The position numbers and the translations under genes are program-made. Of a stretch of DNA of 64,000 nt, positions 1 through 64,000 are shown piece after piece; position 1 is the stretch's first letter, and each line of letters begins with the position of its first letter. The stretch comes from Flavobacterium nackdongense (GTDB lineage: Bacteria; Bacteroidota; Bacteroidia; Flavobacteriales; Flavobacteriaceae): the NCBI RefSeq assembly GCF_004355225.1, contig NZ_CP037933.1, positions 1 through 64,000 of the forward strand. The letters are read 5' to 3'. A model generated the notes under the pieces. The model was given only the letters and a program-made list of their open reading frames with translations, was not told the DNA's origin and did no database searches.

Positions 1-2
1 GT

Positions 3-545
3 TGGGGACATTTAGGAGAAAATGCAAAAAAACGATTTGAAGAAGGAAAAAACAAATGGTTATCAAACACTTATGGATGGACTCGAGCTGGGTATTTTTT
101 ATATAAATATGAGATTAAAAAAGGTACAAGGGAGGATGTTGAAAAAATAAGAACAGATATATTTAAAGATGATAAAGTTTCAATTGACCACATAGTAGCA
201 AGAGGATTAACTAAAGAAAGTTTAGGTTATGCAGATTATGAAAATCTAAATGAAAATGACGAGCGAAAAAAAGAAGCAAATGAATTGTGGAAAGAAATTT
301 GGGGTGTAATAAATGGCATTGGAAACCTTGCTTTATCTACAGCAAGTAATAATTCATCCGATTCAAATGGATTACCAAATGAACACATTGAAACTTATAA
401 AAAATGTGGATTTATAGAAACGGCTAAACAAGTAGAAACTTGGAAAAATCCTGAACAATTTGTTTCAAGAATAAATGAAAGAAGTGAAGATATTATGGGG
501 TTTATCTACGAAAGTATTGTCAACAGAAATGATCTTTGGGAATAG
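3..545 (+). CDS. C-terminal part of a DUF1524 (HNH-like) nuclease, probably GmrSD/DUF262 family (5' partial)
   Basis: The frame is open from the first bases of the window to the stop at 543-545, so the start lies upstream; the first in-frame ATG (285) is internal. About 180 residues are visible. SIDHIVARG near residue 60 and IGNLAL about 45 residues later match the pattern of DUF1524, an HNH-fold domain in which a DHI/EHI histidine is followed by an Asn-rich (I/L)GNL motif. In known proteins DUF1524 is usually fused to an N-terminal DUF262 nucleotide-hydrolysing domain, as in GmrSD-type modified-DNA restriction enzymes. The DUF262 half would be outside the window, so the full architecture is inference. 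A terminator follows directly. A second, unrelated-looking member of the family lies at 12493-15003. Confidence 0.7.
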   Translation, partial: WGHLGENAKKRFEEGKNKWLSNTYGWTRAGYFLYKYEIKKGTREDVEKIRTDIFKDDKVSIDHIVARGLTKESLGYADYENLNENDERKKEANELWKEIWGVINGIGNLALSTASNNSSDSNGLPNEHIETYKKCGFIETAKQVETWKNPEQFVSRINERSEDIMGFIYESIVNRNDLWE

Positions 546-564
546 ATTATAAAATTTAAAATCA

Positions 565-603
565 TAAAAAAAAACGACATCCTAAAAAGTGTCGTTTTTT
601 TTA
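565..603 (+). terminator. Rho-independent terminator after the DUF1524 gene
   Basis: AAAAAACGACA and TGTCGTTTTTT form a perfect stem around a loop of about 10 nt, ending in a T run. It starts about 20 bases after the stop codon. Confidence 0.8.
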
Positions 604-617
604 TGAATTAAATTTTC

Positions 618-690
618 ACTCTGCCGTTTTTTGGCATTGATCTCTCCTAATTTCGTATTTTGGGAAAGCTGAAAACCAACAAGAGTAGGC
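618..690 (+). repeat. 73-nt structured intergenic element, copy 1
   Basis: This stretch matches 1138-1210 over the same 73-nt length without gaps (about 56 of 73 positions by hand count). Both copies have ACTCT at the start and AGAGT near the end, which can pair, an internal GCC/GGC hairpin, and a conserved hairpin TTGG-GAAAGCYGAAAA-CCAA, then AGGC. The layout resembles a three-way junction. It ends 19 nt before the ATG of the 140-codon gene at 710. It could be a cis-acting RNA leader or a recombination/cassette junction; the sequence alone does not decide. It does not carry a recognisable attC core (GTTRRRY). Confidence 0.6.
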
Positions 691-709
691 AAAATTAAAA
701 TTTATAGCA

Positions 710-1132
710 ATGGAATTTACTTATGAAAGATTAGATATTTGTATCTTATTAGATAATTTAAAAAATGAAGAAATAAGAAAAACATTAGCCTATATGGTTG
801 ATTTTAAGGAACACGAAAATCTTATTGTTATTCCAAAACCGTATTCAATTGAAATCTTCAATGCTGCTATTTGCATAGCTATTATAGTTTTTGTCGGTTT
901 TGAAAAGGAAGAATATGACACTTTAAAAACCAAAAACAATCCTCACGTAGTTTCTTTTGATAGGATAACGCAAACAATGATTGAATTTAAAAATATGCCC
1001 ATAAAACACATCGATTATATGGCTTTGTTTTTTATGTCTTTAGCAAGAACGGAGGATAAAAAGGTACAAGAATTTTTGAGTCTTAAAGATTTAAGTAGAT
1101 ATGATACTGTACATCAATTAAGAAAAAAATAA
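710..1132 (+). CDS. Hypothetical protein, 140 aa
   Basis: I do not recognise this protein. It is predicted cytosolic and mixed alpha/beta, with one hydrophobic stretch near residues 48-62 (NAAICIAIIVFVGF) that is short and probably a buried strand or helix rather than a membrane anchor. There is no signal peptide. The ATG follows the 73-nt repeated element by 19 nt, and a second copy of the element starts 5 nt after the stop codon, so the gene sits between two copies like a cassette. Small unknown genes downstream of a nuclease domain could be immunity-type genes, but nothing in the sequence proves this. Confidence 0.6.
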   Translation: MEFTYERLDICILLDNLKNEEIRKTLAYMVDFKEHENLIVIPKPYSIEIFNAAICIAIIVFVGFEKEEYDTLKTKNNPHVVSFDRITQTMIEFKNMPIKHIDYMALFFMSLARTEDKKVQEFLSLKDLSRYDTVHQLRKK

Positions 1133-1137
1133 TTTGA

Positions 1138-1210
1138 ACTCTGCCTTCTTTTGGCTTACCTGCCCTCTAATTTTATCCCTTGGGAAAGCCGAAAACCAAC
1201 TAGAGTAGGC
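1138..1210 (+). repeat. 73-nt structured intergenic element, copy 2
   Basis: Second copy of the element at 618-690, with the same length and the same potential pairings: ACTCT 1138-1142 with AGAGT 1202-1206, GCC with GGC, and the TTGG/CCAA hairpin. It ends 21 nt before the ATG at 1232. The most variable part is the middle, while the GGGAAAGCYGAAAACCAAC block and the two ends are conserved, as expected if the fold or the terminal sites are under selection. Confidence 0.6.
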
Positions 1211-1231
1211 AAACTATAAACATATATTATT

Positions 1232-1462
1232 ATGGCTCAAATGATTTTAAAGGGAAAAGAAATGATTCGAATTAATCCCTCAACGAAAACTAAAATTGAA
1301 TATTCCACTAATGATGGTAGAAGCTGGATGGCTCGTTCTACTTCGACATCATATGGAGATTTTTCAGACTTGACCGATAATGGCAAAGAAATTCTGGGAA
1401 TGACTTCAAAAGGATTGTATTATTCCACCAATGAAGGCAGAAGCTGGATGAAAAGAAGTTAA
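1232..1462 (+). CDS. Small BNR/Asp-box repeat protein, 76 aa
   Basis: The protein has two near-identical motifs, YSTNDGRSWMARS (about residues 24-36) and YYSTNEGRSWMKRS (63-76). These match the Asp-box/BNR pattern S-x-D-x-G-x-x-W found as beta-hairpin turns in sialidases and other propellers. With only two repeats it cannot form a whole propeller. No signal peptide is seen. The second repeat ends the protein. It follows copy 2 of the 73-nt element. Function unknown. Confidence 0.6.
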   Translation: MAQMILKGKEMIRINPSTKTKIEYSTNDGRSWMARSTSTSYGDFSDLTDNGKEILGMTSKGLYYSTNEGRSWMKRS

Positions 1463-1499
1463 AATTCAGTAGCTATTTTATTTTTTTTCAATTCTATTT

Positions 1500-1536
1500 G
1501 AACCGTCACAATATGGCATTGTGGCGGTTTATTTTT
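1500..1536 (+). terminator. Rho-independent terminator after the small BNR gene
   Basis: AACCGTCACAAT (1501-1512) pairs with ATTGTGGCGGTT (1518-1529) around ATGGC, with one G-T wobble, followed by TATTTTTG. Its position argues against a start codon for the next gene inside it, so I place the AAA gene start at 1565. Confidence 0.8.
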
Positions 1537-1564
1537 GTCTCATAATAATCAATACTTAGAAATT

Positions 1565-3217
1565 ATGGAAGAGAACAACATCATCATAGCATTAGAAACC
1601 ATCCACAACACTTCAAAGAAATCAAAATTGAAACTTGCATCTTATGATAGTATTCAAGTTGAAATAAAACTAGTTTCTGACTATTTTCAAGTCAACACTA
1701 CCGAAGTTATCTTGCTAGCAACTTGCTTTATACAATCTTGCTTTGATTCGTTTGAATTGCCTGCCATTATTAAACATTTTGGATTAGAAAAACATAGTTT
1801 TTTAAAATATTTGGGAAGTTTCAATTTATTAATTTCAAAATCGATATTAACTAAAACGGAAAATCGTCATTCTGAAAATGACTACAGACTGTCAAACCAT
1901 ATTTATGATTACATACTTAACCAAAAAACAATTCCAAAAGAATTATTAGAAATAAAAATCAAAGAAAATACCTTTACTGAATTTTTATCTGATATGGATA
2001 TTTTGAGTAATCAGAAAGATGACGAAAAAATAAACTACTATTATTTCATTCAAAAATTCAAAGATTTATTGAATACCAACAAACATTTTAAATTGATTGA
2101 ATTTGCGCTTAAAAACCTTGAATTGGTCGATACGTTTGTGTTTTTTGATACTATTTTGGATGCAATGAATTGTGGTGAAAATGATTTCAATACGGGATTA
2201 CAAAGCACTGTTGAAGATTTTTATGAACGAAAAAGAGATTCATTCAAATACATTAATAATTTTCTCGAAGAAAAAACAAAATTAAACCAATTTAATTTAA
2301 TAGAAAAAGATTCCAATTCATTTTCCAACAGACACCGTATTCAACTAACTGTAAAGGCGGTTTTGATGTTGAAAGAATGGGAAGGTATTTCACTGGAATT
2401 TGTAGAAAAAAAAGACAAACGATTGATTTATCCTGACCAAATTCAAAAGCGAAATTTATTTTACAATAGAGAGGAAGAATTGCAACTCGACCCCATCAAA
2501 AAAAGTCTTTCTAACACTTCATTTATTAAATTACAAACTAGGTTAAAATCAAAAAATATGAATGCTGGAATTGCAACTATTTTGTATGGCGCTCCTGGAA
2601 CTGGCAAAACAGAATCTGTCTATCAATTGGCCAAGAAATACAATCGTTCTATTTTTAAAGTAGAAATTTCGGAAACCAAATCGATGTGGTTTGGAGAAAG
2701 TCAGAAGTTGGTCAAAAAAATATTTACTGATTATTATAATTTTAAAAAGACACAAAAAGTATGTCCAATTCTATTGTTTAATGAAGCTGATGCTATTATT
2801 GGCAAAAGAAAAAGTGCCGGTTCCTCATCGGTAGCCGATACCGAAAATGCCATACAGAATGTGTTATTGGAAGAATTGGAAAACTTTGACGGAATTCTAT
2901 TTGCAACGTCAAATTTGGTAGCCAATTTGGATTCGGCATTTGAACGTCGTTTTCTATTCAAAGTAAAATTTGAAAATCCAAGTATCGAAAATGCTGCCAA
3001 AATATGGAAAAGTAAATTGCCTACTCTTTCTTCTAATGAGGCAATACTATTGGCATCACAATTCTCTTATTCCGGAGGAGAAATGGAGAATATTGCAAGA
3101 AAAGCGATAATGGATGAAATTGTTTTTGGCAATAAACCCAACTTTGAACGAATCCGTTCATTTTGTGAAAATGAAAAATGGAGTAGTAAAAATAGTGGAA
3201 TTAGAATAGGGTATTAA
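1565..3217 (+). CDS. AAA-family ATPase, 550 aa
   Basis: The N-terminal half (about 340 residues) is helical and unrecognised. The C-terminal half is a classic AAA module: Walker A GAPGTGKT near residue 342, a Walker B-like ILLFNEADAI near 402, sensor ATSN, and an FERRF arginine-finger region. The Walker B acidic pair reads NE rather than DE, which is worth noting although some AAA subfamilies show it. The longest ORF starts at a TTG (1535) that lies against the terminator stem; ATG 1565 (MEENN) is preferred. The gene converges with the EEP-nuclease gene, the two overlapping by 4 bp at their 3' ends. Substrate unknown; a remodelling role is inferred from the family. Confidence 0.8.
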   Translation: MEENNIIIALETIHNTSKKSKLKLASYDSIQVEIKLVSDYFQVNTTEVILLATCFIQSCFDSFELPAIIKHFGLEKHSFLKYLGSFNLLISKSILTKTENRHSENDYRLSNHIYDYILNQKTIPKELLEIKIKENTFTEFLSDMDILSNQKDDEKINYYYFIQKFKDLLNTNKHFKLIEFALKNLELVDTFVFFDTILDAMNCGENDFNTGLQSTVEDFYERKRDSFKYINNFLEEKTKLNQFNLIEKDSNSFSNRHRIQLTVKAVLMLKEWEGISLEFVEKKDKRLIYPDQIQKRNLFYNREEELQLDPIKKSLSNTSFIKLQTRLKSKNMNAGIATILYGAPGTGKTESVYQLAKKYNRSIFKVEISETKSMWFGESQKLVKKIFTDYYNFKKTQKVCPILLFNEADAIIGKRKSAGSSSVADTENAIQNVLLEELENFDGILFATSNLVANLDSAFERRFLFKVKFENPSIENAAKIWKSKLPTLSSNEAILLASQFSYSGGEMENIARKAIMDEIVFGNKPNFERIRSFCENEKWSSKNSGIRIGY

Positions 3218-3885
3218 AGGGAATAATCAATTTGAATACTGATGCCTTTATGATCCGATAACTTTTTTTCAAGATTCCATTCGTGGGTTTCTATTTTAGC
3301 ATTGCCAATAAATTCTTGGCTGATGGCAATATGGTCGATGGTTTCTGGTAAATGGTGGGTTAGGTTTGTGATTTTGTTTTCTAAGAAGGAGTTGTTGAGT
3401 TCCTTTCTTCCCCGATTGGTGAAGTAATAATTATCAGAAAAAGAGAGATTGTAATCTCCAATAATGCAGATGTTTTGGTTTTTTGACAATGTATTGAAAT
3501 CGATGATCTGTTTTGGAAGATCTGTTTTGAAATTTTCATTTCTGTTGCCAAAGATTCCAATTATGGTGCCATAAACTAATAGATTTCCTTTTTCGGTTTT
3601 TATTTCAGCGCAACAACTGGTATATTCATCATAGGTTTGAAACTGATTTACAATTTCATATTTGGAATATATTTTCACCCTTTTTTCGGAAGGCATGTAA
3701 TAGGCCGGTTGGATTTCAGATAGACTTTTTGTTGCTATTTGGAAAGGATAATTTTTCAGATTTACTCTTTCATCATACTCTGTTAACACTAAAATATCGG
3801 CGTTTAGGTTTTCTAAAATAGCAATAATATTAGCTGTTTCTTTTGAATATTTTAATCTCTCCAGATTCCAAGTTGCGATGGTCAT
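3214..3885 (-). CDS. Endonuclease/exonuclease/phosphatase (EEP) family protein, 223 aa
   Basis: EEP-fold metal-dependent hydrolases cut nucleic acids or phosphodiesters. The expected motifs are all present: N-terminal TWNLERL with the metal-binding Asn/Glu, DILVLTE near residue 30, IIGDYNLSFSD near 141 (GDxN), TIDHIAIS near 182, and LSDHKG near the C-terminus with the catalytic histidine. No signal peptide, so it is probably cytosolic. It is the last gene of a three-gene minus-strand set (vWA, 381-aa protein, this gene), each separated by 23 bp, and its 3' end overlaps the AAA gene by 4 bp. The substrate (DNA, RNA or small molecule) cannot be told from the sequence. Confidence 0.8.
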   Translation of the reverse strand: MTIATWNLERLKYSKETANIIAILENLNADILVLTEYDERVNLKNYPFQIATKSLSEIQPAYYMPSEKRVKIYSKYEIVNQFQTYDEYTSCCAEIKTEKGNLLVYGTIIGIFGNRNENFKTDLPKQIIDFNTLSKNQNICIIGDYNLSFSDNYYFTNRGRKELNNSFLENKITNLTHHLPETIDHIAISQEFIGNAKIETHEWNLEKKLSDHKGISIQIDYSL

Positions 3886-3908
3886 AAAAGTTTCAAATTT
3901 AATTTGAA

Positions 3909-5054
3909 TTAAACATCAAGACCAACAACCAATTCCCGATCCAGTTGGATACCTTTTCGCTCCCCTCTATTCCCTTTGATACTATAAAAATCCATTAAGG
4001 ATTCACCAACTGCATCTTTTATTTTTCTGTTAATTCTGGATAAAATAATATTCATATCATTTTCTGTGGGGTTGACCAACAATTCTAAAGCATTCTGGAT
4101 AGTTTCAGGATTGGATTGATTATTAAAACGAGCATATAAATTCTTCAACTCTTCCTTGTGGTCCTGTAATTCATTTAAATTTATGCCCGCGGGATGATTC
4201 ATAAATAATAAGTACAATGCTTTTTCTTTTGGGTTTAACCTCAACTCAAGACCTCCTAAATCTGTAAAATAAATCTTTTTTGTATATCCCTTTAATGCCA
4301 TTCTGCTTGGTTGATGAAATAATTTAGAACGCCCTCTGAAGGTCATAATTTCACGAATTCCGTCTAGAATTTCAAAAAACTGCCTAGTGTATAAGGTGGG
4401 AACATCTCTTTCTTTAAAATGATTCATACAACTATCGCAGACATCAGCGGTTCTCATTTTTAAAATAATTTGTGACTTGTCCTGGCAAAAATCCATAATG
4501 CATCCCATAGGGGTTTTGTGGATATTTTCCATTATGGCTTCGGTGGAGGGAAACATATAAAAGCGCATTACCCAAATAATTACTTCATAGGCTATGGGAA
4601 ATCGAATGTCTATGGTGGTACCAAAAAAGTGCTCCCAGTTTGAAGTTTGAACAAAATAATTTTTCATATTTGGAGAAACCCCTCCAAACCAATTGGGTTT
4701 ATTTCCAACATCGGTAAGCAACACTACAATGTCATTTTTATCAATCTTTTTTTTAGACCGATACTTGTCACACACAACAAATAATTGGTCCCAAGTTTTT
4801 GTTTTTTCCTTGTAAGGAAAGTTAATGGAATTCTCAGAAACAACCAATTGGGAATACATTAATTGAGAAGGATTTAATTTTTCAAAATCTATTTGATTTG
4901 TCCATTCTCTTTCTTCCTCTTCGTAATCTTTGGATAAAACTTCTTCTTCGCATTCTTGAAAATGCAAAGGGCCTCGAAATTGTTGTAATAAATGAAGCAC
5001 ATTTCTATAGGTTTCTTCATTTAATTCTGGAGATCGTAGGAGGTGTATATTCAT
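3909..5054 (-). CDS. Uncharacterised protein with a CxxC motif, 381 aa
   Basis: No family was recognised with confidence. Residues 100-230 contain DIVVLLTDVGNKPNWFGG, then EVIIWVMRFYMF, HKTPMGCIMDFC and RTADVCDSCMNHF. The spacing Glu-His-GCxMDFC-CxxC recalls the C-terminal half of archaemetzincin-like metalloproteases, where a cysteine cluster binds zinc. The HExxH active site is absent, so at best this is a degenerate relative. The C-terminal 120 residues are helical (LNLNEL...LSRINRKIKDAVGESL) and look like a winged-helix or helical bundle. It lies 23 bp downstream of the vWA gene and 23 bp upstream of the EEP nuclease gene, which suggests one transcript and a shared job. Confidence 0.6.
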   Translation of the reverse strand: MNIHLLRSPELNEETYRNVLHLLQQFRGPLHFQECEEEVLSKDYEEEEREWTNQIDFEKLNPSQLMYSQLVVSENSINFPYKEKTKTWDQLFVVCDKYRSKKKIDKNDIVVLLTDVGNKPNWFGGVSPNMKNYFVQTSNWEHFFGTTIDIRFPIAYEVIIWVMRFYMFPSTEAIMENIHKTPMGCIMDFCQDKSQIILKMRTADVCDSCMNHFKERDVPTLYTRQFFEILDGIREIMTFRGRSKLFHQPSRMALKGYTKKIYFTDLGGLELRLNPKEKALYLLFMNHPAGINLNELQDHKEELKNLYARFNNQSNPETIQNALELLVNPTENDMNIILSRINRKIKDAVGESLMDFYSIKGNRGERKGIQLDRELVVGLDV

Positions 5055-5077
5055 ATGACTAATTTACCTTATTTATA

Positions 5078-5734
5078 TTAATTTCTACGGTCTTTTTTTA
5101 CAATAAAATCTAAAAAACTATTTTTTATTTTGCCTGTAGATTTGCTATTTGAATATTCTCGCATTCCATTACTAATTTCATTCATCATTTCGCCCATATC
5201 GCTTTTATTGAAAGAAACGACATTTTCTTCTTTGATATTGAGCATTTTTGAAGTGTGGATGGCATCAATATCGGCACCTAAGAAAGAGAAGGACCATTTT
5301 TCGGTTTGTTCTAAAGATTTAATTGTTTTGGCAATGTTGTGAAAAGTAAATTCTTTGCTGGCATTTTCTAAGCCATCAGTCAGAATCACCATTACAACAC
5401 TCATTTCGTCATTTACTATTTTAGATTCATTAGTAATTCTAATTTGGTTAATAGACATTCCGATAGCATCTAAAAGCGCTGTACATCCATTTGGTTCATA
5501 CATTTCAGGAGTTAGTTTTTCGAAAGCATTTAATGCTAATTGTGTGAATATATTATCAATGGAGTCATTAAAAGTTGTTAATGAAACTGCGAATTCTTGA
5601 TCTGGAAATTCTTTTTGTAATTGTTTGATGGTTTCCAACTGCTTGTTGAAGCCCAAAATTGTTGTTTCTCTGCAGCTGCTCATAGAACCACTTTTATCTA
5701 AGACAAAATGGTAAAGTGTTTTCTTGTTTTTCAT
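5078..5734 (-). CDS. von Willebrand factor A (vWA) domain protein, 218 aa
   Basis: The protein is almost entirely one vWA domain. It has a canonical MIDAS DKSGS at residues 13-17, SLTTFND near 66, and ILTDGLENASKEF near 117, which supply the metal-coordinating Asp, Ser and Thr. No signal peptide or membrane segment is seen, so it is cytosolic. Intracellular vWA proteins commonly work with AAA ATPases as substrate adaptors. Here the only nearby ATPase is the convergent AAA gene at 1565-3217. It is the first gene of the vWA/381-aa/EEP set and has a good -7 element (5760-5767) and a palindrome upstream. Confidence 0.85.
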   Translation of the reverse strand: MKNKKTLYHFVLDKSGSMSSCRETTILGFNKQLETIKQLQKEFPDQEFAVSLTTFNDSIDNIFTQLALNAFEKLTPEMYEPNGCTALLDAIGMSINQIRITNESKIVNDEMSVVMVILTDGLENASKEFTFHNIAKTIKSLEQTEKWSFSFLGADIDAIHTSKMLNIKEENVVSFNKSDMGEMMNEISNGMREYSNSKSTGKIKNSFLDFIVKKDRRN

Positions 5735-5759
5735 AATTATATGTTTTTAAATTATGAGA

Positions 5760-5767
5760 CAAATGTA
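5760..5767 (-). promoter_or_regulatory. Bacteroidota -7 element for the vWA operon
   Basis: Read on the minus strand this is TACATTTG, matching TAnnTTTG, 26 nt upstream of the ATG. No TTG -33 element is obvious at the usual spacing. Confidence 0.45.
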
Positions 5768-5794
5768 GAGTGATACTTTATAAAACTATTTTCT

Positions 5795-5808
5795 TTGCAA
5801 GCTTGCAA
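5795..5808. promoter_or_regulatory. Perfect 14-bp palindrome upstream of the vWA operon
   Basis: TTGCAAGCTTGCAA is a perfect inverted repeat centred about 67 bp upstream of the vWA start and about 38 bp upstream of its -7 element. The position fits an operator or activator site; no cognate regulator is visible nearby. Confidence 0.35.
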
Positions 5809-5854
5809 TTAAGCAGGGTCGTCAGACTTCGGATAGCTGAAGGTATTAATTTAG

Positions 5855-6316
5855 TCAATATTCAAAATAATATTTTTCATCACCTGGAATAATTGCTATT
5901 TCATTACCTAAAGATGTTTTCCAAAAACTTGTTGGTGAAAAATATTCAGCATAGGCATAAGGCAGCTCTTCCTTTTTTAAATTTTGAAGTACGCTTTCAA
6001 ACCATTTCGCATATTCTTCATTTTTGCCTTTACAATTTTGCAAAAATTCATTTTCTTTTTCTATAAATGAATTTGTTAATTCTTCAATAGTTAACTCAAT
6101 TTCTTTATCATTAATTTCGTAAAATTCTTGAAGCCAAGTTGAAGCATATACATTTACTATTCTGCCCTCTTTGTATGTTACAAAACTACATCTCCAGGAA
6201 AGTCCAGATGGAGATAAAGAAGGTACAATTCGCAAATTTTGATATCCTTTTTTGTGCAAATTTCCTGCAACATAAAGGATTTTTTGAAAATTAAGCATAT
6301 AGAAATTTGGTTCCAT
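5855..6316 (-). CDS. Hypothetical protein, 153 aa
   Basis: I do not recognise the family. The N-terminal third (KILYVAGNLHKKGYQNLRIV, then SGLSWRCSF) looks like a compact alpha/beta domain, followed by an acidic helix around residues 75-110 and a C-terminal PYAYAEYFSPTSFW segment. It has no signal peptide or membrane segments. Tandem methionines allow a start at 6316 or six residues later (MLNFQK). The gene stands alone between the vWA operon and the DUF4238 gene, with a copy of the palindrome-headed intergenic module about 70 bp upstream of its start. Confidence 0.6.
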   Translation of the reverse strand: MEPNFYMLNFQKILYVAGNLHKKGYQNLRIVPSLSPSGLSWRCSFVTYKEGRIVNVYASTWLQEFYEINDKEIELTIEELTNSFIEKENEFLQNCKGKNEEYAKWFESVLQNLKKEELPYAYAEYFSPTSFWKTSLGNEIAIIPGDEKYYFEY

Positions 6317-6387
6317 TAAATTGTAAATAAATTTTTTGTTTTTGTTTTTTTTTGCATTTGTATTAAATGCATTTACTCGCTCTTATA

Positions 6388-6548
6388 TACCTTAAATAAG
6401 GTAGATTGTTGCTATTTTACTAAGTTTTATTCATTATCAAATATATAGAACTTTTATTACACTTTTACAAATGGATAGAGATTATTTCTTTGATTTTTGT
6501 GGTGAAGGATGTCTTGGTTGTAATCGTTTTGAAAACGCTACGAATTGA
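6388..6548 (+). repeat. Palindrome-headed intergenic module, copy A, with a 25-codon ORF remnant
   Basis: It begins with the palindrome TACCTTA-AA-TAAGGTA followed by GATT, then carries AAATATAT-AGAACT, and 83 bp after its start an ATG (6471) opens a 25-codon ORF starting MDRDYFFDFCGEGCLGC and stopping at 6548. Copies B (9281), C (about 10497) and D (11837) share this order. In B the ORF decays after MDGDNFFDFCG and in C after six codons, so the ORF looks like the relic of a gene start carried by a repeated element. A GC-rich hairpin (CCCGTC/GACGGG, 6568-6582) follows. Confidence 0.55.
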
Positions 6549-6596
6549 TTGCCAATTTAAGGAGTTACCCGTCGCAGACGGGAGCCAGTGGGGATT

Positions 6597-7577
6597 TTAT
6601 AAACCTAACTCCTTTAATTTTTTAAATATGTCCGCAGTGCTTTCTCCGTCTTTAATTGGCCTTTCAGATTCTTGTTTAGTTGCCAAGTAAGATTCTAGAG
6701 CTTTTTTTGAACCAAACATAAATTTCTCAGAATTTTGCATTTGAGAATAGTTAGTTGTTAGTTTTTCTATTTCGGAAAAAGGTGCTTTTGAAGTTCTACG
6801 GAAAATCTTGTTCCTTAATTCCTTAGGACATTCTGGCAATAGCATTAAATTGTGTTTCGAATCAATCGGCAGTTCTAAGACATTAGTTGGATCAAAAGGA
6901 GCAAATCTTTCAGGATTATTGTTATTTGCAACAACTGGATTATCACTAGTTATGAACTCTAAATTTTCACCTTCAATTTTGTTAACACAAATCGAATCAT
7001 TAAGAACTCTTAATGCAATTAATTTAAATGCTGTTTCTAATTGTATAAGAATCATTCCTGGCTGACGTTCTTTGTTGAATTCTCTAGTGAATTCTTGCAA
7101 AGTTTTTCCTGCTATTGAAATTTTTTCATCTTCAAAGTTGAAATAGTCAACTCCCTTTTGTTCACATAATTGAAAAGCACTTTCAAAAACTCTTCCCATT
7201 AAATCGCGACTTGCATTTACCCATTTCGTTGTTCGATAGTACATTGTCACAACAGTTGAGATTATTAACTCTCGTTCTTCAGATGTAATTTCTGTTTTGG
7301 TAGGGTCAGTTAGAATGTCATAGATTGAATCATAATGTACTTCCAATTCTTCTGAATATAGTTTTTCCACAGCCATTTGCTGTTCAATAGTCTCGCCAGG
7401 TAAAGTATAAAGATGTCTTTCGAATGCTACATTTGTAATATTAGAATTAAAAATTTTGTCTGTTTCAGTAGCTTCTGTTGGCAAAGCATCTATAAAATAT
7501 TTGTCACCGCTCTGTACAGAGAAATGTTTAAGATATGTTCTTGGAACATAATGCTGTCTTTTAACTAAATCTGCCAT
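6597..7577 (-). CDS. DUF4238 domain-containing protein, 326 aa
   Basis: The N-terminus, KRQHYVPRTYLKHFS, is the hallmark of DUF4238, followed by NITNVAFERHLYTL, a helical middle (residues 85-200) with TMYYRTTKWVN, and FITSDNPVVANNN near 223. DUF4238 proteins are widespread in bacterial accessory regions; the conserved HYVPR/SDNP residues suggest an enzymatic core, but the activity is not established. No signal peptide or membrane span. The length is normal for the family. It is 68 bp downstream of the zinc-ribbon/HEPN gene on the same strand, so co-transcription is possible. Confidence 0.85.
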   Translation of the reverse strand: MADLVKRQHYVPRTYLKHFSVQSGDKYFIDALPTEATETDKIFNSNITNVAFERHLYTLPGETIEQQMAVEKLYSEELEVHYDSIYDILTDPTKTEITSEERELIISTVVTMYYRTTKWVNASRDLMGRVFESAFQLCEQKGVDYFNFEDEKISIAGKTLQEFTREFNKERQPGMILIQLETAFKLIALRVLNDSICVNKIEGENLEFITSDNPVVANNNNPERFAPFDPTNVLELPIDSKHNLMLLPECPKELRNKIFRRTSKAPFSEIEKLTTNYSQMQNSEKFMFGSKKALESYLATKQESERPIKDGESTADIFKKLKELGL

Positions 7578-7645
7578 AACTTCTGGAAATATTGCGTATA
7601 ATTTGTATGTAGATAAAACAAACTTTAAATTATTGATCTATAGCC

Positions 7646-8476
7646 TTATTTTTTTAATGTGAAAGGTAAGTCTCTGCTTCTTTTTGAAATTAAATTCATT
7701 AAATATAAATGTTCATTAAAGTCAATTTCTTTTTTTGAGTTTTCATAAAAATTACTTGCTCCTACGAAAGACCTAGTTTTCATTATTAAGACATCTCCAT
7801 TTATATTCTTTTCTTTTTTAATCTCTGATTTTAAAGAGTCAATAAAGAATTTATTAGTATTTTTAATAATATCTGCATTCCAAGTATAAATTTGCTCAAG
7901 GATTTCATTGATGTAAAATGAAGTTATTTTAGCATATGATATGCATTCTTCTTTTGTTGGAATATATCCTTGATGAATGATATTATTTCTAAAATTTATT
8001 GGATTATCTACGCTCAATTTTAACATATGTTTTTTTAGAAATTTTTCATCTAAAACAGGAGGTGCAAAATTTAGTAGTTTTAAGAATAACATAAAAAAAG
8101 CTCCATATTGTCTTTCAGAATATTTTGCAATAACTTTCTGATTTGAAACAGCTATATTGAATTCTTCTAACGATTTTGGTGCTAAAAATAGCATTATACA
8201 ATATTCGTGAAAACGCTCTACTGCAGAAGCGAAGTTAGTGACTGCTTCTCTAAAAAACTCATCATTATAAGCTTCTATTCCAAGTTCATAAAGAATTTCA
8301 AATTTATTATTTCCTTGAATCGCAAAATTAAGATGCCCTTCAGGACAAGTAAACTGATAAAATCGGGTGTTATCTATATTTACTCTGTGTTTGTATTGGT
8401 CATTAAAAAATTGAGTATTACCTTCCTTATCTACTTTTTTATGGCATTGCCAACAAATTATTGATTGAATATTCAT
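7646..8476 (-). CDS. Zinc-ribbon plus HEPN-like protein, 276 aa; candidate RNase
   Basis: Residues 8-48 hold a probable zinc ribbon (CWQC at 8-11 and CPEGH at 44-48). The rest is all-helical and contains RNNIIH at residues 163-168, in the context NFRNNIIHQGYIPTKEE. This fits the R-N-x3-H (RX4-6H) active-site motif of HEPN ribonucleases and matches the usual HEPN setting, in which the motif lies at the start of the last long helix, followed by a loop and EA/EC-type helix. HEPN proteins act as RNases in toxin-antitoxin and abortive-infection systems, usually as dimers. An RNase role here is therefore an inference. No antitoxin MNT gene is adjacent. Confidence 0.6.
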   Translation of the reverse strand: MNIQSIICWQCHKKVDKEGNTQFFNDQYKHRVNIDNTRFYQFTCPEGHLNFAIQGNNKFEILYELGIEAYNDEFFREAVTNFASAVERFHEYCIMLFLAPKSLEEFNIAVSNQKVIAKYSERQYGAFFMLFLKLLNFAPPVLDEKFLKKHMLKLSVDNPINFRNNIIHQGYIPTKEECISYAKITSFYINEILEQIYTWNADIIKNTNKFFIDSLKSEIKKEKNINGDVLIMKTRSFVGASNFYENSKKEIDFNEHLYLMNLISKRSRDLPFTLKK

Positions 8477-8600
8477 AATGCATTTATTTAATGGATTTAG
8501 GCTTTTTTTTCATCTTGCTCTAAAATTGCAGCCAACATCAGTTTGCTTAAAAACCAAAAAAAAGTCTCTGAGAATTTCGTATTTGATATTTTTCTATGGA

Positions 8601-9230
8601 TTAGCTTTGGTTTAAATTTTTGACTTCCATAAGTAGAGTATTATCGTCGTGAAATTGTAATTTTTTCGAGGTAGGGTTTATTTTTACATAAATAGTGTAA
8701 TAAGGTTTTGGAGACAAATCTTTTATAAAAGTGGATAGTTGGTCATTTGGATAGTTTTGATAATGCTCGAGAATAAAGGTAGAAAATTCATCAAAGGCAT
8801 TTTCCCAATCACTTAAATCTAAATTGTTATCAAATAGAAGTTTAATTTTTCGATTTGTTTTGGTTTCTATCAATATTGATACAGCATGTGATTGATTATA
8901 TTTTCCTGATAACTTTTGTGTCGATTTGTTTGCTGAAATTAATTGAACTTGAGTAGCTTTTCCCTTTGCCAGCATTTTTTTGCAAGCGTTTTTAAGTAGT
9001 TCATAGTGATCTTTACCGGCTTCTTGAAGAAAAGATTCAAAATAGGGTTTAAGAATATAAGTAGCAAAGAAAGTTGGCACAATCCATTCCATTGCTGCAT
9101 AAGTTTCATTTTCTTGTTTTGCAACTTGAATTTTTAAATCTTTTACTTCAATTTCAGAAATATCATCGTCAATTATTTCCTGAGGAAAACCTCCTGGATA
9201 AGTAAATACTAAATGTAAAATATCATTCAT
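8601..9230 (-). CDS. Hypothetical protein, 209 aa
   Basis: No family recognised. A short N-terminal strand region is followed by a mildly hydrophobic segment at about residues 45-65 (AAMEWIVPTFFATYILKPYF), which may be an amphipathic or partial membrane helix, then a basic helical stretch with KNACKKMLAKGKATQ, and an acidic C-terminal half with a regular alpha/beta pattern (FDNNLDLSDWENAFDEFSTF). No signal peptide. It is 124 bp upstream of the HEPN-type gene on the same strand and about 50 bp downstream of copy B of the intergenic module. Membership of one transcript with the HEPN and DUF4238 genes is possible but unproven. Confidence 0.6.
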   Translation of the reverse strand: MNDILHLVFTYPGGFPQEIIDDDISEIEVKDLKIQVAKQENETYAAMEWIVPTFFATYILKPYFESFLQEAGKDHYELLKNACKKMLAKGKATQVQLISANKSTQKLSGKYNQSHAVSILIETKTNRKIKLLFDNNLDLSDWENAFDEFSTFILEHYQNYPNDQLSTFIKDLSPKPYYTIYVKINPTSKKLQFHDDNTLLMEVKNLNQS

Positions 9231-9280
9231 ATATAAAATTTTAGTTAACTTAATTTTTTTGTTGCAAAATAGTGGGTATA

Positions 9281-9413
9281 TATCCTAATTAGGGTAGATT
9301 CTCGTTACTGAAATTGTATTTAGTTCTGAGGCTTTAGATGTTACCAAATATATTGAAATTTTAGTACAGTTTTATATATGGATGGAGATAATTTCTTTGA
9401 TTTTTGTGGATAA
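9281..9413 (+). repeat. Palindrome-headed intergenic module, copy B, with a decayed ORF
   Basis: TATCCTAATTAGGGTA (near-perfect palindrome) is followed by GATT, AAATATAT-TGAA, and at 9378 an ATG opening MDGDNFFDFCG before a stop at 9413. The last 40 bp match copy A closely (TTTCTTTGATTTTTGTGG is identical). It accounts for much of the 9231-9613 gap, in which I see no intact gene. Confidence 0.55.
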
Positions 9414-9503
9414 GGAGGGGATAGTTTTTCTTGCTTCATTTTCCACTGGCGGTCGAGGGAGTGGGTGGCGAATTTTGTTTTGTTTGGAAGTGTGAAGGAA
9501 AAC

Positions 9504-9532
9504 ACCCGAAAGGATTCGGGCGGAAGTGGTGA
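9504..9532. repeat. REP-like hairpin and 25-bp direct repeat, copy 1
   Basis: CCCGAA-AGGA-TTCGGG forms a small hairpin, and 9508-9532 is identical over 25 bp to 12001-12025. Both copies lie between genes and not inside any of them, as expected of a short interspersed repeat. Confidence 0.5.
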
Positions 9533-9613
9533 ATTTACCGTAAAATGAGCAATTGCGAGGAAAACGGCTGTTTGTGTGCTGTTTTTTTGTAATTTTATGA
9601 AAAAATATCATCT

Positions 9614-9973
9614 ATGGCAGTACAAAGAGAATCAAAACTAATATTCAAGGCTATTGTTGGGGATTATAGACTAACCGATGAGGCAGAAATTTTTTTAAAT
9701 TATATACTTGAACGAGCATTTGTAACTGTGAACAAATCTCGCAGTCAATTTAGAACGTTAAGTGGTGAACGTTGGACAACTTCAGTAAAAAGAATACCTG
9801 TTGGTGTTAATAGTGTAAGTCGACATAAGGTAGCAGCTTTTGAAAAAACCTCAAATGAATTTTTAGATGGATTGAAAAAATTTGCTACCACTATACACGG
9901 AACTAATACAATTGACTCGGTTATTATAAGAGATTTTTTAAAATTCATTTGCCCAAGATGGCCGTTTTGTTAA
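9614..9973 (+). CDS. Hypothetical protein, 119 aa
   Basis: Small basic protein of unknown family. It has a helical N-terminal half (DEAEIFLNYILERAFVTVNKSR), a central RTLSGERWTTSVKRIPVG segment, and a helical C-terminus ending FICPRWPFC. No signal peptide or membrane segment. It ends 10 bp before the ATG of a three-span membrane protein, so the two are probably translated from one mRNA. Small soluble plus small membrane protein pairs in accessory regions are often toxin/immunity or abortive-infection pairs, but I have no motif evidence for that here. Confidence 0.55.
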   Translation: MAVQRESKLIFKAIVGDYRLTDEAEIFLNYILERAFVTVNKSRSQFRTLSGERWTTSVKRIPVGVNSVSRHKVAAFEKTSNEFLDGLKKFATTIHGTNTIDSVIIRDFLKFICPRWPFC

Positions 9974-9983
9974 ATAATATGTT

Positions 9984-10460
9984 ATGGCAGATTATAAAGA
10001 AAAATCATTCGATTTTGCTTACGAAATAGTAAAGCAAATAATATCAATTTCTACAATATTATTAGGTGTTTCAGTAACCTTTTTCGAGAAGTTTAATTAT
10101 TTAAATAATAATTGGGCGCTTATTACAAGTTGGATACTTTTTTTAGTTTGTATACTAATAGGTTTATTTGTAATGATGGGAATTACTGGGAGTTTATCTA
10201 AAAATTCTAATCCAAGTATTTATGATGCAAATAATACTGGATTTACTATCATTTTAGTAATACTTTTTATAGCAGCATTTGGTTTTTTAGTCTTCCATAC
10301 TACAAAGATTATGAACTATAAACCAGTAGAAGAGAAAAAAGAAAAGGTTATATATGTAATTGTAGATAAAAAAAACGAAAGTTGTTGTAAAAAGGAAGTT
10401 GTTAATGGTCCTGAAAAAGATACGCTAAAGTTGTCGGTTAGTACGGACGTTAAAAAATAG
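9984..10460 (+). CDS. Small membrane protein with three predicted spans, 158 aa
   Basis: Hydrophobic stretches at about residues 15-36 (IVKQIISISTILLGVSVTFF), 43-68 (WALITSWILFLVCILIGLF) and 84-106 (GFTIILVILFIAAFGFLVF) predict three transmembrane helices, followed by a charged C-terminal tail with a lysine/glutamate run (VEEKKEKVIYVIVDKKNE) and a CC pair. The arrangement recalls small helical effectors of the SLATT type, though I cannot assign it to that family. It sits 10 bp downstream of the 119-aa gene. Confidence 0.6.
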   Translation: MADYKEKSFDFAYEIVKQIISISTILLGVSVTFFEKFNYLNNNWALITSWILFLVCILIGLFVMMGITGSLSKNSNPSIYDANNTGFTIILVILFIAAFGFLVFHTTKIMNYKPVEEKKEKVIYVIVDKKNESCCKKEVVNGPEKDTLKLSVSTDVKK

Positions 10461-10496
10461 CACACAACTCGCGCATACGAGCAACAAACTAGCGGC

Positions 10497-10617
10497 TATA
10501 CACCCAAAATGGGGTGGATTGTCATTATAAAGTAATGAGTAAGCAGTGTTCTCAAGTCGTTATTAAATATATCAAACTATTAGGATAATTTGGAAAATGA
10601 ATGGTGATTATGTTTAG
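10497..10617 (+). repeat. Palindrome-headed intergenic module, copy C
   Basis: CACCCAAAATGGGGTGGATT, then AAATATATCAAACTATTAG, then an ATG at 10597 opening MNGDYV before a stop at 10617. The order and spacing match copies A and B. Unlike those, it lies between two converging genes (10460 plus strand, 10685 minus strand), which argues against a simple promoter role. Confidence 0.5.
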
Positions 10618-10684
10618 TTTTACGGTGGAATGGGAAGGTATTGTAAATCCGCTATCTGAAAGTAGGCTTTTTTGCAGATTTAGT

Positions 10685-11776
10685 TTATACTTCTTCAATT
10701 TTGAATCCCTGCTTTTTAGCCAAATTTACAATATTATCAATATTGAATTTTCCCCATTCAGTCGAGACAACAAATTTCACATCATCACTACTTGTAAAAA
10801 TGTTTTTATCATCAGTAAAGTGTCTTTTATTTGATTTATTAGCATATTTCGTTTCGACTAATTTAAGTTCATTAATCACACCTGTTGAACCTTGATATTC
10901 ATCAAGAAAAATATTTTTAAGATTACTGAAGCTTGAAGGGTTTTCTTTTAAATAAGTTCGAACAAATTCCAATACAAATTTATTTTTTCCAAGTTTTATT
11001 CCTGATTCATTTATAATGTATTTTGTTTTATCCCTAGCACTTATAGTGTCAGAGTGCTGCACGTATTTAGTTGATGGAGTCTTTAAAATTTCTGATTCGA
11101 TTGTGTTTTTTGTAATTATTTTTAAAGCTAAACTTTGCAATACATTATCGATTATTTCGCCATCATATTCTTTTTGTAAATCCAGCTTTATTAACTCAAT
11201 TATTTTTAATTCGTAATCTGGTGAAATGATTTTGTTCAGCAATACTTTCTGTTCATTCTTTCTATTAATACTTTTAAGAATGTTTTTTGTAAAGTTATTT
11301 AATGCGTCATAATTAAAAAATTCCTTATTAAAGAGTTCCACAAACTTGATGCCTTTCTGACTATCTTTTTCAAAGTCAATAGTTTCAAGCAAAATAGGAT
11401 CATCATATTCGGTTAAATCTCCATCATAAAATATTTGGATTACTTGACCGATTAAAACACCATATTGAAGTTTTAATTGGCGCATATATGAAAATAACTG
11501 TTGTTGAAATTTAGTATTTAAAGGAATGCTAGGTTGTTTAATTTCAATTACAAATAAGTTTCTTTTCTCAACTGAATTAACAATAATGTCTGGTATGATT
11601 CTATTTGACGCACCAATAGCAAATGAAGGACGGATTTGCAGATCTCCCGAATATTCTTTCCAGTCCAAAACTCTTAGAGCTTGAATTACATTTTGTTCAA
11701 AGTCATATTCGCTAATTTCTGCTCTTATATTTTCGGAAAGCAAAAAGCATATTTCATTCCATTTTTCCTGATTCAT
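10685..11776 (-). CDS. PD-(D/E)xK nuclease-like protein, HsdR N-terminal type, 363 aa
   Basis: The N-terminal 150 residues resemble the nuclease domain of type I restriction R subunits: an FEQNVIQALRVLDW start, then IPDIIV with Asp63 and VIEIKQP with Glu78 and Lys80, giving the P-D-x(14)-E-x-K signature, and a conserved glutamine-rich helix (FQQQLFSYMRQL). There is no helicase part. The C-terminal domain has KFVLEFVRTYLKENP and LDEYQGSTGVINEL, a pattern seen at the end of stand-alone restriction-type proteins. Likely a DNA nuclease of unknown specificity; no partner methylase is adjacent. It stands alone, flanked by module copies C and D. Confidence 0.7.
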   Translation of the reverse strand: MNQEKWNEICFLLSENIRAEISEYDFEQNVIQALRVLDWKEYSGDLQIRPSFAIGASNRIIPDIIVNSVEKRNLFVIEIKQPSIPLNTKFQQQLFSYMRQLKLQYGVLIGQVIQIFYDGDLTEYDDPILLETIDFEKDSQKGIKFVELFNKEFFNYDALNNFTKNILKSINRKNEQKVLLNKIISPDYELKIIELIKLDLQKEYDGEIIDNVLQSLALKIITKNTIESEILKTPSTKYVQHSDTISARDKTKYIINESGIKLGKNKFVLEFVRTYLKENPSSFSNLKNIFLDEYQGSTGVINELKLVETKYANKSNKRHFTDDKNIFTSSDDVKFVVSTEWGKFNIDNIVNLAKKQGFKIEEV

Positions 11777-11836
11777 TTTTCCAGTTTTTTTAAGCTTACT
11801 GCAACTTGTATATATTTGCTATGGAGTAGCGACTAT

Positions 11837-11900
11837 ATTCCCAAAATAGGGTAGATTACTACTATTAAGAATTGTGTAATTACTTATCAAATATATAAAA
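11837..11900 (+). repeat. Palindrome-headed intergenic module, copy D
   Basis: TTCCCAAAATAGGGTAGATT followed by CAAATATATAAAACTATTAG matches the first part of copies A to C. The ORF-start part is not recognisable. Further right, ATTGTAAACCAGCCTATCTGG near 11959 resembles the sequence after copy C near 10640, so the repeated segment may extend to about 11980. Confidence 0.5.
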
Positions 11901-12000
11901 CTATTAGTAGAGTCATTCAAATTTTGAAAACAAATTTGGGGCTCTCATTGGAATTAGCACGGATTGTAAACCAGCCTATCTGGATCAACTTGTTTCACTG

Positions 12001-12025
12001 GAAAGGATTCGGGCGGAAGTGGTGA
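12001..12025. repeat. 25-bp direct repeat, copy 2
   Basis: Identical over 25 bp to 9508-9532. It lies just past the 3' end of the DUF559-type gene, between the two restriction-type loci. Confidence 0.5.
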
Positions 12026-12046
12026 CCACTTTGGTATAAAACTCCT

Positions 12047-12493
12047 TTACAGCTTCTTTTTTCTATTTTTACTTTCAACTAAAAATTCTGTAATGTAATC
12101 AGCGGTTTCTTCAATGCTCCATTCTACTAGACTGTTTGGAATTCTTAATGTTAAATATCCTTTTTGAAAGCTAAAAAATGTACGTTTTAAATCACTAAGG
12201 GCTTGCTTGTGGCTGTAATTATGATGTTTTCCATCTACTTCGATATTCACTTTAGCATCTGTAACGGCAATATCAATTGTTTTATAACCATCCCATTTTT
12301 CTAGTTCTGCTGGCACACCTCTCATTCTCAATGCAAAATACAAGTCAATTGCTTGAGGTGTTGTTGAACTGTTATAAAAAATAGTATTTAACCATTTTTG
12401 ATGATTCATGCATAAAGGATGACCTATATTGGTTATTGAATAATCAAAAACATTTTGGTTGATATAACAACCACATTCTATACAAAAACTCAT
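12047..12493 (-). CDS. DUF559/Vsr-like endonuclease with N-terminal zinc finger, 148 aa
   Basis: Residues 1-35 carry CIECG (Cys4, Cys7) and CMNH (Cys28, His31), a probable zinc-binding site. The rest matches the Vsr/DUF559 nuclease fold: TIDIAV with Asp74, NIEVDGKHHN with Glu85 and Asp87, an ALSDLKRTFF helix, and YLTLRIPN. In this fold the Asp/Glu residues bind Mg2+ for DNA cleavage. The start codon overlaps the last base of the DUF262 gene (12493), so the two are translationally coupled and probably form a functional pair. Confidence 0.75.
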   Translation of the reverse strand: MSFCIECGCYINQNVFDYSITNIGHPLCMNHQKWLNTIFYNSSTTPQAIDLYFALRMRGVPAELEKWDGYKTIDIAVTDAKVNIEVDGKHHNYSHKQALSDLKRTFFSFQKGYLTLRIPNSLVEWSIEETADYITEFLVESKNRKKKL

Positions 12494-15003
12494 TATCTTA
12501 TATTTTTTATAAAGGGCTGAAATGCTTTTTCAAAAATTGGAAGATTAGAGACCATAAATTCATTCATAGTTTCCCAATCGGATTCATTATATAAATTAAC
12601 ATCTTGTTTCTCAAATTTTATTCTACACATTTTGTTTTCAGGAAGTTCTTCCCAAACTAATTTTTTTCCAAAGGTTTGTTCAATTATTTCTTTGTTTTTA
12701 TGAAGTCTTTTGAAGTACATTTTGTTTGTCTCCTTACTAGAAGTTAGAATTGTCATTTCTATTCTAGCGTAAGATTTAGAAATTACAAAAGTAAATGATA
12801 GTCCTGCAATTCCAGCTCCTGAAGATATCCAGCTTTCTTTAGATGCGTTTACATTTGAAAATAGGCTAGTGTTTTCTATTAATGGCAATAATTGCTGCCA
12901 ATATTTTTTTCTAATATTAAAACGATTTGGTTCTGATTGGTTTTCTGTTCCAGATGAATATTTAATTGATAATTCCTCTTCCATTTCAAACAAAGTCAGC
13001 AATCTTTTTAAACTGGCAAACTTAGTATTGCTGTCTATATTGGATTCAACATACCAACCATTAATTATTTCTTGAGGGGCTCTAAAATCAGTAGTATTTC
13101 TTGTTATTTTAAAAATATCCTGACTGTTTAGCAACAGTTGAGAATTCTTTTCATAGAGATTTCTAATCACATAAAAATACATTCGGGCAACTGTGTCTTC
13201 CTCAATTGTTGTATTTTCAAAAATAAAATATTCTAGTTTTTTATTCTTTGGACTTTCGGCATCAAATATGTTTTGTTCATCTGAAGAATCTTCACTTTCA
13301 AAAATAACAACGTCAGGATATTCCCAAATTTTTAAAAACCTGTCGTAAATTATGTTTAGCCGTTCTTCATATTTAGCAACGTTCCAACTGTTCAATGATT
13401 TCAAATAAGTGTTCAGCCATAATCTACTGTAGTTATAGCCTTGCTCGTTACCGTCAATATTCATTTCCTTTTTGGACAAGAAAGATTTGTTACTTAGCGC
13501 CCCATTGTTGCCAGAAAGCGTAAGGTTTCCTATCGTGTTTAGATGTTTTTCTTTGAATAAAAAATAGTCTTCCGGTGATAATTCAGTGCTCCAATCAGTA
13601 TTAGGGTTTCTTGGAAAAATATGTTCTATTGTAATATGCTCGTTGTTGGTATTTACGTATTCACGGTTGTTGTAGTTTTCGAGCATTTCAAACAGGTAGT
13701 TTCTGTTTTTAGGTTGGGTATTATACAAATCTTTATCCCTTAGTGCGGTTTTTAAATCTTCGTTGGTTGGGAATTTGGCACTACCTTTCTTTTTGAGCAA
13801 GACCTTAGCGAGAGAATCGTAATATTCCTCAGTATCCACCTCAGCATATAGACTCATAAATATTTTATTTAACGCATTGGTTGGCAAGCCTACAATAAAC
13901 CTTCTCCAGGCATAGCTTTGAATCAGTTTCAATATTTTTAATAAATCCTCTTTGCTTAGTAAACCATTTTCAGCATCTTCAAATACTTGCAATAAAAATG
14001 GGTAGGCTACATTTATTTCTAAGCGATTGATATATTCTAATTCTTTCCTGATGTTTGCATCTGAAACTGTAGTTGGGTTTACTAATTTTTTATAATGAAC
14101 TGATAATGATTTTATGTTTTCTAATTCCTGATGGTAGGCCTCCTCTTTTTTGTTAGAATAAAGGCTTTTAAACTCCGCGTACACCTTATTTTTATTCGGT
14201 ATTTTCTTGTTGCGAAGTGTCAGGTAATCTCTTATAAAATCTGAAACTAACGAGCTTTGTTTTACTATGTCTTTTGCATTTTCTTCAATTGGATTCCAGA
14301 TGGTTTCAAAAATCCTGTTTTGGTCTTTTGGAGGTAAGTCCATTAAAATAAAATTCCTAATCAAATCGGATTGTGATAAATCTAATCCTGTTGAATTTAA
14401 ACTTTCAAAAATACGTTGCGGATCATCCTTGTCTCTTTCTAAGGAGATTTCTACAAATATTAACCGATTTAAACCTCTAAGAATCAAATCAAAATTTTCT
14501 TCGTTGATACAGCTTCTAAAATAGTTGTAGTTCTCTATCACATTCGAGAATGTAGCAAATTCATTTTGTGTTCCAAGCATTATCGCTTTGAATGCCAATG
14601 AATTTGTGTCTGTTTGTTTTAGCTTTAATTTGCTGGATTCGTTTTGAACATATTGATTGGTTAGAAACATATTGTACAATTTCTCCGCATCTTGTGCTTT
14701 ACTGTTTTCTTTTGCAAAACGGTATAACGCTACATACAAAATATTGATGGTGGTCAAACGTTGCTGCCCATCTATGATAACTAATTCTTTTACTTCGCTG
14801 GTGCTATAAGTGCCTTCGTGAACAAATACTATACTACCAATAAAATGTGTTCCTCTGTTCTCTGTTTCAACTGAAATAATATCGTTTAGTAATTCTTTGC
14901 ATTCTGCATTTTTCCAATCGTAATTTCGTTGGTATACCGGGATTACAAATTGAACATTAACTGCTTGTAAGAAGGTAATTATGGGTAATTCGTTTGCTTT
15001 CAT
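12493..15003 (-). CDS. DUF262-DUF1524-DUF4268 protein (GmrSD-like), 836 aa
   Basis: Three parts can be read. (1) The N-terminal DUF262 domain has IPVYQRNYDWK at about 21-31 and the diagnostic IDGQQRLTT around 77-85; in GmrS this domain belongs to the ParB/Srx-type nucleotide-hydrolysing fold. (2) A DUF1524 HNH-like domain has IEHIFPRN near 455-462 and TIGNLTLSGNNG. (3) The C-terminal 130 residues resemble DUF4268: SWISSGAGIAG, RIEMTILTS, FGKKLVWEELPENKMCRI. GmrSD proteins restrict modified (for example glucosylated) phage DNA; the substrate here is unknown. It is coupled to a DUF559-type nuclease gene by a 1-bp overlap. Confidence 0.85.
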   Translation of the reverse strand: MKANELPIITFLQAVNVQFVIPVYQRNYDWKNAECKELLNDIISVETENRGTHFIGSIVFVHEGTYSTSEVKELVIIDGQQRLTTINILYVALYRFAKENSKAQDAEKLYNMFLTNQYVQNESSKLKLKQTDTNSLAFKAIMLGTQNEFATFSNVIENYNYFRSCINEENFDLILRGLNRLIFVEISLERDKDDPQRIFESLNSTGLDLSQSDLIRNFILMDLPPKDQNRIFETIWNPIEENAKDIVKQSSLVSDFIRDYLTLRNKKIPNKNKVYAEFKSLYSNKKEEAYHQELENIKSLSVHYKKLVNPTTVSDANIRKELEYINRLEINVAYPFLLQVFEDAENGLLSKEDLLKILKLIQSYAWRRFIVGLPTNALNKIFMSLYAEVDTEEYYDSLAKVLLKKKGSAKFPTNEDLKTALRDKDLYNTQPKNRNYLFEMLENYNNREYVNTNNEHITIEHIFPRNPNTDWSTELSPEDYFLFKEKHLNTIGNLTLSGNNGALSNKSFLSKKEMNIDGNEQGYNYSRLWLNTYLKSLNSWNVAKYEERLNIIYDRFLKIWEYPDVVIFESEDSSDEQNIFDAESPKNKKLEYFIFENTTIEEDTVARMYFYVIRNLYEKNSQLLLNSQDIFKITRNTTDFRAPQEIINGWYVESNIDSNTKFASLKRLLTLFEMEEELSIKYSSGTENQSEPNRFNIRKKYWQQLLPLIENTSLFSNVNASKESWISSGAGIAGLSFTFVISKSYARIEMTILTSSKETNKMYFKRLHKNKEIIEQTFGKKLVWEELPENKMCRIKFEKQDVNLYNESDWETMNEFMVSNLPIFEKAFQPFIKNIR

Positions 15004-15153
15004 TGATTTGTTTGTAAAAGGGATATTTTATGTAGTACTTTTCATTTTCTAAAAAAAGAATGGTTTATTTAAATGGCGACTATTAAGATCTCTTTCTGCC
15101 AAAATAAAAACTGCGATGTTTTACAACTCATTAAAGTATTGCATAACAACTTA

Positions 15154-15996
15154 TTAAAGAAACAACTTTTCTAATTTATCGGCTGTTTTAATCACTAATT
15201 CATAATTGAACTCAGCTAAATCTTTTTCGTTTTTGATGTAACCTGCTAAGTACTCTTGTGAATTTGATAGTAAACCAACTCTACAGCATATTAAAAAACT
15301 AACGGTTTCAGCTTCTAATTCCTCGGTTGCTCTGGGAATTTTGCGAGATAGAAGTTTCATAGGTTTTTTTTGACTGATATGATTTAAGCTTTGATGTCCA
15401 GTGTGTCCTAAAAATAAGTGGGCTAGTTCGTGAATTAAGACTGAAAAACTTTCTTCTATTGTAGCGTTTTCTTTTAAAACAATTTCTAAACGGCCACTAA
15501 TTATTGTTGTGATATGACCTCCTTTGAAAAAAGAAAAAGGTTTAAATTTTATTTTTATACCCCAATTGGCAACTTCCTTTAGTAAACCATCATATAATTT
15601 TTGATTTATAAAACCTTTTATATCCGTTGTACCCAAACCATCTTTTAAAAATTCATCTACTGATTTTTTCCCAGATGTTTGATAGATATCATACGCACAC
15701 ATCATCGGACCGTTTGGACAAAGAATTAACAGCGGTTTAGCATCTTCATTTATAGTTCTATTTCTGTTTTTCCAAAACGTTGTACCGCCAAAAAAAGTAA
15801 CATCGGGATTTTGGATGTAAACCAACATTGTATTGTACCGTGAATAATGATGAAAACTTGCTATAAAGTTGAAAAATTTTGCATAATTTTTCGATGATTT
15901 ATAGTTTAAACTTCTTTTGAACAATTCGTCAATGGTATATTTATCATTGATTTCTTTTTGCTCTGGGTCTAATTCATCAAAAAGGCTAGGTTCCAT
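15154..15996 (-). CDS. ImmA/IrrE-type zinc metallopeptidase, 280 aa
   Basis: HELAH at residues 189-193 is the zinc-protease motif; a downstream TEELEAETVSFLICC segment supplies the likely third ligand. This is the COG2856/DUF955 pattern. ImmA cleaves phage-type repressors; IrrE acts on a stress repressor. The N-terminal 160 residues (FFNFIASFHHYSRYNTML, LILCPNGPMMCAYDIYQT) resemble the N-terminal region of ArdC-like antirestriction proteins, which also carry a metalloprotease domain. It lies 84 bp downstream of hsdR on the same strand and is probably a companion of the type I system, either regulating or protecting it. The substrate is unknown. Confidence 0.75.
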   Translation of the reverse strand: MEPSLFDELDPEQKEINDKYTIDELFKRSLNYKSSKNYAKFFNFIASFHHYSRYNTMLVYIQNPDVTFFGGTTFWKNRNRTINEDAKPLLILCPNGPMMCAYDIYQTSGKKSVDEFLKDGLGTTDIKGFINQKLYDGLLKEVANWGIKIKFKPFSFFKGGHITTIISGRLEIVLKENATIEESFSVLIHELAHLFLGHTGHQSLNHISQKKPMKLLSRKIPRATEELEAETVSFLICCRVGLLSNSQEYLAGYIKNEKDLAEFNYELVIKTADKLEKLFL

Positions 15997-16079
15997 ATCT
16001 TTTTTTTTGTTTTTAATTGCAAAACTTTCTTTTCTTTAGTATCCTAAAACACAGTTCTATTTATATATTTTGTTAATAT

Positions 16080-19000
16080 TTAGATTTCACCACTTGAAAT
16101 ATCAAAAAACCTATCAAAGTATATTTTTAATTTTTCTAAAACAGTTTCTTTTTTTAGGGTTCTATCTCCTGTAGGTGAAAATCTAGATACTGGCGGTAAT
16201 ATAGAAGCAAAGGCTGTTCCTGCTGCTTGTATTTCTCCATTTTTGAAGGAATTATTTATAAAAGTGATTGTTTCCTCTGGTTTTAGGCTTTCCTCAGTAA
16301 TTATATTTTCTAATTCTGCTTTCTTTTGTTGGTAAACATATTGGTTCCAGGATTCGTCAATATCTGCTGATGGTGTTAATGATTCTACAAATTTTACAAT
16401 CAATTCTTTTTTGTTACGAAGGTCGACACTTGAATCAATTGCTTTGTTTATGCTAACTAGTACTTCTTTGTCGGTTAAATTACTGTCTTTGTATTTACGG
16501 ATAAGCATCAAGATATAATCAATATTGATTTCTACTTGTTTGATTAACTCCATTTCAAAAACAATATCATCGTTTATGTTTTCACTATCGCCAAGACATT
16601 GATTTCTAAATTCATTGTACAATTCTATGTACATACTGTGATAATCTTGAAACTCTCGTTCGCTCAAAATTTCGTTACCTTCAAATTCATCAAAGGAGCG
16701 AAGTATGTTCAACAATTTTAGTATAGCCCCATACAATCGAATAAATGCTTTTTTGTTTTCTTCACCAATAATTAATTGACCTATTGGGAAATTTTCTAAA
16801 AGTTCATTTACTAAAGCATAATAGCCGATGAACTCTTTTTTTCCATCGTGATACCCTTGATAATATTCGTCAAAGGTTTTAAGTAAAACAATACCACCTG
16901 CATCTTTGTTACCGAAGAGCGCTAAACTTTTGTTGGTTGCTTCTTCTAAATTTCTGAAGCAAACAATATTCCCAAACGTTTTAATAGAATTTAGAATTCG
17001 GTTTGTTCTGGAAAAAGCTTGCAACAAACCGTGCATTCTTAAATTTTTATCAACCCAAAGCGTATTTAAGGTTGTGGCATCAAAACCAGTAAGAAACATA
17101 TTTACTACAATTAGTAAATCTATTTCTCTGTTTTTCATTCGTAAAGAAATGTCCTTGTAGTAGTTCTGAAATTTTTCAGCAGAGGTGTCGTAATTAGTTT
17201 TAAAATCAACATTATAATCCAAAATAGCTTGATCGAGAAAATCTCTATCGCTTGCATTTAATCCTTCTGTTGACTCTGAATTTTCATCCTCTACACCATC
17301 TTCTTCTTCATCATTTTGCCCAAAACTGAAAATCGTTGCAATTTTTAATCGCGCTAATTCTGGAATATCTTTTTGTTGACTTTTAAACTCGTTGTAATAT
17401 AATTTTGCTGCATCAATAGAAGTAACCGCAAAGATAGAATTAAAGCCACTACGTCTAATTTTCTCTTTTACCTCTTCTATTTTATTACGGTCTTTTGCCG
17501 AAGCCACTTCAAATACATTGGACAAAGCTGTCATCATATAAGGCTTGCTGTTACGGCTGGTTTTTTGGCTGAAATGTTTTAAAATATATTCTACATTATT
17601 GTGAATTCGTCGCGGTGCCATAAATGCTTTTTCGCGGTCTATGTCACGAACTTTTTCATCATTAATTCCCTCTTTTTCTCTCATAGTGCTGAAATAATCT
17701 ATGCGGAAAGGCAAAACATTTTTATCGGAAATGGCGTCTACAATAGTATATGTATGAATAGCGGTTTGGTGTTTTTCTTCTTCTGGACAATTTTCTACAT
17801 TGCCGTGTTGGTAACAGCCAAAGGCTTGAACGGTGGTTTTAAGATGTGCTTTACCGCCACTATTGGAATTGATTGCAAAAATAGGAGTGCCTGTAAACCC
17901 GAATAGGAAGTATTTTTTAAAGGCTTTTGTAATTGCTTCGTGCATATCGCCAAATTGAGAACGATGGCATTCGTCAAAAATGAAAACTACTGGTTTACCA
18001 TACAATGAATGACTTTTTTGTTTTTTAATTAGAATAGACAACTTTTGAATGGTTGTAATTATAATTTTAGCATTTGGGTCGTCTAATTGTTTTTTTAAAA
18101 CGGCAGTATTGGTATTGCTATTGGCAGCACCTTTTTCAAATTTGTCGTATTCCTTCATAGTTTGGTAATCCAAATCTTTACGATCAACCACAAAAATTAC
18201 TTTTTCAATAAAGTCTAATTTACTTGCTATTTGTGCAGTTTTGAATGAAGTTAAGGTTTTACCGCTTCCCGTAGTGTGCCAAATGTATCCTCCAGCATCA
18301 ATACTACCGTATTTTTTATAATTGTAAGAGGCATTGATTTTAGTTAAAACTCGTTCCGTAGCGACAATTTGATAGGGTCGCATTACCAAAAGCAATTTAT
18401 CTGACGTAAAAACACTATATTTTGTTACGATGTTTAATACCGTATGTTTGGCAAAAAAGGTTTTACCAAAATCCATTAAATCTAAAATAGCTTTGTTGTT
18501 AGCATCTGCCCACCAAGAAGTGAACTCGTAACTGTTACTGGTTTTTTTCTTTTTACTGCTGCTTTGCTTTTCCTTTTCTTTGATGTGTGAAAAACGGGTA
18601 GTATTGCTGTAATATTTGGTTAAAGTACCATTTGAAATGACAAATAACTGTACATACTCAAATAAACCACTTCCTGCCCAAAACGATTCTCTATTGTAGC
18701 GGTTGATTTGGTTAAAAGCTTCTTGCAAACTCACACCACGCTTTTTTAACTCAATGTGAATCAAAGGTAAACCATTTACTAAAACTGTCACATCGTATCG
18801 ATTAGCACGTTTACCGTCTTCGGTTTCGTATTGATTGATTACTTGGAGTTGATTGTTATGAATGTTTTGTTTGTCAAGTAAGCGGACGTTGCGAACAGAA
18901 CCATTTTCACAGGTTAGTAGCTGAATGTAATCTTCCTGAATAAGTGTTGTTTTCTCTTCGATACCGCTATTAGGATTAGCAATTTTTTGGGTGAAGAAAT

Positions 19001-19244
19001 CCTTCCATTCCTTGTCAGTAAATTGAAAATTATTTAGTTTTTCCAGTTGTACACGCAAGTTGTTTACCAAATCATTTTCGGTGGTTATAGGTAGAAAAGT
19101 ATAGGCCTGTTTTTCTAGTAATTTTATAAACGCTTTTTCCAGCTCCGCTTCGGATTGGTAGGTTACTTCTTTTTTATATTCAGAAGTGTATTCTGCTACT
19201 ACGGTACTCTCTGGATTTTCAGCAATTATATTGTATTCTTTCAT
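16080..19244 (-). CDS. hsdR: Type I restriction enzyme R subunit, 1054 aa
   Basis: HsdR is the ATP-dependent translocase and nuclease of type I restriction complexes (R2M2S). The N-terminal nuclease motif is RYDVTVLVNG followed by LIHIELKKRG (Asp, and Glu-x-Lys). The SF2 helicase part has Walker A HTTGSGKTL, the DECH box FIFDECHRSQFG, FGFTGTP, and the late motif FLTGFDATTLNTLW with QAFSRTNR. A helical C-terminal region binds HsdM. The length is normal and the frame intact, so the enzyme should work. It is 12 bp downstream of the Fic gene and in the same operon as hsdM and hsdS. Confidence 0.95.
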   Translation of the reverse strand: MKEYNIIAENPESTVVAEYTSEYKKEVTYQSEAELEKAFIKLLEKQAYTFLPITTENDLVNNLRVQLEKLNNFQFTDKEWKDFFTQKIANPNSGIEEKTTLIQEDYIQLLTCENGSVRNVRLLDKQNIHNNQLQVINQYETEDGKRANRYDVTVLVNGLPLIHIELKKRGVSLQEAFNQINRYNRESFWAGSGLFEYVQLFVISNGTLTKYYSNTTRFSHIKEKEKQSSSKKKKTSNSYEFTSWWADANNKAILDLMDFGKTFFAKHTVLNIVTKYSVFTSDKLLLVMRPYQIVATERVLTKINASYNYKKYGSIDAGGYIWHTTGSGKTLTSFKTAQIASKLDFIEKVIFVVDRKDLDYQTMKEYDKFEKGAANSNTNTAVLKKQLDDPNAKIIITTIQKLSILIKKQKSHSLYGKPVVFIFDECHRSQFGDMHEAITKAFKKYFLFGFTGTPIFAINSNSGGKAHLKTTVQAFGCYQHGNVENCPEEEKHQTAIHTYTIVDAISDKNVLPFRIDYFSTMREKEGINDEKVRDIDREKAFMAPRRIHNNVEYILKHFSQKTSRNSKPYMMTALSNVFEVASAKDRNKIEEVKEKIRRSGFNSIFAVTSIDAAKLYYNEFKSQQKDIPELARLKIATIFSFGQNDEEEDGVEDENSESTEGLNASDRDFLDQAILDYNVDFKTNYDTSAEKFQNYYKDISLRMKNREIDLLIVVNMFLTGFDATTLNTLWVDKNLRMHGLLQAFSRTNRILNSIKTFGNIVCFRNLEEATNKSLALFGNKDAGGIVLLKTFDEYYQGYHDGKKEFIGYYALVNELLENFPIGQLIIGEENKKAFIRLYGAILKLLNILRSFDEFEGNEILSEREFQDYHSMYIELYNEFRNQCLGDSENINDDIVFEMELIKQVEINIDYILMLIRKYKDSNLTDKEVLVSINKAIDSSVDLRNKKELIVKFVESLTPSADIDESWNQYVYQQKKAELENIITEESLKPEETITFINNSFKNGEIQAAGTAFASILPPVSRFSPTGDRTLKKETVLEKLKIYFDRFFDISSGEI

Positions 19245-19255
19245 TTTGGTGATGG

Positions 19256-20128
19256 TTAATTTTCTTCGTAATAATAAGAATAATCGATTCCTTTCATAAA
19301 CATTTCGCGACTGTTAATGTCATCTGTTAAGGCATTTTCTAATAATTGTTTTAAAATGGTGCTGTCGGATGGGCTTTTTACCATTGCATTATGATAGTCG
19401 TTTTTGCTTATTTTGCTCCAATCCACACATTTTTTTACTCTTTTCTTTAAAATTAAATCCAGCCAAACTCTGGTACTTCTGCCGTTGCCTTCCATAAATG
19501 GGTGGGCAATATTCATTTCTATGTATTTGTCTGCGATTTCACTAAAGGTGTTTTCGGGCATTTGTTCAATTTGTACTAAGGTATTGCCCAAAAAATGGGA
19601 TGTAGCAAACTGAAAACCGCCTTTTGAAATGTTTTTTTGCCTAATTTGTCCTGCAAAATCATATAGTCCGCCAAAGAGATAGGCGTGTATTTGTTGTAAA
19701 CCTTTAGTAGTTCCCACTTCTATGCTGTTTATAAAAGAACTTTCAAACAAAGCATAGGCTTTAGTTTTACTTTTTCCGTCTATGGTTTCATCACTATAAG
19801 TAAACCATTCTATAAAACGATTGGCTTTTGTGCTTGGAAAAGTTTTGCCTAATGCTATAATTCCACTATAATCGAGCATATCGGCCAAACGGTTTTTACC
19901 ATCTGGAGCCAGTATTTTCAACTGGGTAGTAGTACTAACCACTTGGCTATTTTCTTTTTTTAATTTGGCTTTAAGGTATTTCCAATAGTTTCGTGTTTTA
20001 CCATAATCGTCTTGGTTGGTAAGCACTGCCACAATATCCAAGACCGAAAACCACCATTTGCTGTTTTCTTCGTCCCAAATGGCACGAACTTCACGATCAT
20101 CAAAAAAACGTATGGAAACCTTGTTCAT
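19256..20128 (-). CDS. BRO-N/Fic fusion protein, 290 aa
   Basis: Residues 1-110 form a BRO-N domain ([37 protein letters not shown]), a DNA-associated module of phage and mobile-element proteins. Residues 120-265 are a Fic domain with an intact active site HPFMEGNGR at 209-217, which in this family transfers AMP or another phosphate-containing group onto target proteins. No clear inhibitory (S/T)xxxE(G/N) helix was found, so control is probably by a partner or by assembly. It is embedded between hsdS (9 bp upstream) and hsdR (11 bp downstream), as in other type I operons, which implies a link to restriction activity or to its fail-safe. Confidence 0.85.
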
Positions 20129-20137
20129 AATGGTTAA

Positions 20138-21379
20138 TTATAAATAATTGGTAGTTAATGGTTTAAAACTAAGCAATTTACTCCTGTAATGCTCGTATTG
20201 CTGTTTTCTTGCTAGTATCTCAGCGGGCAAACCTGTTGAAATGTCATTTAGTAAAGCATCAAACTGGTCTAAGATTTTTACAATACGTTCTTGTTCTTGA
20301 ATTGATGGGACTGGGATTGTAAAAGTTGGTAAACTACCACTTCGCAATCTTGTAACTTTGGCTCCTTGCACATATTTCTTTTTAAATTCTAGAAATCTAT
20401 CGGTTTGAAATAAGTAACCAATAAATTTTGGATTTTGATTGTGACGGAAAGCGGAAGAATCTCCACTTATACAAATATCTTCTTCTCCAAGCCATACAAC
20501 AGCTTTACAAATATCTACAATATTTTCACTTACACCTGCTATAATTAAATCACCTTTTTTTGCCTTTCTAAGTTTTTTAGCTAATTCCTCAGACACAAAA
20601 GATTTAGTTTCAGTAGTAGCAGATCCGTAATAAGTATAAATCTGTCCATAATGAATACAACCAATTCCTGATTCTGTGAAATCACTTTTTTGTAAACCAG
20701 TTCCTCTAATAAAAGTGCCCACTTCCCCTAAAGTTTTCCACTCTACTTCTTGGTTTTCAAAAGCGAGTAATTGGTTACGATAAAAATCATACTGCTGAAA
20801 GCGTGCTTTCAGCTCCGCTTTCAGCTCCGCTTTCAGCTCCGTAAATTTATCTAGAATATTTACTATTTCTTCTTGAATAGGTAGGGGTGGGATGGGGATT
20901 TGAAAGTCTAAAACTTTCAACATATTTGGATGCTTAATTCCAGAACCTCTATAAAAAGTTGAAATTATATCAATGCTATCAAGTAAGCAATAGTATAAGT
21001 ATTTTGTATTTAGATAACTTGAATCATTTGAAATCGCAATTCTATTATCTGATGTTAAAAATTTACCATTGAAATATTGTACAACAGGATTCCCACCCCA
21101 AGGAATTGCAATAATTTCACCTTCACTATAATTTTCTTCGGCGAAATCTTCTGTTGTATATAAGTTTGAGATGTTTGTTGTTAGTATTTTGATTGTTCCA
21201 CCTTCAACAATAAGAGGTTTCAACTCACTGGCTAAAAAATATTTATATTTTATAACTTGTGGTTGTTTATTATTTTCAACTGCATTAAACCTTTTATCCC
21301 AAGTTGTAACCTCCCAAAGATGTTTGTATTCCACTCCATCAGGACAATGCTTTTGTATTAATTTTTCTATTTTATTCAT
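20138..21379 (-). CDS. hsdS: Type I restriction enzyme specificity subunit S, 413 aa
   Basis: HsdS carries two target-recognition domains joined by conserved helices and sets the DNA sequence recognised by both the methylase and the nuclease. The first domain spans about residues 15-180 and ends in IPIPPLPIQEEIVNILDKF. The second spans about 215-380 and ends in IPVPSIQEQERIVKILDQF. Between them lies an ELKAELKAELKARF spacer made of exact tandem repeats (see 20805-20840). The start codon overlaps the hsdM stop by 4 bp (ATGA type), indicating translational coupling. Intact and normal in length. The recognition sequence cannot be read from the protein. Confidence 0.95.
   Translation of the reverse strand: MNKIEKLIQKHCPDGVEYKHLWEVTTWDKRFNAVENNKQPQVIKYKYFLASELKPLIVEGGTIKILTTNISNLYTTEDFAEENYSEGEIIAIPWGGNPVVQYFNGKFLTSDNRIAISNDSSYLNTKYLYYCLLDSIDIISTFYRGSGIKHPNMLKVLDFQIPIPPLPIQEEIVNILDKFTELKAELKAELKARFQQYDFYRNQLLAFENQEVEWKTLGEVGTFIRGTGLQKSDFTESGIGCIHYGQIYTYYGSATTETKSFVSEELAKKLRKAKKGDLIIAGVSENIVDICKAVVWLGEEDICISGDSSAFRHNQNPKFIGYLFQTDRFLEFKKKYVQGAKVTRLRSGSLPTFTIPVPSIQEQERIVKILDQFDALLNDISTGLPAEILARKQQYEHYRSKLLSFKPLTTNYL
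20805..20840 (-). repeat. Three exact 12-bp repeats in the hsdS spacer
   Basis: GCTTTCAGCTCC is repeated three times in a row, encoding AELK units between the two target-recognition domains. In EcoR124I/EcoR124II, adding or losing a similar four-residue repeat changes the spacing of the recognised half-sites. In-frame copy change here could alter specificity the same way. Confidence 0.85.
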
Positions 21380-22938
21380 ACTGTAGCACTTTCTAAATCG
21401 TTCACAATTTCATCAATAGCAGTACGTAATTCGTTTTGGCGGGCTACAATGGTTTCAATACGAGCATTGAGTTCTGTAATATCAGTAGCAACAGTGGTAT
21501 TTTCCTGTTCTATGAAACTGCTTACTGCAATATTGTAATTATTCTCTGCAATGAGTTGGTTAGGAATTAACATTGCAAAATGGTCTATATCTTTTCTTTC
21601 AATATAAGCGTTAAGTATTTTTTTGCGTTGGTTTTCGCTTATTTTGTTTTTATTACCGCCACGCGTAAACTCTGCCGATGCGTCTATAAATAGTGTGGCA
21701 TTGTCTTTTTTACTCTTCTTTAAAACAATAATGCAGGTGGCAATACTAGTACCAAAAAACAAGTCGGGTGGTAATTGAATTACTGCATCAACATAATTAT
21801 TATCGATAAGGTACTTTCTAATTTTTTGTTCGGCACCTCCACGATACAACACTCCAGGGAATTCTACTATTGCCGCTGTGCCCGATGTTGCTAACCACGA
21901 AAGCATATGCAAAGTAAAGGCTAAATCGGCTTTAGATTTTGGTGCTAAAACACCAGCAGGAGAAAAACGAGGGTCGTTTATCAACAAAGGATTGGCATCG
22001 CCTTCCCATTTGATAGAATATGGCGGATTGGAAACGATAGCATCAAAAGGTTCATCGTCCCAATGCTTCGGGTCGGTTAATGTATCGCCGTGTGTGATAT
22101 TGAATTTTTCGAAATTGATGTCGTGCAAAAACATATTGATACGGCATAAGTTGTACGTGGTAATATTTACTTCTTGTCCGTAAAAACCTTGTCTTACATT
22201 TTCTTTGCCTAATACTTTGGCAAACTTCAATAACAACGAACCCGAGCCACAAGCTGGGTCGTAGACCTTGTTTACTTGTGTTTTTCCAACTACCGTAATT
22301 TCTGCTAATAATTCGGATACTTCTTGCGGTGTAAAAAATTCACCACCTGATTTACCGGCATTACTGGCATACATTGTCATTAAGTATTCGTAAGCATCAC
22401 CAAAAGCATCAATGTTATTTTCTTGGTAATTTCCTAATTTAAGACCTGCAATGGCATTTACTATTTTTACGATCTGCTTATTCCGTTGTTCGACTGTGCC
22501 ACCTAATTTGTTACTATTAACATCAACATCGTCAAAAAGTCCTGCTAAATCATCTTCACTTTCTGCTCCTTTTGCCGAGGCTTCTATTTCTTTGAAAATA
22601 GCGTGTAAATCAACATTTATGTCTTTGTTATTCTCTGCGTTTTTCTGTACGTTTTCAAATAAAGCAGAAGGTAGCATATAAAATCCTTTTTCAGCTACGG
22701 TATCTTTGCGACCAAACTCTGCTTCGTCATCGGATAGTTTAGCATAATCGAAATCCTTGTTTCCTGTTTCCCATTCGGCTTTATTGATATGGCTGGTTAA
22801 ATTTTCGGATATAAAACGATAAAATAATATTCCCAATACATAGGATTTAAAATCCCATCCGTCAACACTTCCTCTTAAATCGTTAGCAATTTGCCAAATG
22901 GTTCTGTGCAATTCATCCCGTTCTTGTTCTCTGGTCAT
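21376..22938 (-). CDS. hsdM: Type I restriction enzyme M subunit (N6-adenine methyltransferase), 520 aa
   Basis: HsdM methylates adenine using S-adenosylmethionine. The N-terminal helical domain (LHRTIWQIANDLRG) is followed by the catalytic core: GEFFTPQEVSELL, motif I VYDPACGSGSLLLKF, and motif IV DAIVSNPPYS, the NPPY signature of N6-adenine and N4-cytosine methylases. The C-terminal coiled-coil region (residues about 485-515) contacts HsdS. Normal length and intact. It is the first gene of the hsdM-hsdS-fic-hsdR operon; a TAnnTTTG -7 match lies 70 bp upstream. Confidence 0.95.
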   Translation of the reverse strand: MTREQERDELHRTIWQIANDLRGSVDGWDFKSYVLGILFYRFISENLTSHINKAEWETGNKDFDYAKLSDDEAEFGRKDTVAEKGFYMLPSALFENVQKNAENNKDINVDLHAIFKEIEASAKGAESEDDLAGLFDDVDVNSNKLGGTVEQRNKQIVKIVNAIAGLKLGNYQENNIDAFGDAYEYLMTMYASNAGKSGGEFFTPQEVSELLAEITVVGKTQVNKVYDPACGSGSLLLKFAKVLGKENVRQGFYGQEVNITTYNLCRINMFLHDINFEKFNITHGDTLTDPKHWDDEPFDAIVSNPPYSIKWEGDANPLLINDPRFSPAGVLAPKSKADLAFTLHMLSWLATSGTAAIVEFPGVLYRGGAEQKIRKYLIDNNYVDAVIQLPPDLFFGTSIATCIIVLKKSKKDNATLFIDASAEFTRGGNKNKISENQRKKILNAYIERKDIDHFAMLIPNQLIAENNYNIAVSSFIEQENTTVATDITELNARIETIVARQNELRTAIDEIVNDLESATV

Positions 22939-23376
22939 TCTATTTATTGGTTTTTATTGTTTTATATTGAAAATTAATGTAGGTATTCTTGTAAGAAAGG
23001 TAATTTTCAAAAATAAGATATTAAAACTTAATTATGCCGTTTTTGTTTTCTTTTAATTCACTTTTTATACACTACCTATACAGATTAAAACTAAAAATAG
23101 TTCCTTATTTTTTTTACAAAAAAACAAATTTAATTCAGTGTATTGTACCCTAATTGAGGGAAATCGTATACTGGCAAATATTATTCACAATATCTACATA
23201 AAGATATAGATATTGTGAAATTGAGTGTACGGCAACCGCGATATTGCAATTAATTATATTCAAAAATAATCTTTATAAAATTAAGTGTTTTACGGTTTTC
23301 CTCATTTGGGTGAAATGTTTTTTTTGTATGGACTTTAGTATTGGAATTGATGACTCAAAATATCAACTATTCTATA
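22939..23376. other. 438-bp intergenic region with regulatory-looking repeats
   Basis: No ORF of note. On the minus strand 23015-23008 reads TATTTTTG, a -7-type element for the hsdM operon. At 23146 is TACCCTAATTGAGGG, similar to the palindromes heading modules A to D. At 23184-23196 and 23207-23219 are TTCACAATATCTA and TAGATATTGTGAA, a perfect 13-bp inverted repeat with a 10-nt spacer, which could be an operator of the restriction operon or a hairpin. Confidence 0.4.
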
Positions 23377-23472
23377 CTATTCTCGTTTTTCGTCTTGAGT
23401 TGGTTTGATAAGATAGGCGATGAAATCGGGAAGTTCTATCAGAGGTAGAAGGCCGACGGGTTCTCGGGGCAT
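23377..23472 (-). pseudogene. C-terminal remnant of a third copy of the 217-aa paralogue family
   Basis: The 31 codons from ATG 23472 to TAG 23377 encode PREPVGLLPLIELPDFIAYL, matching the end of the protein at 24567-25220 (PLEPVGLLPLIELPDYITYL). The remainder of that gene is missing: eight nucleotides upstream is the stop of the unrelated 285-aa gene. The segment therefore marks an old recombination or deletion junction. It might still be translated by re-initiation, but a stand-alone role is unlikely. Confidence 0.7.
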
Positions 23473-23480
23473 TTAAAATT

Positions 23481-24338
23481 TCATTTTCTCAACTCGTTGT
23501 ATTGGTTTAATTTTTCGGCTTGAGCCACTAAATTTATAAATTCATCTTCTGGCAATATGGTTGCAACAATGGTGTATTCGTCCACACGCTGCCAACTTTT
23601 GGGCAATATTGTGTTTAGGGTATCATTTGTTATGGCAATTATTTTGTCGTCCTCTTTTTGAAACAAAATAAAATCGTATTTGTCTATGATACAGTTTGAT
23701 TGATTGGCAAGCAGTTTTAATGTTTTTTTATCCTCGCCTTCTCCCATTTCTAATACATTGCCATATTCGTAATTGGGAATTTGATAGTTTACATACAAGA
23801 TGATTTTGTGAAGTAGGATCGTTAGTTCCTCATTGCTTTTTTCGGATAATTTGCCTAGCAATTCTGGACCAAAATGCACCTTTCGAATTGGGCAGAATAG
23901 TGTTATTGTTTGTTGTAACTGCAATGCCATTGCACTTACTACTTGGGTATCAGTATGAGGGATAGCCTCCATATCTTCTGTAGTAAATAATGGATGTTCC
24001 TTGGGAATGTATTCTAAAGAAGCATCATCACTCTCTTCGTCATACTCCTCATTATCGATATATAATTGGCCATCATACAAATTGCAAATGCTGTTGGCCA
24101 GTTCGTTCGTAAGTAAATAATCTTCTTTACTAGAAAATCCAGTGTTCCGCAGTTCGATCCAGTTTTCTTCTTCCAAACTCACATCTACGCCTCGAGTAGA
24201 AGCTTCATCGATCCAGAAATAACATAGGGTTTCTGAACGCTGCTCATATTTGACATCCTCTAATGTGCGTTCGATGACTTTTTGAAGTATAACAAAATTG
24301 ATGGGTTCTTTGGTCTTTATGTAATGAAGTATACTCAT
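23481..24338 (-). CDS. Hypothetical protein, 285 aa
   Basis: I do not recognise the family. It is acidic, with a low-complexity NEEYDEESDDASLEY stretch near residues 96-110 separating an N-terminal alpha/beta part (VILQKVIERTLEDVKYEQRS) from a C-terminal part (VSAMALQLQQTITLFCPIRK, then KYDFILFQKEDDKIIAITNDT). No signal peptide or membrane segment. It lies in line with the two paralogues at 24567 and 25262, 228 bp downstream of the first, and its 3' end abuts a remnant of the same paralogue family, which suggests that it replaced a third member. This array of unknown genes looks like exchangeable cargo. Confidence 0.6.
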   Translation of the reverse strand: MSILHYIKTKEPINFVILQKVIERTLEDVKYEQRSETLCYFWIDEASTRGVDVSLEEENWIELRNTGFSSKEDYLLTNELANSICNLYDGQLYIDNEEYDEESDDASLEYIPKEHPLFTTEDMEAIPHTDTQVVSAMALQLQQTITLFCPIRKVHFGPELLGKLSEKSNEELTILLHKIILYVNYQIPNYEYGNVLEMGEGEDKKTLKLLANQSNCIIDKYDFILFQKEDDKIIAITNDTLNTILPKSWQRVDEYTIVATILPEDEFINLVAQAEKLNQYNELRK

Positions 24339-24566
24339 AATTATTTTAGGTTAGGTTACCCTTATTTTCAATGCTATCGAGTTTTAATTTGTCTTGAAAA
24401 TAAATTAAGCTTTCGAGGCAATGAAAATAGGAAGAAATGTATAGCTTTATAATGGCCAAGAGTTAATTTCGCTAATGTATTGATAATAATTTCAAACCGA
24501 TTACGGGAAACCTCAAAACGAGTAAATTTTTACTAATTTTTTCATTTGATTATTGTTTTAGGTTTT

Positions 24567-25220
24567 CTATATCTTTCTTGGTTTCCGTCTGGAGTTGATT
24601 TGATATAGGTAGGTTATGTAATCGGGGAGTTCTATGAGTGGTAACAGGCCGACGGGTTCTAAAGGCATTGGGTGCAAATTGATTTGTTGGATGTGTTTGC
24701 GGAAGGCTATTTCGCCAATCACTCTCATTACCATCCAATCGATGTCTAATTTTAGATTCTCGCATTGTTTTATTTCATTGAAGTTGGGTAGGTACAAGTT
24801 GATTTTGAGCTGCTTGGTTGCTATGTTGTAATCTGACAGCGCTATTTGAATTTCGCTGATTTTGATTTCGTAGTTTTCGAAAATAACGGACTTATCAGAA
24901 CCGTTTTTGTATTCTTCTGTATTTTCAAGGGGTTTTATAAATGCCTGAACTGTAAAGTATTCTAGCGGTGGTGCCTGAGTTTCGAGTGCTATAATTTTTG
25001 GGAATAGTTTTCGATAGCCAAAGGCTGTAAAAACTATACTGTATTTGTCTTGATTGTTAGCAGGTTTTGTTATTTCAAAACCTATTCTTTTCGAAATGTT
25101 GTTGTATTTTTTTTTGAATTGGGAGTAGATTTCATCCCCATTTATTCCCAAAAAGAACCCATTTATTATTTCTTGTTCGTTTTTTTTGAAGTAGTTCCAG
25201 AAGGTAGTGATTTGTTTCAT
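24567..25220 (-). CDS. Hypothetical protein, 217 aa (paralogue of the next gene)
   Basis: The protein shares its plan with the 211-aa product of 25262-25897: N-terminal FWNYFKKNEQEI versus FWNHFKENNF, a central ALETQAPPLEYFTVQAFIKPL versus LVHYAPTIKPWIITAFLQPV, a KNGSDKSV versus EKGTDKPL turn, and a DWMVMRVIGEIAFRKHIQQI versus YTLIEHIIGEKAFANEINFI helix. Identity is low, so the duplication is old. The fold looks alpha/beta with no membrane segment. Its C-terminal sequence is repeated as a remnant at 23377-23472. Function unknown; similar tandem families often act as immunity proteins, which I only mention as an option. Confidence 0.65.
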   Translation of the reverse strand: MKQITTFWNYFKKNEQEIINGFFLGINGDEIYSQFKKKYNNISKRIGFEITKPANNQDKYSIVFTAFGYRKLFPKIIALETQAPPLEYFTVQAFIKPLENTEEYKNGSDKSVIFENYEIKISEIQIALSDYNIATKQLKINLYLPNFNEIKQCENLKLDIDWMVMRVIGEIAFRKHIQQINLHPMPLEPVGLLPLIELPDYITYLYQINSRRKPRKI

Positions 25221-25261
25221 GACTGGTTAATTGGTTAACTGGTTAATTGTTGATGGTTTTT

Positions 25262-25897
25262 TTATAGGATTGGATCATTGAATTCTCTTAAGTAATCGAT
25301 TAGATAGCACAGATCTATGGGTTGAGGATTTATGATATCTGCTGTAAATTGTTCGAGCTCAATAAAGTTGATTTCGTTAGCAAAAGCTTTTTCTCCGATA
25401 ATGTGTTCGATTAGGGTGTATACTGCTTCTCTTAATCGTGGATTGTCTTTGTGAACGATGTAATTTTTGAGGTAAACTCTAAGCCCCAAACGATTTGGGT
25501 TATTACAGTTTTCGAGGGGTATGAAATACATTTGACTTATTTTTAAAAAGATACCAAAGTATTCCAATGGTTTGTCGGTGCCTTTTTCGAATTCATCGAT
25601 GTCTCCAACTGGTTGGAGAAAGGCTGTTATTATCCAGGGTTTTATAGTTGGTGCGTAATGTACCAATAGTTCGACATCTTTGAAAAGATAGGGGTTGCCT
25701 TTGGCCGTAATGATCAATTCGGATTTGTCTTTACTGTTTGTTATAATTACGCCAAGATCTTCGTTGTATTCGTATAGGAGTTCGTTTAGTTTCCCGAAGT
25801 ATTTTTCTCGTTCCTCTTTTGGGATATCGGGCATTAGACGAAAAACAAAATTGTTTTCTTTGAAGTGGTTCCAGAAATTTGCTATTGTTGCGTTCAT
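25262..25897 (-). CDS. Hypothetical protein, 211 aa (paralogue of the 217-aa protein)
   Basis: Related to the neighbouring 217-aa protein by shared blocks at the N-terminus (NFWNHFKENNF), middle (APTIKPWIITAFLQPV, EFEKGTDKPLEYF) and C-terminal helix (LIEHIIGEKAFANEIN). No recognised domain, signal peptide or membrane span. The 16 nt just before its ATG are identical to those before the DnaC-like ATPase gene. It lies 41 bp upstream of the 217-aa gene, so both are probably on one transcript. Confidence 0.65.
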   Translation of the reverse strand: MNATIANFWNHFKENNFVFRLMPDIPKEEREKYFGKLNELLYEYNEDLGVIITNSKDKSELIITAKGNPYLFKDVELLVHYAPTIKPWIITAFLQPVGDIDEFEKGTDKPLEYFGIFLKISQMYFIPLENCNNPNRLGLRVYLKNYIVHKDNPRLREAVYTLIEHIIGEKAFANEINFIELEQFTADIINPQPIDLCYLIDYLREFNDPIL

Positions 25898-25913
25898 AGG
25901 GTTATCGGTTGTC
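25895..25913 (-). repeat. Repeated start-codon leader, copy 1 (copy 2 at 26741-26759)
   Basis: On the minus strand both places read GACAACCGATAACCCTATG, where ATG is the start codon of the 211-aa gene here and of the DnaC-like gene at 26743. Shared leader sequence directly against a start codon supports the choice of these starts. GGTTAATTGGTTA-type low-complexity stretches are also common in this region (25220-25260, 25950, 26112). Confidence 0.5.
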
Positions 25914-26137
25914 AGTTATCAGTTATCGGTTAAGAAGTTAGGGTATAATCGGTTAATTGTTCATGGTGCTGCTTGGTGGGAGGAGTAAATGTTGGTTCAT
26001 TTTGTTGGATGTTTTTCTGTTTTCGGTTCCGGAGTTTGTTTCGTGGATTTTTGGGGTTCTTCTGGGTGTTGAAATGGGGTTTTGTTTTTGGAATAAGTTT
26101 CATACGGTAAGGGGTTAATTGGTTAGTTGTTTAACGT

Positions 26138-26743
26138 TTAGCGTTTGTCTTTGGTGGTTTTGTCGAAGGAGATTAGGTTTACCATGCTTCGGAGGCGTGA
26201 ACGGACTCGGTTGCCGTATGCCGATTCAATTTCAGTGGCGGAAAGGTTTGTGGTGATGTGGGTTTGGATTTTCTTGGCGATGAAAAGGTCGTATCTGGAG
26301 AGTAGGATTTCGGCCATTACATTGCACTCGTTTCCGTAATATTTGATGTTGTTTTCGGTACCCAAATCGTCGAAGCAGATGGTTTTGGGGTCTGGATAGA
26401 GTTTGCCTTTACTGTATCGTTGGATAATCTCGTAGCCTTCCTGGATAAATTCGTAGCTGATGTCCCGGCAGGGTTTTATATAGAATTTATGTTCTGTTGA
26501 AGTAATGGTTTTCATCAAATTCATAAGGGTTGTTTTGCCGCTGCCTATTGGTCCAGAAAGTAAAACTCCCTTGTTGAGGTCTATGTTTAGTTGAAAACAT
26601 GCTATTTCATCTTTCAGGAAATAGGCCATGAGTTTATGTATGATGGCGTGATCGGTTTCAAATATTTTGAAATTGTTGCCGTAGATTTCCACGCCTTTTT
26701 TTTCAAGCCAGATGATTATTTCTTGGTAGTCGTATTGGGACAT
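26138..26743 (-). CDS. DnaC/IstB-like P-loop ATPase, 201 aa
   Basis: Walker A GPIGSGKTT is at residues 64-72 and Walker B TICFDDLG near 115, followed by HITTNLSATEIESAYGNRVRSRLRSM with sensor and arginine-finger residues. This is the pattern of DnaC/IstB-type helicase loaders. The frame stays open to 26917, but that extension overlaps the upstream gene and is Ser/Thr/Pro/Asn-rich noise; ATG 26743 (MSQYDY) is chosen because it leaves a 25-bp gap and carries the repeated leader. With the HTH protein encoded upstream it probably forms the replication module of the integrated element. Confidence 0.75.
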   Translation of the reverse strand: MSQYDYQEIIIWLEKKGVEIYGNNFKIFETDHAIIHKLMAYFLKDEIACFQLNIDLNKGVLLSGPIGSGKTTLMNLMKTITSTEHKFYIKPCRDISYEFIQEGYEIIQRYSKGKLYPDPKTICFDDLGTENNIKYYGNECNVMAEILLSRYDLFIAKKIQTHITTNLSATEIESAYGNRVRSRLRSMVNLISFDKTTKDKR

Positions 26744-26768
26744 AGGGTTATCGGTTGTCGGTTTTGAG

Positions 26769-27614
26769 TTAGAGGGGTTCGCCATAGTCTTTGTCATTTT
26801 CGGTGTTGAGGTGTTTGGCGCGGTCGGGTGGTTTTTCGTAGGATTTGAATTTGATGGCGTTGAGCATCCAGTTTTGGGCTGCAGCTTGCCAGTCGACCAT
26901 CGGGATTTTGCCACCAACTAACCAGCCAACACTGGAGAAGTAATTGAAAAATTTATTGGCTTCGAGTTCGGGGAAGTTTTGTTGGAGGAAATAAGATTTG
27001 ACTTCGTCGATGCCTGGATTATTTTCTTTTTCTTTTTTTGCGGAACTTTTTTCTTTTTTTTCTGGCGTCTCGGTTTTTAAAAATTCGTTGTCATTTTCAA
27101 AATTTTTTGCTTGCTCTTCCAAGTTTAAAATGTTTTTTATGTTTGAATTGTTTGTAATGTTTGTATTGTTTATATAAGGTACTAGAGCTAGTTCATTACT
27201 TGTCTGTTCACTTGTACAACTACTAGTACAAGACTTATTCAATACTTGTTCGTTGACAAGTTCAAAAACAGGTTCATTTTGTGGTATTCCTATTTTTCTG
27301 TTTTTGGAAATTGGTTTTAAATCGTTCGAAAAACTGAATAAATAAACGTGGCTTCCTTTGAATGGATTATAAGAAGGCTCATAATTGATATAGCCCAGTG
27401 AATGCAAGTTTTTAAGGCACTTGTGATAGGTCGCTCTTGAACTTATTTTGCTGATTCGCATTACCTCATCACGAGAGATGCTGAGTGGGTTTTTGAATCG
27501 ATTGCAATTCCAGAACTGGAACAATGACATATACAAACTTACGTGTGTTGGATTGAGAGTTTTGTCTGCTGCCACCTTTTCAAAAAACCCAGTTAGATGT
27601 GTTATATAATTCAT
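26769..27614 (-). CDS. HTH replication-type protein of a mobile element, 281 aa
   Basis: The N-terminal 95 residues form a helix-turn-helix domain (NPTHVSLYMSLFQFW, then SISRDEVMRISKISSRATYHKCLKNLHSLGYI), as in replication-initiation or DnaD-like proteins of Bacteroidota elements. A long low-complexity linker rich in Asn, Lys and Glu (about residues 130-200) follows, then a C-terminal helical block with VDWQAAAQNWMLNAIKFKS, a pattern seen in proteins that recruit a helicase loader. It is 6 bp downstream of the HTH gene and 25 bp upstream of the DnaC-like ATPase gene, so the three form one operon. Confidence 0.65.
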   Translation of the reverse strand: MNYITHLTGFFEKVAADKTLNPTHVSLYMSLFQFWNCNRFKNPLSISRDEVMRISKISSRATYHKCLKNLHSLGYINYEPSYNPFKGSHVYLFSFSNDLKPISKNRKIGIPQNEPVFELVNEQVLNKSCTSSCTSEQTSNELALVPYINNTNITNNSNIKNILNLEEQAKNFENDNEFLKTETPEKKEKSSAKKEKENNPGIDEVKSYFLQQNFPELEANKFFNYFSSVGWLVGGKIPMVDWQAAAQNWMLNAIKFKSYEKPPDRAKHLNTENDKDYGEPL

Positions 27615-27621
27615 CTTTGAG

Positions 27622-27915
27622 TTATTTAGAGTTCAATAAATTGGGTATTGCTGCCACTTTATTTGTTAGCAAAACATTTTCTAAATCGCTATTGGCATAG
27701 TAAAGTATTCCGCCAATTTTAGTGTAGGATAGCGTTCCATTAATCCGCAGATTTTGCAAGGTACCAGGGGATATATTTAAGAGCTTGCGAACTTCATTGG
27801 ATTTAAGCCATTGCTTTTGCTGTTGCGGCTTAGAATTAATTAATGTACTTAAATCGGAAAGTAAGAGGGCTCTAAATTCGTTTAAATCCTCTCGAGTGAT
27901 CACTTCGATTGCCAT
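27622..27915 (-). CDS. MerR-like HTH (excisionase family, HTH_17) protein, 97 aa
   Basis: Residues 38-90 fit the HTH_17/excisionase pattern: WLKSNEVRKLLNISPGTLQN, then LRINGTLSYTKIGGILYY and SDLENVL. Proteins of this kind in Bacteroidota elements bind DNA as excisionases or as regulators of the element's own genes. It is first in the three-gene replication-type operon. A perfect 18-bp palindrome lies 63 bp upstream of its start, a natural candidate for its own binding site. Confidence 0.8.
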   Translation of the reverse strand: MAIEVITREDLNEFRALLLSDLSTLINSKPQQQKQWLKSNEVRKLLNISPGTLQNLRINGTLSYTKIGGILYYANSDLENVLLTNKVAAIPNLLNSK

Positions 27916-27977
27916 AATGTTGTGGTTTTAAATGTTTGGGGCAAATAGAAATAATTAAGTAATACCAAAACAGTCAC

Positions 27978-27995
27978 AGGGGTCATATGACCCCT
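27978..27995. promoter_or_regulatory. Perfect 18-bp palindrome upstream of the HTH operon
   Basis: AGGGGTCATATGACCCCT reads the same on both strands without a spacer. It lies between the divergent HTH operon (start 27915) and the folded segment at 28148. Perfect palindromes of this length at such a spot usually bind a dimeric regulator. Confidence 0.5.
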
Positions 27996-28147
27996 AATGT
28001 ACCCCCAACAAAATCAGCTAATCGGAGTGAAAAAGTTTTTTAATTATTTATTTTAGATAGCTATTTTGATACATTTATGACTAAATTTGCACAATGAATA
28101 TCAAATAGGAGGTAACTTCTAAAAATATATTGCGAAAGTTATTTAGG

Positions 28148-28280
28148 GCATCAGAAAACGACCAAACTTCTTTTAATCAGCCTACGAATAAACTGTTCGC
28201 CTTCGCTATGCGTGGGCTCGGTTTATCGTGGCTGTAGGTGCTTGGTCGTACCTCTGATGCTGATGATCGATGTCCCACGC
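28148..28280 (+). ncRNA. Strongly folded segment: long hairpin with possible pseudoknot (RNA or oriT-like)
   Basis: Nested pairings can be read directly: GCATCAGA 28148-28155 with TCTGATGC 28253-28260; ACGACCAA 28158-28165 with TTGGTCGT 28242-28249; CCTAC 28181-28185 with GTAGG 28234-28238; and AATAAAC near 28187 with GTTTAT near 28221. The loop sequence GCGTGGG 28210-28216 can pair with CCCACGC 28274-28280 outside the hairpin, giving a pseudoknot or a switch. On the plus strand the segment ends 56 bp before a 54-codon ORF. The strand is uncertain. It could be a regulatory RNA leader or a DNA hairpin used in transfer or replication. Confidence 0.5.
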
Positions 28281-28336
28281 TGTTGCTTGTACCTATACCC
28301 AAATAGTTTTATTAGTAATTCATAACTCTATTAATT

Positions 28337-28501
28337 ATGAAAGACGATATTAAATTAAGCCCCGAACTTCAACGATTTATGGAATTGCATTCCATTCCCA
28401 ATCTCGCAGCATTACTGGAAATTGAGGATGAGAAATTACTTGAAATGGATTTATTTGGATGGCGGTTAATGCGAGAAGTTCTAGTCCTTCGTGAGTTTTA
28501 A
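28337..28501 (+). CDS. Small protein, 54 aa, with a helix-hairpin-helix-like tail
   Basis: ATG 28337 opens 54 codons ending at TAA 28499. The sequence SIPNLAALLEIEDEKLLEMD followed by LFGWRLMREVLVLREF resembles the compact helical pattern of the RNA polymerase alpha C-terminal domain and similar HhH folds (Leu-x2-Leu-Leu ... Glu-x-Leu-Leu-x-Met-x2-Phe-Gly). Codon use is sensible and a stable fold is plausible, but the assignment is inference. It overlaps the 3' end of the RteC-like gene on the other strand by 21 bp and follows the folded segment at 28148-28280. It is short enough to be missed by standard gene calling. Confidence 0.5.
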   Translation: MKDDIKLSPELQRFMELHSIPNLAALLEIEDEKLLEMDLFGWRLMREVLVLREF

Positions 28502-29968
28502 CATTTCTATTACTTTATCATTAACTGCTTCTTTAGTGGAGCTTTCCACATTATGAAATTTTGTTCTTAGACTTTCGACTGCTATATTATCGGTATTCAT
28601 AGTTTTGAAATTTCTTGCAATAAATCTGATCACATCTGCTTGGATTCTATGGTTTATAATATTGGTTTCTACCAATATTTTAGTAAAGAAACTTAACTGA
28701 GCAACTGAAAAACTTGTTAAAAATTTAAAATCCTCTTTTTTGTGAGTAGGTGTCGGAAGTTGATTTGTTTCCTGTTCCACTATTCTATTTAAGTAAACGA
28801 TTTCTTCTTCAATCCAACCTATAATTTGTTTTTTGATAGGCGGTAAATTTGGTTTGTATTTTACCGTATTTCCACTTTGTTTTTGATTGTAGATTTTAAG
28901 TATTCGAAATAAATTGTTAATTTTTTGAGTATTATTTTCTAATAGTTCTAAATCTTGTAATAAATTAGTAGTAAGGTATTTGAACAATTGTAATGAATTA
29001 AAATTAAGATAGAAAAGGCAATCCAAAATAGCTACTTCAGTTAATATGTCAGCTTCAATTTGTTTGTGTAATTCTTTGATAATTTTCGCGCAGTAATTAA
29101 ATTCAACGTAGGTTAATTTCCCTGGAATATTTAAAGTTTCGATTTTTAGTAGCGGTTCATATACTAATTTCAATATTTCAGGATCAATATTACTTTTTAA
29201 CAAAATTGACTTGACTTCCTCGAGTTTTTTACAAATTTCAAACTCTTTTGCAAATATGGAACCATAAGGGATAGGGGCATTAACGTTGAGGTAATTCTTG
29301 TATTCTTTTTCAATAAAACGCTGCAATTTCTGAACATATATGTATGTAATTTTTAAACAGTCTGTTTTATCATAATCATCCGAAAATTGGTAAAGTTTAG
29401 AAACTTTTTCCGGGTTTATTTCCTTCACCAAACGTTGGGCAAGATTTTCTAGCGCATATTGTTTTTGATGGATAAACTCTTCACTTTTGATTTTAGAATT
29501 TAATTTAAAAATGCGCTCTTTATCTATTTGTTTGATTTTATAATTTTCCTTTTTGAGTGTGTGATAACAATATAAAAAGAAGCGTTGTTCTTGATTTAAA
29601 TCTTCAATTTCGCAATCCTGAAAGAGATAAACTGTATTTTTATTTTTAGCACACCAACGCCAACTGGCAAGATTATTTGTAAAGTTTAACTCATTTACTA
29701 TAGCTGGAATATATTGTTCGAATTCTGGAATTGATTCGGATGCTTTAAATTTGAGCTTAGGAACTCTTGGATGTAAGTTGTGAATCGGCTTTCTTACAGC
29801 GTATTTAATTTCGTTGTTTCTCAAGCTGAAGTCTACTTGATGAATAAGATAACTCTGTGAAGATGATTTTTTGAGAAAGGGAGCTAAATCGTTACTGAAA
29901 ATAATCTGTGGATTTTTTATTTCTTTTATTATCCTATCATAGTTTTCTAGTATGTATTTTGCTTTCAT
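28481..29968 (-). CDS. RteC-like regulatory protein of an integrative element, 495 aa
   Basis: The C-terminal 80 residues fit the RteC pattern: FSVAQLSFFTKILVETNII, then QADVIRFIARNFKTM and ESLRTKFHNVESSTKEAV. RteC proteins come from Bacteroides conjugative transposons such as CTnDOT, where RteC activates excision genes through a winged-helix region. The N-terminal 400 residues are helical and much longer than in CTnDOT RteC, a form often seen in Bacteroidota elements. It lies between the HTH/replication-type operon and the integrase gene, as expected for a controller of excision. Confidence 0.65.
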   Translation of the reverse strand: MKAKYILENYDRIIKEIKNPQIIFSNDLAPFLKKSSSQSYLIHQVDFSLRNNEIKYAVRKPIHNLHPRVPKLKFKASESIPEFEQYIPAIVNELNFTNNLASWRWCAKNKNTVYLFQDCEIEDLNQEQRFFLYCYHTLKKENYKIKQIDKERIFKLNSKIKSEEFIHQKQYALENLAQRLVKEINPEKVSKLYQFSDDYDKTDCLKITYIYVQKLQRFIEKEYKNYLNVNAPIPYGSIFAKEFEICKKLEEVKSILLKSNIDPEILKLVYEPLLKIETLNIPGKLTYVEFNYCAKIIKELHKQIEADILTEVAILDCLFYLNFNSLQLFKYLTTNLLQDLELLENNTQKINNLFRILKIYNQKQSGNTVKYKPNLPPIKKQIIGWIEEEIVYLNRIVEQETNQLPTPTHKKEDFKFLTSFSVAQLSFFTKILVETNIINHRIQADVIRFIARNFKTMNTDNIAVESLRTKFHNVESSTKEAVNDKVIEMLKLTKD

Positions 29969-30412
29969 ACTCGTTTAGCAGCTTACTATTTTGACATCCA
30001 TTATGATAAAAAAAAGTAGGCTTTCGAAAGCCAGTCGACCTTGTTTAGAAAAGTTTATTTGTACGCTCCTCAAAAGTAATACTTTGATAAAACTGAGTAA
30101 GAAAAATATTTTTATGAAGGACCTCAAGTTACAATTCTTTGAATGGATAAAATTGGTTGGTTACTAGTAAGTTAAAACTAATGATGTTTAGTGCTAATTA
30201 TAGTGTTAAAAATTATAGATTTCAAAATAAATAATAAATGTTAAAAAATAATATGACAAATATCATATTATCCAATTAAGTGATTTTGTCGCCATTTTAT
30301 AACAAAAAAAAGAACCCACACTGAGGGTTCTTTTACTATAAACAGCGTTTTTTAGTATTTGTTTTGTAGTTTTTTGAAAATGAATATTGAGCAGTACAAT
30401 TGTAATAAAATA
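29969..30412. other. 444-bp intergenic region between the RteC-like and integrase genes
   Basis: No ORF of note. At 30019-30032 is the perfect palindrome GGCTTTCGAAAGCC, about 50 bp upstream of the RteC-like start; it may be an operator. The rest is very AT-rich, with the terminator described at 30308-30334. Confidence 0.4.
30308..30334 (-). terminator. Terminator downstream of the integrase gene
   Basis: AAAAGAACCC (30308-30317) and GGGTTCTTTT (30325-30334) form a perfect 10-bp stem with an ACACTGA loop. A/T runs on both sides allow it to work in either direction; the integrase ends at 30413. Confidence 0.75.
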
Positions 30413-31651
30413 TTAGTTTATTTTCTTGACTGGTATTTGAATTTTGAATTTTTCTTTTAAAATCATCATATCGTCACTCACTTTTCTATCCAATACTTTT
30501 GCATAATGTTGGGTTGTTCTTAAATTTTTATGACCAAGCATTTTACTTACACTCTCAATTGGAACCCCATTTGTAAGCGTTATAGTGGTTGCAAATGTAT
30601 GTCGGGCAATGTGGAAGGTTAGTTCCTTTTCAATCTTGCAAATAGCAGCTATTTCTTTTAAATAGGCATTCATTTTTTGGTTTGATAAAATTGGTAGAAG
30701 CTTGTCTTGGTTATTGCTTTGTGGATGATCATCATATTTGTCAATAATATTTTGTGTAACCGGAAGGATTGGAATTTTAGAAGCGCTCTCCGTTTTTTGT
30801 CTGTGAGTAAATATCCATTTCTCGCCATCAATACCGAAGCTTATATGCGACTTTGTTAAGTTTTTGACATCTATGTAGGCTAATCCGGTAAAGCAGCTAA
30901 AAAGGAATATATCGCGTACGAGCGATAATCTATCGTTTTTTAAATCTTTGTTGATTATGTTTTGAATTTCTTCTTTAGATAAATAAACCCTTTCTACTTC
31001 CTTTACTTTCGATTTGTAGTTGGCAAATGGATTTTTGTCTAACCAATCATTGGCCAAACAAAGTTTGATTATTTTATTGAAGTTTTTGATGTATTTGACA
31101 GCTGTGTTATTGGCGCAGTTCCGCACGCTTCTTAACCAAAATTCATAATCTGTAATAAATGCGTGATCTATCTTTGTAATTTCAATATCAGAGATATTGT
31201 ATTTCCATTGCATAAATTCAATTGTATGACTCAAAGAAGTTTTGTAACGCTCTAAAGTTCCTGGAGCGTATTCTTTTCCAATCAATTCTTTGATTTTATT
31301 GTTGTGGTCTTGGAAGATGGGGATAAGCATTCTTGCTCTTTCATCAACTCCTAGTATTTTGCTTTTAAGTGTTTCAGCTGTTACTGGGATTTTTTTGTGA
31401 ACTAACTCCATTTGCATATCGATAATTTGAATTCTCAACATATCCAGATGGCTATTTATTGAACGAGCTTCTTCTGAATTGCCTTTCATTTTGCCTGCAT
31501 CTGTCGACCATTTGGATATTTCTACAAATCTGTTGGAGCTTAATTCAATTCTTTTTCCATTGATTGTGATACGTGTGTATATAGGTACTAAACCGTTTAC
31601 ACTTGCTTTTGCTCTCTTTGCGTAAAAGAGAATTGATACTTTTGTTTTCAT
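30413..31651 (-). CDS. Tyrosine recombinase (integrase), 412 aa
   Basis: It has an arm-binding N-terminus, a SAM-like core-binding domain (about residues 105-205), and a catalytic domain. Catalytic residues are visible: HIAR with His347 and Arg350, GHK with His374, and the nucleophile Tyr383 in TTQHYAKVL. The first catalytic arginine of the TGLR motif is replaced: the sequence is FTGLAYID (Ala258), as in IntDOT-type enzymes, where this position is also not Arg. The start codon faces the tRNA-Ser gene 270 bp away, which points to integration into the 3' end of that tRNA. Confidence 0.95.
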   Translation of the reverse strand: MKTKVSILFYAKRAKASVNGLVPIYTRITINGKRIELSSNRFVEISKWSTDAGKMKGNSEEARSINSHLDMLRIQIIDMQMELVHKKIPVTAETLKSKILGVDERARMLIPIFQDHNNKIKELIGKEYAPGTLERYKTSLSHTIEFMQWKYNISDIEITKIDHAFITDYEFWLRSVRNCANNTAVKYIKNFNKIIKLCLANDWLDKNPFANYKSKVKEVERVYLSKEEIQNIINKDLKNDRLSLVRDIFLFSCFTGLAYIDVKNLTKSHISFGIDGEKWIFTHRQKTESASKIPILPVTQNIIDKYDDHPQSNNQDKLLPILSNQKMNAYLKEIAAICKIEKELTFHIARHTFATTITLTNGVPIESVSKMLGHKNLRTTQHYAKVLDRKVSDDMMILKEKFKIQIPVKKIN

Positions 31652-31770
31652 CGTGGTAACCTTTTAGTTGTTATTAAATTTAATTCTAATAATACTAACA
31701 CACAAGATGTACAATTTTTAAATTGGTTGTTGAACTGGTTGTAATGCCTTGTGAATGCTAGGTTGAGATG

Positions 31771-31815
31771 AAAATCGGTTACCCTAATTTCGGATAGTTT
31801 AGGGTAACCGATTTT
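31771..31815. repeat. 17-bp perfect inverted repeat between the integrase and tRNA-Ser genes
   Basis: AAAATCGGTTACCCTAA (31771-31787) and its exact complement (31799-31815) are separated by 11 nt. It could be a recombination-directionality or core-type site, or a hairpin ending transcription. The TACCCTAA/TTAGGGTA core is like the palindromes that head modules A to D. Confidence 0.5.
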
Positions 31816-31866
31816 ATCCCTTTCAGTTCACGCATTAATGAATAATTTGATAGTGTGGGAAAAGAA

Positions 31867-31900
31867 AAAACCCTTTAAATCATACGATTCAAAGGGTTTT
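31867..31900 (-). terminator. Terminator downstream of tRNA-Ser
   Basis: AAAACCCTTTAAAT and ATTCAAAGGGTTTT form a 14-bp stem with one mismatch and a 6-nt loop, with A/T runs on both ends. It lies 20 bp past the tRNA 3' end. Confidence 0.7.
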
Positions 31901-31920
31901 AATTCAATTTGTATTTCTAC

Positions 31921-32008
31921 TGGCGGAGAAAGAGGGATTCGAACCCCCGGACCTGTTACAGTCAACAGTTTTCAAGACTGCCGCAATCGACCACTCTGCC
32001 ATTTCTCC
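31921..32008 (-). tRNA. tRNA-Ser (anticodon UGA)
   Basis: The minus strand folds as an 88-nt class II tRNA. The acceptor arms are GGAGAAA and TTTCTCC, then G and an encoded CCA (31921-31923). The anticodon arm CAGTC-TTGAAAA-CTG gives UGA. There is a long variable arm (TTGACTGTAACAG) and a GGTTCGAATCC T-arm. Its 3' end faces the integrase gene, so it is the likely attachment site. Because the tRNA is intact, the integrated element must carry or restore the 3' end. Confidence 0.95.
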
Positions 32009-32176
32009 AATAAGTCGGACATCAATTTCTCAATGCGGTTGCAAATATAAGAACCTTTTTTTGTTTTACAAAAACTATTTTTATAAAAAATAGGCAATTT
32101 TTTGACCTTTATTTTAATCCTTTCATTTCCTTGAAGTTAATCTGAAGGAATCCCAAAATACAAGCCTCAAATACTA

Positions 32177-33310
32177 TTAATAAGGAACGTATTCTTTGAT
32201 TTCTAAGCCATATCCTATCATTCCAACCCGTTTGGTTTGCTCTGTATTCGATAGTAAACGGATTTTAGAGATGTCGATATCGTGCAAAATTTGTGCACCA
32301 ATTCCAAAATCGCGATTGTCCATTTTGATTTGTGGCGCTTTGAACACGCCTTTGCTTTGCAATTCTTTCAATTCGACAATGCGATGCAACAAATCACCTG
32401 ATTGTGATTCCTGATTGATAAATAGCACCGCCCCTTTGCCTTCAGCATTAATTAATTCGAATAGATCACATAACTTTTTGTTGGCGTCATTCGTTAAGGT
32501 TCCCAAAATATCATTATTGATGAGTGTTGCATTGATTCGAGTCAATACCGCTTCTCCTATATTCCACGTGCCTTTAGTCAGGGCAATATGCACACGATTA
32601 TTGGTGGTTTGTAAATAAGCTCTCAGTCTAAAGGTGCCAAAACGGGTGTCAATGTCAAAGTCTTCTTTCTTTACGATCAAACTGTCGTGTTGCATTCTGT
32701 AAGCCACTAAATCTTCTATTGAAACCAATTTTAAATTAAACTTTTTGGCTACTTCATACAATTCTGGTAAGCGAGCCATAGACCCGTCCTCGTTCATTAT
32801 TTCGACAATAATACCTGCTGGTTTAAAACCGGCTAATCGCGCAAAATCAATGGCGGCCTCTGTATGTCCGGTTCGTCTTAAAACCCCACCTTGTTTGGCT
32901 ATCAAAGGAAAAATATGACCCGGACGACCCAAATCGTGTGGTTTTGTAGTAGGGTCAACTAAGGATAAAACAGTTTTCGCCCGGTCTGAGGCTGAAATTC
33001 CGGTGGTAACTCCATTACCTCTCAAATCTACCGATACCGTAAAGGCGGTTTCCATAGGATCGGTATTATTTTGAACCATCGAATGCAACCCTAATTCTTT
33101 ACATCGGTTTTCGGTCAGGGGAGTACAAATAAGCCCACGGCCGTGTGTAGCCATAAAGTTGATCATCTCGGGAGTCACTTTTTCTGCTGCAGCTAGAAAA
33201 TCGCCCTCGTTTTCGCGGCCTTCATCATCAACTACGATAATCACTTTTCCTTGTCGAATGTCTTCGATGGCCTCTTCAATCGTGTTCAGTTTTATTTTAG
33301 TAGTTACCAT
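32177..33310 (-). CDS. ribB: 3,4-dihydroxy-2-butanone 4-phosphate synthase with degenerate GTP cyclohydrolase II domain, 377 aa
   Basis: RibB makes the four-carbon unit of riboflavin from ribulose 5-phosphate. Its motifs are intact: [10 protein letters not shown] at 28-37, [12 protein letters not shown], and [17 protein letters not shown]. The C-terminal part (about residues 210-377) aligns in position with the RibA half of RibBA, but the zinc-binding cysteine motif and the GSLRCDCG block of active GTP cyclohydrolase II are missing, so only the RibB activity is expected. A separate RibA must exist elsewhere. It is the first backbone gene to the right of tRNA-Ser. Confidence 0.9.
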
Positions 33311-33418
33311 ATATTGGTTATCAATTTTTGAAATAATTAATTTTAAGTGCCCCCTTTTTGGCGGTATTATTTTTCTTTTTTAGGATAGCGTCCAAAGTTT
33401 GTAAAGTATCGTTGTGCT

Positions 33419-34855
33419 TTATTTTGGAGGTGGAAATACTTTTTGAAATAACTTTTGAAAGGGAGCCATAAAAATATCCATATTGATTAATCCAATATCG
33501 TTGGTAGCCCGATAAGTCAATAAAATTGCCAATGGCGACAGGATTAATGAGGACATCCAGGCTCCTAATACTGGGGATAATCCATTTTCTTGCGAAATTC
33601 TTTTACCAAAAGTATTGATGAAATGAAAGGAAATAAAGATCAATACAGCAAATACGATAGGTAATCCAAGACCTCCTTTTCGGATGATTGCCCCTAAGGG
33701 TGCGCCGATGAAAAACATTAAAAAACAAGCAAATGCAATCACAAATTTATCATAGAAAGCTAAAATATGTCCGTTGATATTTTTCTGTTTGGATTCTAAT
33801 TCGGCATTGGTTCCGCTTATCGAAAGCAAATTGTTATCAATAGTATTACTCGCATAATTTAAGACATTCAACTTTTTATCGTTAGGATACATCGAAAGTA
33901 AATTGTTAGGCAAAGTCTTTTTTCTCTTGATTTGAGTCGATAATTTTGGTCCCCTTGGTATGCCAATGCGTTGATTGATGTTTTCGGAAAAGGAAACAAT
34001 TTCTGTATTTTTATTTTTGTGCAATGAATCTAAAGTATAGTTCAACTCGCTTAAATTAAGCATTGTATTGGTATTGGAAACACTCACGTCGTTGACATCC
34101 ACTTTGTTCAATTTTGATAAATCGATGTTAATGTTGTATTTTTTGAAAGAACTTTTTGCAAAAGGAACTTTGCTTCGGTCTTCATATTTTTTGGGAATAA
34201 TATCTTCGTAGTAATAACCATCATTCAAAACCATTTGAAGTGTGTTCGATTGTTCGCTGCTAATTAACAAACCGTTTTTGGCCTTGATAACCGTTTTGTT
34301 GCCTTCGCCAACAGCCGATTTTTTGTGAATGGTAATCCCTGTCAAAGTGTTTCCATTGACTCCCGATTTTTTGTTCACTTTAATAGAATAGAGTCCCACA
34401 TTGCTAAATTGCCCCTCAGCGATGGCTAATGCGGGCTTTAGTTGGGCAATATTTCTTCTGAAATTGATGAACTTATATTCGGCATACGGAATGACATTGT
34501 TGGCAAATAAAAAGGCAATAACACTCAAAATCGAGATAAAAATGATGAGACTTTTCATCGCTCTTTGTAGTGAAATCCCCGCCGATTTCATAGCGGCAAA
34601 TTCATAGTTTTCGGCCAAATTTCCAAAAGTCATTATCGATGCCAATAGTACTGATAATGGTAAAACTAGTGGAATAATTCGCGGCATAGCAAATAATAAA
34701 AATTTGATTACCATCGACAAATCCAAGTCTTTTCCGGCTAATTCGGCAATAAATAACCAGACTGATTGCAGTATAAATATAAAAAACAAGATAATAAATA
34801 CCGTGAAAAAGGTACTCAAAAAAGTTTTTAATAAGTATTTGTCGAGAATCTTCAC
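33419..34855 (-). CDS. LptF/LptG family permease (lipopolysaccharide export), 478 aa
   Basis: LptF and LptG form the membrane part of the ABC exporter that pulls lipopolysaccharide from the inner membrane toward the Lpt bridge. The protein has the YjgP/YjgQ plan: an ILDKYLLKTFLSTF start, three N-terminal spans (to about residue 120), a large periplasmic beta-jellyroll-like region (about 120-370), and three C-terminal spans (FDKFVIAFACFLMFFIGAPLGA and after). LptF and LptG cannot be told apart here; I leave the symbol open. It is 6 bp downstream of lolA. Confidence 0.9.
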   Translation of the reverse strand: MKILDKYLLKTFLSTFFTVFIILFFIFILQSVWLFIAELAGKDLDLSMVIKFLLFAMPRIIPLVLPLSVLLASIMTFGNLAENYEFAAMKSAGISLQRAMKSLIIFISILSVIAFLFANNVIPYAEYKFINFRRNIAQLKPALAIAEGQFSNVGLYSIKVNKKSGVNGNTLTGITIHKKSAVGEGNKTVIKAKNGLLISSEQSNTLQMVLNDGYYYEDIIPKKYEDRSKVPFAKSSFKKYNINIDLSKLNKVDVNDVSVSNTNTMLNLSELNYTLDSLHKNKNTEIVSFSENINQRIGIPRGPKLSTQIKRKKTLPNNLLSMYPNDKKLNVLNYASNTIDNNLLSISGTNAELESKQKNINGHILAFYDKFVIAFACFLMFFIGAPLGAIIRKGGLGLPIVFAVLIFISFHFINTFGKRISQENGLSPVLGAWMSSLILSPLAILLTYRATNDIGLINMDIFMAPFQKLFQKVFPPPK

Positions 34856-34861
34856 CTAGAT

Positions 34862-35521
34862 TTAATCTATTTTATTGATGTAGTAATTGGGGTATTTACT
34901 CGCAACAAAGGTAAATTGATTTTTTGACAAAGGTTGGTTGGTTTTAAAAGAATTAACAGTCAAGGTCGTTTTAGTCCCATTTTTTCCTGTTTCAATCAAA
35001 TTATAAATGTGTTTGGTTTGAACATCAATGCCCAACAAGATTTCTTTTCTTTGATCTTTGAGGTTCGTTGGAATGAGCTTCACGTATTGAATCTTTCTAC
35101 CTTTGATATCTTCAATTTTGTGCATCGAATATTTGTATCCAGAATTAAAAAAGGTCAGCATTTTATTGGGAGTAATCGCGCTGTTGTCGTTTTCATTTAC
35201 CGAGGAAATGGTCACCTCTTCGTCTTCAGGAACAATAGTATAGGACTTTTTGCCGTCGAATATTTTGGTGACACCCATAAAATTCAAAACATATTGATTC
35301 CCTTTCATAGTCACATTTCCTTTACTATCCTGATTGATTTTTTCTTTGGTATTGTTCAGGCTGTATTTAAAATCAATTACGATATTGTCATAACTTTTTA
35401 TAATAGATGTTACTTTGTTCAGAAGGTCTTTGGCCTTTTCGTCTTGCGCTTGAACTGAAAAACAGAGTAATAGGACAGTAATTTGAAAAAACTTTTGCAT
35501 TGATTTTTTAATTTTGTTCAT
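34862..35521 (-). CDS. lolA: Outer-membrane lipoprotein carrier protein LolA, 219 aa
   Basis: LolA ferries lipoproteins across the periplasm. It has a signal peptide (FFQITVLLLCFSVQAQ) and the LolA-like beta pattern: IDFKYSLNNTKEKINQDSKG, then VTMKGNQYVLNFMGVTKIFD and GKKSYTIVPEDEEVTI. The longest start (35521) overlaps the end of ftsK by 14 bp; starting at Met8 (35500, MQKFFQ) removes the overlap and places the signal peptide at the very N-terminus, so either start is possible. It sits between ftsK and the LptF/G gene, an envelope-biogenesis set. Confidence 0.9.
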   Translation of the reverse strand: MNKIKKSMQKFFQITVLLLCFSVQAQDEKAKDLLNKVTSIIKSYDNIVIDFKYSLNNTKEKINQDSKGNVTMKGNQYVLNFMGVTKIFDGKKSYTIVPEDEEVTISSVNENDNSAITPNKMLTFFNSGYKYSMHKIEDIKGRKIQYVKLIPTNLKDQRKEILLGIDVQTKHIYNLIETGKNGTKTTLTVNSFKTNQPLSKNQFTFVASKYPNYYINKID

Positions 35522-37961
35522 TATTGAAAAATTGTTCTAGAGCACTCATATCCAGAATGTTTACATTTCTGGCTTTACTACCCTCGAATGGACCGACAAT
35601 TCCTGCAGCTTCTAATTGATCAATCAATCGGCCAGCTCGGTTGTAACCCAATTTGAGTTTTCGTTGTAGCAAAGAGGCAGAACCTTGTTGCGCCATAACA
35701 ATAATTTCGGCCGCTTCTCTGAATAATGAATCTCTTTCAGAAATATCCATATCAAGATTAATGCCACTTTCTTCGCCCACAAACTCAGGAAGTAAATACG
35801 CAGTGGAGTAGGCCTTTTGAGAACCAATAAAATCCACAATTTTTTCTACTTCGGGAGTGTCAACAAAAGCACATTGCACCCGAACGACATCATTTCCGTT
35901 GTGATACAACATATCTCCACGTCCAATCAACTGATCTGCTCCTTGAGAGTCTAAAATAGTTCTGGAATCAATCTTTGACGACACTCTAAACGCAATTCTA
36001 GCGGGGAAATTGGCTTTGATTAAACCTGTAATAACATTTACTGAAGGCCGTTGCGTGGCAATGATCAAATGAATTCCGATAGCTCTGGCCAATTGCGCCA
36101 ATCGTGCAATAGGAACTTCGACTTCTTTGCCCGCGGTCATAATCAAATCGGCAAACTCATCGACAACCAAAACTATATACGGCAAAAATCGGTGACCATT
36201 TTCTGGATTTAATTTTCTGGATTTGAATTTTTCGTTGTATTCCTTGATGTTTCGCACCATCGCATCCTTCAACAACGAATAGCGGTTGTCCATTTCTACA
36301 CAAAGAGAGTTCAAGGTATTGACAACCTTGGCGTTATCGGTAATAATGGCATCATCAGAATCGGGCAACATAGCCAAATAATGTCTTTCGATTTTGTTGA
36401 AAAGTGTTAATTCCACTTTTTTAGGATCGACCAAAACAAACTTGATTTCGGCAGGATGTTTTTTGTACAATAAGGAAGTGATTACGGCATTCAATCCTAC
36501 CGATTTTCCTTGTCCTGTAGCACCAGCCATCAATAAGTGTGGCATTTTGGCCAAATCGACTACGAAAGTTTCGTTCGAAATGGTTTTTCCCAAAGCAATC
36601 GGCAATTCCATTTCTGCTTCCTGAAATTTAGCCGAACCAATCACACTTTTCATCGAAACCATAGTGGGGTTCTTGTTCGGTACTTCGATACCAATGGTTC
36701 CTTTTCCAGGAATAGGAGCGATAATACGAATGCCTAGTGCGGAAAGTGACAGTGCAATATCGTCTTCTAAACTCTTGATTTTCGATATTCGAATACCGGC
36801 TTCGGGTACAATTTCATATAAGGTCACCGAGGGACCAACCGTCGCTTTGATCTGGGCAATTTCTATTTTGTAATTGCGAAGAGTTTCTACAATTCTATTT
36901 TTATTTTCCTCTAATTCTTCTTGATTGATCGTAATTCCGCCACTCGAATATTCTTTCAGTAAATCGATAGTGGGGTATTTATAGTTGGATAAATCCAAAG
37001 TAGGATCGAATAATCCAAAATCGGCAACCAATTTCGAAGCCAAATTTTCTTCGATGATATCTTCTTCGGGTGCTTTTTCAATTACAAAATGATCGTCATC
37101 CGTATGGATAATTTCGGGAGCAATATAAGGCGGAGGAATAGCAGCTTTCGGACTTGGTTTTAATGTAATTTCCGAAGGATTACTGATAGTTGGTTTTAAT
37201 TCTTCTTTGTTGATTTCAAACTTCGAAGAGGTTGTTTTGAGTTCTATTCCTTCTAACTCATCGTCATATTCTGTGTCTTCAACAGCATATTCTTCTAAAT
37301 TATAAGCGCTGACCGCAGCATTGGCAGTGGTAGCCGAATTTAAATCGCCTCTAATTTCTTTTTTGGTACTTTCGAAAAATGATTTTATTTTTTCGGGAGA
37401 TACCTTGATTTTGAAAATAAGGTAAATAATAAGCCCAAAGACTAAGGCTAGTAAAGTTCCTGTTTTGCCGAGATAATCTTGTGAAAACAGGTTCAATTCG
37501 TAACCAATAATGCCGCCCAAGTCAGGCATTGAGGTAGCGAAAAATCCAAATAAAACAGATAAAATAATGATCACAAATAAATCCCAAAACCAAATCTTTT
37601 TGAGTTTTTTTATTGGGATTTCGAGGATCAAATATACTCCAGTAAGGAAAAATAAGCGGACAAAAATAAAGGAAGCAATCCCAAATCCTTTGTAAACCAT
37701 CAAATCGGCTAAGAAAGCTCCAAATTTTCCCAACCAATTTTGAACGGGTTCGGCTCTGTCCGAAAACTGATTGACGGCGCTTTGATCGACTTGTCCGTAG
37801 ATATAATAGGAAATGAAAGCTAAGAGTAAGGCAATGGAAAACAAAACTAGAAGCGCTCCCAAAACAATTTTGTTTTGCTTTGAGAATGCCCAGGGTTTTT
37901 TTGTCACAGAATTTGGATCAGATTTTTTTTCTGGAGTAACTGTTTTTGTTGTTTTTGCCAT
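35508..37961 (-). CDS. ftsK: DNA translocase FtsK, 817 aa
   Basis: FtsK pumps chromosome ends through the closing septum during division. Several N-terminal membrane spans (about residues 25-190) are followed by a short acidic/proline linker (about 210-320) and the RecA-like motor: Walker A GATGQGKSVGLNAVI near 495, VLVDPKKVELTLF, Walker B YIVLVVDEFADL, and LIIATQRPSVNVITG. The C-terminal gamma winged helix (LLQRKLKLGYNRAGRLIDQL) reads KOPS sites. The linker is short compared with E. coli FtsK but normal for Bacteroidota. It is followed by lolA with a small overlap. Confidence 0.97.
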   Translation of the reverse strand: MAKTTKTVTPEKKSDPNSVTKKPWAFSKQNKIVLGALLVLFSIALLLAFISYYIYGQVDQSAVNQFSDRAEPVQNWLGKFGAFLADLMVYKGFGIASFIFVRLFFLTGVYLILEIPIKKLKKIWFWDLFVIIILSVLFGFFATSMPDLGGIIGYELNLFSQDYLGKTGTLLALVFGLIIYLIFKIKVSPEKIKSFFESTKKEIRGDLNSATTANAAVSAYNLEEYAVEDTEYDDELEGIELKTTSSKFEINKEELKPTISNPSEITLKPSPKAAIPPPYIAPEIIHTDDDHFVIEKAPEEDIIEENLASKLVADFGLFDPTLDLSNYKYPTIDLLKEYSSGGITINQEELEENKNRIVETLRNYKIEIAQIKATVGPSVTLYEIVPEAGIRISKIKSLEDDIALSLSALGIRIIAPIPGKGTIGIEVPNKNPTMVSMKSVIGSAKFQEAEMELPIALGKTISNETFVVDLAKMPHLLMAGATGQGKSVGLNAVITSLLYKKHPAEIKFVLVDPKKVELTLFNKIERHYLAMLPDSDDAIITDNAKVVNTLNSLCVEMDNRYSLLKDAMVRNIKEYNEKFKSRKLNPENGHRFLPYIVLVVDEFADLIMTAGKEVEVPIARLAQLARAIGIHLIIATQRPSVNVITGLIKANFPARIAFRVSSKIDSRTILDSQGADQLIGRGDMLYHNGNDVVRVQCAFVDTPEVEKIVDFIGSQKAYSTAYLLPEFVGEESGINLDMDISERDSLFREAAEIIVMAQQGSASLLQRKLKLGYNRAGRLIDQLEAAGIVGPFEGSKARNVNILDMSALEQFFNNEQN

Positions 37962-37979
37962 ACTTGGTTGAACTATTTT

Positions 37980-38354
37980 CTATAAAAATTTTGGAACATA
38001 AATTATTAATCCAATTGCAATTGCGGTTAGGGCAGCGAAAAATACTGCACCGGCGGCAATGTCTTTGATAAATCCAATTCTTTGGTGATAATTAGGATGA
38101 ATAAAGTCGGCGATTTTTTCGACAGCAGTGTTGATGCCTTCTACACTCATTACTAAACCAATGGCTAAGGTTTGGAAAAGCCATTCGGTGGTACTGATAT
38201 GCATAAAAAATCCAACTATTGATACGAATATACCAATACAAAACTGAACCATAATACTGTGTTCGGTGGTAATCAATTTTATAGCACCTTTTACAGCAAA
38301 TGAAACACTTTTTAATCTTCCGCTAATGAAAGAATTGTCTTTCTGAAATTCCAT
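37980..38354 (-). CDS. dgkA: Diacylglycerol kinase family protein (probable undecaprenol kinase), 124 aa
   Basis: Small integral membrane kinase with three spans and the family signature: EGINTAVEKIADFI and IKDIAAGAVFFAAL, with the catalytic Glu and Asn in the first motif. In organisms of this kind the enzyme may phosphorylate undecaprenol, recycling the carrier lipid of cell-wall synthesis, or diacylglycerol; the substrate is not settled by sequence. It lies 4 bp downstream of tpx and 18 bp upstream of ftsK, so it may be read from the tpx promoter. Confidence 0.9.
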   Translation of the reverse strand: MEFQKDNSFISGRLKSVSFAVKGAIKLITTEHSIMVQFCIGIFVSIVGFFMHISTTEWLFQTLAIGLVMSVEGINTAVEKIADFIHPNYHQRIGFIKDIAAGAVFFAALTAIAIGLIIYVPKFL

Positions 38355-38358
38355 CCAA

Positions 38359-38856
38359 TTAAAGAACTGCTAAGGCAGCTTCATAATTTGGTTCGTTGGC
38401 AATTTCTGGAACTTGTTCGGTATAGACAACAGATCCATTGGCGTCTACGACTATGATACATCTTGAATGTAATCCTGCCAAAACACCATCAGCAATTTCT
38501 AAACCATTGGTTTTGCCAAAACTTCCGTCTTTGAAATCAGATAAATTCACCACATTTTCGATTCCTTCAGCGCCACAAAAACGTTTTTGAGCAAAAGGTA
38601 AATCTCTTGAAATACACAATACTTTGGTGTTTTCTAATTGAGCAGCGGTAGCATTAAAAGTTCTTACCGATGTAGCGCAAGTCCCGGTATCAATGCTTGG
38701 GAAAATATTTAGAACCAATTTCGAACCTGCAAAATCACTCAAGGAAGCGATAGAAAGATCGTTTTTTACTAATTTGAAATCGGCTAATTTTGTGCCAACT
38801 TTTGGTAATTCACCTGAAGTGTGGATTGGATTTCCACCTAATGTAATAGAAGCCAT
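38359..38856 (-). CDS. tpx: Thiol peroxidase Tpx, 165 aa
   Basis: Atypical 2-Cys peroxiredoxin that reduces peroxides using thioredoxin. The peroxidatic Cys60 is in SIDTGTCATSVRTFN and the resolving Cys94 in KRFCGAEGIENV; a third Cys81 lies between. It has the full length and all motifs of the family. It is the first gene of a tpx-dgkA-ftsK-lolA run and has a TAnnTTTG -7 element 24 nt upstream of the ATG. Confidence 0.97.
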   Translation of the reverse strand: MASITLGGNPIHTSGELPKVGTKLADFKLVKNDLSIASLSDFAGSKLVLNIFPSIDTGTCATSVRTFNATAAQLENTKVLCISRDLPFAQKRFCGAEGIENVVNLSDFKDGSFGKTNGLEIADGVLAGLHSRCIIVVDANGSVVYTEQVPEIANEPNYEAALAVL

Positions 38857-38879
38857 AATTATTGTTATTTAGTGAGGTT

Positions 38880-38887
38880 CAAAAGTA
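38880..38887 (-). promoter_or_regulatory. Bacteroidota -7 element for tpx
   Basis: The minus strand reads TACTTTTG, matching TAnnTTTG, 24 nt before the tpx ATG. Confidence 0.5.
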
Positions 38888-38944
38888 TGAAAATTTATTT
38901 ACGATTGTATGAATTTCGGCTTATGATTTGCGAATTAATTAAAA

Positions 38945-38974
38945 AAAAACGCTCTCATTGCTGAAAGCGTTTTT
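38945..38974 (-). terminator. Terminator after the DUF6952-type gene
   Basis: AAAAACGCT (38945-38953) and AGCGTTTTT (38966-38974) form a perfect 9-bp stem with a 12-nt loop, flanked by an A run that becomes the U-tract on the minus strand. It insulates tpx from the genes upstream. Confidence 0.75.
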
Positions 38975-39024
38975 AAGTAGTATGATTTGAATCTCGAAAC
39001 AAAAGAGACAACAAAAGGCGCGTT

Positions 39025-39282
39025 CTACTTATCGATCGAACCTAAAACACGTTGCATAAACGCATTCAATGCTTCTTTTTTGTCCATTCCATCTTTTGTC
39101 ATTTTGTGCACCTCGAGTGCGCCGTACATATTCGAAATTAATTCACCAATAACATCCAATTCTTCATCTTTCAAAGAAGAAACTTCGGTCAGAGCTTCCA
39201 AAACTTCGATCGTTTCTACGACATAATCTTGATCATTTTCTTCAATAAATTGAGACAAATGTTTGATAATCGGGAGTTTCAT
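39025..39282 (-). CDS. Small conserved protein of the DUF6952 type, 85 aa
   Basis: Short acidic all-helical protein (PIIKHLSQFIEENDQDYVVE, then LKDEELDVIGELISNMYGAL and KKEALNAFMQRVLGSI). Proteins of this kind are found next to thioredoxin and peroxiredoxin genes in Flavobacteriia; the family name is from memory. No catalytic residues or cysteines are visible. It is followed by a terminator and lies 89 bp downstream of the thioredoxin gene, so it is probably the last gene of a peroxiredoxin-thioredoxin unit. Confidence 0.75.
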   Translation of the reverse strand: MKLPIIKHLSQFIEENDQDYVVETIEVLEALTEVSSLKDEELDVIGELISNMYGALEVHKMTKDGMDKKEALNAFMQRVLGSIDK

Positions 39283-39371
39283 TTATTGTTTCTTGTTTGT
39301 TGTTTATAGTTTGTTGTTTTTGGATTTGAGTTTTTATTACTATTCAACAATAAACCCTAAACCACGAACAT

Positions 39372-39680
39372 TTAATTGATTTCGTTGACCAATTCAGCTA
39401 GAACTTCGCCTTTATTGGTTTGGGTTTCGTTGATTAATTTTCCGTTGACAAAAGTAGCAAAAGTAGGCAAGTTGCTTACGTTGGCCAATTTTCTGGACTC
39501 TGGAGAATTTTCAGCATCGACCAAAACAAAAGTTAAGTGCTCGTTTTCGGAAGCCATCTTTTTGAATTTTGGTTTAATAATTCTGCAATTTCCGCACCAA
39601 GAAGCCGAAAATTGAACGATTACTTTTTCGTTTTGCGAAACTAAATCTTGTAAGGTATCTTCGTTTAATTCGATTAACAT
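39372..39680 (-). CDS. Thioredoxin family protein, 102 aa
   Basis: Single thioredoxin-fold domain with SASWCGNCRIIKPKF carrying the redox pair as CGNC rather than the usual CGPC, the cis-proline loop SNLPTFATF, and LVDAENSPE. The frame extends to 39716, but those 12 residues come from a low-complexity AT-rich repeat (GGAATTT/AAATTCC); ATG 39680 (MLIEL) is the credible start. It probably supplies electrons to the peroxiredoxin encoded upstream. Confidence 0.9.
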   Translation of the reverse strand: MLIELNEDTLQDLVSQNEKVIVQFSASWCGNCRIIKPKFKKMASENEHLTFVLVDAENSPESRKLANVSNLPTFATFVNGKLINETQTNKGEVLAELVNEIN

Positions 39681-39828
39681 AGTTTTTAGTTTAAATTCCA
39701 ATACTTTAAATTCCAAATTCCAAACTAATGGAGTAGGAATTTAGTATTCTTAAAGCTTGAAAGATTAATAATTGTGGAAGTAAACTCCAAATCCCAGAAT
39801 TGGAATTTGGAATTTTAAAATTTGGAAT

Positions 39829-40464
39829 TTAGTTTAAGCTTAGGTATTCTGCAGTACTTTTTCTGTCAGCACTCATCGCCTCTTTTCCTTCTTCCCAGTT
39901 GGCAGGACATACTTCACCTTTGGTTTGAACGTGTGTGTAAGCGTCGATCAAACGTAAATATTCGTTTACGTTACGACCTAGTGGCATATCATTGACACTT
40001 TCGTGGAAAATTTTACCCTCTTCGTCTACTAAATAAGTAGCTCTGTAAGGTACGTTTGAACCCACCAATAATTCGCCGTCAAAGGCTTCGTCGTATTCCA
40101 TTTCGATATCTAAAATACCTAATTCTGCAGCTAAATTTCTTGTGGTGTCGGCAAGGATAGGGTAAGTAACACCTTCGATTCCACCGTTGTTTTTTGGAGT
40201 ATTCAACCAAGCGAAGTGCACTTCATTGGTATCGCAAGAAGCACCAATTACGATAGTATTTCTTTTTTTGAATTCACCTAAAGCAGCTTGAAAAGCGTGT
40301 AATTCTGTTGGACAAACGAAAGTAAAATCTTTTGGATACCAAAATAATAAGACTTTTTGATTGTTTTTTGTAGCTTCTTCAAGTACGTTGATTCTTAAGT
40401 TATCACCCATTTCAGAAATGGCGTCTACAGTAATGTTTGGGAATTTTTTTCCTACTAATGACAT
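39829..40464 (-). CDS. Typical 2-Cys peroxiredoxin (AhpC/Prx family), 211 aa
   Basis: Reduces hydrogen peroxide and alkyl peroxides through a cysteine pair. The peroxidatic Cys51 is in FTFVCPTELHAFQ and the resolving Cys186 in EVCPANWEEG; GASCDTNEVHFAW follows the fold. The full length and C-terminal tail are present. It is 148 bp upstream of the thioredoxin gene, and the intervening DNA is an AT-rich low-complexity GGAATTT/AAATTCC stretch. A -7 element lies 31 nt before the ATG. Confidence 0.95.
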   Translation of the reverse strand: MSLVGKKFPNITVDAISEMGDNLRINVLEEATKNNQKVLLFWYPKDFTFVCPTELHAFQAALGEFKKRNTIVIGASCDTNEVHFAWLNTPKNNGGIEGVTYPILADTTRNLAAELGILDIEMEYDEAFDGELLVGSNVPYRATYLVDEEGKIFHESVNDMPLGRNVNEYLRLIDAYTHVQTKGEVCPANWEEGKEAMSADRKSTAEYLSLN

Positions 40465-40494
40465 AATTATATGATTTTAATTTTAAATTTTTTG

Positions 40495-40502
40495 CAAAAT
40501 TA
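40495..40502 (-). promoter_or_regulatory. Bacteroidota -7 element for the peroxiredoxin gene
   Basis: The minus strand reads TAATTTTG, matching TAnnTTTG, 31 nt before the ATG at 40464. Confidence 0.45.
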
Positions 40503-40724
40503 GTACTTAAGATCTTATGTTTCTGATAGGCTTGTCGTATTTTTTATTATTCTACCATAGAGTAAATTTATGCGGTGCAGCTAAAGCATTGGGGAAAGTA
40601 GTACCTTATTCATTATTAGTGAATTGGGTAAAATATTTTTAATACAGCTATAGTTTTTTTTTATGTAATTTAAGACTAAACAGCTTTTTTTTTGGTAAAT
40701 TTACTTTCAAATCAAATTACTTAA

Positions 40725-42968
<2,244 letters not shown>

Positions 42969-42990
42969 ACTCCTAATGTAAGAAATGACA

Positions 42991-43022
42991 AAAGGTGGTT
43001 TGTGATCAAACCACCTTTTTTT
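42991..43022 (+). terminator. Terminator after katG
   Basis: AAAGGTGGTTTG and CAAACCACCTTT form a perfect 12-bp stem around TGAT, followed by a T run. It also faces the end of the GH3 gene and may serve both strands. Confidence 0.9.
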
Positions 43023-43089
43023 ATGTTGTATTGGCACCAAGAACGATGTTTCTTCCTTCGATCATTGGCAGAAATAGTCTTTTTACAAA

Positions 43090-44688
43090 CTAAAATCCAG
43101 CGATTGTTACTGGTAAAGTGCCTCTACATCTTGAGTTGCGTAATAATTGTCTAGCAGCACTTTCTTGAAATTCTCGAAAATCCTGATACACTTGAATGAT
43201 GCCCAAGGTAGAATCTAAATTTGGAAGGACTTGCAAAGCATAAGGATTTCCAAAATGATACAAGACGCATTTTTTTGTGGAAAATAACTCCCCTAAGAAA
43301 TCAAGAATCGTTTCATCGATATCAAATTTATTCAAGGGTTTTGCCTTAGGTACAAAAAGGGTCACTAATATCGTATCAAATTTTTTCAATTGCGCTTTTA
43401 CTTCTTCAATGGCTTCTGGAGTTCCATTTTCTAAAGCAAACTTCTCAGAAGGCAAAACAATATTTAATGATTTAAAAAAGATGTTATCAGCACTTTTATA
43501 AAGGCTTAATTTGGCTAATTTTCCATTGTTTTTGGCCTCAAATAGATGTAAACTATTATTATTGTCTTTGATTTTGGTGGTGCTTTTATCGGCGATAAGG
43601 CGATTTAAAATCGAACTTGCCTCGAAATCGAATTCTCCTTCAGGAGCAGAATTTCCCTCTAATAGTCCCACTTTTTGTTTGCATTTTTGTATGCGATTAA
43701 AACTGGCTTCGATACGTGATGCAGCGGCATTTTTTAAAATTTCCTGAATTCCGTCGGCTACATTTTCGGCAAAGCATAAAACATCATTTCCAGCATTGAA
43801 AGCCTCCCATTCCAATTGTCCTTTGGTGTCGTACAATTTGGAAACACTGTGCATATTGAGAGCATCGGAAATGACCAAACCTTCAAAGCCTAATTGTTTT
43901 CTCAAAAGGTTTTCGATTATATTTTTAGACAAAGTGGCCGAGGTGTTTTTTCCTTCGTTTAATGCGGGTACGGCCAGATGACCAATCATAATCGAATCGA
44001 CCTTGTTCTCAATTCCTTTTATGAAGGGAACCAATTCGTTTTCCATTAATTGGTCTAAAGTTTCCTCGAGAATAGGCAGTCCTAAATGCGAATCAACACT
44101 AGTATTTCCGTGGCCCGGAAAATGTTTCAAGCAACCCAAAACACCAACTTCATTTAAGCCTCGCAAGTATTCAGTGGAGAAATTGGAGACTTTATCGTTG
44201 TTTTGACCAAAAGAACGGTAGCCTATGACGGGATTATTTGGATTGTTATTTACATCCGCTAGCGGAGCTAAATTGTAATGGATTCCGGCGGCACGCATAT
44301 CTAATCCGGTGCGTTTGCCCACTTCATAAGCTAAATATTCATACCGTTCGGGCAAAGCACCGAGCGAAATCGCATAGGGATATTGTGGTGTGTTTTCGAT
44401 TCGCATTGCTAAACCCCATTCGGCGTCAATACTCATTAATAAAGGAATAGTAGCGCATTTTTGGAAGCGGATGACCAATGCTTTTAATTTTTCAAAACTA
44501 TCAGCGATGATCTCCACCTGTTTATTTTTTTCATAGTTGGTCGCTGCACTGGCACGGCTATGAAAAAAGGTGAGCCCGCCGATGTGATGTTCTTTGATTA
44601 ATTGTTCTATTGCTAAGAAATTTTCTTCGGTATCGTTGATAAAAACGGCTGGAAAGAAGCATTGCCCAATTTTTTGTTCTAGTGTCAT
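43090..44688 (-). CDS. Glycoside hydrolase family 3 beta-N-acetylhexosaminidase (NagZ-like), 532 aa
   Basis: Removes terminal N-acetylglucosamine, most likely from cell-wall fragments. The GH3 NagZ signature KHFPGHGNTSVDSH is at 188-201, with the His that acts with Asp in acid/base catalysis, and the nucleophile Asp275 is in VISDALNM. A C-terminal alpha/beta domain (from about residue 370) makes it longer than E. coli NagZ. No signal peptide is seen, so it is cytosolic, consistent with its operon partner, an AmpG-like importer, 15 bp upstream. Confidence 0.92.
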   Translation of the reverse strand: MTLEQKIGQCFFPAVFINDTEENFLAIEQLIKEHHIGGLTFFHSRASAATNYEKNKQVEIIADSFEKLKALVIRFQKCATIPLLMSIDAEWGLAMRIENTPQYPYAISLGALPERYEYLAYEVGKRTGLDMRAAGIHYNLAPLADVNNNPNNPVIGYRSFGQNNDKVSNFSTEYLRGLNEVGVLGCLKHFPGHGNTSVDSHLGLPILEETLDQLMENELVPFIKGIENKVDSIMIGHLAVPALNEGKNTSATLSKNIIENLLRKQLGFEGLVISDALNMHSVSKLYDTKGQLEWEAFNAGNDVLCFAENVADGIQEILKNAAASRIEASFNRIQKCKQKVGLLEGNSAPEGEFDFEASSILNRLIADKSTTKIKDNNNSLHLFEAKNNGKLAKLSLYKSADNIFFKSLNIVLPSEKFALENGTPEAIEEVKAQLKKFDTILVTLFVPKAKPLNKFDIDETILDFLGELFSTKKCVLYHFGNPYALQVLPNLDSTLGIIQVYQDFREFQESAARQLLRNSRCRGTLPVTIAGF

Positions 44689-44703
44689 TGTTCTAAAAAT
44701 AAT

Positions 44704-45987
44704 TTAGTTTTCCTTGATTTCTTTTTTTCCAAATTCAGTTGGATAGGTTAGATATTGCGACAAGATTAAACCTGGAATTGTTGAAATTACGATCCAAATA
44801 AAGAAGTTTTCATAGCCCAAATATTCTTGAATATAGCCACTGATCATTCCCGGTAGCATCATTCCTAAAGCCATAAAGCCCGTTGCAAGCGAATAATGTG
44901 AGGTTTTGAATTCCCCTTCGGCAACATAAATTAAGTACATCATAAAGGCTGCAAAACCGAATCCGTAACCAAATTGTTCTAAAATTACGGTTAAATAAAT
45001 AAAAAGATGCGATTGGGGTTGGAAATGGGCTAAAAGTACGAATCCGAGGATGGGAATTCTCATAGCTAGAACCATCGGGAGCATCCATTTTTTTAATCCA
45101 TTTTTTGAAATGGCAATGCCGCCCAAAATACCTCCAATAACTAAAGCGATAATTCCGAAAGTTCCATAAATGAGCCCAATACTTTCGGTACTTAATCCTA
45201 AACCGCCTTTTTCTAAAGGGTCCATCAAAAAGGGATTGAGCATTTTTAATAATTGTGCTTCACCCAATCTAAAAATTAAGATAAAAGCAAGGATCAATCC
45301 GATTTGTTTTTTTTGGAAAAAAGTGGAAAAAACTTTGCCAAAACTAGGTTTTTCCGTTTTTTCAGCAGCCAGATATTCGTCTGTTGTTTCTGCTTTGGGT
45401 GTGGTAAAGAAATTGTAAATGGTTATTAAAGCCATCAGCGTGCCAATGAGTACCATTGTGTGCGACCAAGCTTTTGTTTTATCGCCGTATTTTATTTCGA
45501 GATATCCACCAAGTATTACAATCAAGCCATTTCCCGTAAGCATTGCCAATCGGTAGAAAGTACTTCTAATACCAAGAAAGAGTGCTTGTTTTTCTTTGGT
45601 CAATGCCAACATATAAAAACCGTCGGTAGCCACATCATTGGAGGCCGAGGCAAAGGCTGCCATCCAAAAAAAAGCCAATGTTAGGAAGAAAAAATTATTG
45701 GCAGGAATTGTAAAACCAACAAATATAAAAGCAATAGCTATGACTAATTGCATCGCTAAAAACCAATTTCTTTTGGTTGAATACAAGTCGATAAAGGGGC
45801 TCCAAAGCGGTTTTATAACCCAAGGCAAGTATAAAAAACTAGTATATAATCCGATGTCTTCATTATTAACTCCAAGGTTTTTGTACATTATGACAGAAAC
45901 CGTTACAATGATGGCATAAGGTAATCCTGAGGCAAAATTTAAGGTTGGAATCCAATACCAAGGATTTTTGTTTTGGGGTGTATTCAT
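44704..45987 (-). CDS. AmpG-like MFS permease (muropeptide import), 427 aa
   Basis: Twelve hydrophobic segments of the MFS type. The N-terminus FASGLPYAIIVTVSVIMYKN and the LPWVIKPLWSPFIDLYSTKR loop are typical of AmpG-like proteins, which import anhydro-muropeptides for recycling. It lies between the GHL10 hydrolase (1 bp downstream of its stop) and the NagZ-like enzyme (15 bp), which supports a cell-wall recycling role. Transported substrate not proven. Confidence 0.85.
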   Translation of the reverse strand: MNTPQNKNPWYWIPTLNFASGLPYAIIVTVSVIMYKNLGVNNEDIGLYTSFLYLPWVIKPLWSPFIDLYSTKRNWFLAMQLVIAIAFIFVGFTIPANNFFFLTLAFFWMAAFASASNDVATDGFYMLALTKEKQALFLGIRSTFYRLAMLTGNGLIVILGGYLEIKYGDKTKAWSHTMVLIGTLMALITIYNFFTTPKAETTDEYLAAEKTEKPSFGKVFSTFFQKKQIGLILAFILIFRLGEAQLLKMLNPFLMDPLEKGGLGLSTESIGLIYGTFGIIALVIGGILGGIAISKNGLKKWMLPMVLAMRIPILGFVLLAHFQPQSHLFIYLTVILEQFGYGFGFAAFMMYLIYVAEGEFKTSHYSLATGFMALGMMLPGMISGYIQEYLGYENFFIWIVISTIPGLILSQYLTYPTEFGKKEIKEN

Positions 45988-45988
45988 T

Positions 45989-47542
45989 TTAGTTTGGTTT
46001 TATTTCGGTGTGTAGATGGACAGTTTCAATACTTTCATTGCCGTAAAAATCAATAAAAGTAAAGGCAACTCTTTTAGAATTGGCCAGTTTTTCTTTAGGG
46101 ATAGCAAACTGAATATCGTCCATTTTTGAATCGATCGCGATTTTATCAACTATCTGACTTGGATCGTTGATGTCGATTTTGCTGTGCTCTGAACTGTAAA
46201 TAACAATATAACGGATTTGATCGGATTGGGTTTTTTTGAATTTAGCTTGATATTCATTTCCTACTTGGGTAAACGAAATGGGCAATGGTCGTTCGGTGCC
46301 GGTCTTTTTTGAGCCGGGAACGGGGATAGGAATTGCTGGGTATTTGTATTGATTTTCAATCAGCAAATCGGCAACTTCTTTATTGGAATTTACAAAAGCT
46401 TTTGCACTAAAATAAGCATTTCCTTGTACATTTGGGTAGGATCTCGTCAAATCGATTTGATTGGGAATTTCGGATGGGATGTTCCATTTTTTATCAGAAT
46501 CAGCATTGATTTTATAACTGCCATTTCCAATATACACATTGGCATTGGTGCAATTTTCTGCCCACCATTTCAATAATTTCGAATAGGATGCTGTTTTATG
46601 ATCAATGGTCCAATACAATTGGGGTAACATATAATCGATATATTTTCCTTCCATCCAAGCGATGGGGTCGGCAAATAAATCGTCATAATTGGTTTGTCCA
46701 GCTTGCGTATCGGAACCTTTTGGATCGACCGATTTATTTCTCCAAACACCAAAAGGGCTAATCCCAAATTGAACCCAAGGCTTGATGCTTTTGATCGAAA
46801 AATAGACACTTTTTACAAATGAATTTACATTATCACGTCGCCAATCGTCAAGAGTTTGTTTGTATCCGTATTTTTTGAAAGCAGCTGAATCATTGAATTC
46901 TTTGCCACTAACACGATACGGATAAAAGTAATCATCAAAATGAATGGCATCGATATCGTAATTTCGCACCACTTCTTCAACAACGGTGATCAAATGACTC
47001 TTTACTTCGGGTAAAGCAGGGTTATAATAGTATTTTTCTTTGCCGGTTTCACCATATTTAATCATCCAATCACGGTGTTTGAAAAAATCGTGATCTGGAC
47101 TTAAAATATCCGTTTTCGTATCGAAAGTAGCTCTGTAAGGGTTGAGCCAAGCATGAAATTCGAAACCTCGGCGATGCGCTTCTTCAATCATCCAAGCCAG
47201 TGGGTCATAATAGGGTTGGGGAGCTTGCCCTTCTTTGCCGGTAAGGAATCTGGACCAAGGGGCTAATTTTGAGGGGTAAAAGGCGTCGCCTACACTTCGT
47301 ATTTGAACAATTACCGCATTGTAATTTAGTTTTTTATACGTTTCTAAAATTTCAAGATAATCTGCTTTTTGCTTTTCAACAGAATCATTGCCTTTTTTAG
47401 GCCAATCAATATTGACGACTGTAGCAATCCATACCGCTCTAAATTCGTTTTTTGGAAAGCTTATTTTAGACTGAGCTTCAGTATGCAAAGCAGAAAATAA
47501 AAAACCTAAAAAAAGCAAAGAAATGTACTTTTTTGTATTCAT
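45989..47542 (-). CDS. GHL10-type glycoside hydrolase (PF02638, YngK family), 517 aa, exported
   Basis: Signal peptide YISLLFLGFLFSALHTEAQ, then a TIM-barrel hydrolase with the PF02638 pattern: FRAVWIATVVNIDWP, VIVQIRSVGDAFYPS, FHAWLNPYR, YDIDAIHFDDYFYP and GISPFGVWRN. Acidic residues in the FDD block are the likely catalytic ones. A C-terminal fibronectin-like region (about residues 415-517) follows. Family members are thought to act on peptidoglycan-linked sugars. It is the first gene of the GHL10-AmpG-NagZ operon, so it probably releases sugars in the periplasm for import and cytosolic cleavage. Confidence 0.85.
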   Translation of the reverse strand: MNTKKYISLLFLGFLFSALHTEAQSKISFPKNEFRAVWIATVVNIDWPKKGNDSVEKQKADYLEILETYKKLNYNAVIVQIRSVGDAFYPSKLAPWSRFLTGKEGQAPQPYYDPLAWMIEEAHRRGFEFHAWLNPYRATFDTKTDILSPDHDFFKHRDWMIKYGETGKEKYYYNPALPEVKSHLITVVEEVVRNYDIDAIHFDDYFYPYRVSGKEFNDSAAFKKYGYKQTLDDWRRDNVNSFVKSVYFSIKSIKPWVQFGISPFGVWRNKSVDPKGSDTQAGQTNYDDLFADPIAWMEGKYIDYMLPQLYWTIDHKTASYSKLLKWWAENCTNANVYIGNGSYKINADSDKKWNIPSEIPNQIDLTRSYPNVQGNAYFSAKAFVNSNKEVADLLIENQYKYPAIPIPVPGSKKTGTERPLPISFTQVGNEYQAKFKKTQSDQIRYIVIYSSEHSKIDINDPSQIVDKIAIDSKMDDIQFAIPKEKLANSKRVAFTFIDFYGNESIETVHLHTEIKPN

Positions 47543-47855
47543 AAAAATATTTTGTTTTTAATAAGATTCAAAAATAGATTTTTTAGTTTAATTTCGAATT
47601 ATAAAACCAATATAATTTTTGTCGTTTTGTTATAAAAACACGTTTTTTTATTCATTTTTGTTATTTATTTACAAGACGTGTTGCTGAATGACTTTTCACC
47701 CAAAGGCAAAAAAACAATACATTATTTATTTTTTTAACTAAAAGCAAAAAAATAAAATAGTTTTATATATTTGATTTTTTAAATGATTTTCTTTTTATCA
47801 TCTGTTAAAAAAGAAAATTATATTCATTTAATCCTATTAATAATTAATTTTAAAT
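47543..47855. other. 313-bp divergent promoter region
   Basis: The region is very AT-rich and has no ORF. On the minus strand 47576-47569 reads TATTTTTG, 27 nt before the GHL10 gene; on the plus strand 47766-47773 reads TATATTTG, 82 nt before the permease gene. Both match TAnnTTTG. Confidence 0.5.
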
Positions 47856-49778
47856 ATGGCGTTCTCTAAATTATTCAGAAAAAAAACGGTTCAAGATATA
47901 TTAAAACAAGTCGAAAAAAATGAGACTGATGGGCACAATGCTCTCGGAAAGCATCTTACCGCTCGTGATTTGACTGCATTTGGTATAGCTGCTATTGTGG
48001 GGGCGGGAATATTTAGTACCATTGGAAAAGCCAGTGCCGATGGTGGACCAGCCGTGATTTTTCTATTTCTTTTTACCGCAATTGCTTGTAGTTTTGCTGC
48101 ATTCGCCTATGCCGAATTCGCTTCGATGGTACCTGTTTCAGGAAGCGCGTACACCTATTCTTATGTTGCCTTTGGTGAAATAATTGCTTGGATCATAGGT
48201 TGGGCCTTGATTATGGAGTATGCCATCGGTAATATTACGGTCGCCATTTCCTGGAGTGATTATTTTACCGGTTTGCTCGAAAGTGGTGGCATTCGATTGC
48301 CGCAATGGGTTCAGATGGATTATTTAACCGCTTCGAATGGGTTTAAAGATGCTACAGCCTTGATGCAAGGTGGTAAATCATTCGATAATTTAAGTTCAGG
48401 ATTGCAAGCAGCACATACCGCTTGGACAACTTCACCAGTAATTGGTTCTTTTCATTTTGTTGCTGATTTACCTGCCTTACTCATAATTATTCTGATCACA
48501 GCTTTGGTCTATCGTGGTATGAAAGAATCCAGAAACGCCAGCAATTTGATGGTTATCATTAAATTATGTATCGTACTTTTAGTAATTGCAGTAGGTGTGT
48601 TTTATGTAGATACTGCTCATTGGGATCCTTTTGCGCCCAACGGTGTTTCGGGTGTTTTGAAAGGTGTTTCGGCAGTTTTCTTTGCTTATATTGGTTTTGA
48701 CGCCATTTCAACTACCGCCGAAGAATGCAAGGATCCTCAACGTGATTTGCCTCGTGGAATGATGTGGGCCATTATCATTTGTACCATTTTATACATTGCC
48801 ATTGCCTTGGTATTGACCGGAATGGTCAATTATAATGAACTTAATGTAGGTGATCCACTCGCTTTTGTGTTTGATAAATTAGATTTAAAATGGATGTCAG
48901 GCATTATTGCCGTAAGTGCTGTTGTGGCAATGGCAAGTGTTTTGTTGGTTTTTCAAATGGGTCAACCTCGAATTTGGATGAGTATGAGTCGCGATGGATT
49001 GTTGCCCAAAAAGTTTTCTACCGTTCATCCTAAGTTCAAAACCCCTTCTTTTGCAACTATTGTAACCGGTTTTGTTGTTGCAGTTCCCGCCTTATTTCTG
49101 AATTTGACTATGGTGACCGATTTGTGCAGTATTGGAACGTTATTCGCTTTTGTTTTGGTTTGTGCAGGAGTTTTGGTTTTGCAAAATAAACCCAATATTC
49201 CCCGAGGGAAATTCAAAACCCCTTATGTGAATTCAAAATATATTATGCCAATTTTGATTGCTATTGGATGCATTTATTCGTTCGGATACAATCAAAAAGC
49301 AACGATGGATTTCTTGACCAATGAAACCCAAATCAAAAGTTCAGCAGATATAATTACGGGTTTAGATAAAGAACATTACACAAAAGTTTCTGATTATTTA
49401 ATCGGTTTGGATGTCAAAAACAAAACGAATGAAACCCCAGATTTAGAGCTTTTGTTGAGCCAATACCAGCAAGATGATGTTGAGTATGCGGCGGTTATCA
49501 AAGGATTGCCTATTGAAGATTCTCATAAATACGAAAGTGGTTTCGACTTATTCAAGCACAAAATTCCGATGTGGATTTTCTTTATCGTCTTGATTGGATT
49601 AACCGTTTGGTCCTATAAAGATAACTTATCGCTAATTCCTTTGTTGGGATTGATTTGCTGTTTGTATATGATGGCAGAATTAAGTGTTTGGAACTGGATT
49701 TATTTCACTATTTGGTTGCTTATTGGACTCATTATTTACTTTAGTTTTAGCCGTAAAAACAGTAAATTAAATACCTAG
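47856..49778 (+). CDS. APC-family amino-acid permease, 640 aa
   Basis: Cationic-amino-acid-transporter-like APC protein. The N-terminal motif GIAAIVGAGIFSTIG is the substrate-binding glycine-rich break of span 1; FFAYIGFDAISTTAEECKDP is the span-6 region and the classic APC signature. About 12-14 spans. Unusual for the family is a soluble insertion of about 80 residues between late spans (residues about 488-570, with LDKEHYTKVSDYLIGLDVK), which would be outside or inside depending on topology. It stands alone with its own promoter and terminator. Substrate not known. Confidence 0.9.
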   Translation: MAFSKLFRKKTVQDILKQVEKNETDGHNALGKHLTARDLTAFGIAAIVGAGIFSTIGKASADGGPAVIFLFLFTAIACSFAAFAYAEFASMVPVSGSAYTYSYVAFGEIIAWIIGWALIMEYAIGNITVAISWSDYFTGLLESGGIRLPQWVQMDYLTASNGFKDATALMQGGKSFDNLSSGLQAAHTAWTTSPVIGSFHFVADLPALLIIILITALVYRGMKESRNASNLMVIIKLCIVLLVIAVGVFYVDTAHWDPFAPNGVSGVLKGVSAVFFAYIGFDAISTTAEECKDPQRDLPRGMMWAIIICTILYIAIALVLTGMVNYNELNVGDPLAFVFDKLDLKWMSGIIAVSAVVAMASVLLVFQMGQPRIWMSMSRDGLLPKKFSTVHPKFKTPSFATIVTGFVVAVPALFLNLTMVTDLCSIGTLFAFVLVCAGVLVLQNKPNIPRGKFKTPYVNSKYIMPILIAIGCIYSFGYNQKATMDFLTNETQIKSSADIITGLDKEHYTKVSDYLIGLDVKNKTNETPDLELLLSQYQQDDVEYAAVIKGLPIEDSHKYESGFDLFKHKIPMWIFFIVLIGLTVWSYKDNLSLIPLLGLICCLYMMAELSVWNWIYFTIWLLIGLIIYFSFSRKNSKLNT

Positions 49779-49812
49779 TAAACGGTATTTTTTTGCAGTT
49801 GCACTTTAAAAT

Positions 49813-49853
49813 AACAGCCGAGGATTTTGCTTTAAATTCTTGGCTGTTTTTAT
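49813..49853 (+). terminator. Terminator after the amino-acid permease gene
   Basis: AACAGCCGAGGA pairs with TTCTTGGCTGTT (one G-T), with a 12-nt loop and a T run. Confidence 0.8.
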
Positions 49854-49896
49854 TTAAATCCGCGTTCATAATGCTTTTTTGGCAAAAGTATTTGAT

Positions 49897-49904
49897 TATA
49901 TTTG
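49897..49904 (+). promoter_or_regulatory. -7 element for the UMF1-type MFS gene
   Basis: TATATTTG matches TAnnTTTG, 19 nt before the ATG at 49924. A TTG at 49879-49881 could be the -33 element, though the spacer (15 bp) is short. Confidence 0.5.
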
Positions 49905-49923
49905 ACGCAAATAAATTTGAAAG

Positions 49924-51249
49924 ATGAAAGCATTAGAAAAAGGCAGTAAGAAATTGTTGAATGCGTGGGCGTTTTATGATTGGGCAAATTCGGTTTATCC
50001 TTTGGTCATTTCATCGGCGGTTTTTCCGATTTTTTTCGAATCTTTATTTTCGGATAGAAGTCATTATATCGAAGTTTTTGGGCTTAATTTGAAAAATTCG
50101 GCTTTAATCAGTTTTGTAACTGCAGCCGCTTTTCTAGTCGTTGCTTTTATTTCGCCCTTGCTTTCAGGTATTGCCGATTATGTTGGTAATAAAAAATCTT
50201 TTATGAAATTTTTCTGTTATATGGGGGCATTGTCCTGTATGGGTTTGCATTGGTTCAGCCTCGAAAATATTTATATAGGATTGTTTTTTTACTTTTTTGG
50301 TTTAGTAGGTTTTTGGGGCAGTTTGGTCTTTTATAATTCATATTTGCCCGATATAGCTTTTCCAGAGCAGCAGGATAAAATAAGTGCCAAAGGCTATTCT
50401 TTGGGTTATATTGGAAGCGTCGTTTTATTGATAGTCAACTTGGCAATGATTATGAAGCCATCTCTTTTTGGAATTTTGGGTTCGAGTGGCGAGGCGGCAA
50501 TGAAAGCGATGCGTTATTCCTTCATTATGGTAGGTGTTTGGTGGATACTTTTCAGTCAATATACGTATTATTATTTGCCAAAAGGGAATAAAAACCAGAA
50601 CCAAAAAGTGACCAAAGACACTATTTTCAATGGTTTCAAAGAATTGAAAAAAGTATGGGCATTACTAGAAGATAATTTGGCCCTAAAACGGTATTTAGGA
50701 AGTTTCTTTGTATACAGTATGGCGGTGCAAACCGTTATGATTGTGGCTACTTATTTTGGTGCACAAGAAATTGCTTGGTCGTCTAAGGAAGAAAGTACGA
50801 CTGGCTTGATAATATGCATTTTATTGATACAATTGGTAGCGGTTTTAGGCGCTTTTTTAACCTCAAGGGCATCGGCTAAATTTGGAAATATTGCGACATT
50901 AATCGTAATAAATATTTTTTGGGTGTTGCTTTGCTCGGTAGCCTATTTCATCGTTTTGCCCTTGCATTTTTATATTATGGCGAGTTTAGTTGGTTTGGTT
51001 ATGGGCGGTATTCAGTCTTTGTCTCGATCAACCTATTCTAAATTATTACCCGAAACCGAGGACACTGCTTCCTTTTTTAGTTTTTATGATGTTGCCGAGA
51101 AAATTGGAATAGTAATCGGGATGTGCGTGTATGGTATCATCGATCAAATTACGGGAAGTCCGAGATTTGCCATCGTTTTTTTAGCTGTATTTTTTATCAT
51201 TGGTGTTCTTTTATTAAAAAGAATTCCTAAAAATAAAATGGTCAATTAG
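49924..51249 (+). CDS. UMF1/Atg22-type MFS transporter, 441 aa
   Basis: Twelve-span major-facilitator protein whose N-terminus NAWAFYDWANSVYPLVISSA is the signature of the UMF1 (Atg22-like) family, followed by the long first loop and LLSGIADYVGNKKSFMK. Family members in yeast export amino acids from the vacuole; bacterial substrates are unknown. Single gene with its own -7 element. Full length with no oddity. Confidence 0.88.
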   Translation: MKALEKGSKKLLNAWAFYDWANSVYPLVISSAVFPIFFESLFSDRSHYIEVFGLNLKNSALISFVTAAAFLVVAFISPLLSGIADYVGNKKSFMKFFCYMGALSCMGLHWFSLENIYIGLFFYFFGLVGFWGSLVFYNSYLPDIAFPEQQDKISAKGYSLGYIGSVVLLIVNLAMIMKPSLFGILGSSGEAAMKAMRYSFIMVGVWWILFSQYTYYYLPKGNKNQNQKVTKDTIFNGFKELKKVWALLEDNLALKRYLGSFFVYSMAVQTVMIVATYFGAQEIAWSSKEESTTGLIICILLIQLVAVLGAFLTSRASAKFGNIATLIVINIFWVLLCSVAYFIVLPLHFYIMASLVGLVMGGIQSLSRSTYSKLLPETEDTASFFSFYDVAEKIGIVIGMCVYGIIDQITGSPRFAIVFLAVFFIIGVLLLKRIPKNKMVN

Positions 51250-51382
51250 CTCTACACCCGAATAGAATAGCCTAAATTTTTCTTCGTACTATTTATGGCA
51301 CAAAGATTGACTTATTGCAGTATATAAAAAACGATTATTTTTGTTACTGATTCATTTACAGCAAAATATAATCTTGTAATAC

Positions 51383-51390
51383 TAACTTTG
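51383..51390 (+). promoter_or_regulatory. -7 element for lon
   Basis: TAACTTTG matches TAnnTTTG, 48 nt before the ATG at 51439. No heat-shock-type palindrome (CIRCE) was seen. Confidence 0.45.
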
Positions 51391-51438
51391 TTATGAAGAA
51401 GTTTCACTTTTTAATGACAAAAAGACTTATTTTATACT

Positions 51439-53889
51439 ATGTCAAATCATAAAATACATACTCTTGACAATCTGTCACTACACGAATTTGATAGTGAAAC
51501 CGAATTAATTCCATTATTGACGCCCGAAGACGAGGAAGAAATGAACAATGAAGATCTACCAGATACATTGTCTATTTTGCCTTTGCGAAATATGGTTTTG
51601 TTTCCCGGCGTGGTCATTCCGATTACAGCAGGACGCGATAAATCTATCAATTTAATCAATGATGCTTATGCTGCGGGGAAAATAATTGGTGTGGTTGCAC
51701 AAAAGAACGAAGAAGTCGAAGATCCCAGCCAAAATGATATTTATTCCATTGGAACTGTAGCTCGGATTTTGCGTGTACTTAAAATGCCAGACGGCAATGT
51801 TACGGTTATTCTACAAGGGAAAAAAAGATTTCAAATAGATTCGATAGTTTCAGAAACTCCTTATATTACTTCCAATATTACGGCTGTTGCTGAGAAAAGA
51901 CCCACTAAAAAAGACAGTGAATTTTTAGCGATTTTAGACTCAGTGCGCGAATTAGCCATTCAAATTATCAAAGAAAATCCAAATATTCCCAGCGAAGCAA
52001 CCTTTGCGATCAAAAACATTGAAAGTCAATCGTTTTTAATCAATTTTGTGACTTCGAATATGAGTTTATCAGTCGAGGAAAAGCAAGGTTTGTTGTCGAT
52101 CAATTCTTTGAAAGAACGTGCGCTTGAGACCCTGAGGTATATGAATACTGAATTGCAGAAACTTGAATTGAAAAATAATATTCAATCCAAAGTTCGATTC
52201 GATTTAGACCAACAGCAACGGGAATATTTTCTGCATCAGCAGATGAAAACCATTCAGGAAGAATTGGGTGGTGTTTCGCAAGAAGAGGAAATGGACGAAA
52301 TGAGTGCCAAAGCCAAAACTAAAAAATGGGATGAGAAAACGCAAAAACATTTCGAAAAGGAATTGTCTAAAATGCGCCGAATGAATCCACAAGCGCCTGA
52401 TTTTGGTATACAAAGAAATTATTTAGAATTATTTTTAGATTTGCCTTGGGGCGAATATTCGAAAGATATTTTCGATTTGAAACGAGCTCAAAAAATCCTG
52501 GATCGAGAGCATTTCGGATTGGAAGAGGTCAAGAAAAGAATGATAGAGCATTTGGCTGTTTTGAAATTGCGAAATGATATGAAGTCCCCAATAATCTGCT
52601 TGACAGGTCCTCCGGGTGTGGGTAAAACCTCTATTGGAAAATCAGTTGCTGAGGCTTTGGGTAGAGAATATGTGAGAATTTCATTGGGAGGTTTACGGGA
52701 TGAAGCAGAAATTCGCGGACATAGGAAAACCTATATCGGTGCTTTGCCCGGAAGAATTATTCAAAGTTTGAAAAAGGCAGGTACCTCCAACCCGGTTTTT
52801 GTTTTAGATGAAATCGACAAATTATCCAATAGCCGTCAAGGGGATCCTTCCTCGGCTTTATTGGAGGTTTTAGACCCAGAACAAAACAATTCATTTTATG
52901 ACAATTTCCTTGAAATGGGTTACGATTTATCGAAAGTGATGTTCATTGCAACTTCGAATAATATGGCCGAAATTCAGCCTGCATTACGCGACAGAATGGA
53001 AATCATCAAGATGTCCGGTTATACTATTGAAGAAAAGATAGAAATTGCACGCCAGCATTTGTTTCCAAGACAATTAACAGCACATGGTTTGACAACCAAA
53101 GATTTGTCTATTGGAGTGAAACAACTGGAAAAAATTGTCGAAGGGTACACCCGTGAATCCGGCGTTCGTGGTTTGGAAGCAAAAATTGCCCAAGTAATCC
53201 GAAATGCGGCCAAATCTATCGCTATGGAAGAGGAGTACAATAAGAAAGTGACCAATGAAGATATCGTTCAAGTTTTGGGAATTCCAAGATTGGAACGTGA
53301 CAAATACGAGAGCAATGATGTGGCAGGAGTAGTAACGGGACTAGCGTGGACTAGTGTTGGTGGCGACATCCTTTTCATTGAATCCTTGATTTCTCCTGGC
53401 AAAGGGACGATGACCATCACCGGAAATTTGGGTAATGTTATGAAAGAATCGGCAACGATAGCGTTGGAGTATATCAAAGCTAATACCGAGTTGCTGGGGC
53501 TAAATCAAGAAACATTGTCTAAGTACAACATCCATCTTCACGTTCCGGAAGGTGCCACGCCTAAAGATGGTCCAAGCGCAGGAATTGCTATGTTGACATC
53601 CTTAGTTTCGGTTTTAACGCAAAAGAAAGTGAAGAAAGGTTTGGCAATGACTGGTGAAATTACTTTACGTGGAAAAGTGCTGCCGGTTGGTGGAATAAAG
53701 GAAAAGATTTTGGCTGCCAAAAGAGCCAACATCAAAGAAATTATTCTATGTCACGAAAACAAAAGCGATATCGATGAAATAAAACCAAAATATGTCGAAG
53801 GTTTGACTTTTCATTATGTTAAAGAAATGAGCGATGTTTTGGCCATAGCCATTACAGATCAAAAGGTTAAAAACGCTAAAAAAATATAA
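51439..53889 (+). CDS. lon: ATP-dependent protease Lon, 816 aa
   Basis: Lon degrades misfolded and regulatory proteins. The N-terminal LON domain (LPDTLSILPLRNMVLFPGVV) is followed by a coiled-coil region and the AAA module (Walker A GPPGVGKTSIGKS near 392, Walker B FVLDEIDKL). The C-terminal serine-lysine protease has the nucleophile Ser713 in KDGPSAGIAM and Lys754 in GGIKEKILAAKRA. All catalytic parts are intact. It has its own promoter and a strong terminator. Confidence 0.98.
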   Translation: MSNHKIHTLDNLSLHEFDSETELIPLLTPEDEEEMNNEDLPDTLSILPLRNMVLFPGVVIPITAGRDKSINLINDAYAAGKIIGVVAQKNEEVEDPSQNDIYSIGTVARILRVLKMPDGNVTVILQGKKRFQIDSIVSETPYITSNITAVAEKRPTKKDSEFLAILDSVRELAIQIIKENPNIPSEATFAIKNIESQSFLINFVTSNMSLSVEEKQGLLSINSLKERALETLRYMNTELQKLELKNNIQSKVRFDLDQQQREYFLHQQMKTIQEELGGVSQEEEMDEMSAKAKTKKWDEKTQKHFEKELSKMRRMNPQAPDFGIQRNYLELFLDLPWGEYSKDIFDLKRAQKILDREHFGLEEVKKRMIEHLAVLKLRNDMKSPIICLTGPPGVGKTSIGKSVAEALGREYVRISLGGLRDEAEIRGHRKTYIGALPGRIIQSLKKAGTSNPVFVLDEIDKLSNSRQGDPSSALLEVLDPEQNNSFYDNFLEMGYDLSKVMFIATSNNMAEIQPALRDRMEIIKMSGYTIEEKIEIARQHLFPRQLTAHGLTTKDLSIGVKQLEKIVEGYTRESGVRGLEAKIAQVIRNAAKSIAMEEEYNKKVTNEDIVQVLGIPRLERDKYESNDVAGVVTGLAWTSVGGDILFIESLISPGKGTMTITGNLGNVMKESATIALEYIKANTELLGLNQETLSKYNIHLHVPEGATPKDGPSAGIAMLTSLVSVLTQKKVKKGLAMTGEITLRGKVLPVGGIKEKILAAKRANIKEIILCHENKSDIDEIKPKYVEGLTFHYVKEMSDVLAIAITDQKVKNAKKI

Positions 53890-53913
53890 TTTTATTGCCG
53901 TTGTAAACGTTGG

Positions 53914-53947
53914 ATTCCATCTCGATAGTTCGGGATGGAATTTTTAT
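53914..53947 (+). terminator. Terminator after lon
   Basis: ATTCCATCTCGA and TCGGGATGGAAT form a 12-bp stem (one T-G pair) with a TAGT loop and a following T run. Confidence 0.85.
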
Positions 53948-54052
53948 TTCAGGAAGAATTAGATAGAAACTTCGGCTGAAAAAGGGGAATTTATTCTTTT
54001 ATAATTTTATCTTCGCATTTGCGTTTACATTACAGAATAGTTATTTCGAAAT

Positions 54053-55072
54053 ATGCCAAAAAAACTTTTAATTTTCTTTTTATTTTTTGTTTGTACTGTG
54101 TCAAATGGTCAAATAGGAGGGAAGTACACTTATCAGTTTTTGAACTTGGTGACCTCTCCTAGGCAGGCTGCTTTAGGCGGAAAAACAGTTACTATCTACG
54201 ATGAAGATGTAAACCAAGCACATTTCAATCCCGCGACAATCAACGCTGATATGGACAATCATTTGGCTTTGAATTATGGCAGTTATTTTGGTGAAGTAAG
54301 TTACGGAACCGCTTCGTATGCCTATACTTACGACCGTCACTTGCAAACTTTTCAAGTGGGAGTGAATTATGTGAATTATGGAAAATTTGATGGATATGAC
54401 CAAAATGGACAAGCGACATCTGAATTTACCGGGAGTGAAGTAGCACTTTCTGTGGGTTATGCCTATAATGTTCCTAATACCAATCTTTTTTTGGGTGCCA
54501 ATGCCAAATTAATTTCTTCGTCTTTAGAAAGTTATAGCTCTTTAGGAGGAGCGCTTGATTTAGGCGCAATTTACATTGACGAAGCGAATGATGTCAATTG
54601 GGCTTTGGTCATTCGCAATATTGGAACGCAGTTTACGACCTATAATGGTATTAATGAAAAATTACCACTCGAAATCATTGCAGGGGTTTCCCAAGAATTA
54701 GAAAATGTCCCCATTCGATGGCATTTGACTTTCGAAAATTTACAGCAATGGAATGTTTCTTTTAGCAATCCTAACCAAGCGCAAACCTCACTCGATGGCA
54801 CCACGACGGAGAAAAAAACATCCTTTTTAGGAAATGCACTAAGACATACTATAGTAGGAGTAGAGTTATTTCCAAAAAAAGCCGTAAATTTGAGATTGGG
54901 TTATAATTTTAGAAGAGCCGAAGAATTGCAGGTAGAGAATATTCGAAATTTCTCTGGAATTTCAGTTGGTTTTGGAATACGATTTAATAAATTAAAATTC
55001 AATTATTCTTATTCCAGATATACTTTGGCTGCAAATACAAGTTTATTTGGTATGACTATTAATTTTCAATAA
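54053..55072 (+). CDS. porQ: Type IX secretion system protein PorQ, 339 aa
   Basis: Outer-membrane beta-barrel of the type IX secretion/attachment complex, reported in Porphyromonas to act with PorU, PorV and PorZ in signal cleavage and anchoring of cargo. Signal peptide (LLIFFLFFVCTVSNGQ), then YQFLNLVTSPRQAALGGKTV and an alternating beta pattern to a C-terminal strand ending in Phe-Gln. Placement next to cmk (7 bp gap) is a familiar arrangement in Bacteroidota. It shows that the host has T9SS, consistent with the type-B adhesin at the right end of the window. Confidence 0.9.
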   Translation: MPKKLLIFFLFFVCTVSNGQIGGKYTYQFLNLVTSPRQAALGGKTVTIYDEDVNQAHFNPATINADMDNHLALNYGSYFGEVSYGTASYAYTYDRHLQTFQVGVNYVNYGKFDGYDQNGQATSEFTGSEVALSVGYAYNVPNTNLFLGANAKLISSSLESYSSLGGALDLGAIYIDEANDVNWALVIRNIGTQFTTYNGINEKLPLEIIAGVSQELENVPIRWHLTFENLQQWNVSFSNPNQAQTSLDGTTTEKKTSFLGNALRHTIVGVELFPKKAVNLRLGYNFRRAEELQVENIRNFSGISVGFGIRFNKLKFNYSYSRYTLAANTSLFGMTINFQ

Positions 55073-55079
55073 TACTGTT

Positions 55080-55760
55080 TTGAAAAAAAAAATCACCATT
55101 GCTATTGATGGCTATTCATCAACAGGAAAAAGCACTTTAGCCAAAGAATTGGCTCATCATTTAGGATATGTTTATGTCGATACAGGTGCGATGTACAGAG
55201 CAGTCACATTGTATGCGATGCAAAAGGGGTTTATTGGGATAGGTTTTTTTGATATCAAATCACTTGTTGCGAGTTTACCAACTATTAAATTGGTTTTCAA
55301 ATTCAACCCAGATTTAGGTTTTGCCGAAATGTATTTGAACGATCTAAATGTCGAAAAGGAAATTCGGACGATTGAAGTTTCAAATTATGTTAGCCAAGTC
55401 GCCGAGATTTCGGAAGTGCGTTCGAAATTAGTCGAACAGCAACAAGAAATGGGCAAAAACAAAGGAATAGTGATGGATGGCAGGGATATTGGCACTATCG
55501 TTTTTCCGAATGCCGATTTGAAAATATTTATGACTGCCAGTCCTTTGACCCGTGCAGAGAGGAGATTTAAGGAACTTCAAAAAAAAGGTGATCAGGTAAC
55601 TTTTGATGAAGTTTTGAAAAATGTTGAACAGCGCGATTATATCGATACGCATCGAGAGGATTCACCATTAGTTAAAGCCAAGGATGCGATAGAGTTCGAT
55701 AATTCTACTATTTCAAAACAAGAACAATTCGAAAAGGTACTTAAACTAATTCATATTTAG
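55080..55760 (+). CDS. cmk: Cytidylate kinase, 226 aa
   Basis: Phosphorylates CMP and dCMP. The P-loop is IAIDGYSSTGKSTLAKELA, the NMP-binding part YVDTGAMYRAVTLYA, and the lid includes GRDIGTIVFPNADLKIFMTA and REDSPLVKAKDA. The only start that keeps the P-loop at its usual distance from the N-terminus is a TTG at 55080 (first residues MKKKITIAIDG); no ATG lies between the porQ stop and the P-loop. Probably co-transcribed with porQ. Confidence 0.95.
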   Translation: MKKKITIAIDGYSSTGKSTLAKELAHHLGYVYVDTGAMYRAVTLYAMQKGFIGIGFFDIKSLVASLPTIKLVFKFNPDLGFAEMYLNDLNVEKEIRTIEVSNYVSQVAEISEVRSKLVEQQQEMGKNKGIVMDGRDIGTIVFPNADLKIFMTASPLTRAERRFKELQKKGDQVTFDEVLKNVEQRDYIDTHREDSPLVKAKDAIEFDNSTISKQEQFEKVLKLIHI

Positions 55761-55786
55761 TACTAGAAACGTCATTAATTTTTTTT

Positions 55787-55812
55787 AAACCTCGCTTCTT
55801 GCGGGGTTTTTT
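55787..55812 (+). terminator. Terminator after cmk
   Basis: AAACCTCGC and GCGGGGTTT form a stem (one T-G pair) with a TTCTT loop and a T run. Confidence 0.85.
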
Positions 55813-56043
55813 ATTGTAAGCCTTTTAGCGATGATAAAGGATACCTATTTCAAATATTCTAACAATATGTTATTGTAAGAAAATTATATGATATATTATT
55901 ATTTTGTGTATTTCATCGATTTTATTTGTATTTTAAACGATAATCTAATTACATTTATATCATAATTAATCAAGTTCTTATATCAAACAATAGTAAAGAA
56001 GTTTGCCCCACATTCTACTTTAAACCTAATCTACTTAATTATT

Positions 56044-56547
56044 ATGAAAGCAAAATTACATCGTGTATTATTGCTAGTTGCAATAGTATATACCATGAAC
56101 TCGTGTTCATCTTCGGATAGTGCGGAAGAAAGTTCCTCAGCTGTTTCTGCACAAAAATCAATAAATTTTTCTTATAGTTCGACGGAACTTGAAACAATGG
56201 CATTGATTAATGCCTACCGGGTCAGTATTGGTTTAAATGAGTTAAAACAAATTGATCATATCTCATACAAATCGGAGGAGCACGATAATTATATGATTAC
56301 CAATAACGTGGTTAATCACGATGATTTTGTTTCTCGTTCTGAAAATATTATTAAAGTTCTAGGAGCAAAAAGTGTAGCCGAAAATATTGCTTATAATTAC
56401 AATTCACCTCAAGGAGCATTTGATGCTTGGTTAAAGAGTCCGGGGCATAAAGCCAATATTGAGGGCAATTTTACCCATTTTGGTCTCGCAATTCGAGTAA
56501 ATGCAGAGGGTAAAAAATATTATACTAATATTTTTGCTCGCATCTAA
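56044..56547 (+). CDS. CAP-domain (SCP/PR1-like) lipoprotein, 167 aa
   Basis: An exported lipoprotein: the signal ends MNSCSSSDSAEE, with Cys21 as the lipobox residue. The rest is one CAP domain: ETMALINAYRVSIGLNEL, HDNYMITNNVVNHDDF (the histidine region), SVAENIAYNYNSPQGAFDAW and KSPGHKANIEGNFTHFGLAI. Bacterial CAP proteins are diverse and the role here is unknown. The serine-rich residues after the lipobox form a flexible linker. The upstream 280 bp are AT-rich with no other gene. Confidence 0.9.
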   Translation: MKAKLHRVLLLVAIVYTMNSCSSSDSAEESSSAVSAQKSINFSYSSTELETMALINAYRVSIGLNELKQIDHISYKSEEHDNYMITNNVVNHDDFVSRSENIIKVLGAKSVAENIAYNYNSPQGAFDAWLKSPGHKANIEGNFTHFGLAIRVNAEGKKYYTNIFARI

Positions 56548-56568
56548 ATATTTTTATTTTTGATTTTG

Positions 56569-56595
56569 AGCTGTCTTGAAAGGGCAGCTTTTTTT
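56569..56595 (+). terminator. Terminator after the CAP-domain lipoprotein gene
   Basis: 7-bp stem AGCTGTC/GGCAGCT with one wobble, loop TTGAAAG, then six Ts. Confidence 0.7.
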
Positions 56596-56919
56596 GTTCA
56601 TTATTTTTAATTTCGATAAAAAATTTTTGCAACTATTGTAGGTGTCCTTTGATCGTTTGCTGTGATTTTTATTCATTATACAAAGGATTGAGTACATCTG
56701 CATTTTCCTTCACAGTAAACCATTACGAGGTCTTAACCCTTTTGACGCGCATTATATTCTAGTACAGTTTAAAAAGATTCCTTTATAAAGTTCCGGCCAT
56801 CAGAACAAATTTGAATGATAGTATCTTTGTTATGGTACTTAGTTGGCAGCTTACAAGTTTTGGGTATAAATGATTCATTTCACAGACTGAGGTATTACTG
56901 GCTATCAATCCAAAAATTA

Positions 56920-56956
56920 ATGAACCCTCGAGCGTATTATACATTCGAGGGTTCTT
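56920..56956 (-). terminator. Terminator after the OmpA/PD40 gene
   Basis: Perfect 10-bp stem GAACCCTCGA/TCGAGGGTTC with a 13-nt loop, ending in an A/T run on either side, 24 bp past the stop codon. Confidence 0.8.
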
Positions 56957-56979
56957 TTGGTTTTTATTTTAATTTTGGT

Positions 56980-58929
56980 TTAAAGCGCGGTGATAATAAA
57001 CTCGCTACGTCTGTTCATTTGGTGTTGTTCCTCTGTACAAGGTGACTGGTTTGTTGGCTCGCAGCCGCAATCGTTTACCAATTGACTCTCGCCATATCCT
57101 TTTCCGGTAAGCCTATCGGCTGCAATTCCATTTTTAACCAACCATTTGATGGTAGATTTCGCTCGATTTTCAGATAAGGTTTCATTATATTTAAAAGTAG
57201 CACGACAATCGGTATGAGAACGGATGTCTAATTTCATCGTTGGATTTTGGTTCAATACATCGAGTATTTTTTCTAAATCTAAGGCTGCTTCGGTTCTGAT
57301 ATTGTATTTATCCAAATCGAAGTAAATCATTTTGATACCAAAGCATTTTCCTAAATCATCGCCGACAGCCACTTTGCATACTTCTTTTTCTAGGGCGAAA
57401 TTCAAATTGGTTTTTCCATTTTGTGTTGGAATTGCAATTTTTTGTTCTTTGGTCATATACTCAGGTTTTGCCGCTCTGACATTGTAATTTTTACCACATT
57501 CTACCTCGAATTTGTAATTTCCATTTGTATCGGTTACGACCGTGTTTATTAGGTTGAATGCACTATCAAACAAGCTCATTTTTGTATCTGGTAGCAGCTG
57601 TGAACTGTTAATGTCGGTTACAGTGCCATATAATTCTTGCAAACATTGAAGCTTTCTAGTTTCGAGAAATTTGTATATATCATCGTATCCTTGACCTCCA
57701 TCTCTATTGGAAGTAACAAAACCTCTTCTGGATTTGGTGTCTATCAAATAAGCAAAATCATCCTTGGGTGAGTTTACTCCATCCCCTACATTTTGAATTT
57801 CCCCGATGCTCGCATCTGCTCCAAGTTTAGATACAAATACATCTAGTCCTCCCAATCCTGGACGCCCGTCCGAGGCAAAATAAAGTTCGTTTTCATCTGT
57901 AACCAATGGAAATGTTTCCCTTCCTTCAGTATTAATAGTATTTCCCAGATTTTGGGGTACACCAAAACTACCATCATCATTAATTTTGACTTTAAATATA
58001 TCCGATTGTCCTAAAGTTCCCGGCATATCCGATGCGAAATACATCGTTTTTTCGTCAGAACTCAATGTCGGATGTGCTGTACTATAAGCATCGCTATTAA
58101 AGGGTAATTCGGTTATTTTATCCCATTTATTATTTACAAAACTGGCTTTATAGATTTTAACATAAGTAATATCTTTTCCGTCTTTTCCTTTCTTGCCATC
58201 GAGATAGTTGTTTCGGGTAAAATACATTGTTTGTCCATTTTTAGTAAAAACAGGTGTCGATTCATTGAATTTTGAATTGACTTTTTTAGAGAACCTGTTA
58301 ACTTTTCCCGGAGTCATTTCTTCTGCCAATTCTGTTATGTAGAGATTTGTAAAATGTTGATCGGTCCAAGTGTGTTTTCGTTGACCTATACTGCCAGTAT
58401 CTCTCGCAGAGGAAAACACGAGTTTGTTGCCGAACAAGGCGCTACCGTAATCGGAATATTTGGAGTTGATTCCAGCATCTTCTATTTGGTATCTTCCTGA
58501 ATTGGCTTTGATTTGCTCTAAATAGTTTTTGTTGTTCTTGTAGAGTTTTCCTCTTGTATCGTTACTAACTTTTTGGTTGAAAGACTCTAACATTTGGTTT
58601 GATTTTTCGGTTTGGCCAATGGATTTCAAGGATTGGGCATAACGATAACAATATTCTGATTCTTGATTGGGATTCATAACAAACAATTCGCCATACCATT
58701 TAGCCGCCTTAGCCAACTCTCCATTAAAATAATAGGAATTGCCTAATTTTTGGAACATATCTTCGGATTTATATCCTTTTTCTGCTACTTTTTCATAAGT
58801 ACTAGCTGCTTTAATATAGGCAAAGTTGTCATATTTTTTATTAGCAGAAGTGGTTTTAGATTTCTGTGCAAAAGCGTTAAATGAAAAAACACTTAATATT
58901 GTTATGTATAGAATTATAAAATTTTTCAT
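56980..58929 (-). CDS. OmpA-family envelope protein with TPR and PD40 repeats, 649 aa
   Basis: A signal peptide (NFIILYITILSVFSFNAFA) is followed by TPR-like helices (about residues 25-130), PD40/WD40-like beta-propeller repeats (STAHPTLSSDEKTMYFASDM, then ETFPLVTDENELYFASDGRP), a carboxypeptidase-regulatory-like domain, and a C-terminal OmpA domain (YFDLDKYNIRTEAALDLEKI, SHTDCRATFKYN, LSENRAKSTIKWL) that would hold peptidoglycan. The order matches PorE-like and gliding-linked envelope proteins of type IX systems. It is 11 bp downstream of the PorP/SprF gene. Confidence 0.9.
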   Translation of the reverse strand: MKNFIILYITILSVFSFNAFAQKSKTTSANKKYDNFAYIKAASTYEKVAEKGYKSEDMFQKLGNSYYFNGELAKAAKWYGELFVMNPNQESEYCYRYAQSLKSIGQTEKSNQMLESFNQKVSNDTRGKLYKNNKNYLEQIKANSGRYQIEDAGINSKYSDYGSALFGNKLVFSSARDTGSIGQRKHTWTDQHFTNLYITELAEEMTPGKVNRFSKKVNSKFNESTPVFTKNGQTMYFTRNNYLDGKKGKDGKDITYVKIYKASFVNNKWDKITELPFNSDAYSTAHPTLSSDEKTMYFASDMPGTLGQSDIFKVKINDDGSFGVPQNLGNTINTEGRETFPLVTDENELYFASDGRPGLGGLDVFVSKLGADASIGEIQNVGDGVNSPKDDFAYLIDTKSRRGFVTSNRDGGQGYDDIYKFLETRKLQCLQELYGTVTDINSSQLLPDTKMSLFDSAFNLINTVVTDTNGNYKFEVECGKNYNVRAAKPEYMTKEQKIAIPTQNGKTNLNFALEKEVCKVAVGDDLGKCFGIKMIYFDLDKYNIRTEAALDLEKILDVLNQNPTMKLDIRSHTDCRATFKYNETLSENRAKSTIKWLVKNGIAADRLTGKGYGESQLVNDCGCEPTNQSPCTEEQHQMNRRSEFIITAL

Positions 58930-58940
58930 AATATTCGCTT

Positions 58941-59846
58941 TTAGAAGAATCTTGGACTGGTTATACGGTCATTGTTTTTGAACAATTCAAAGCGCAAGAA
59001 TATCTCGTGCGAACCTGAATTGTAATTGTCTAAATTGGTGGTTTCTCTGTCGTATCCGTAGCCAATATATAAACCATCGGAAACTTGGAATCCGACCATA
59101 GCGCTCAAGGCAGCACTCCACCTGTAAGAGGCACCTAACATCAATTTTTCATAGAATAAAAAGTTGGCAGACACATCCACTTGCAGAGGTGCTCCAGTAA
59201 TCATTTTGGTCAAAAAGGCGGGTTTAAATTTAATTTCATCGTTCAAATCAAACACAAGGCCTCCTATGAGATAATAGCTTATTCTTTCTTTGAAAATAGC
59301 TACTTCATTGTCGTCATAGCGTTGTGTCTGAAGAAAATTGGGAATAGAAAAGCCCAAATAAGCTTGATCAGAATGCCAATAAATTCCTGCCCCAATATTG
59401 GGAGAGAAAGTACTGTAATTTTGCAAACTTGGATCTGGAACCACATTAGTTAATTTTGTAGCATCCAAATCAAATAAATTAGCAGTGGCTTTTATACCAA
59501 AGGATAGTTTCCAATCTTCTGAAGTATTAATGGTATAGGATAAGTCGGCAGAAATTGTATTTTCTGTGGTTGGACCTATTTTATCATTAATCAATGAAAC
59601 CCCTAAGCCTAAACGAGATTCGTTCAGTGGTGTATTCATAGAAACAGTACTAGTAACGGGCGCTCCATCTAGTCCAACCCATTGCGTACGATATAGGGCA
59701 AACATACTTAAAGCTCCGCGCGATCCAGCATAAGCAGGATTGACATTGATGGTGTTATACATATACTGTGTAAATTGAGCATCCTGCTGGGCATAACTTA
59801 ACACTCCTGTAAACAGCAAAGCGAATAATAGTATTCTTGTCTTCAT
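58941..59846 (-). CDS. PorP/SprF family type IX secretion membrane protein, 301 aa
   Basis: Outer-membrane beta-barrel protein of the PorP/SprF family, with signal peptide ILLFALLFTGVLSYAQQ, then the family signature QDAQFTQYMYNTINVNPAYAGSRG and beta strands to FELFKNNDRITSPRFF. SprF is needed for secretion of the SprB adhesin in Flavobacterium johnsoniae, and its paralogues are usually encoded next to the large adhesin they serve. Here the upstream neighbour (57 bp) is the repetitive type-B protein, which fits. Confidence 0.93.
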   Translation of the reverse strand: MKTRILLFALLFTGVLSYAQQDAQFTQYMYNTINVNPAYAGSRGALSMFALYRTQWVGLDGAPVTSTVSMNTPLNESRLGLGVSLINDKIGPTTENTISADLSYTINTSEDWKLSFGIKATANLFDLDATKLTNVVPDPSLQNYSTFSPNIGAGIYWHSDQAYLGFSIPNFLQTQRYDDNEVAIFKERISYYLIGGLVFDLNDEIKFKPAFLTKMITGAPLQVDVSANFLFYEKLMLGASYRWSAALSAMVGFQVSDGLYIGYGYDRETTNLDNYNSGSHEIFLRFELFKNNDRITSPRFF

Positions 59847-59862
59847 TTAGTTTGAGTTTAAA

Positions 59863-59884
59863 CCCGGGAGTTTGAATTCCCGGG
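59863..59884 (-). promoter_or_regulatory. GC-rich hairpin between the adhesin and PorP/SprF genes
   Basis: CCCGGGA and TCCCGGG form a 7-bp stem with an 8-nt loop inside the 57-bp spacer. Without a U-tract it is more likely an mRNA-processing or stability hairpin that sets the ratio of the two products than a terminator. Confidence 0.45.
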
Positions 59885-59903
59885 AGTTAGATTTGAGTTA
59901 AAT

Positions 59904-62900
59904 TTATCTTGAAAGGTATAAAAATCCTTCTTTTTTATTGGTTTGAATATTTCCTGTACCGCCTACAGATTGATAATTTACTATGTAAAAGTAGGTTCCA
60001 GTTGGTAAACCATCTTGTTTACTAATTGTTGTTCTACCTCTGGAAAAGCCATCGAAACGATTTGATTCGTTGTTGTATTTAGAGGTCTCGAAAACTAATA
60101 CTCCCCAACGGTTGTAGATTTCAACCGAAACACCACTAGGATAGCAATTGGTATCATCTACACCATCAATTTGCAAGTAATCATTAGTGCCATCGCTATT
60201 TGGCGTAAATGCATTATGCACAACAATAGCTTGACAGTCTAAAACTAAACCAGCATCAACAGTAATCGTTACGGTAGCCGGATCGCAATTTGTTGGATTT
60301 AATTTGTCACAAATATAATAAACAATTGTATAGGTTCCTGCTGGGGTTCCCATAGGCACAGTAATTTGTCCACTTATAGTACTAATTAATGGAACAGGTG
60401 CGCCACCAATAGGAGTTGCAGGAATTGTTATTGTCAGATTTACCTGGTCAATAGCAACGTTGACGCCATTCAATGTATCATTTCCGTTTCCATTATTGTT
60501 TAAAACATTTCCAGCATTTGGATTACCTTCATCACCATTACCGCCAGCAATGGTATCATCTTGAGCAACTATAGCTGGGGCAGTTACAGTAATCGTTACT
60601 GTAGCCGAATCACAATTGGTTGGGTTTAGTTTTTCACAAATCGAATAAACGATCGTATAGGTTCCAGCTGTTGTTCCGGCAGGGATGCTAATTTGTCCTG
60701 TTGTAGTATCTACTTTAGGAACTGGAGCACCTCCAATCGGACTAGCAGGAGTTGTAATTGTCAAGTTTACTTGAGCAATGGTTACCGGCACACCATTTAT
60801 TGTGTCATTTCCGTTGCCATTATTGTTTAATACGTTACCTGCATTTGTGTTTCCAGCAGCACCATTACCGCCAGCGATGGTATCATCTTGAGCAACTATA
60901 GCTGGAGCAGTTACAGTAATCGTTACCGTAGCGGAATCACAATTGGTTGGGTTTAGTTTTTCACAAATCGAATAAACGATCGTATAGGTTCCAGCTGGTG
61001 TTCCCGCAGGGATGCTAATTTGTCCTGTTGTAGTATCTACTTTAGGAACTGGAGCACCTCCAATCGGACTAGCAGGAGTTGTAATTGTCAAGTTTACTTG
61101 AGCAATGGTTACCGGCACACCATTTATTGTGTCATTTCCGTTGCCATTATTGTTTAATACGTTACCTGCATTTGTGTTTCCAGCAGCACCATTACCGCCA
61201 GCGATGGTATCATCTTGAGCAACTATAGCTGGAGCAGTTACAGTAATTGTTACCGTAGCGGAATCACAATTGGTTGGGTTTAGTTTTTCACAAATCGAAT
61301 AAACGATCGTATAGGTTCCAGCTGGTGTTCCGGCAGGGATGCTAATTTGTCCTGTTGTAGTATCTACTTTGGGAACTGGAGCACCTCCAATCGGACTAGC
61401 AGGAGTTGTAATTGTCAAGTTTACTTGAGCAATGGTTACCGGCACACCATTTATTGTGTCATTTCCGTTGCCATTATTGTTTAATACGTTACCTGCATTT
61501 GTGTTTCCAGCAGCACCATTACCGCCAGCGATGGTATCATCTTGAGCAACTATAGCTGGAGCAGTTACAGTAATCGTTACCGTAGCGGAATCACAATTGG
61601 TTGGGTTTAGTTTTTCACAAATCGAATAAACGATCGTATAGGTTCCAGCTGGTGTTCCGGCAGGGATGCTAATTTGTCCTGTTGTAGTATCTACTTTGGG
61701 AACTGGAGCACCTCCAATCGGACTAGCAGGAGTTGTAATTGTCAAGTTTACTTGAGCAATGGTTACCGGCACACCATTTATTGTGTCATTTCCGTTGCCA
61801 TTATTGTTTAATACGTTACCTGCATTTGTGTTTCCAGCAGCACCATTACCGCCAGCGATGGTATCATCTTGAGCAACTATAGCTGGAGCAGTTACAGTAA
61901 TCGTTACCGTAGCGGAATCACAATTGGTTGGGTTTAGTTTTTCACAAATCGAATAAACGATCGTATAGGTTCCAGCTGGTGTTCCGGCAGGGATGCTAAT
62001 TTGTCCTGTTGTAGTATCTACTTTGGGAACTGGAGCACCTCCAATCGGACTAGCAGGAGTTGTAATTGTCAAGTTTACTTGAGCAATGGTTACCGGCACA
62101 CCATTTATTGTGTCATTTCCGTTGCCATTATTGTTTAATACGTTACCTGCATTTGTGTTTCCAGCAGCACCATTACCGCCAGCGATGGTATCATCTTGAG
62201 CAACTATAGCTGGAGCAGTTACAGTAATCGTTACCGTAGCGGAATCACAATTACCCGCATTCGCATTTTCACAAATCTGATAAGTTAAAGAGTATATTCC
62301 TGCCGCTGTGCCTGGTTTTACATCGACGGAACCATTATTGTTCAAAATTAAGTTTGGATTTGCGACGATAGTGGTTAAAGTAACATCCGAAGGATTAAGA
62401 ACTGCATTGTTTAAAGTATCATTAGGGAAGACATTAATAACATTAATAGTACCGGTTCCGCTTACCACTGGTCCAGCACTATCGTTTACGGCATCAATTA
62501 CAAAGGTAGGTTTTGAAGTACAGAAAGGATCCGCGGGTGGATAATTCACAACTACAGTTTGACTTGGATTAAGGGTGAAAGTCACATTGGCTTTTGGCCT
62601 TAGACTTTCAAAGCCATCAGCCGCTTCAATCCATTGATTATTTTTAAATACCCATCCTGGCCAATCAATGCCGTTACCATTTTGGTCTACAAGGGCTCCT
62701 GGCCATAGTATTTTTGCAGTAAGTGGCATATTGTTCATAGTAGTGATTACATTATTGTTGGGATCAGACCAAGTAATGGTCACACCATTTGCCGGGGTGA
62801 AGTTTACCGCAGTTATTGTATATGTAATGTAAGGAACATCGTTTTCACAAATTGCATTCGCAACTACCATCATCACAGGTGCAACAATATTAATAGTTAC

Positions 62901-64000
62901 AATAGCAGTATCACAGTTGGTTGGATTTAAAATTTCACAAATTTGATATGTTAATGTTTGTGTTCCAACAGGCGCATTAGGCATTACATCAACAGATCCG
63001 TCAGCATTAAGTTGTAAAAATGGATTTGGAACGGTAGTTGTCAAAGTAACAAGCGAAGGATTTACGCTAGCGCCATTTAGAGTGTCATTTGTAAATACAT
63101 TTACAACTTTAGGAATAATTTGATTAATTCCTACAATTGAGCCTGCATTATCGTTAACTGCATCAATTTTTGGAGCATTCACTGTCACCGTCACGGTTGC
63201 AGAATCACAAATTGTTGGATTAGTTTTGTCGCAAATAGAATAGACAATGGAATAAATTCCAGCCGGAGTACCTTGAGGCACGCTTATTTGTCCTGTTGTT
63301 GTATCAATTTGAGGAACAGGGGCACCATTGATGGATAATGCAGGGGTTGTTATAGAAAGGTTGACTTGGACTATAGCTACATTAACGCCGTTTAAGGTGT
63401 CATTTCCATTTCCATTATTATTCAATACATTTCCTGCATTTGTGTTTCCACTAAGACCATTTCCGCCGGCGATGATGTCGTCTTGGGCGATTATAACTGG
63501 CGGATTACCGGTAATATCCCATTTGCAAGTTTCAGGATTCCAAGTTGCTGTTTCGTAATTTGCTAAAGGCGGTTGTACCGGTTTGGTTCCCGTTACTTCC
63601 CAAGCACAAGACGTCGTATTGAAAGTCGCTGTTTCATAACAAGCCACAGTCGGTTGTACTGGTTTGGTTCCCGTTACTTCCCAAGCACAAGAAGTCGTAT
63701 TGAAAGTTGCTGTTTCATAACAAGCCACAGTCGGTTGCACCGGTTTGGTTCCCGTTACTTCCCAAGCACAAGACGTCGTATTGAAAGTCGCTGTTTCATA
63801 ACAAGCCACAGTCGGTTGTACTGGTTTGGTTCCCGTTACTTCCCAAGCACAAGAAGTCGTATTGAAAGTTGCTGTTTCATAACAAGCCACCGTCGGTTGC
63901 ACCGGTTTGGTTCCCGTTACTTCCCAAGCACAAGACGTCGTATTGAAAGTCGCTGTTTCGTAACAAGCCACAGTCGGTTGTACCGGTTTAGTTCCCGTTA
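59904..64000 (-). CDS. Large repetitive adhesin with T9SS type-B sorting domain (5' partial), at least 1365 aa
   Basis: The frame is open to the window edge; the apparent GTG start at 63971 is internal to a repeat, so the N-terminus is outside. From N to C there are at least five 27-residue ACYETATFNTTSCAWEVTGT-type units, a series of Ig-like repeats of about 109 residues (AQDDTIAGGNG, NNNGNGNDTINGV, SICEKLNPTNCDSATVTITV), and a C-terminal type-B sorting signal (HNAFTPNSDGTNDYLQIDG, VEIYNRWGVLVFE, GTYFYIVNY, KKEGFLYLSR). Type-B signals send proteins through type IX secretion, as in SprB. It is the first gene of a unit with PorP/SprF and OmpA partners. It is probably a surface adhesin for gliding or attachment. 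Confidence 0.93.
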   Translation of the reverse strand, partial: TGTKPVQPTVACYETATFNTTSCAWEVTGTKPVQPTVACYETATFNTTSCAWEVTGTKPVQPTVACYETATFNTTSCAWEVTGTKPVQPTVACYETATFNTTSCAWEVTGTKPVQPTVACYETATFNTTSCAWEVTGTKPVQPPLANYETATWNPETCKWDITGNPPVIIAQDDIIAGGNGLSGNTNAGNVLNNNGNGNDTLNGVNVAIVQVNLSITTPALSINGAPVPQIDTTTGQISVPQGTPAGIYSIVYSICDKTNPTICDSATVTVTVNAPKIDAVNDNAGSIVGINQIIPKVVNVFTNDTLNGASVNPSLVTLTTTVPNPFLQLNADGSVDVMPNAPVGTQTLTYQICEILNPTNCDTAIVTINIVAPVMMVVANAICENDVPYITYTITAVNFTPANGVTITWSDPNNNVITTMNNMPLTAKILWPGALVDQNGNGIDWPGWVFKNNQWIEAADGFESLRPKANVTFTLNPSQTVVVNYPPADPFCTSKPTFVIDAVNDSAGPVVSGTGTINVINVFPNDTLNNAVLNPSDVTLTTIVANPNLILNNNGSVDVKPGTAAGIYSLTYQICENANAGNCDSATVTITVTAPAIVAQDDTIAGGNGAAGNTNAGNVLNNNGNGNDTINGVPVTIAQVNLTITTPASPIGGAPVPKVDTTTGQISIPAGTPAGTYTIVYSICEKLNPTNCDSATVTITVTAPAIVAQDDTIAGGNGAAGNTNAGNVLNNNGNGNDTINGVPVTIAQVNLTITTPASPIGGAPVPKVDTTTGQISIPAGTPAGTYTIVYSICEKLNPTNCDSATVTITVTAPAIVAQDDTIAGGNGAAGNTNAGNVLNNNGNGNDTINGVPVTIAQVNLTITTPASPIGGAPVPKVDTTTGQISIPAGTPAGTYTIVYSICEKLNPTNCDSATVTITVTAPAIVAQDDTIAGGNGAAGNTNAGNVLNNNGNGNDTINGVPVTIAQVNLTITTPASPIGGAPVPKVDTTTGQISIPAGTPAGTYTIVYSICEKLNPTNCDSATVTITVTAPAIVAQDDTIAGGNGAAGNTNAGNVLNNNGNGNDTINGVPVTIAQVNLTITTPASPIGGAPVPKVDTTTGQISIPAGTTAGTYTIVYSICEKLNPTNCDSATVTITVTAPAIVAQDDTIAGGNGDEGNPNAGNVLNNNGNGNDTLNGVNVAIDQVNLTITIPATPIGGAPVPLISTISGQITVPMGTPAGTYTIVYYICDKLNPTNCDPATVTITVDAGLVLDCQAIVVHNAFTPNSDGTNDYLQIDGVDDTNCYPSGVSVEIYNRWGVLVFETSKYNNESNRFDGFSRGRTTISKQDGLPTGTYFYIVNYQSVGGTGNIQTNKKEGFLYLSR
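60554..62188 (-). repeat. Five tandem 327-bp repeats in the adhesin gene
   Basis: The sequence TATCATCTTGAGCAACTATA recurs at 60554, 60881, 61208, 61535, 61862 and 62189, exactly 327 bp (109 codons) apart. The five complete units between these points differ by only a few bases by eye, so they have been amplified or homogenised recently. More diverged Ig-like units lie on either side (near 60240 and from 62190 to 63480). Confidence 0.9.
63559..64000 (-). repeat. 81-bp tandem repeats with alternating A/B units
   Basis: CAAGCCAC recurs at 63640, 63721, 63802, 63883 and 63964, exactly 81 bp apart (27 codons). Units alternate between two types, for example GACGTCG...AAAGTCGC (A) and GAAGTCG...AAAGTTGC (B), giving a 162-bp higher-order unit A-B-A-B-A. 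A diverged unit ends the array near 63490-63560. The array continues past the window edge. Confidence 0.9.

Follow-up and report, generated by a model that had tools for sequence, protein, structure and literature searches.

The first 64,000 nucleotides of a 4.2-Mb contig of Flavobacterium nackdongense (the window, which begins at base 1 of the contig) contain two copies of a short leader RNA on the forward strand, each just upstream of a start codon. Judged by homology, these copies are divergent members of the Rfam family DUF805b (RF02914), a family that is already catalogued and to which they add. The 33-nt leader has a predicted H-type pseudoknot fold and rather likely sets the efficiency with which ribosomes start at the AUG 19–21 nt downstream. 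Copy 1 lies at 658–691 (32.0 bits over 659–691) and copy 2 at 1178–1211 (33.6 bits over 1179–1211), with E values of 3.7e-7 and 1.1e-7 in a search of 641 bases. Both align over the full length of the model (positions 1–35 of 35) and have the conserved loop and the AGAGUAGGCA tail. Their scores are below the gathering cut-off of 35.6 bits, and a default scan therefore overlooks both: at gathering scores a tRNA is the sole Rfam match in the window, and the leaders appear with relaxed filters. The initial annotation had found no match to a named riboswitch or to attC; a named family does match, slightly below its cut-off. RF02914 is classed as Cis-reg and belongs to clan CL00115, of which DUF805 is presumably another member; cmscan reports the best clan member only. 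The literature that we searched gave no function for DUF805b.

We treat the cut-off as a reporting threshold. Homology with the leaders of orthologous loci and relatives that score above it connects both window copies with the family. Fifteen loci with orthologues of the second downstream gene, which encodes 76 aa, gave seven leader matches of 29.3 to 40.5 bits, one of which (in L270) is the leader of the adjoining 140-aa gene; three of the 15 reach the cut-off (40.5, 37.7 and 35.6). The genome of F. nackdongense itself has six clear copies, two of them over the cut-off (44.9 and 43.7). Eight relatives yielded ten matches over the cut-off in six loci, and L018 and L022 had no match above it. 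Among the matches listed, 91 of 149 genomes at the family level have a hit at E 0.001, 69 of them above the cut-off, and 80 of 395 at the phylum level have one at E 1e-7, 76 of them above it. None of the 14 control genomes matched.

The two gap-free 73-nt copies that were first noticed in the window (618–690 and 1138–1210) are real, and both lie inside a longer gap-free repeat pair of 96 nt (611–706 and 1131–1226; 75% identical, spacing 520), the longest among five direct-repeat families in positions 1–4000. The resemblance is far beyond chance, since a single Rfam model fits both copies and the core pattern is frequent in the genus: 78 of 199 genomes of the same genus contain the 16-nt core when at most one mismatch is allowed, some of these matches not being leaders. 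The 73-nt unit consists of a promoter-like region of about 40 nt followed by the 33-nt leader. The first leader precedes a gene for a protein of 140 aa to which no function is assigned (710..1132, forward strand), which has 38 homologues, the few with an organism name being mostly from Flavobacterium. The second precedes the gene for the 76-aa protein (1232..1462, forward strand), which has a repeated YSTN-GRSW unit and belongs to a large family of 437 homologues. Neither protein attains a Pfam cut-off. They have no family in common, as expected from the earlier description of the two genes as unrelated.

The division of the 73-nt unit follows from the orthologous loci. The 76-aa gene has 16 clear matches in 249 same-genus genomes, the window's own included. 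Among 14 intact orthologous loci, the leader is present in eight and missing in six. One further locus (L282) has the leader before a broken frame; another (L279, around position 1500) has a decayed leader that has lost the GCY of its loop and a stop inside its copy of the 76-aa gene, so that the two seem to degenerate jointly. Across the 16 loci the leader is present or absent as a unit between similar promoter regions and orthologous genes. The promoter-like region of unit 1 (627..655, forward strand) has a box TTTTTTGGC at 627–635 (TTTG at 630–633), 14 nt and a -7-like box TAATTTCG at 648–655; that of unit 2 (1149..1175, forward strand) has TTTTGGC at 1149–1155, 14 nt and TAATTTTA at 1168–1175. 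These 14 nt are shorter than the usual spacing of the Bacteroidota promoter boxes. The published consensus of those boxes is TTTG/TANNTTTG (PMC6847099). TTTG, 14 nt and a -7-like box recur in 14 of the 16 leaders compared; the spacing is 15 nt by script in one, and one has no box. Whether or not the leader is present, a TTTG-like box with a -7-like TAnnTTTG is found in 13 of the 14 intact loci (two boxes have one mismatch), and L274 has no TTTG-like box. Both leaders of the neighbouring 140-aa gene are preceded by TTTG-like and -7-like boxes too. Since both kinds of locus have the boxes, the unit begins with 40 nt that are a promoter-like region. The distance from the end of the -7-like box to the GG of stem 1 is 5–6 nt in nine of ten leaders. 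Transcription is predicted to start near 660 and 1180, within a few nucleotides of the start of the leader, which would be the very 5' end of the mRNA in the window.

The promoters differ in one respect. The -7-like box is perfect in none of ten leader-bearing promoters (all are one position off the consensus) and in five of six without the leader (Fisher exact test, p = 0.0014), a comparison between related sequences in which two genomes contribute two leaders each. We also looked for TAnnTTTG as a general promoter just upstream of all copies and did not find it: 111 copies had 31 near matches between -25 and -3, where 25 would be expected; the promoter statement is therefore confined to orthologues of the window genes. 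Seven other loci (L181, L192–L195, L198 and L231) have TTGGCAC..TTGA about 30–45 nt upstream of the leader, which we take to be sigma-54-like by its consensus, and the genes behind this arrangement mostly encode one secreted-protein family with an FDFNT motif.

The fold is predicted from the two copies and from covariation across bacteria. Copy 1 would form a stem of 660–663 with 676–679, a loop at 664–675 and a pseudoknot of 668–670 (GCT) with 688–690 (GGC, one G-U pair). The same elements in copy 2 are a stem of 1180–1183 with 1196–1199, a loop at 1184–1195 and a pseudoknot of 1188–1190 (GCC) with 1208–1210 (GGC). The TTGG/CCAA hairpin proposed initially is present in both copies and closes the fold (among the four pairs that cmscan models, it flags one as non-standard in either copy), and its stem pairs covary. 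Two other pairings proposed at the time, a GCC/GGC hairpin and an ACTCT/AGAGT pairing of the ends, are not kept in orthologous leaders. The GCC/TTTTGGC 'hairpin' includes the conserved promoter box, and five orthologous loci have GCC with TTTGTC, which is unable to form it; ACTCT itself is not conserved. Plain folding of either copy gives a stability that is not unusual (z = -0.67 and -1.45). We set the single-sequence fold aside as misleading: it joins TGCC with GGCA and is unable to display the pseudoknot.

The bacterial consensus reads, with exceptions, NNNGN-GNNA-NCY-GAAAA-NC-spacer-AGAGUA-RGN-A, where the GCY of the hairpin loop pairs with the RGC of the tail. We measured covariation in an alignment (A2) of 126 distinct sequences and six pairs, stem 1 (columns 4–6/19–21) and a second helix between loop and tail (11–13/38–40). 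From 136 distinct cores, ten were excluded by eye: four were out of register beside a proper match and the rest were taken for chance matches, except for one that lacked a usable frame. Sequences were admitted if stem 1 had at least 3 bp or a start codon lay at 10–33 nt; the pseudoknot was not used. Because admission rested partly on stem 1, selection biases the stem-1 count upwards. In A2, 97.4% of 756 cells are paired, against 73.6% in shuffles that disregard the relatedness of the sequences, and 176 cells changed on both sides. The covariation score was attained by none of 500 shuffles, a shift of the partner by one to three columns abolishes the covariation, and the three aligned stem pairs covary over the 126 sequences. 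The pseudoknot taken alone is 97.4% paired against 83.8% in shuffles, with 41 cells changed on both sides. Its outer pair takes all four Watson-Crick forms (GC 85, UA 16, AU 8, CG 6, GU 5, other 6), and broken pairs number six at the outer, one at the middle and three at the inner position among the 126. The number of further pair types is not above shuffles, being reached by 480 of 500 for all pairs and 276 of 500 for the pseudoknot. Loci fetched by their loop patterns agree with the pairing: GCC goes with GGC in 40 and with AGC in three, GCT with GGC in four and with AGC in eight (Fisher exact test, p = 5e-5). The three GCC/AGC cases in bacteria are C-A combinations, which count against the pairing. 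The suggestion that the element is a functional RNA stands: the compensatory changes proposed as its test are found in stem 1 and also in the loop-tail helix, which had gone unnoticed.

The unpaired GNNA, GAAAA and AGAGUA are strictly conserved around this short pseudoknot, as in the compact pseudoknot aptamers of preQ1-I and SAM-II. They might bind a metabolite that opens or blocks the start region, and the leader would then be a riboswitch. We consider this unlikely, because the downstream genes have no evident common pathway and the placement before many unrelated viral genes (see below) would be odd for a metabolite sensor. The 21-nt spacer also seems too short for a separate expression platform; the leader may act directly on initiation.

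The position of the leader favours a role in translation initiation. The RGC tails end at 690 and 1210 and the ATGs begin at 710 and 1232, which gives gaps of 19 and 21 nt, exactly those first read from the sequence. Of 119 well-formed bacterial copies, 112 have an ATG frame 10–33 nt downstream on the same strand. The distance from tail to AUG has its median and its peak at 21 nt, and the median is alike in bacteria and viral contigs. It is 19–23 nt in 67 of 110 bacterial copies, counted when stem 1 and at least two of three pseudoknot pairs are present, or a 2-bp stem and three pairs, and in 70 of 85 viral copies among the matches listed. The spacer is 49–56% A and 3% G, and an A/T-rich stretch with so little G could hardly accommodate a Shine-Dalgarno site or a terminator rich in G+C. 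A larger set of 129 bacterial copies, with at least two of three pseudoknot pairs and an ATG at 10–33 nt, includes 24 with the stop codon of an upstream frame within 35 nt; seven of these frames overlap and may not be real genes. Given these stop codons and those on viral contigs (below), many copies probably lie inside polycistronic transcripts. An element that occurs both at the 5' end of an mRNA and inside polycistronic transcripts points to the translation of the next gene.

These properties bear on the proposal that the unit is a site of DNA recombination through which small genes travel as cassettes. Two adjacent copies before two unrelated small genes would fit it, as would neighbouring genes that differ between strains. 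We regard it as extremely improbable. The copies covary as RNA does, keep a single orientation on the strand of the following frame and hold a nearly fixed distance to the AUG. Outside the element the promoter-like region is similar with or without the leader, which comes and goes between promoter and gene.

We scanned viral contigs, a collection separate from A2, with exact loop and tail patterns. The GCC/GGC combination occurred in at least 120 stretches, GCT/AGC in 45, the GCT/GGC wobble in 43 (the type of window copy 1), TCC/GGA in 27 and ACC/GGT in six. The mismatched combinations TCC/GGC and GCC/GGA gave none and three, respectively, and a reversed control pattern gave none in these contigs. 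Within 45 nt, a start codon with an open frame of at least 25 aa followed 100 of 107 distinct GCC/GGC copies (among the matches listed), 37 of 38 GCT/AGC, 29 of 32 GCT/GGC, 15 of 24 TCC/GGA and four of five ACC/GGT copies, and neither of two mismatched GCC/GGA copies. Positions were taken from 93 viral copies drawn from the 120 loci listed, 85 of them with a frame. Among the matches listed, a previous same-strand frame of at least 50 aa ends within 400 nt upstream of 81 of these 85 copies, and in 51 of the 85 the upstream stop ends at most 15 nt before the loop. These 51 stops often lie inside stem 1, and two run past the loop.

Such packing between cistrons could also be expected of an element of mRNA stability or processing, whose fold would shield a 5' end or mark an intergenic cut and so give each gene its own mRNA level. 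In the window, moreover, the element would begin within a few nucleotides of where transcription is predicted to start. Translation control and a role in stability or processing would be hard to tell apart by such traces; stability does not, however, require the near-fixed distance of 21 nt to the AUG in both settings, and we hold this role to be unlikely. Still less probable, in our view, is a binding site for a trans-acting protein or small RNA serving as a switch common to peptide, defence-adjacent and viral genes. AGAGUA and GAAAA are conserved and unpaired, and genomes have several copies (up to 12 in one, among the matches listed), yet retaining a host repressor site before so many of its genes would burden a virus.

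The genes behind the leader are diverse. From bacteria we took 87 representative proteins and searched 86 of them for families (one protein of 1425 aa was excluded). These include 11 DUF6520 proteins, three with a T9SS tail, two DUF6140 and two TIGR04149 RiPP precursors, with single cases of DUF805, rhodopsin and aldehyde dehydrogenase; inspection by eye shows a double-glycine leader in further short proteins. We considered a regulon of RiPP or DUF6520 genes and rejected it: in related genomes, only two of 11 DUF6520 loci and none of seven TIGR04149 loci have the RNA, which indicates that it is optional. With a broad gene set and an optional leader, no single regulon emerges. The genes had been described as small, which holds for 46 of 122 complete downstream frames of bacterial copies (at most 100 aa), but the median is 162 aa and 38 of the 122 exceed 200 aa. 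The 52 viral representatives (PHROGs) include up to 13 of a ParB-like family and 12 of a DNA methyltransferase family, whose members may overlap, and one Acb2/Tad1-like protein. The latter, at L426:1546–1782, is an anti-CBASS-like Acb2/Tad1 hairpin protein of a virus behind a DUF805b leader. A bacteriorhodopsin-like gene follows a leader at L211:1122–1924. In L199, L229 and L094, at least three leader-gene units lie within a few kb, and short double-glycine genes are among those of L199 and L229. Of three viral-contig queries against annotated phage records, two had no match and one had three partial matches, all of them weak and under 40% identity.

Several leader-bearing small genes adjoin nucleases. 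Upstream of the two leader genes, the window has the C-terminal part of a GmrSD-type nuclease gene (3..545, forward strand), and an N-terminal part lies at L006:18692–19999, open at the end of the contig; downstream the window has an AAA ATPase gene, IetA-like in PADLOC (1565..3217, forward strand). L006:16284–19999 and window positions 3–3217 together form a variable hotspot spanning the contig ends, with a WYL regulator, an RNase-T-type exonuclease, the GmrSD-type nuclease, the two leader genes and the IetA-like ATPase; in orthologous loci, PDDEXK_4 nucleases and further genes take their place. Elsewhere, leader copies before small genes lie beside GmrSD in L132, L027 and L022 (the tail in L022 is a variant outside the counted sets) and beside PDDEXK_4 in L018, L271, L273 and L276, while L275 has PDDEXK_4 and no leader. 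By eye, long imperfect palindromes TAAC...GTTA, attC-like or repeat-like, occur at L132:1300–1450 and L018:920–1060, just upstream of leader-bearing small genes adjoining nucleases.

How might the leader act on translation? PMC6847099 and PMC9976891 describe Bacteroidota ribosomes as not recognizing Shine-Dalgarno sequences, with bS21, bS18 and bS6 holding the 16S tail to the platform of the 30S subunit (PMC9976891). For mRNAs of F. johnsoniae, PMC6847099 reports reduced pairing from -20 to +20, an A-rich context that matters and missing Shine-Dalgarno sites. The end of the leader sits just outside this open stretch. We infer that the folded RNA would lie along the upstream boundary of the 30S footprint, where it could alter the loading of the small subunit. 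An effect on expression would more probably be upwards than downwards; the idea of raised expression comes from the weaker -7-like boxes of leader-bearing promoters, a weak hint given that the sequences are related. A broader version is more tentative, and we advance it as a possibility somewhat against the odds: DUF805b may serve Bacteroidota and their viruses as a general module for starting translation, in which a pseudoknot outside the ribosome footprint replaces the Shine-Dalgarno step and viruses start each packed gene separately. The function of DUF805b is made testable by the loop-tail pairing, the 21-nt rule, the packing of viral stops against leaders and the orthologues with and without the leader. 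They raise the question of how start codons are selected and rated by ribosomes that disregard Shine-Dalgarno sites. If the leader raises translation, a portable module of 33 nt would be useful for expression work in Bacteroidota.

Among known systems, preQ1-I and SAM-II are compact pseudoknot riboswitches acting on translation, and like the predicted fold of the leader they have a short H-type pseudoknot just before the start codon. The leader differs in that its tail stops about 21 nt short of the AUG and does not cover a Shine-Dalgarno site, and Rfam scans of the window gave no match to preQ1-I or SAM-II. Integron attC sites are short imperfect hairpins beside small variable genes, a setting that the window resembles. 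Unlike them, the leader keeps a fixed distance to the following start codon and has pseudoknot covariation; cassette borders of attC type are independent of start codon and promoter, and the leader lies between a promoter-like region and the AUG. Compared with the DUF805b model, the window copies have the same 35 positions end to end, the loop GCYGAAAA, the tail AGAGUAGGCA and the place before a gene; the structure line of cmscan has a 4-bp hairpin only, and the pseudoknot is a helix added to that line. The Kozak-like A-rich start context of F. johnsoniae, as given in PMC6847099, shares with the window an A-rich unpaired stretch and the lack of a Shine-Dalgarno site, to which the window adds a folded module just outside the stretch.
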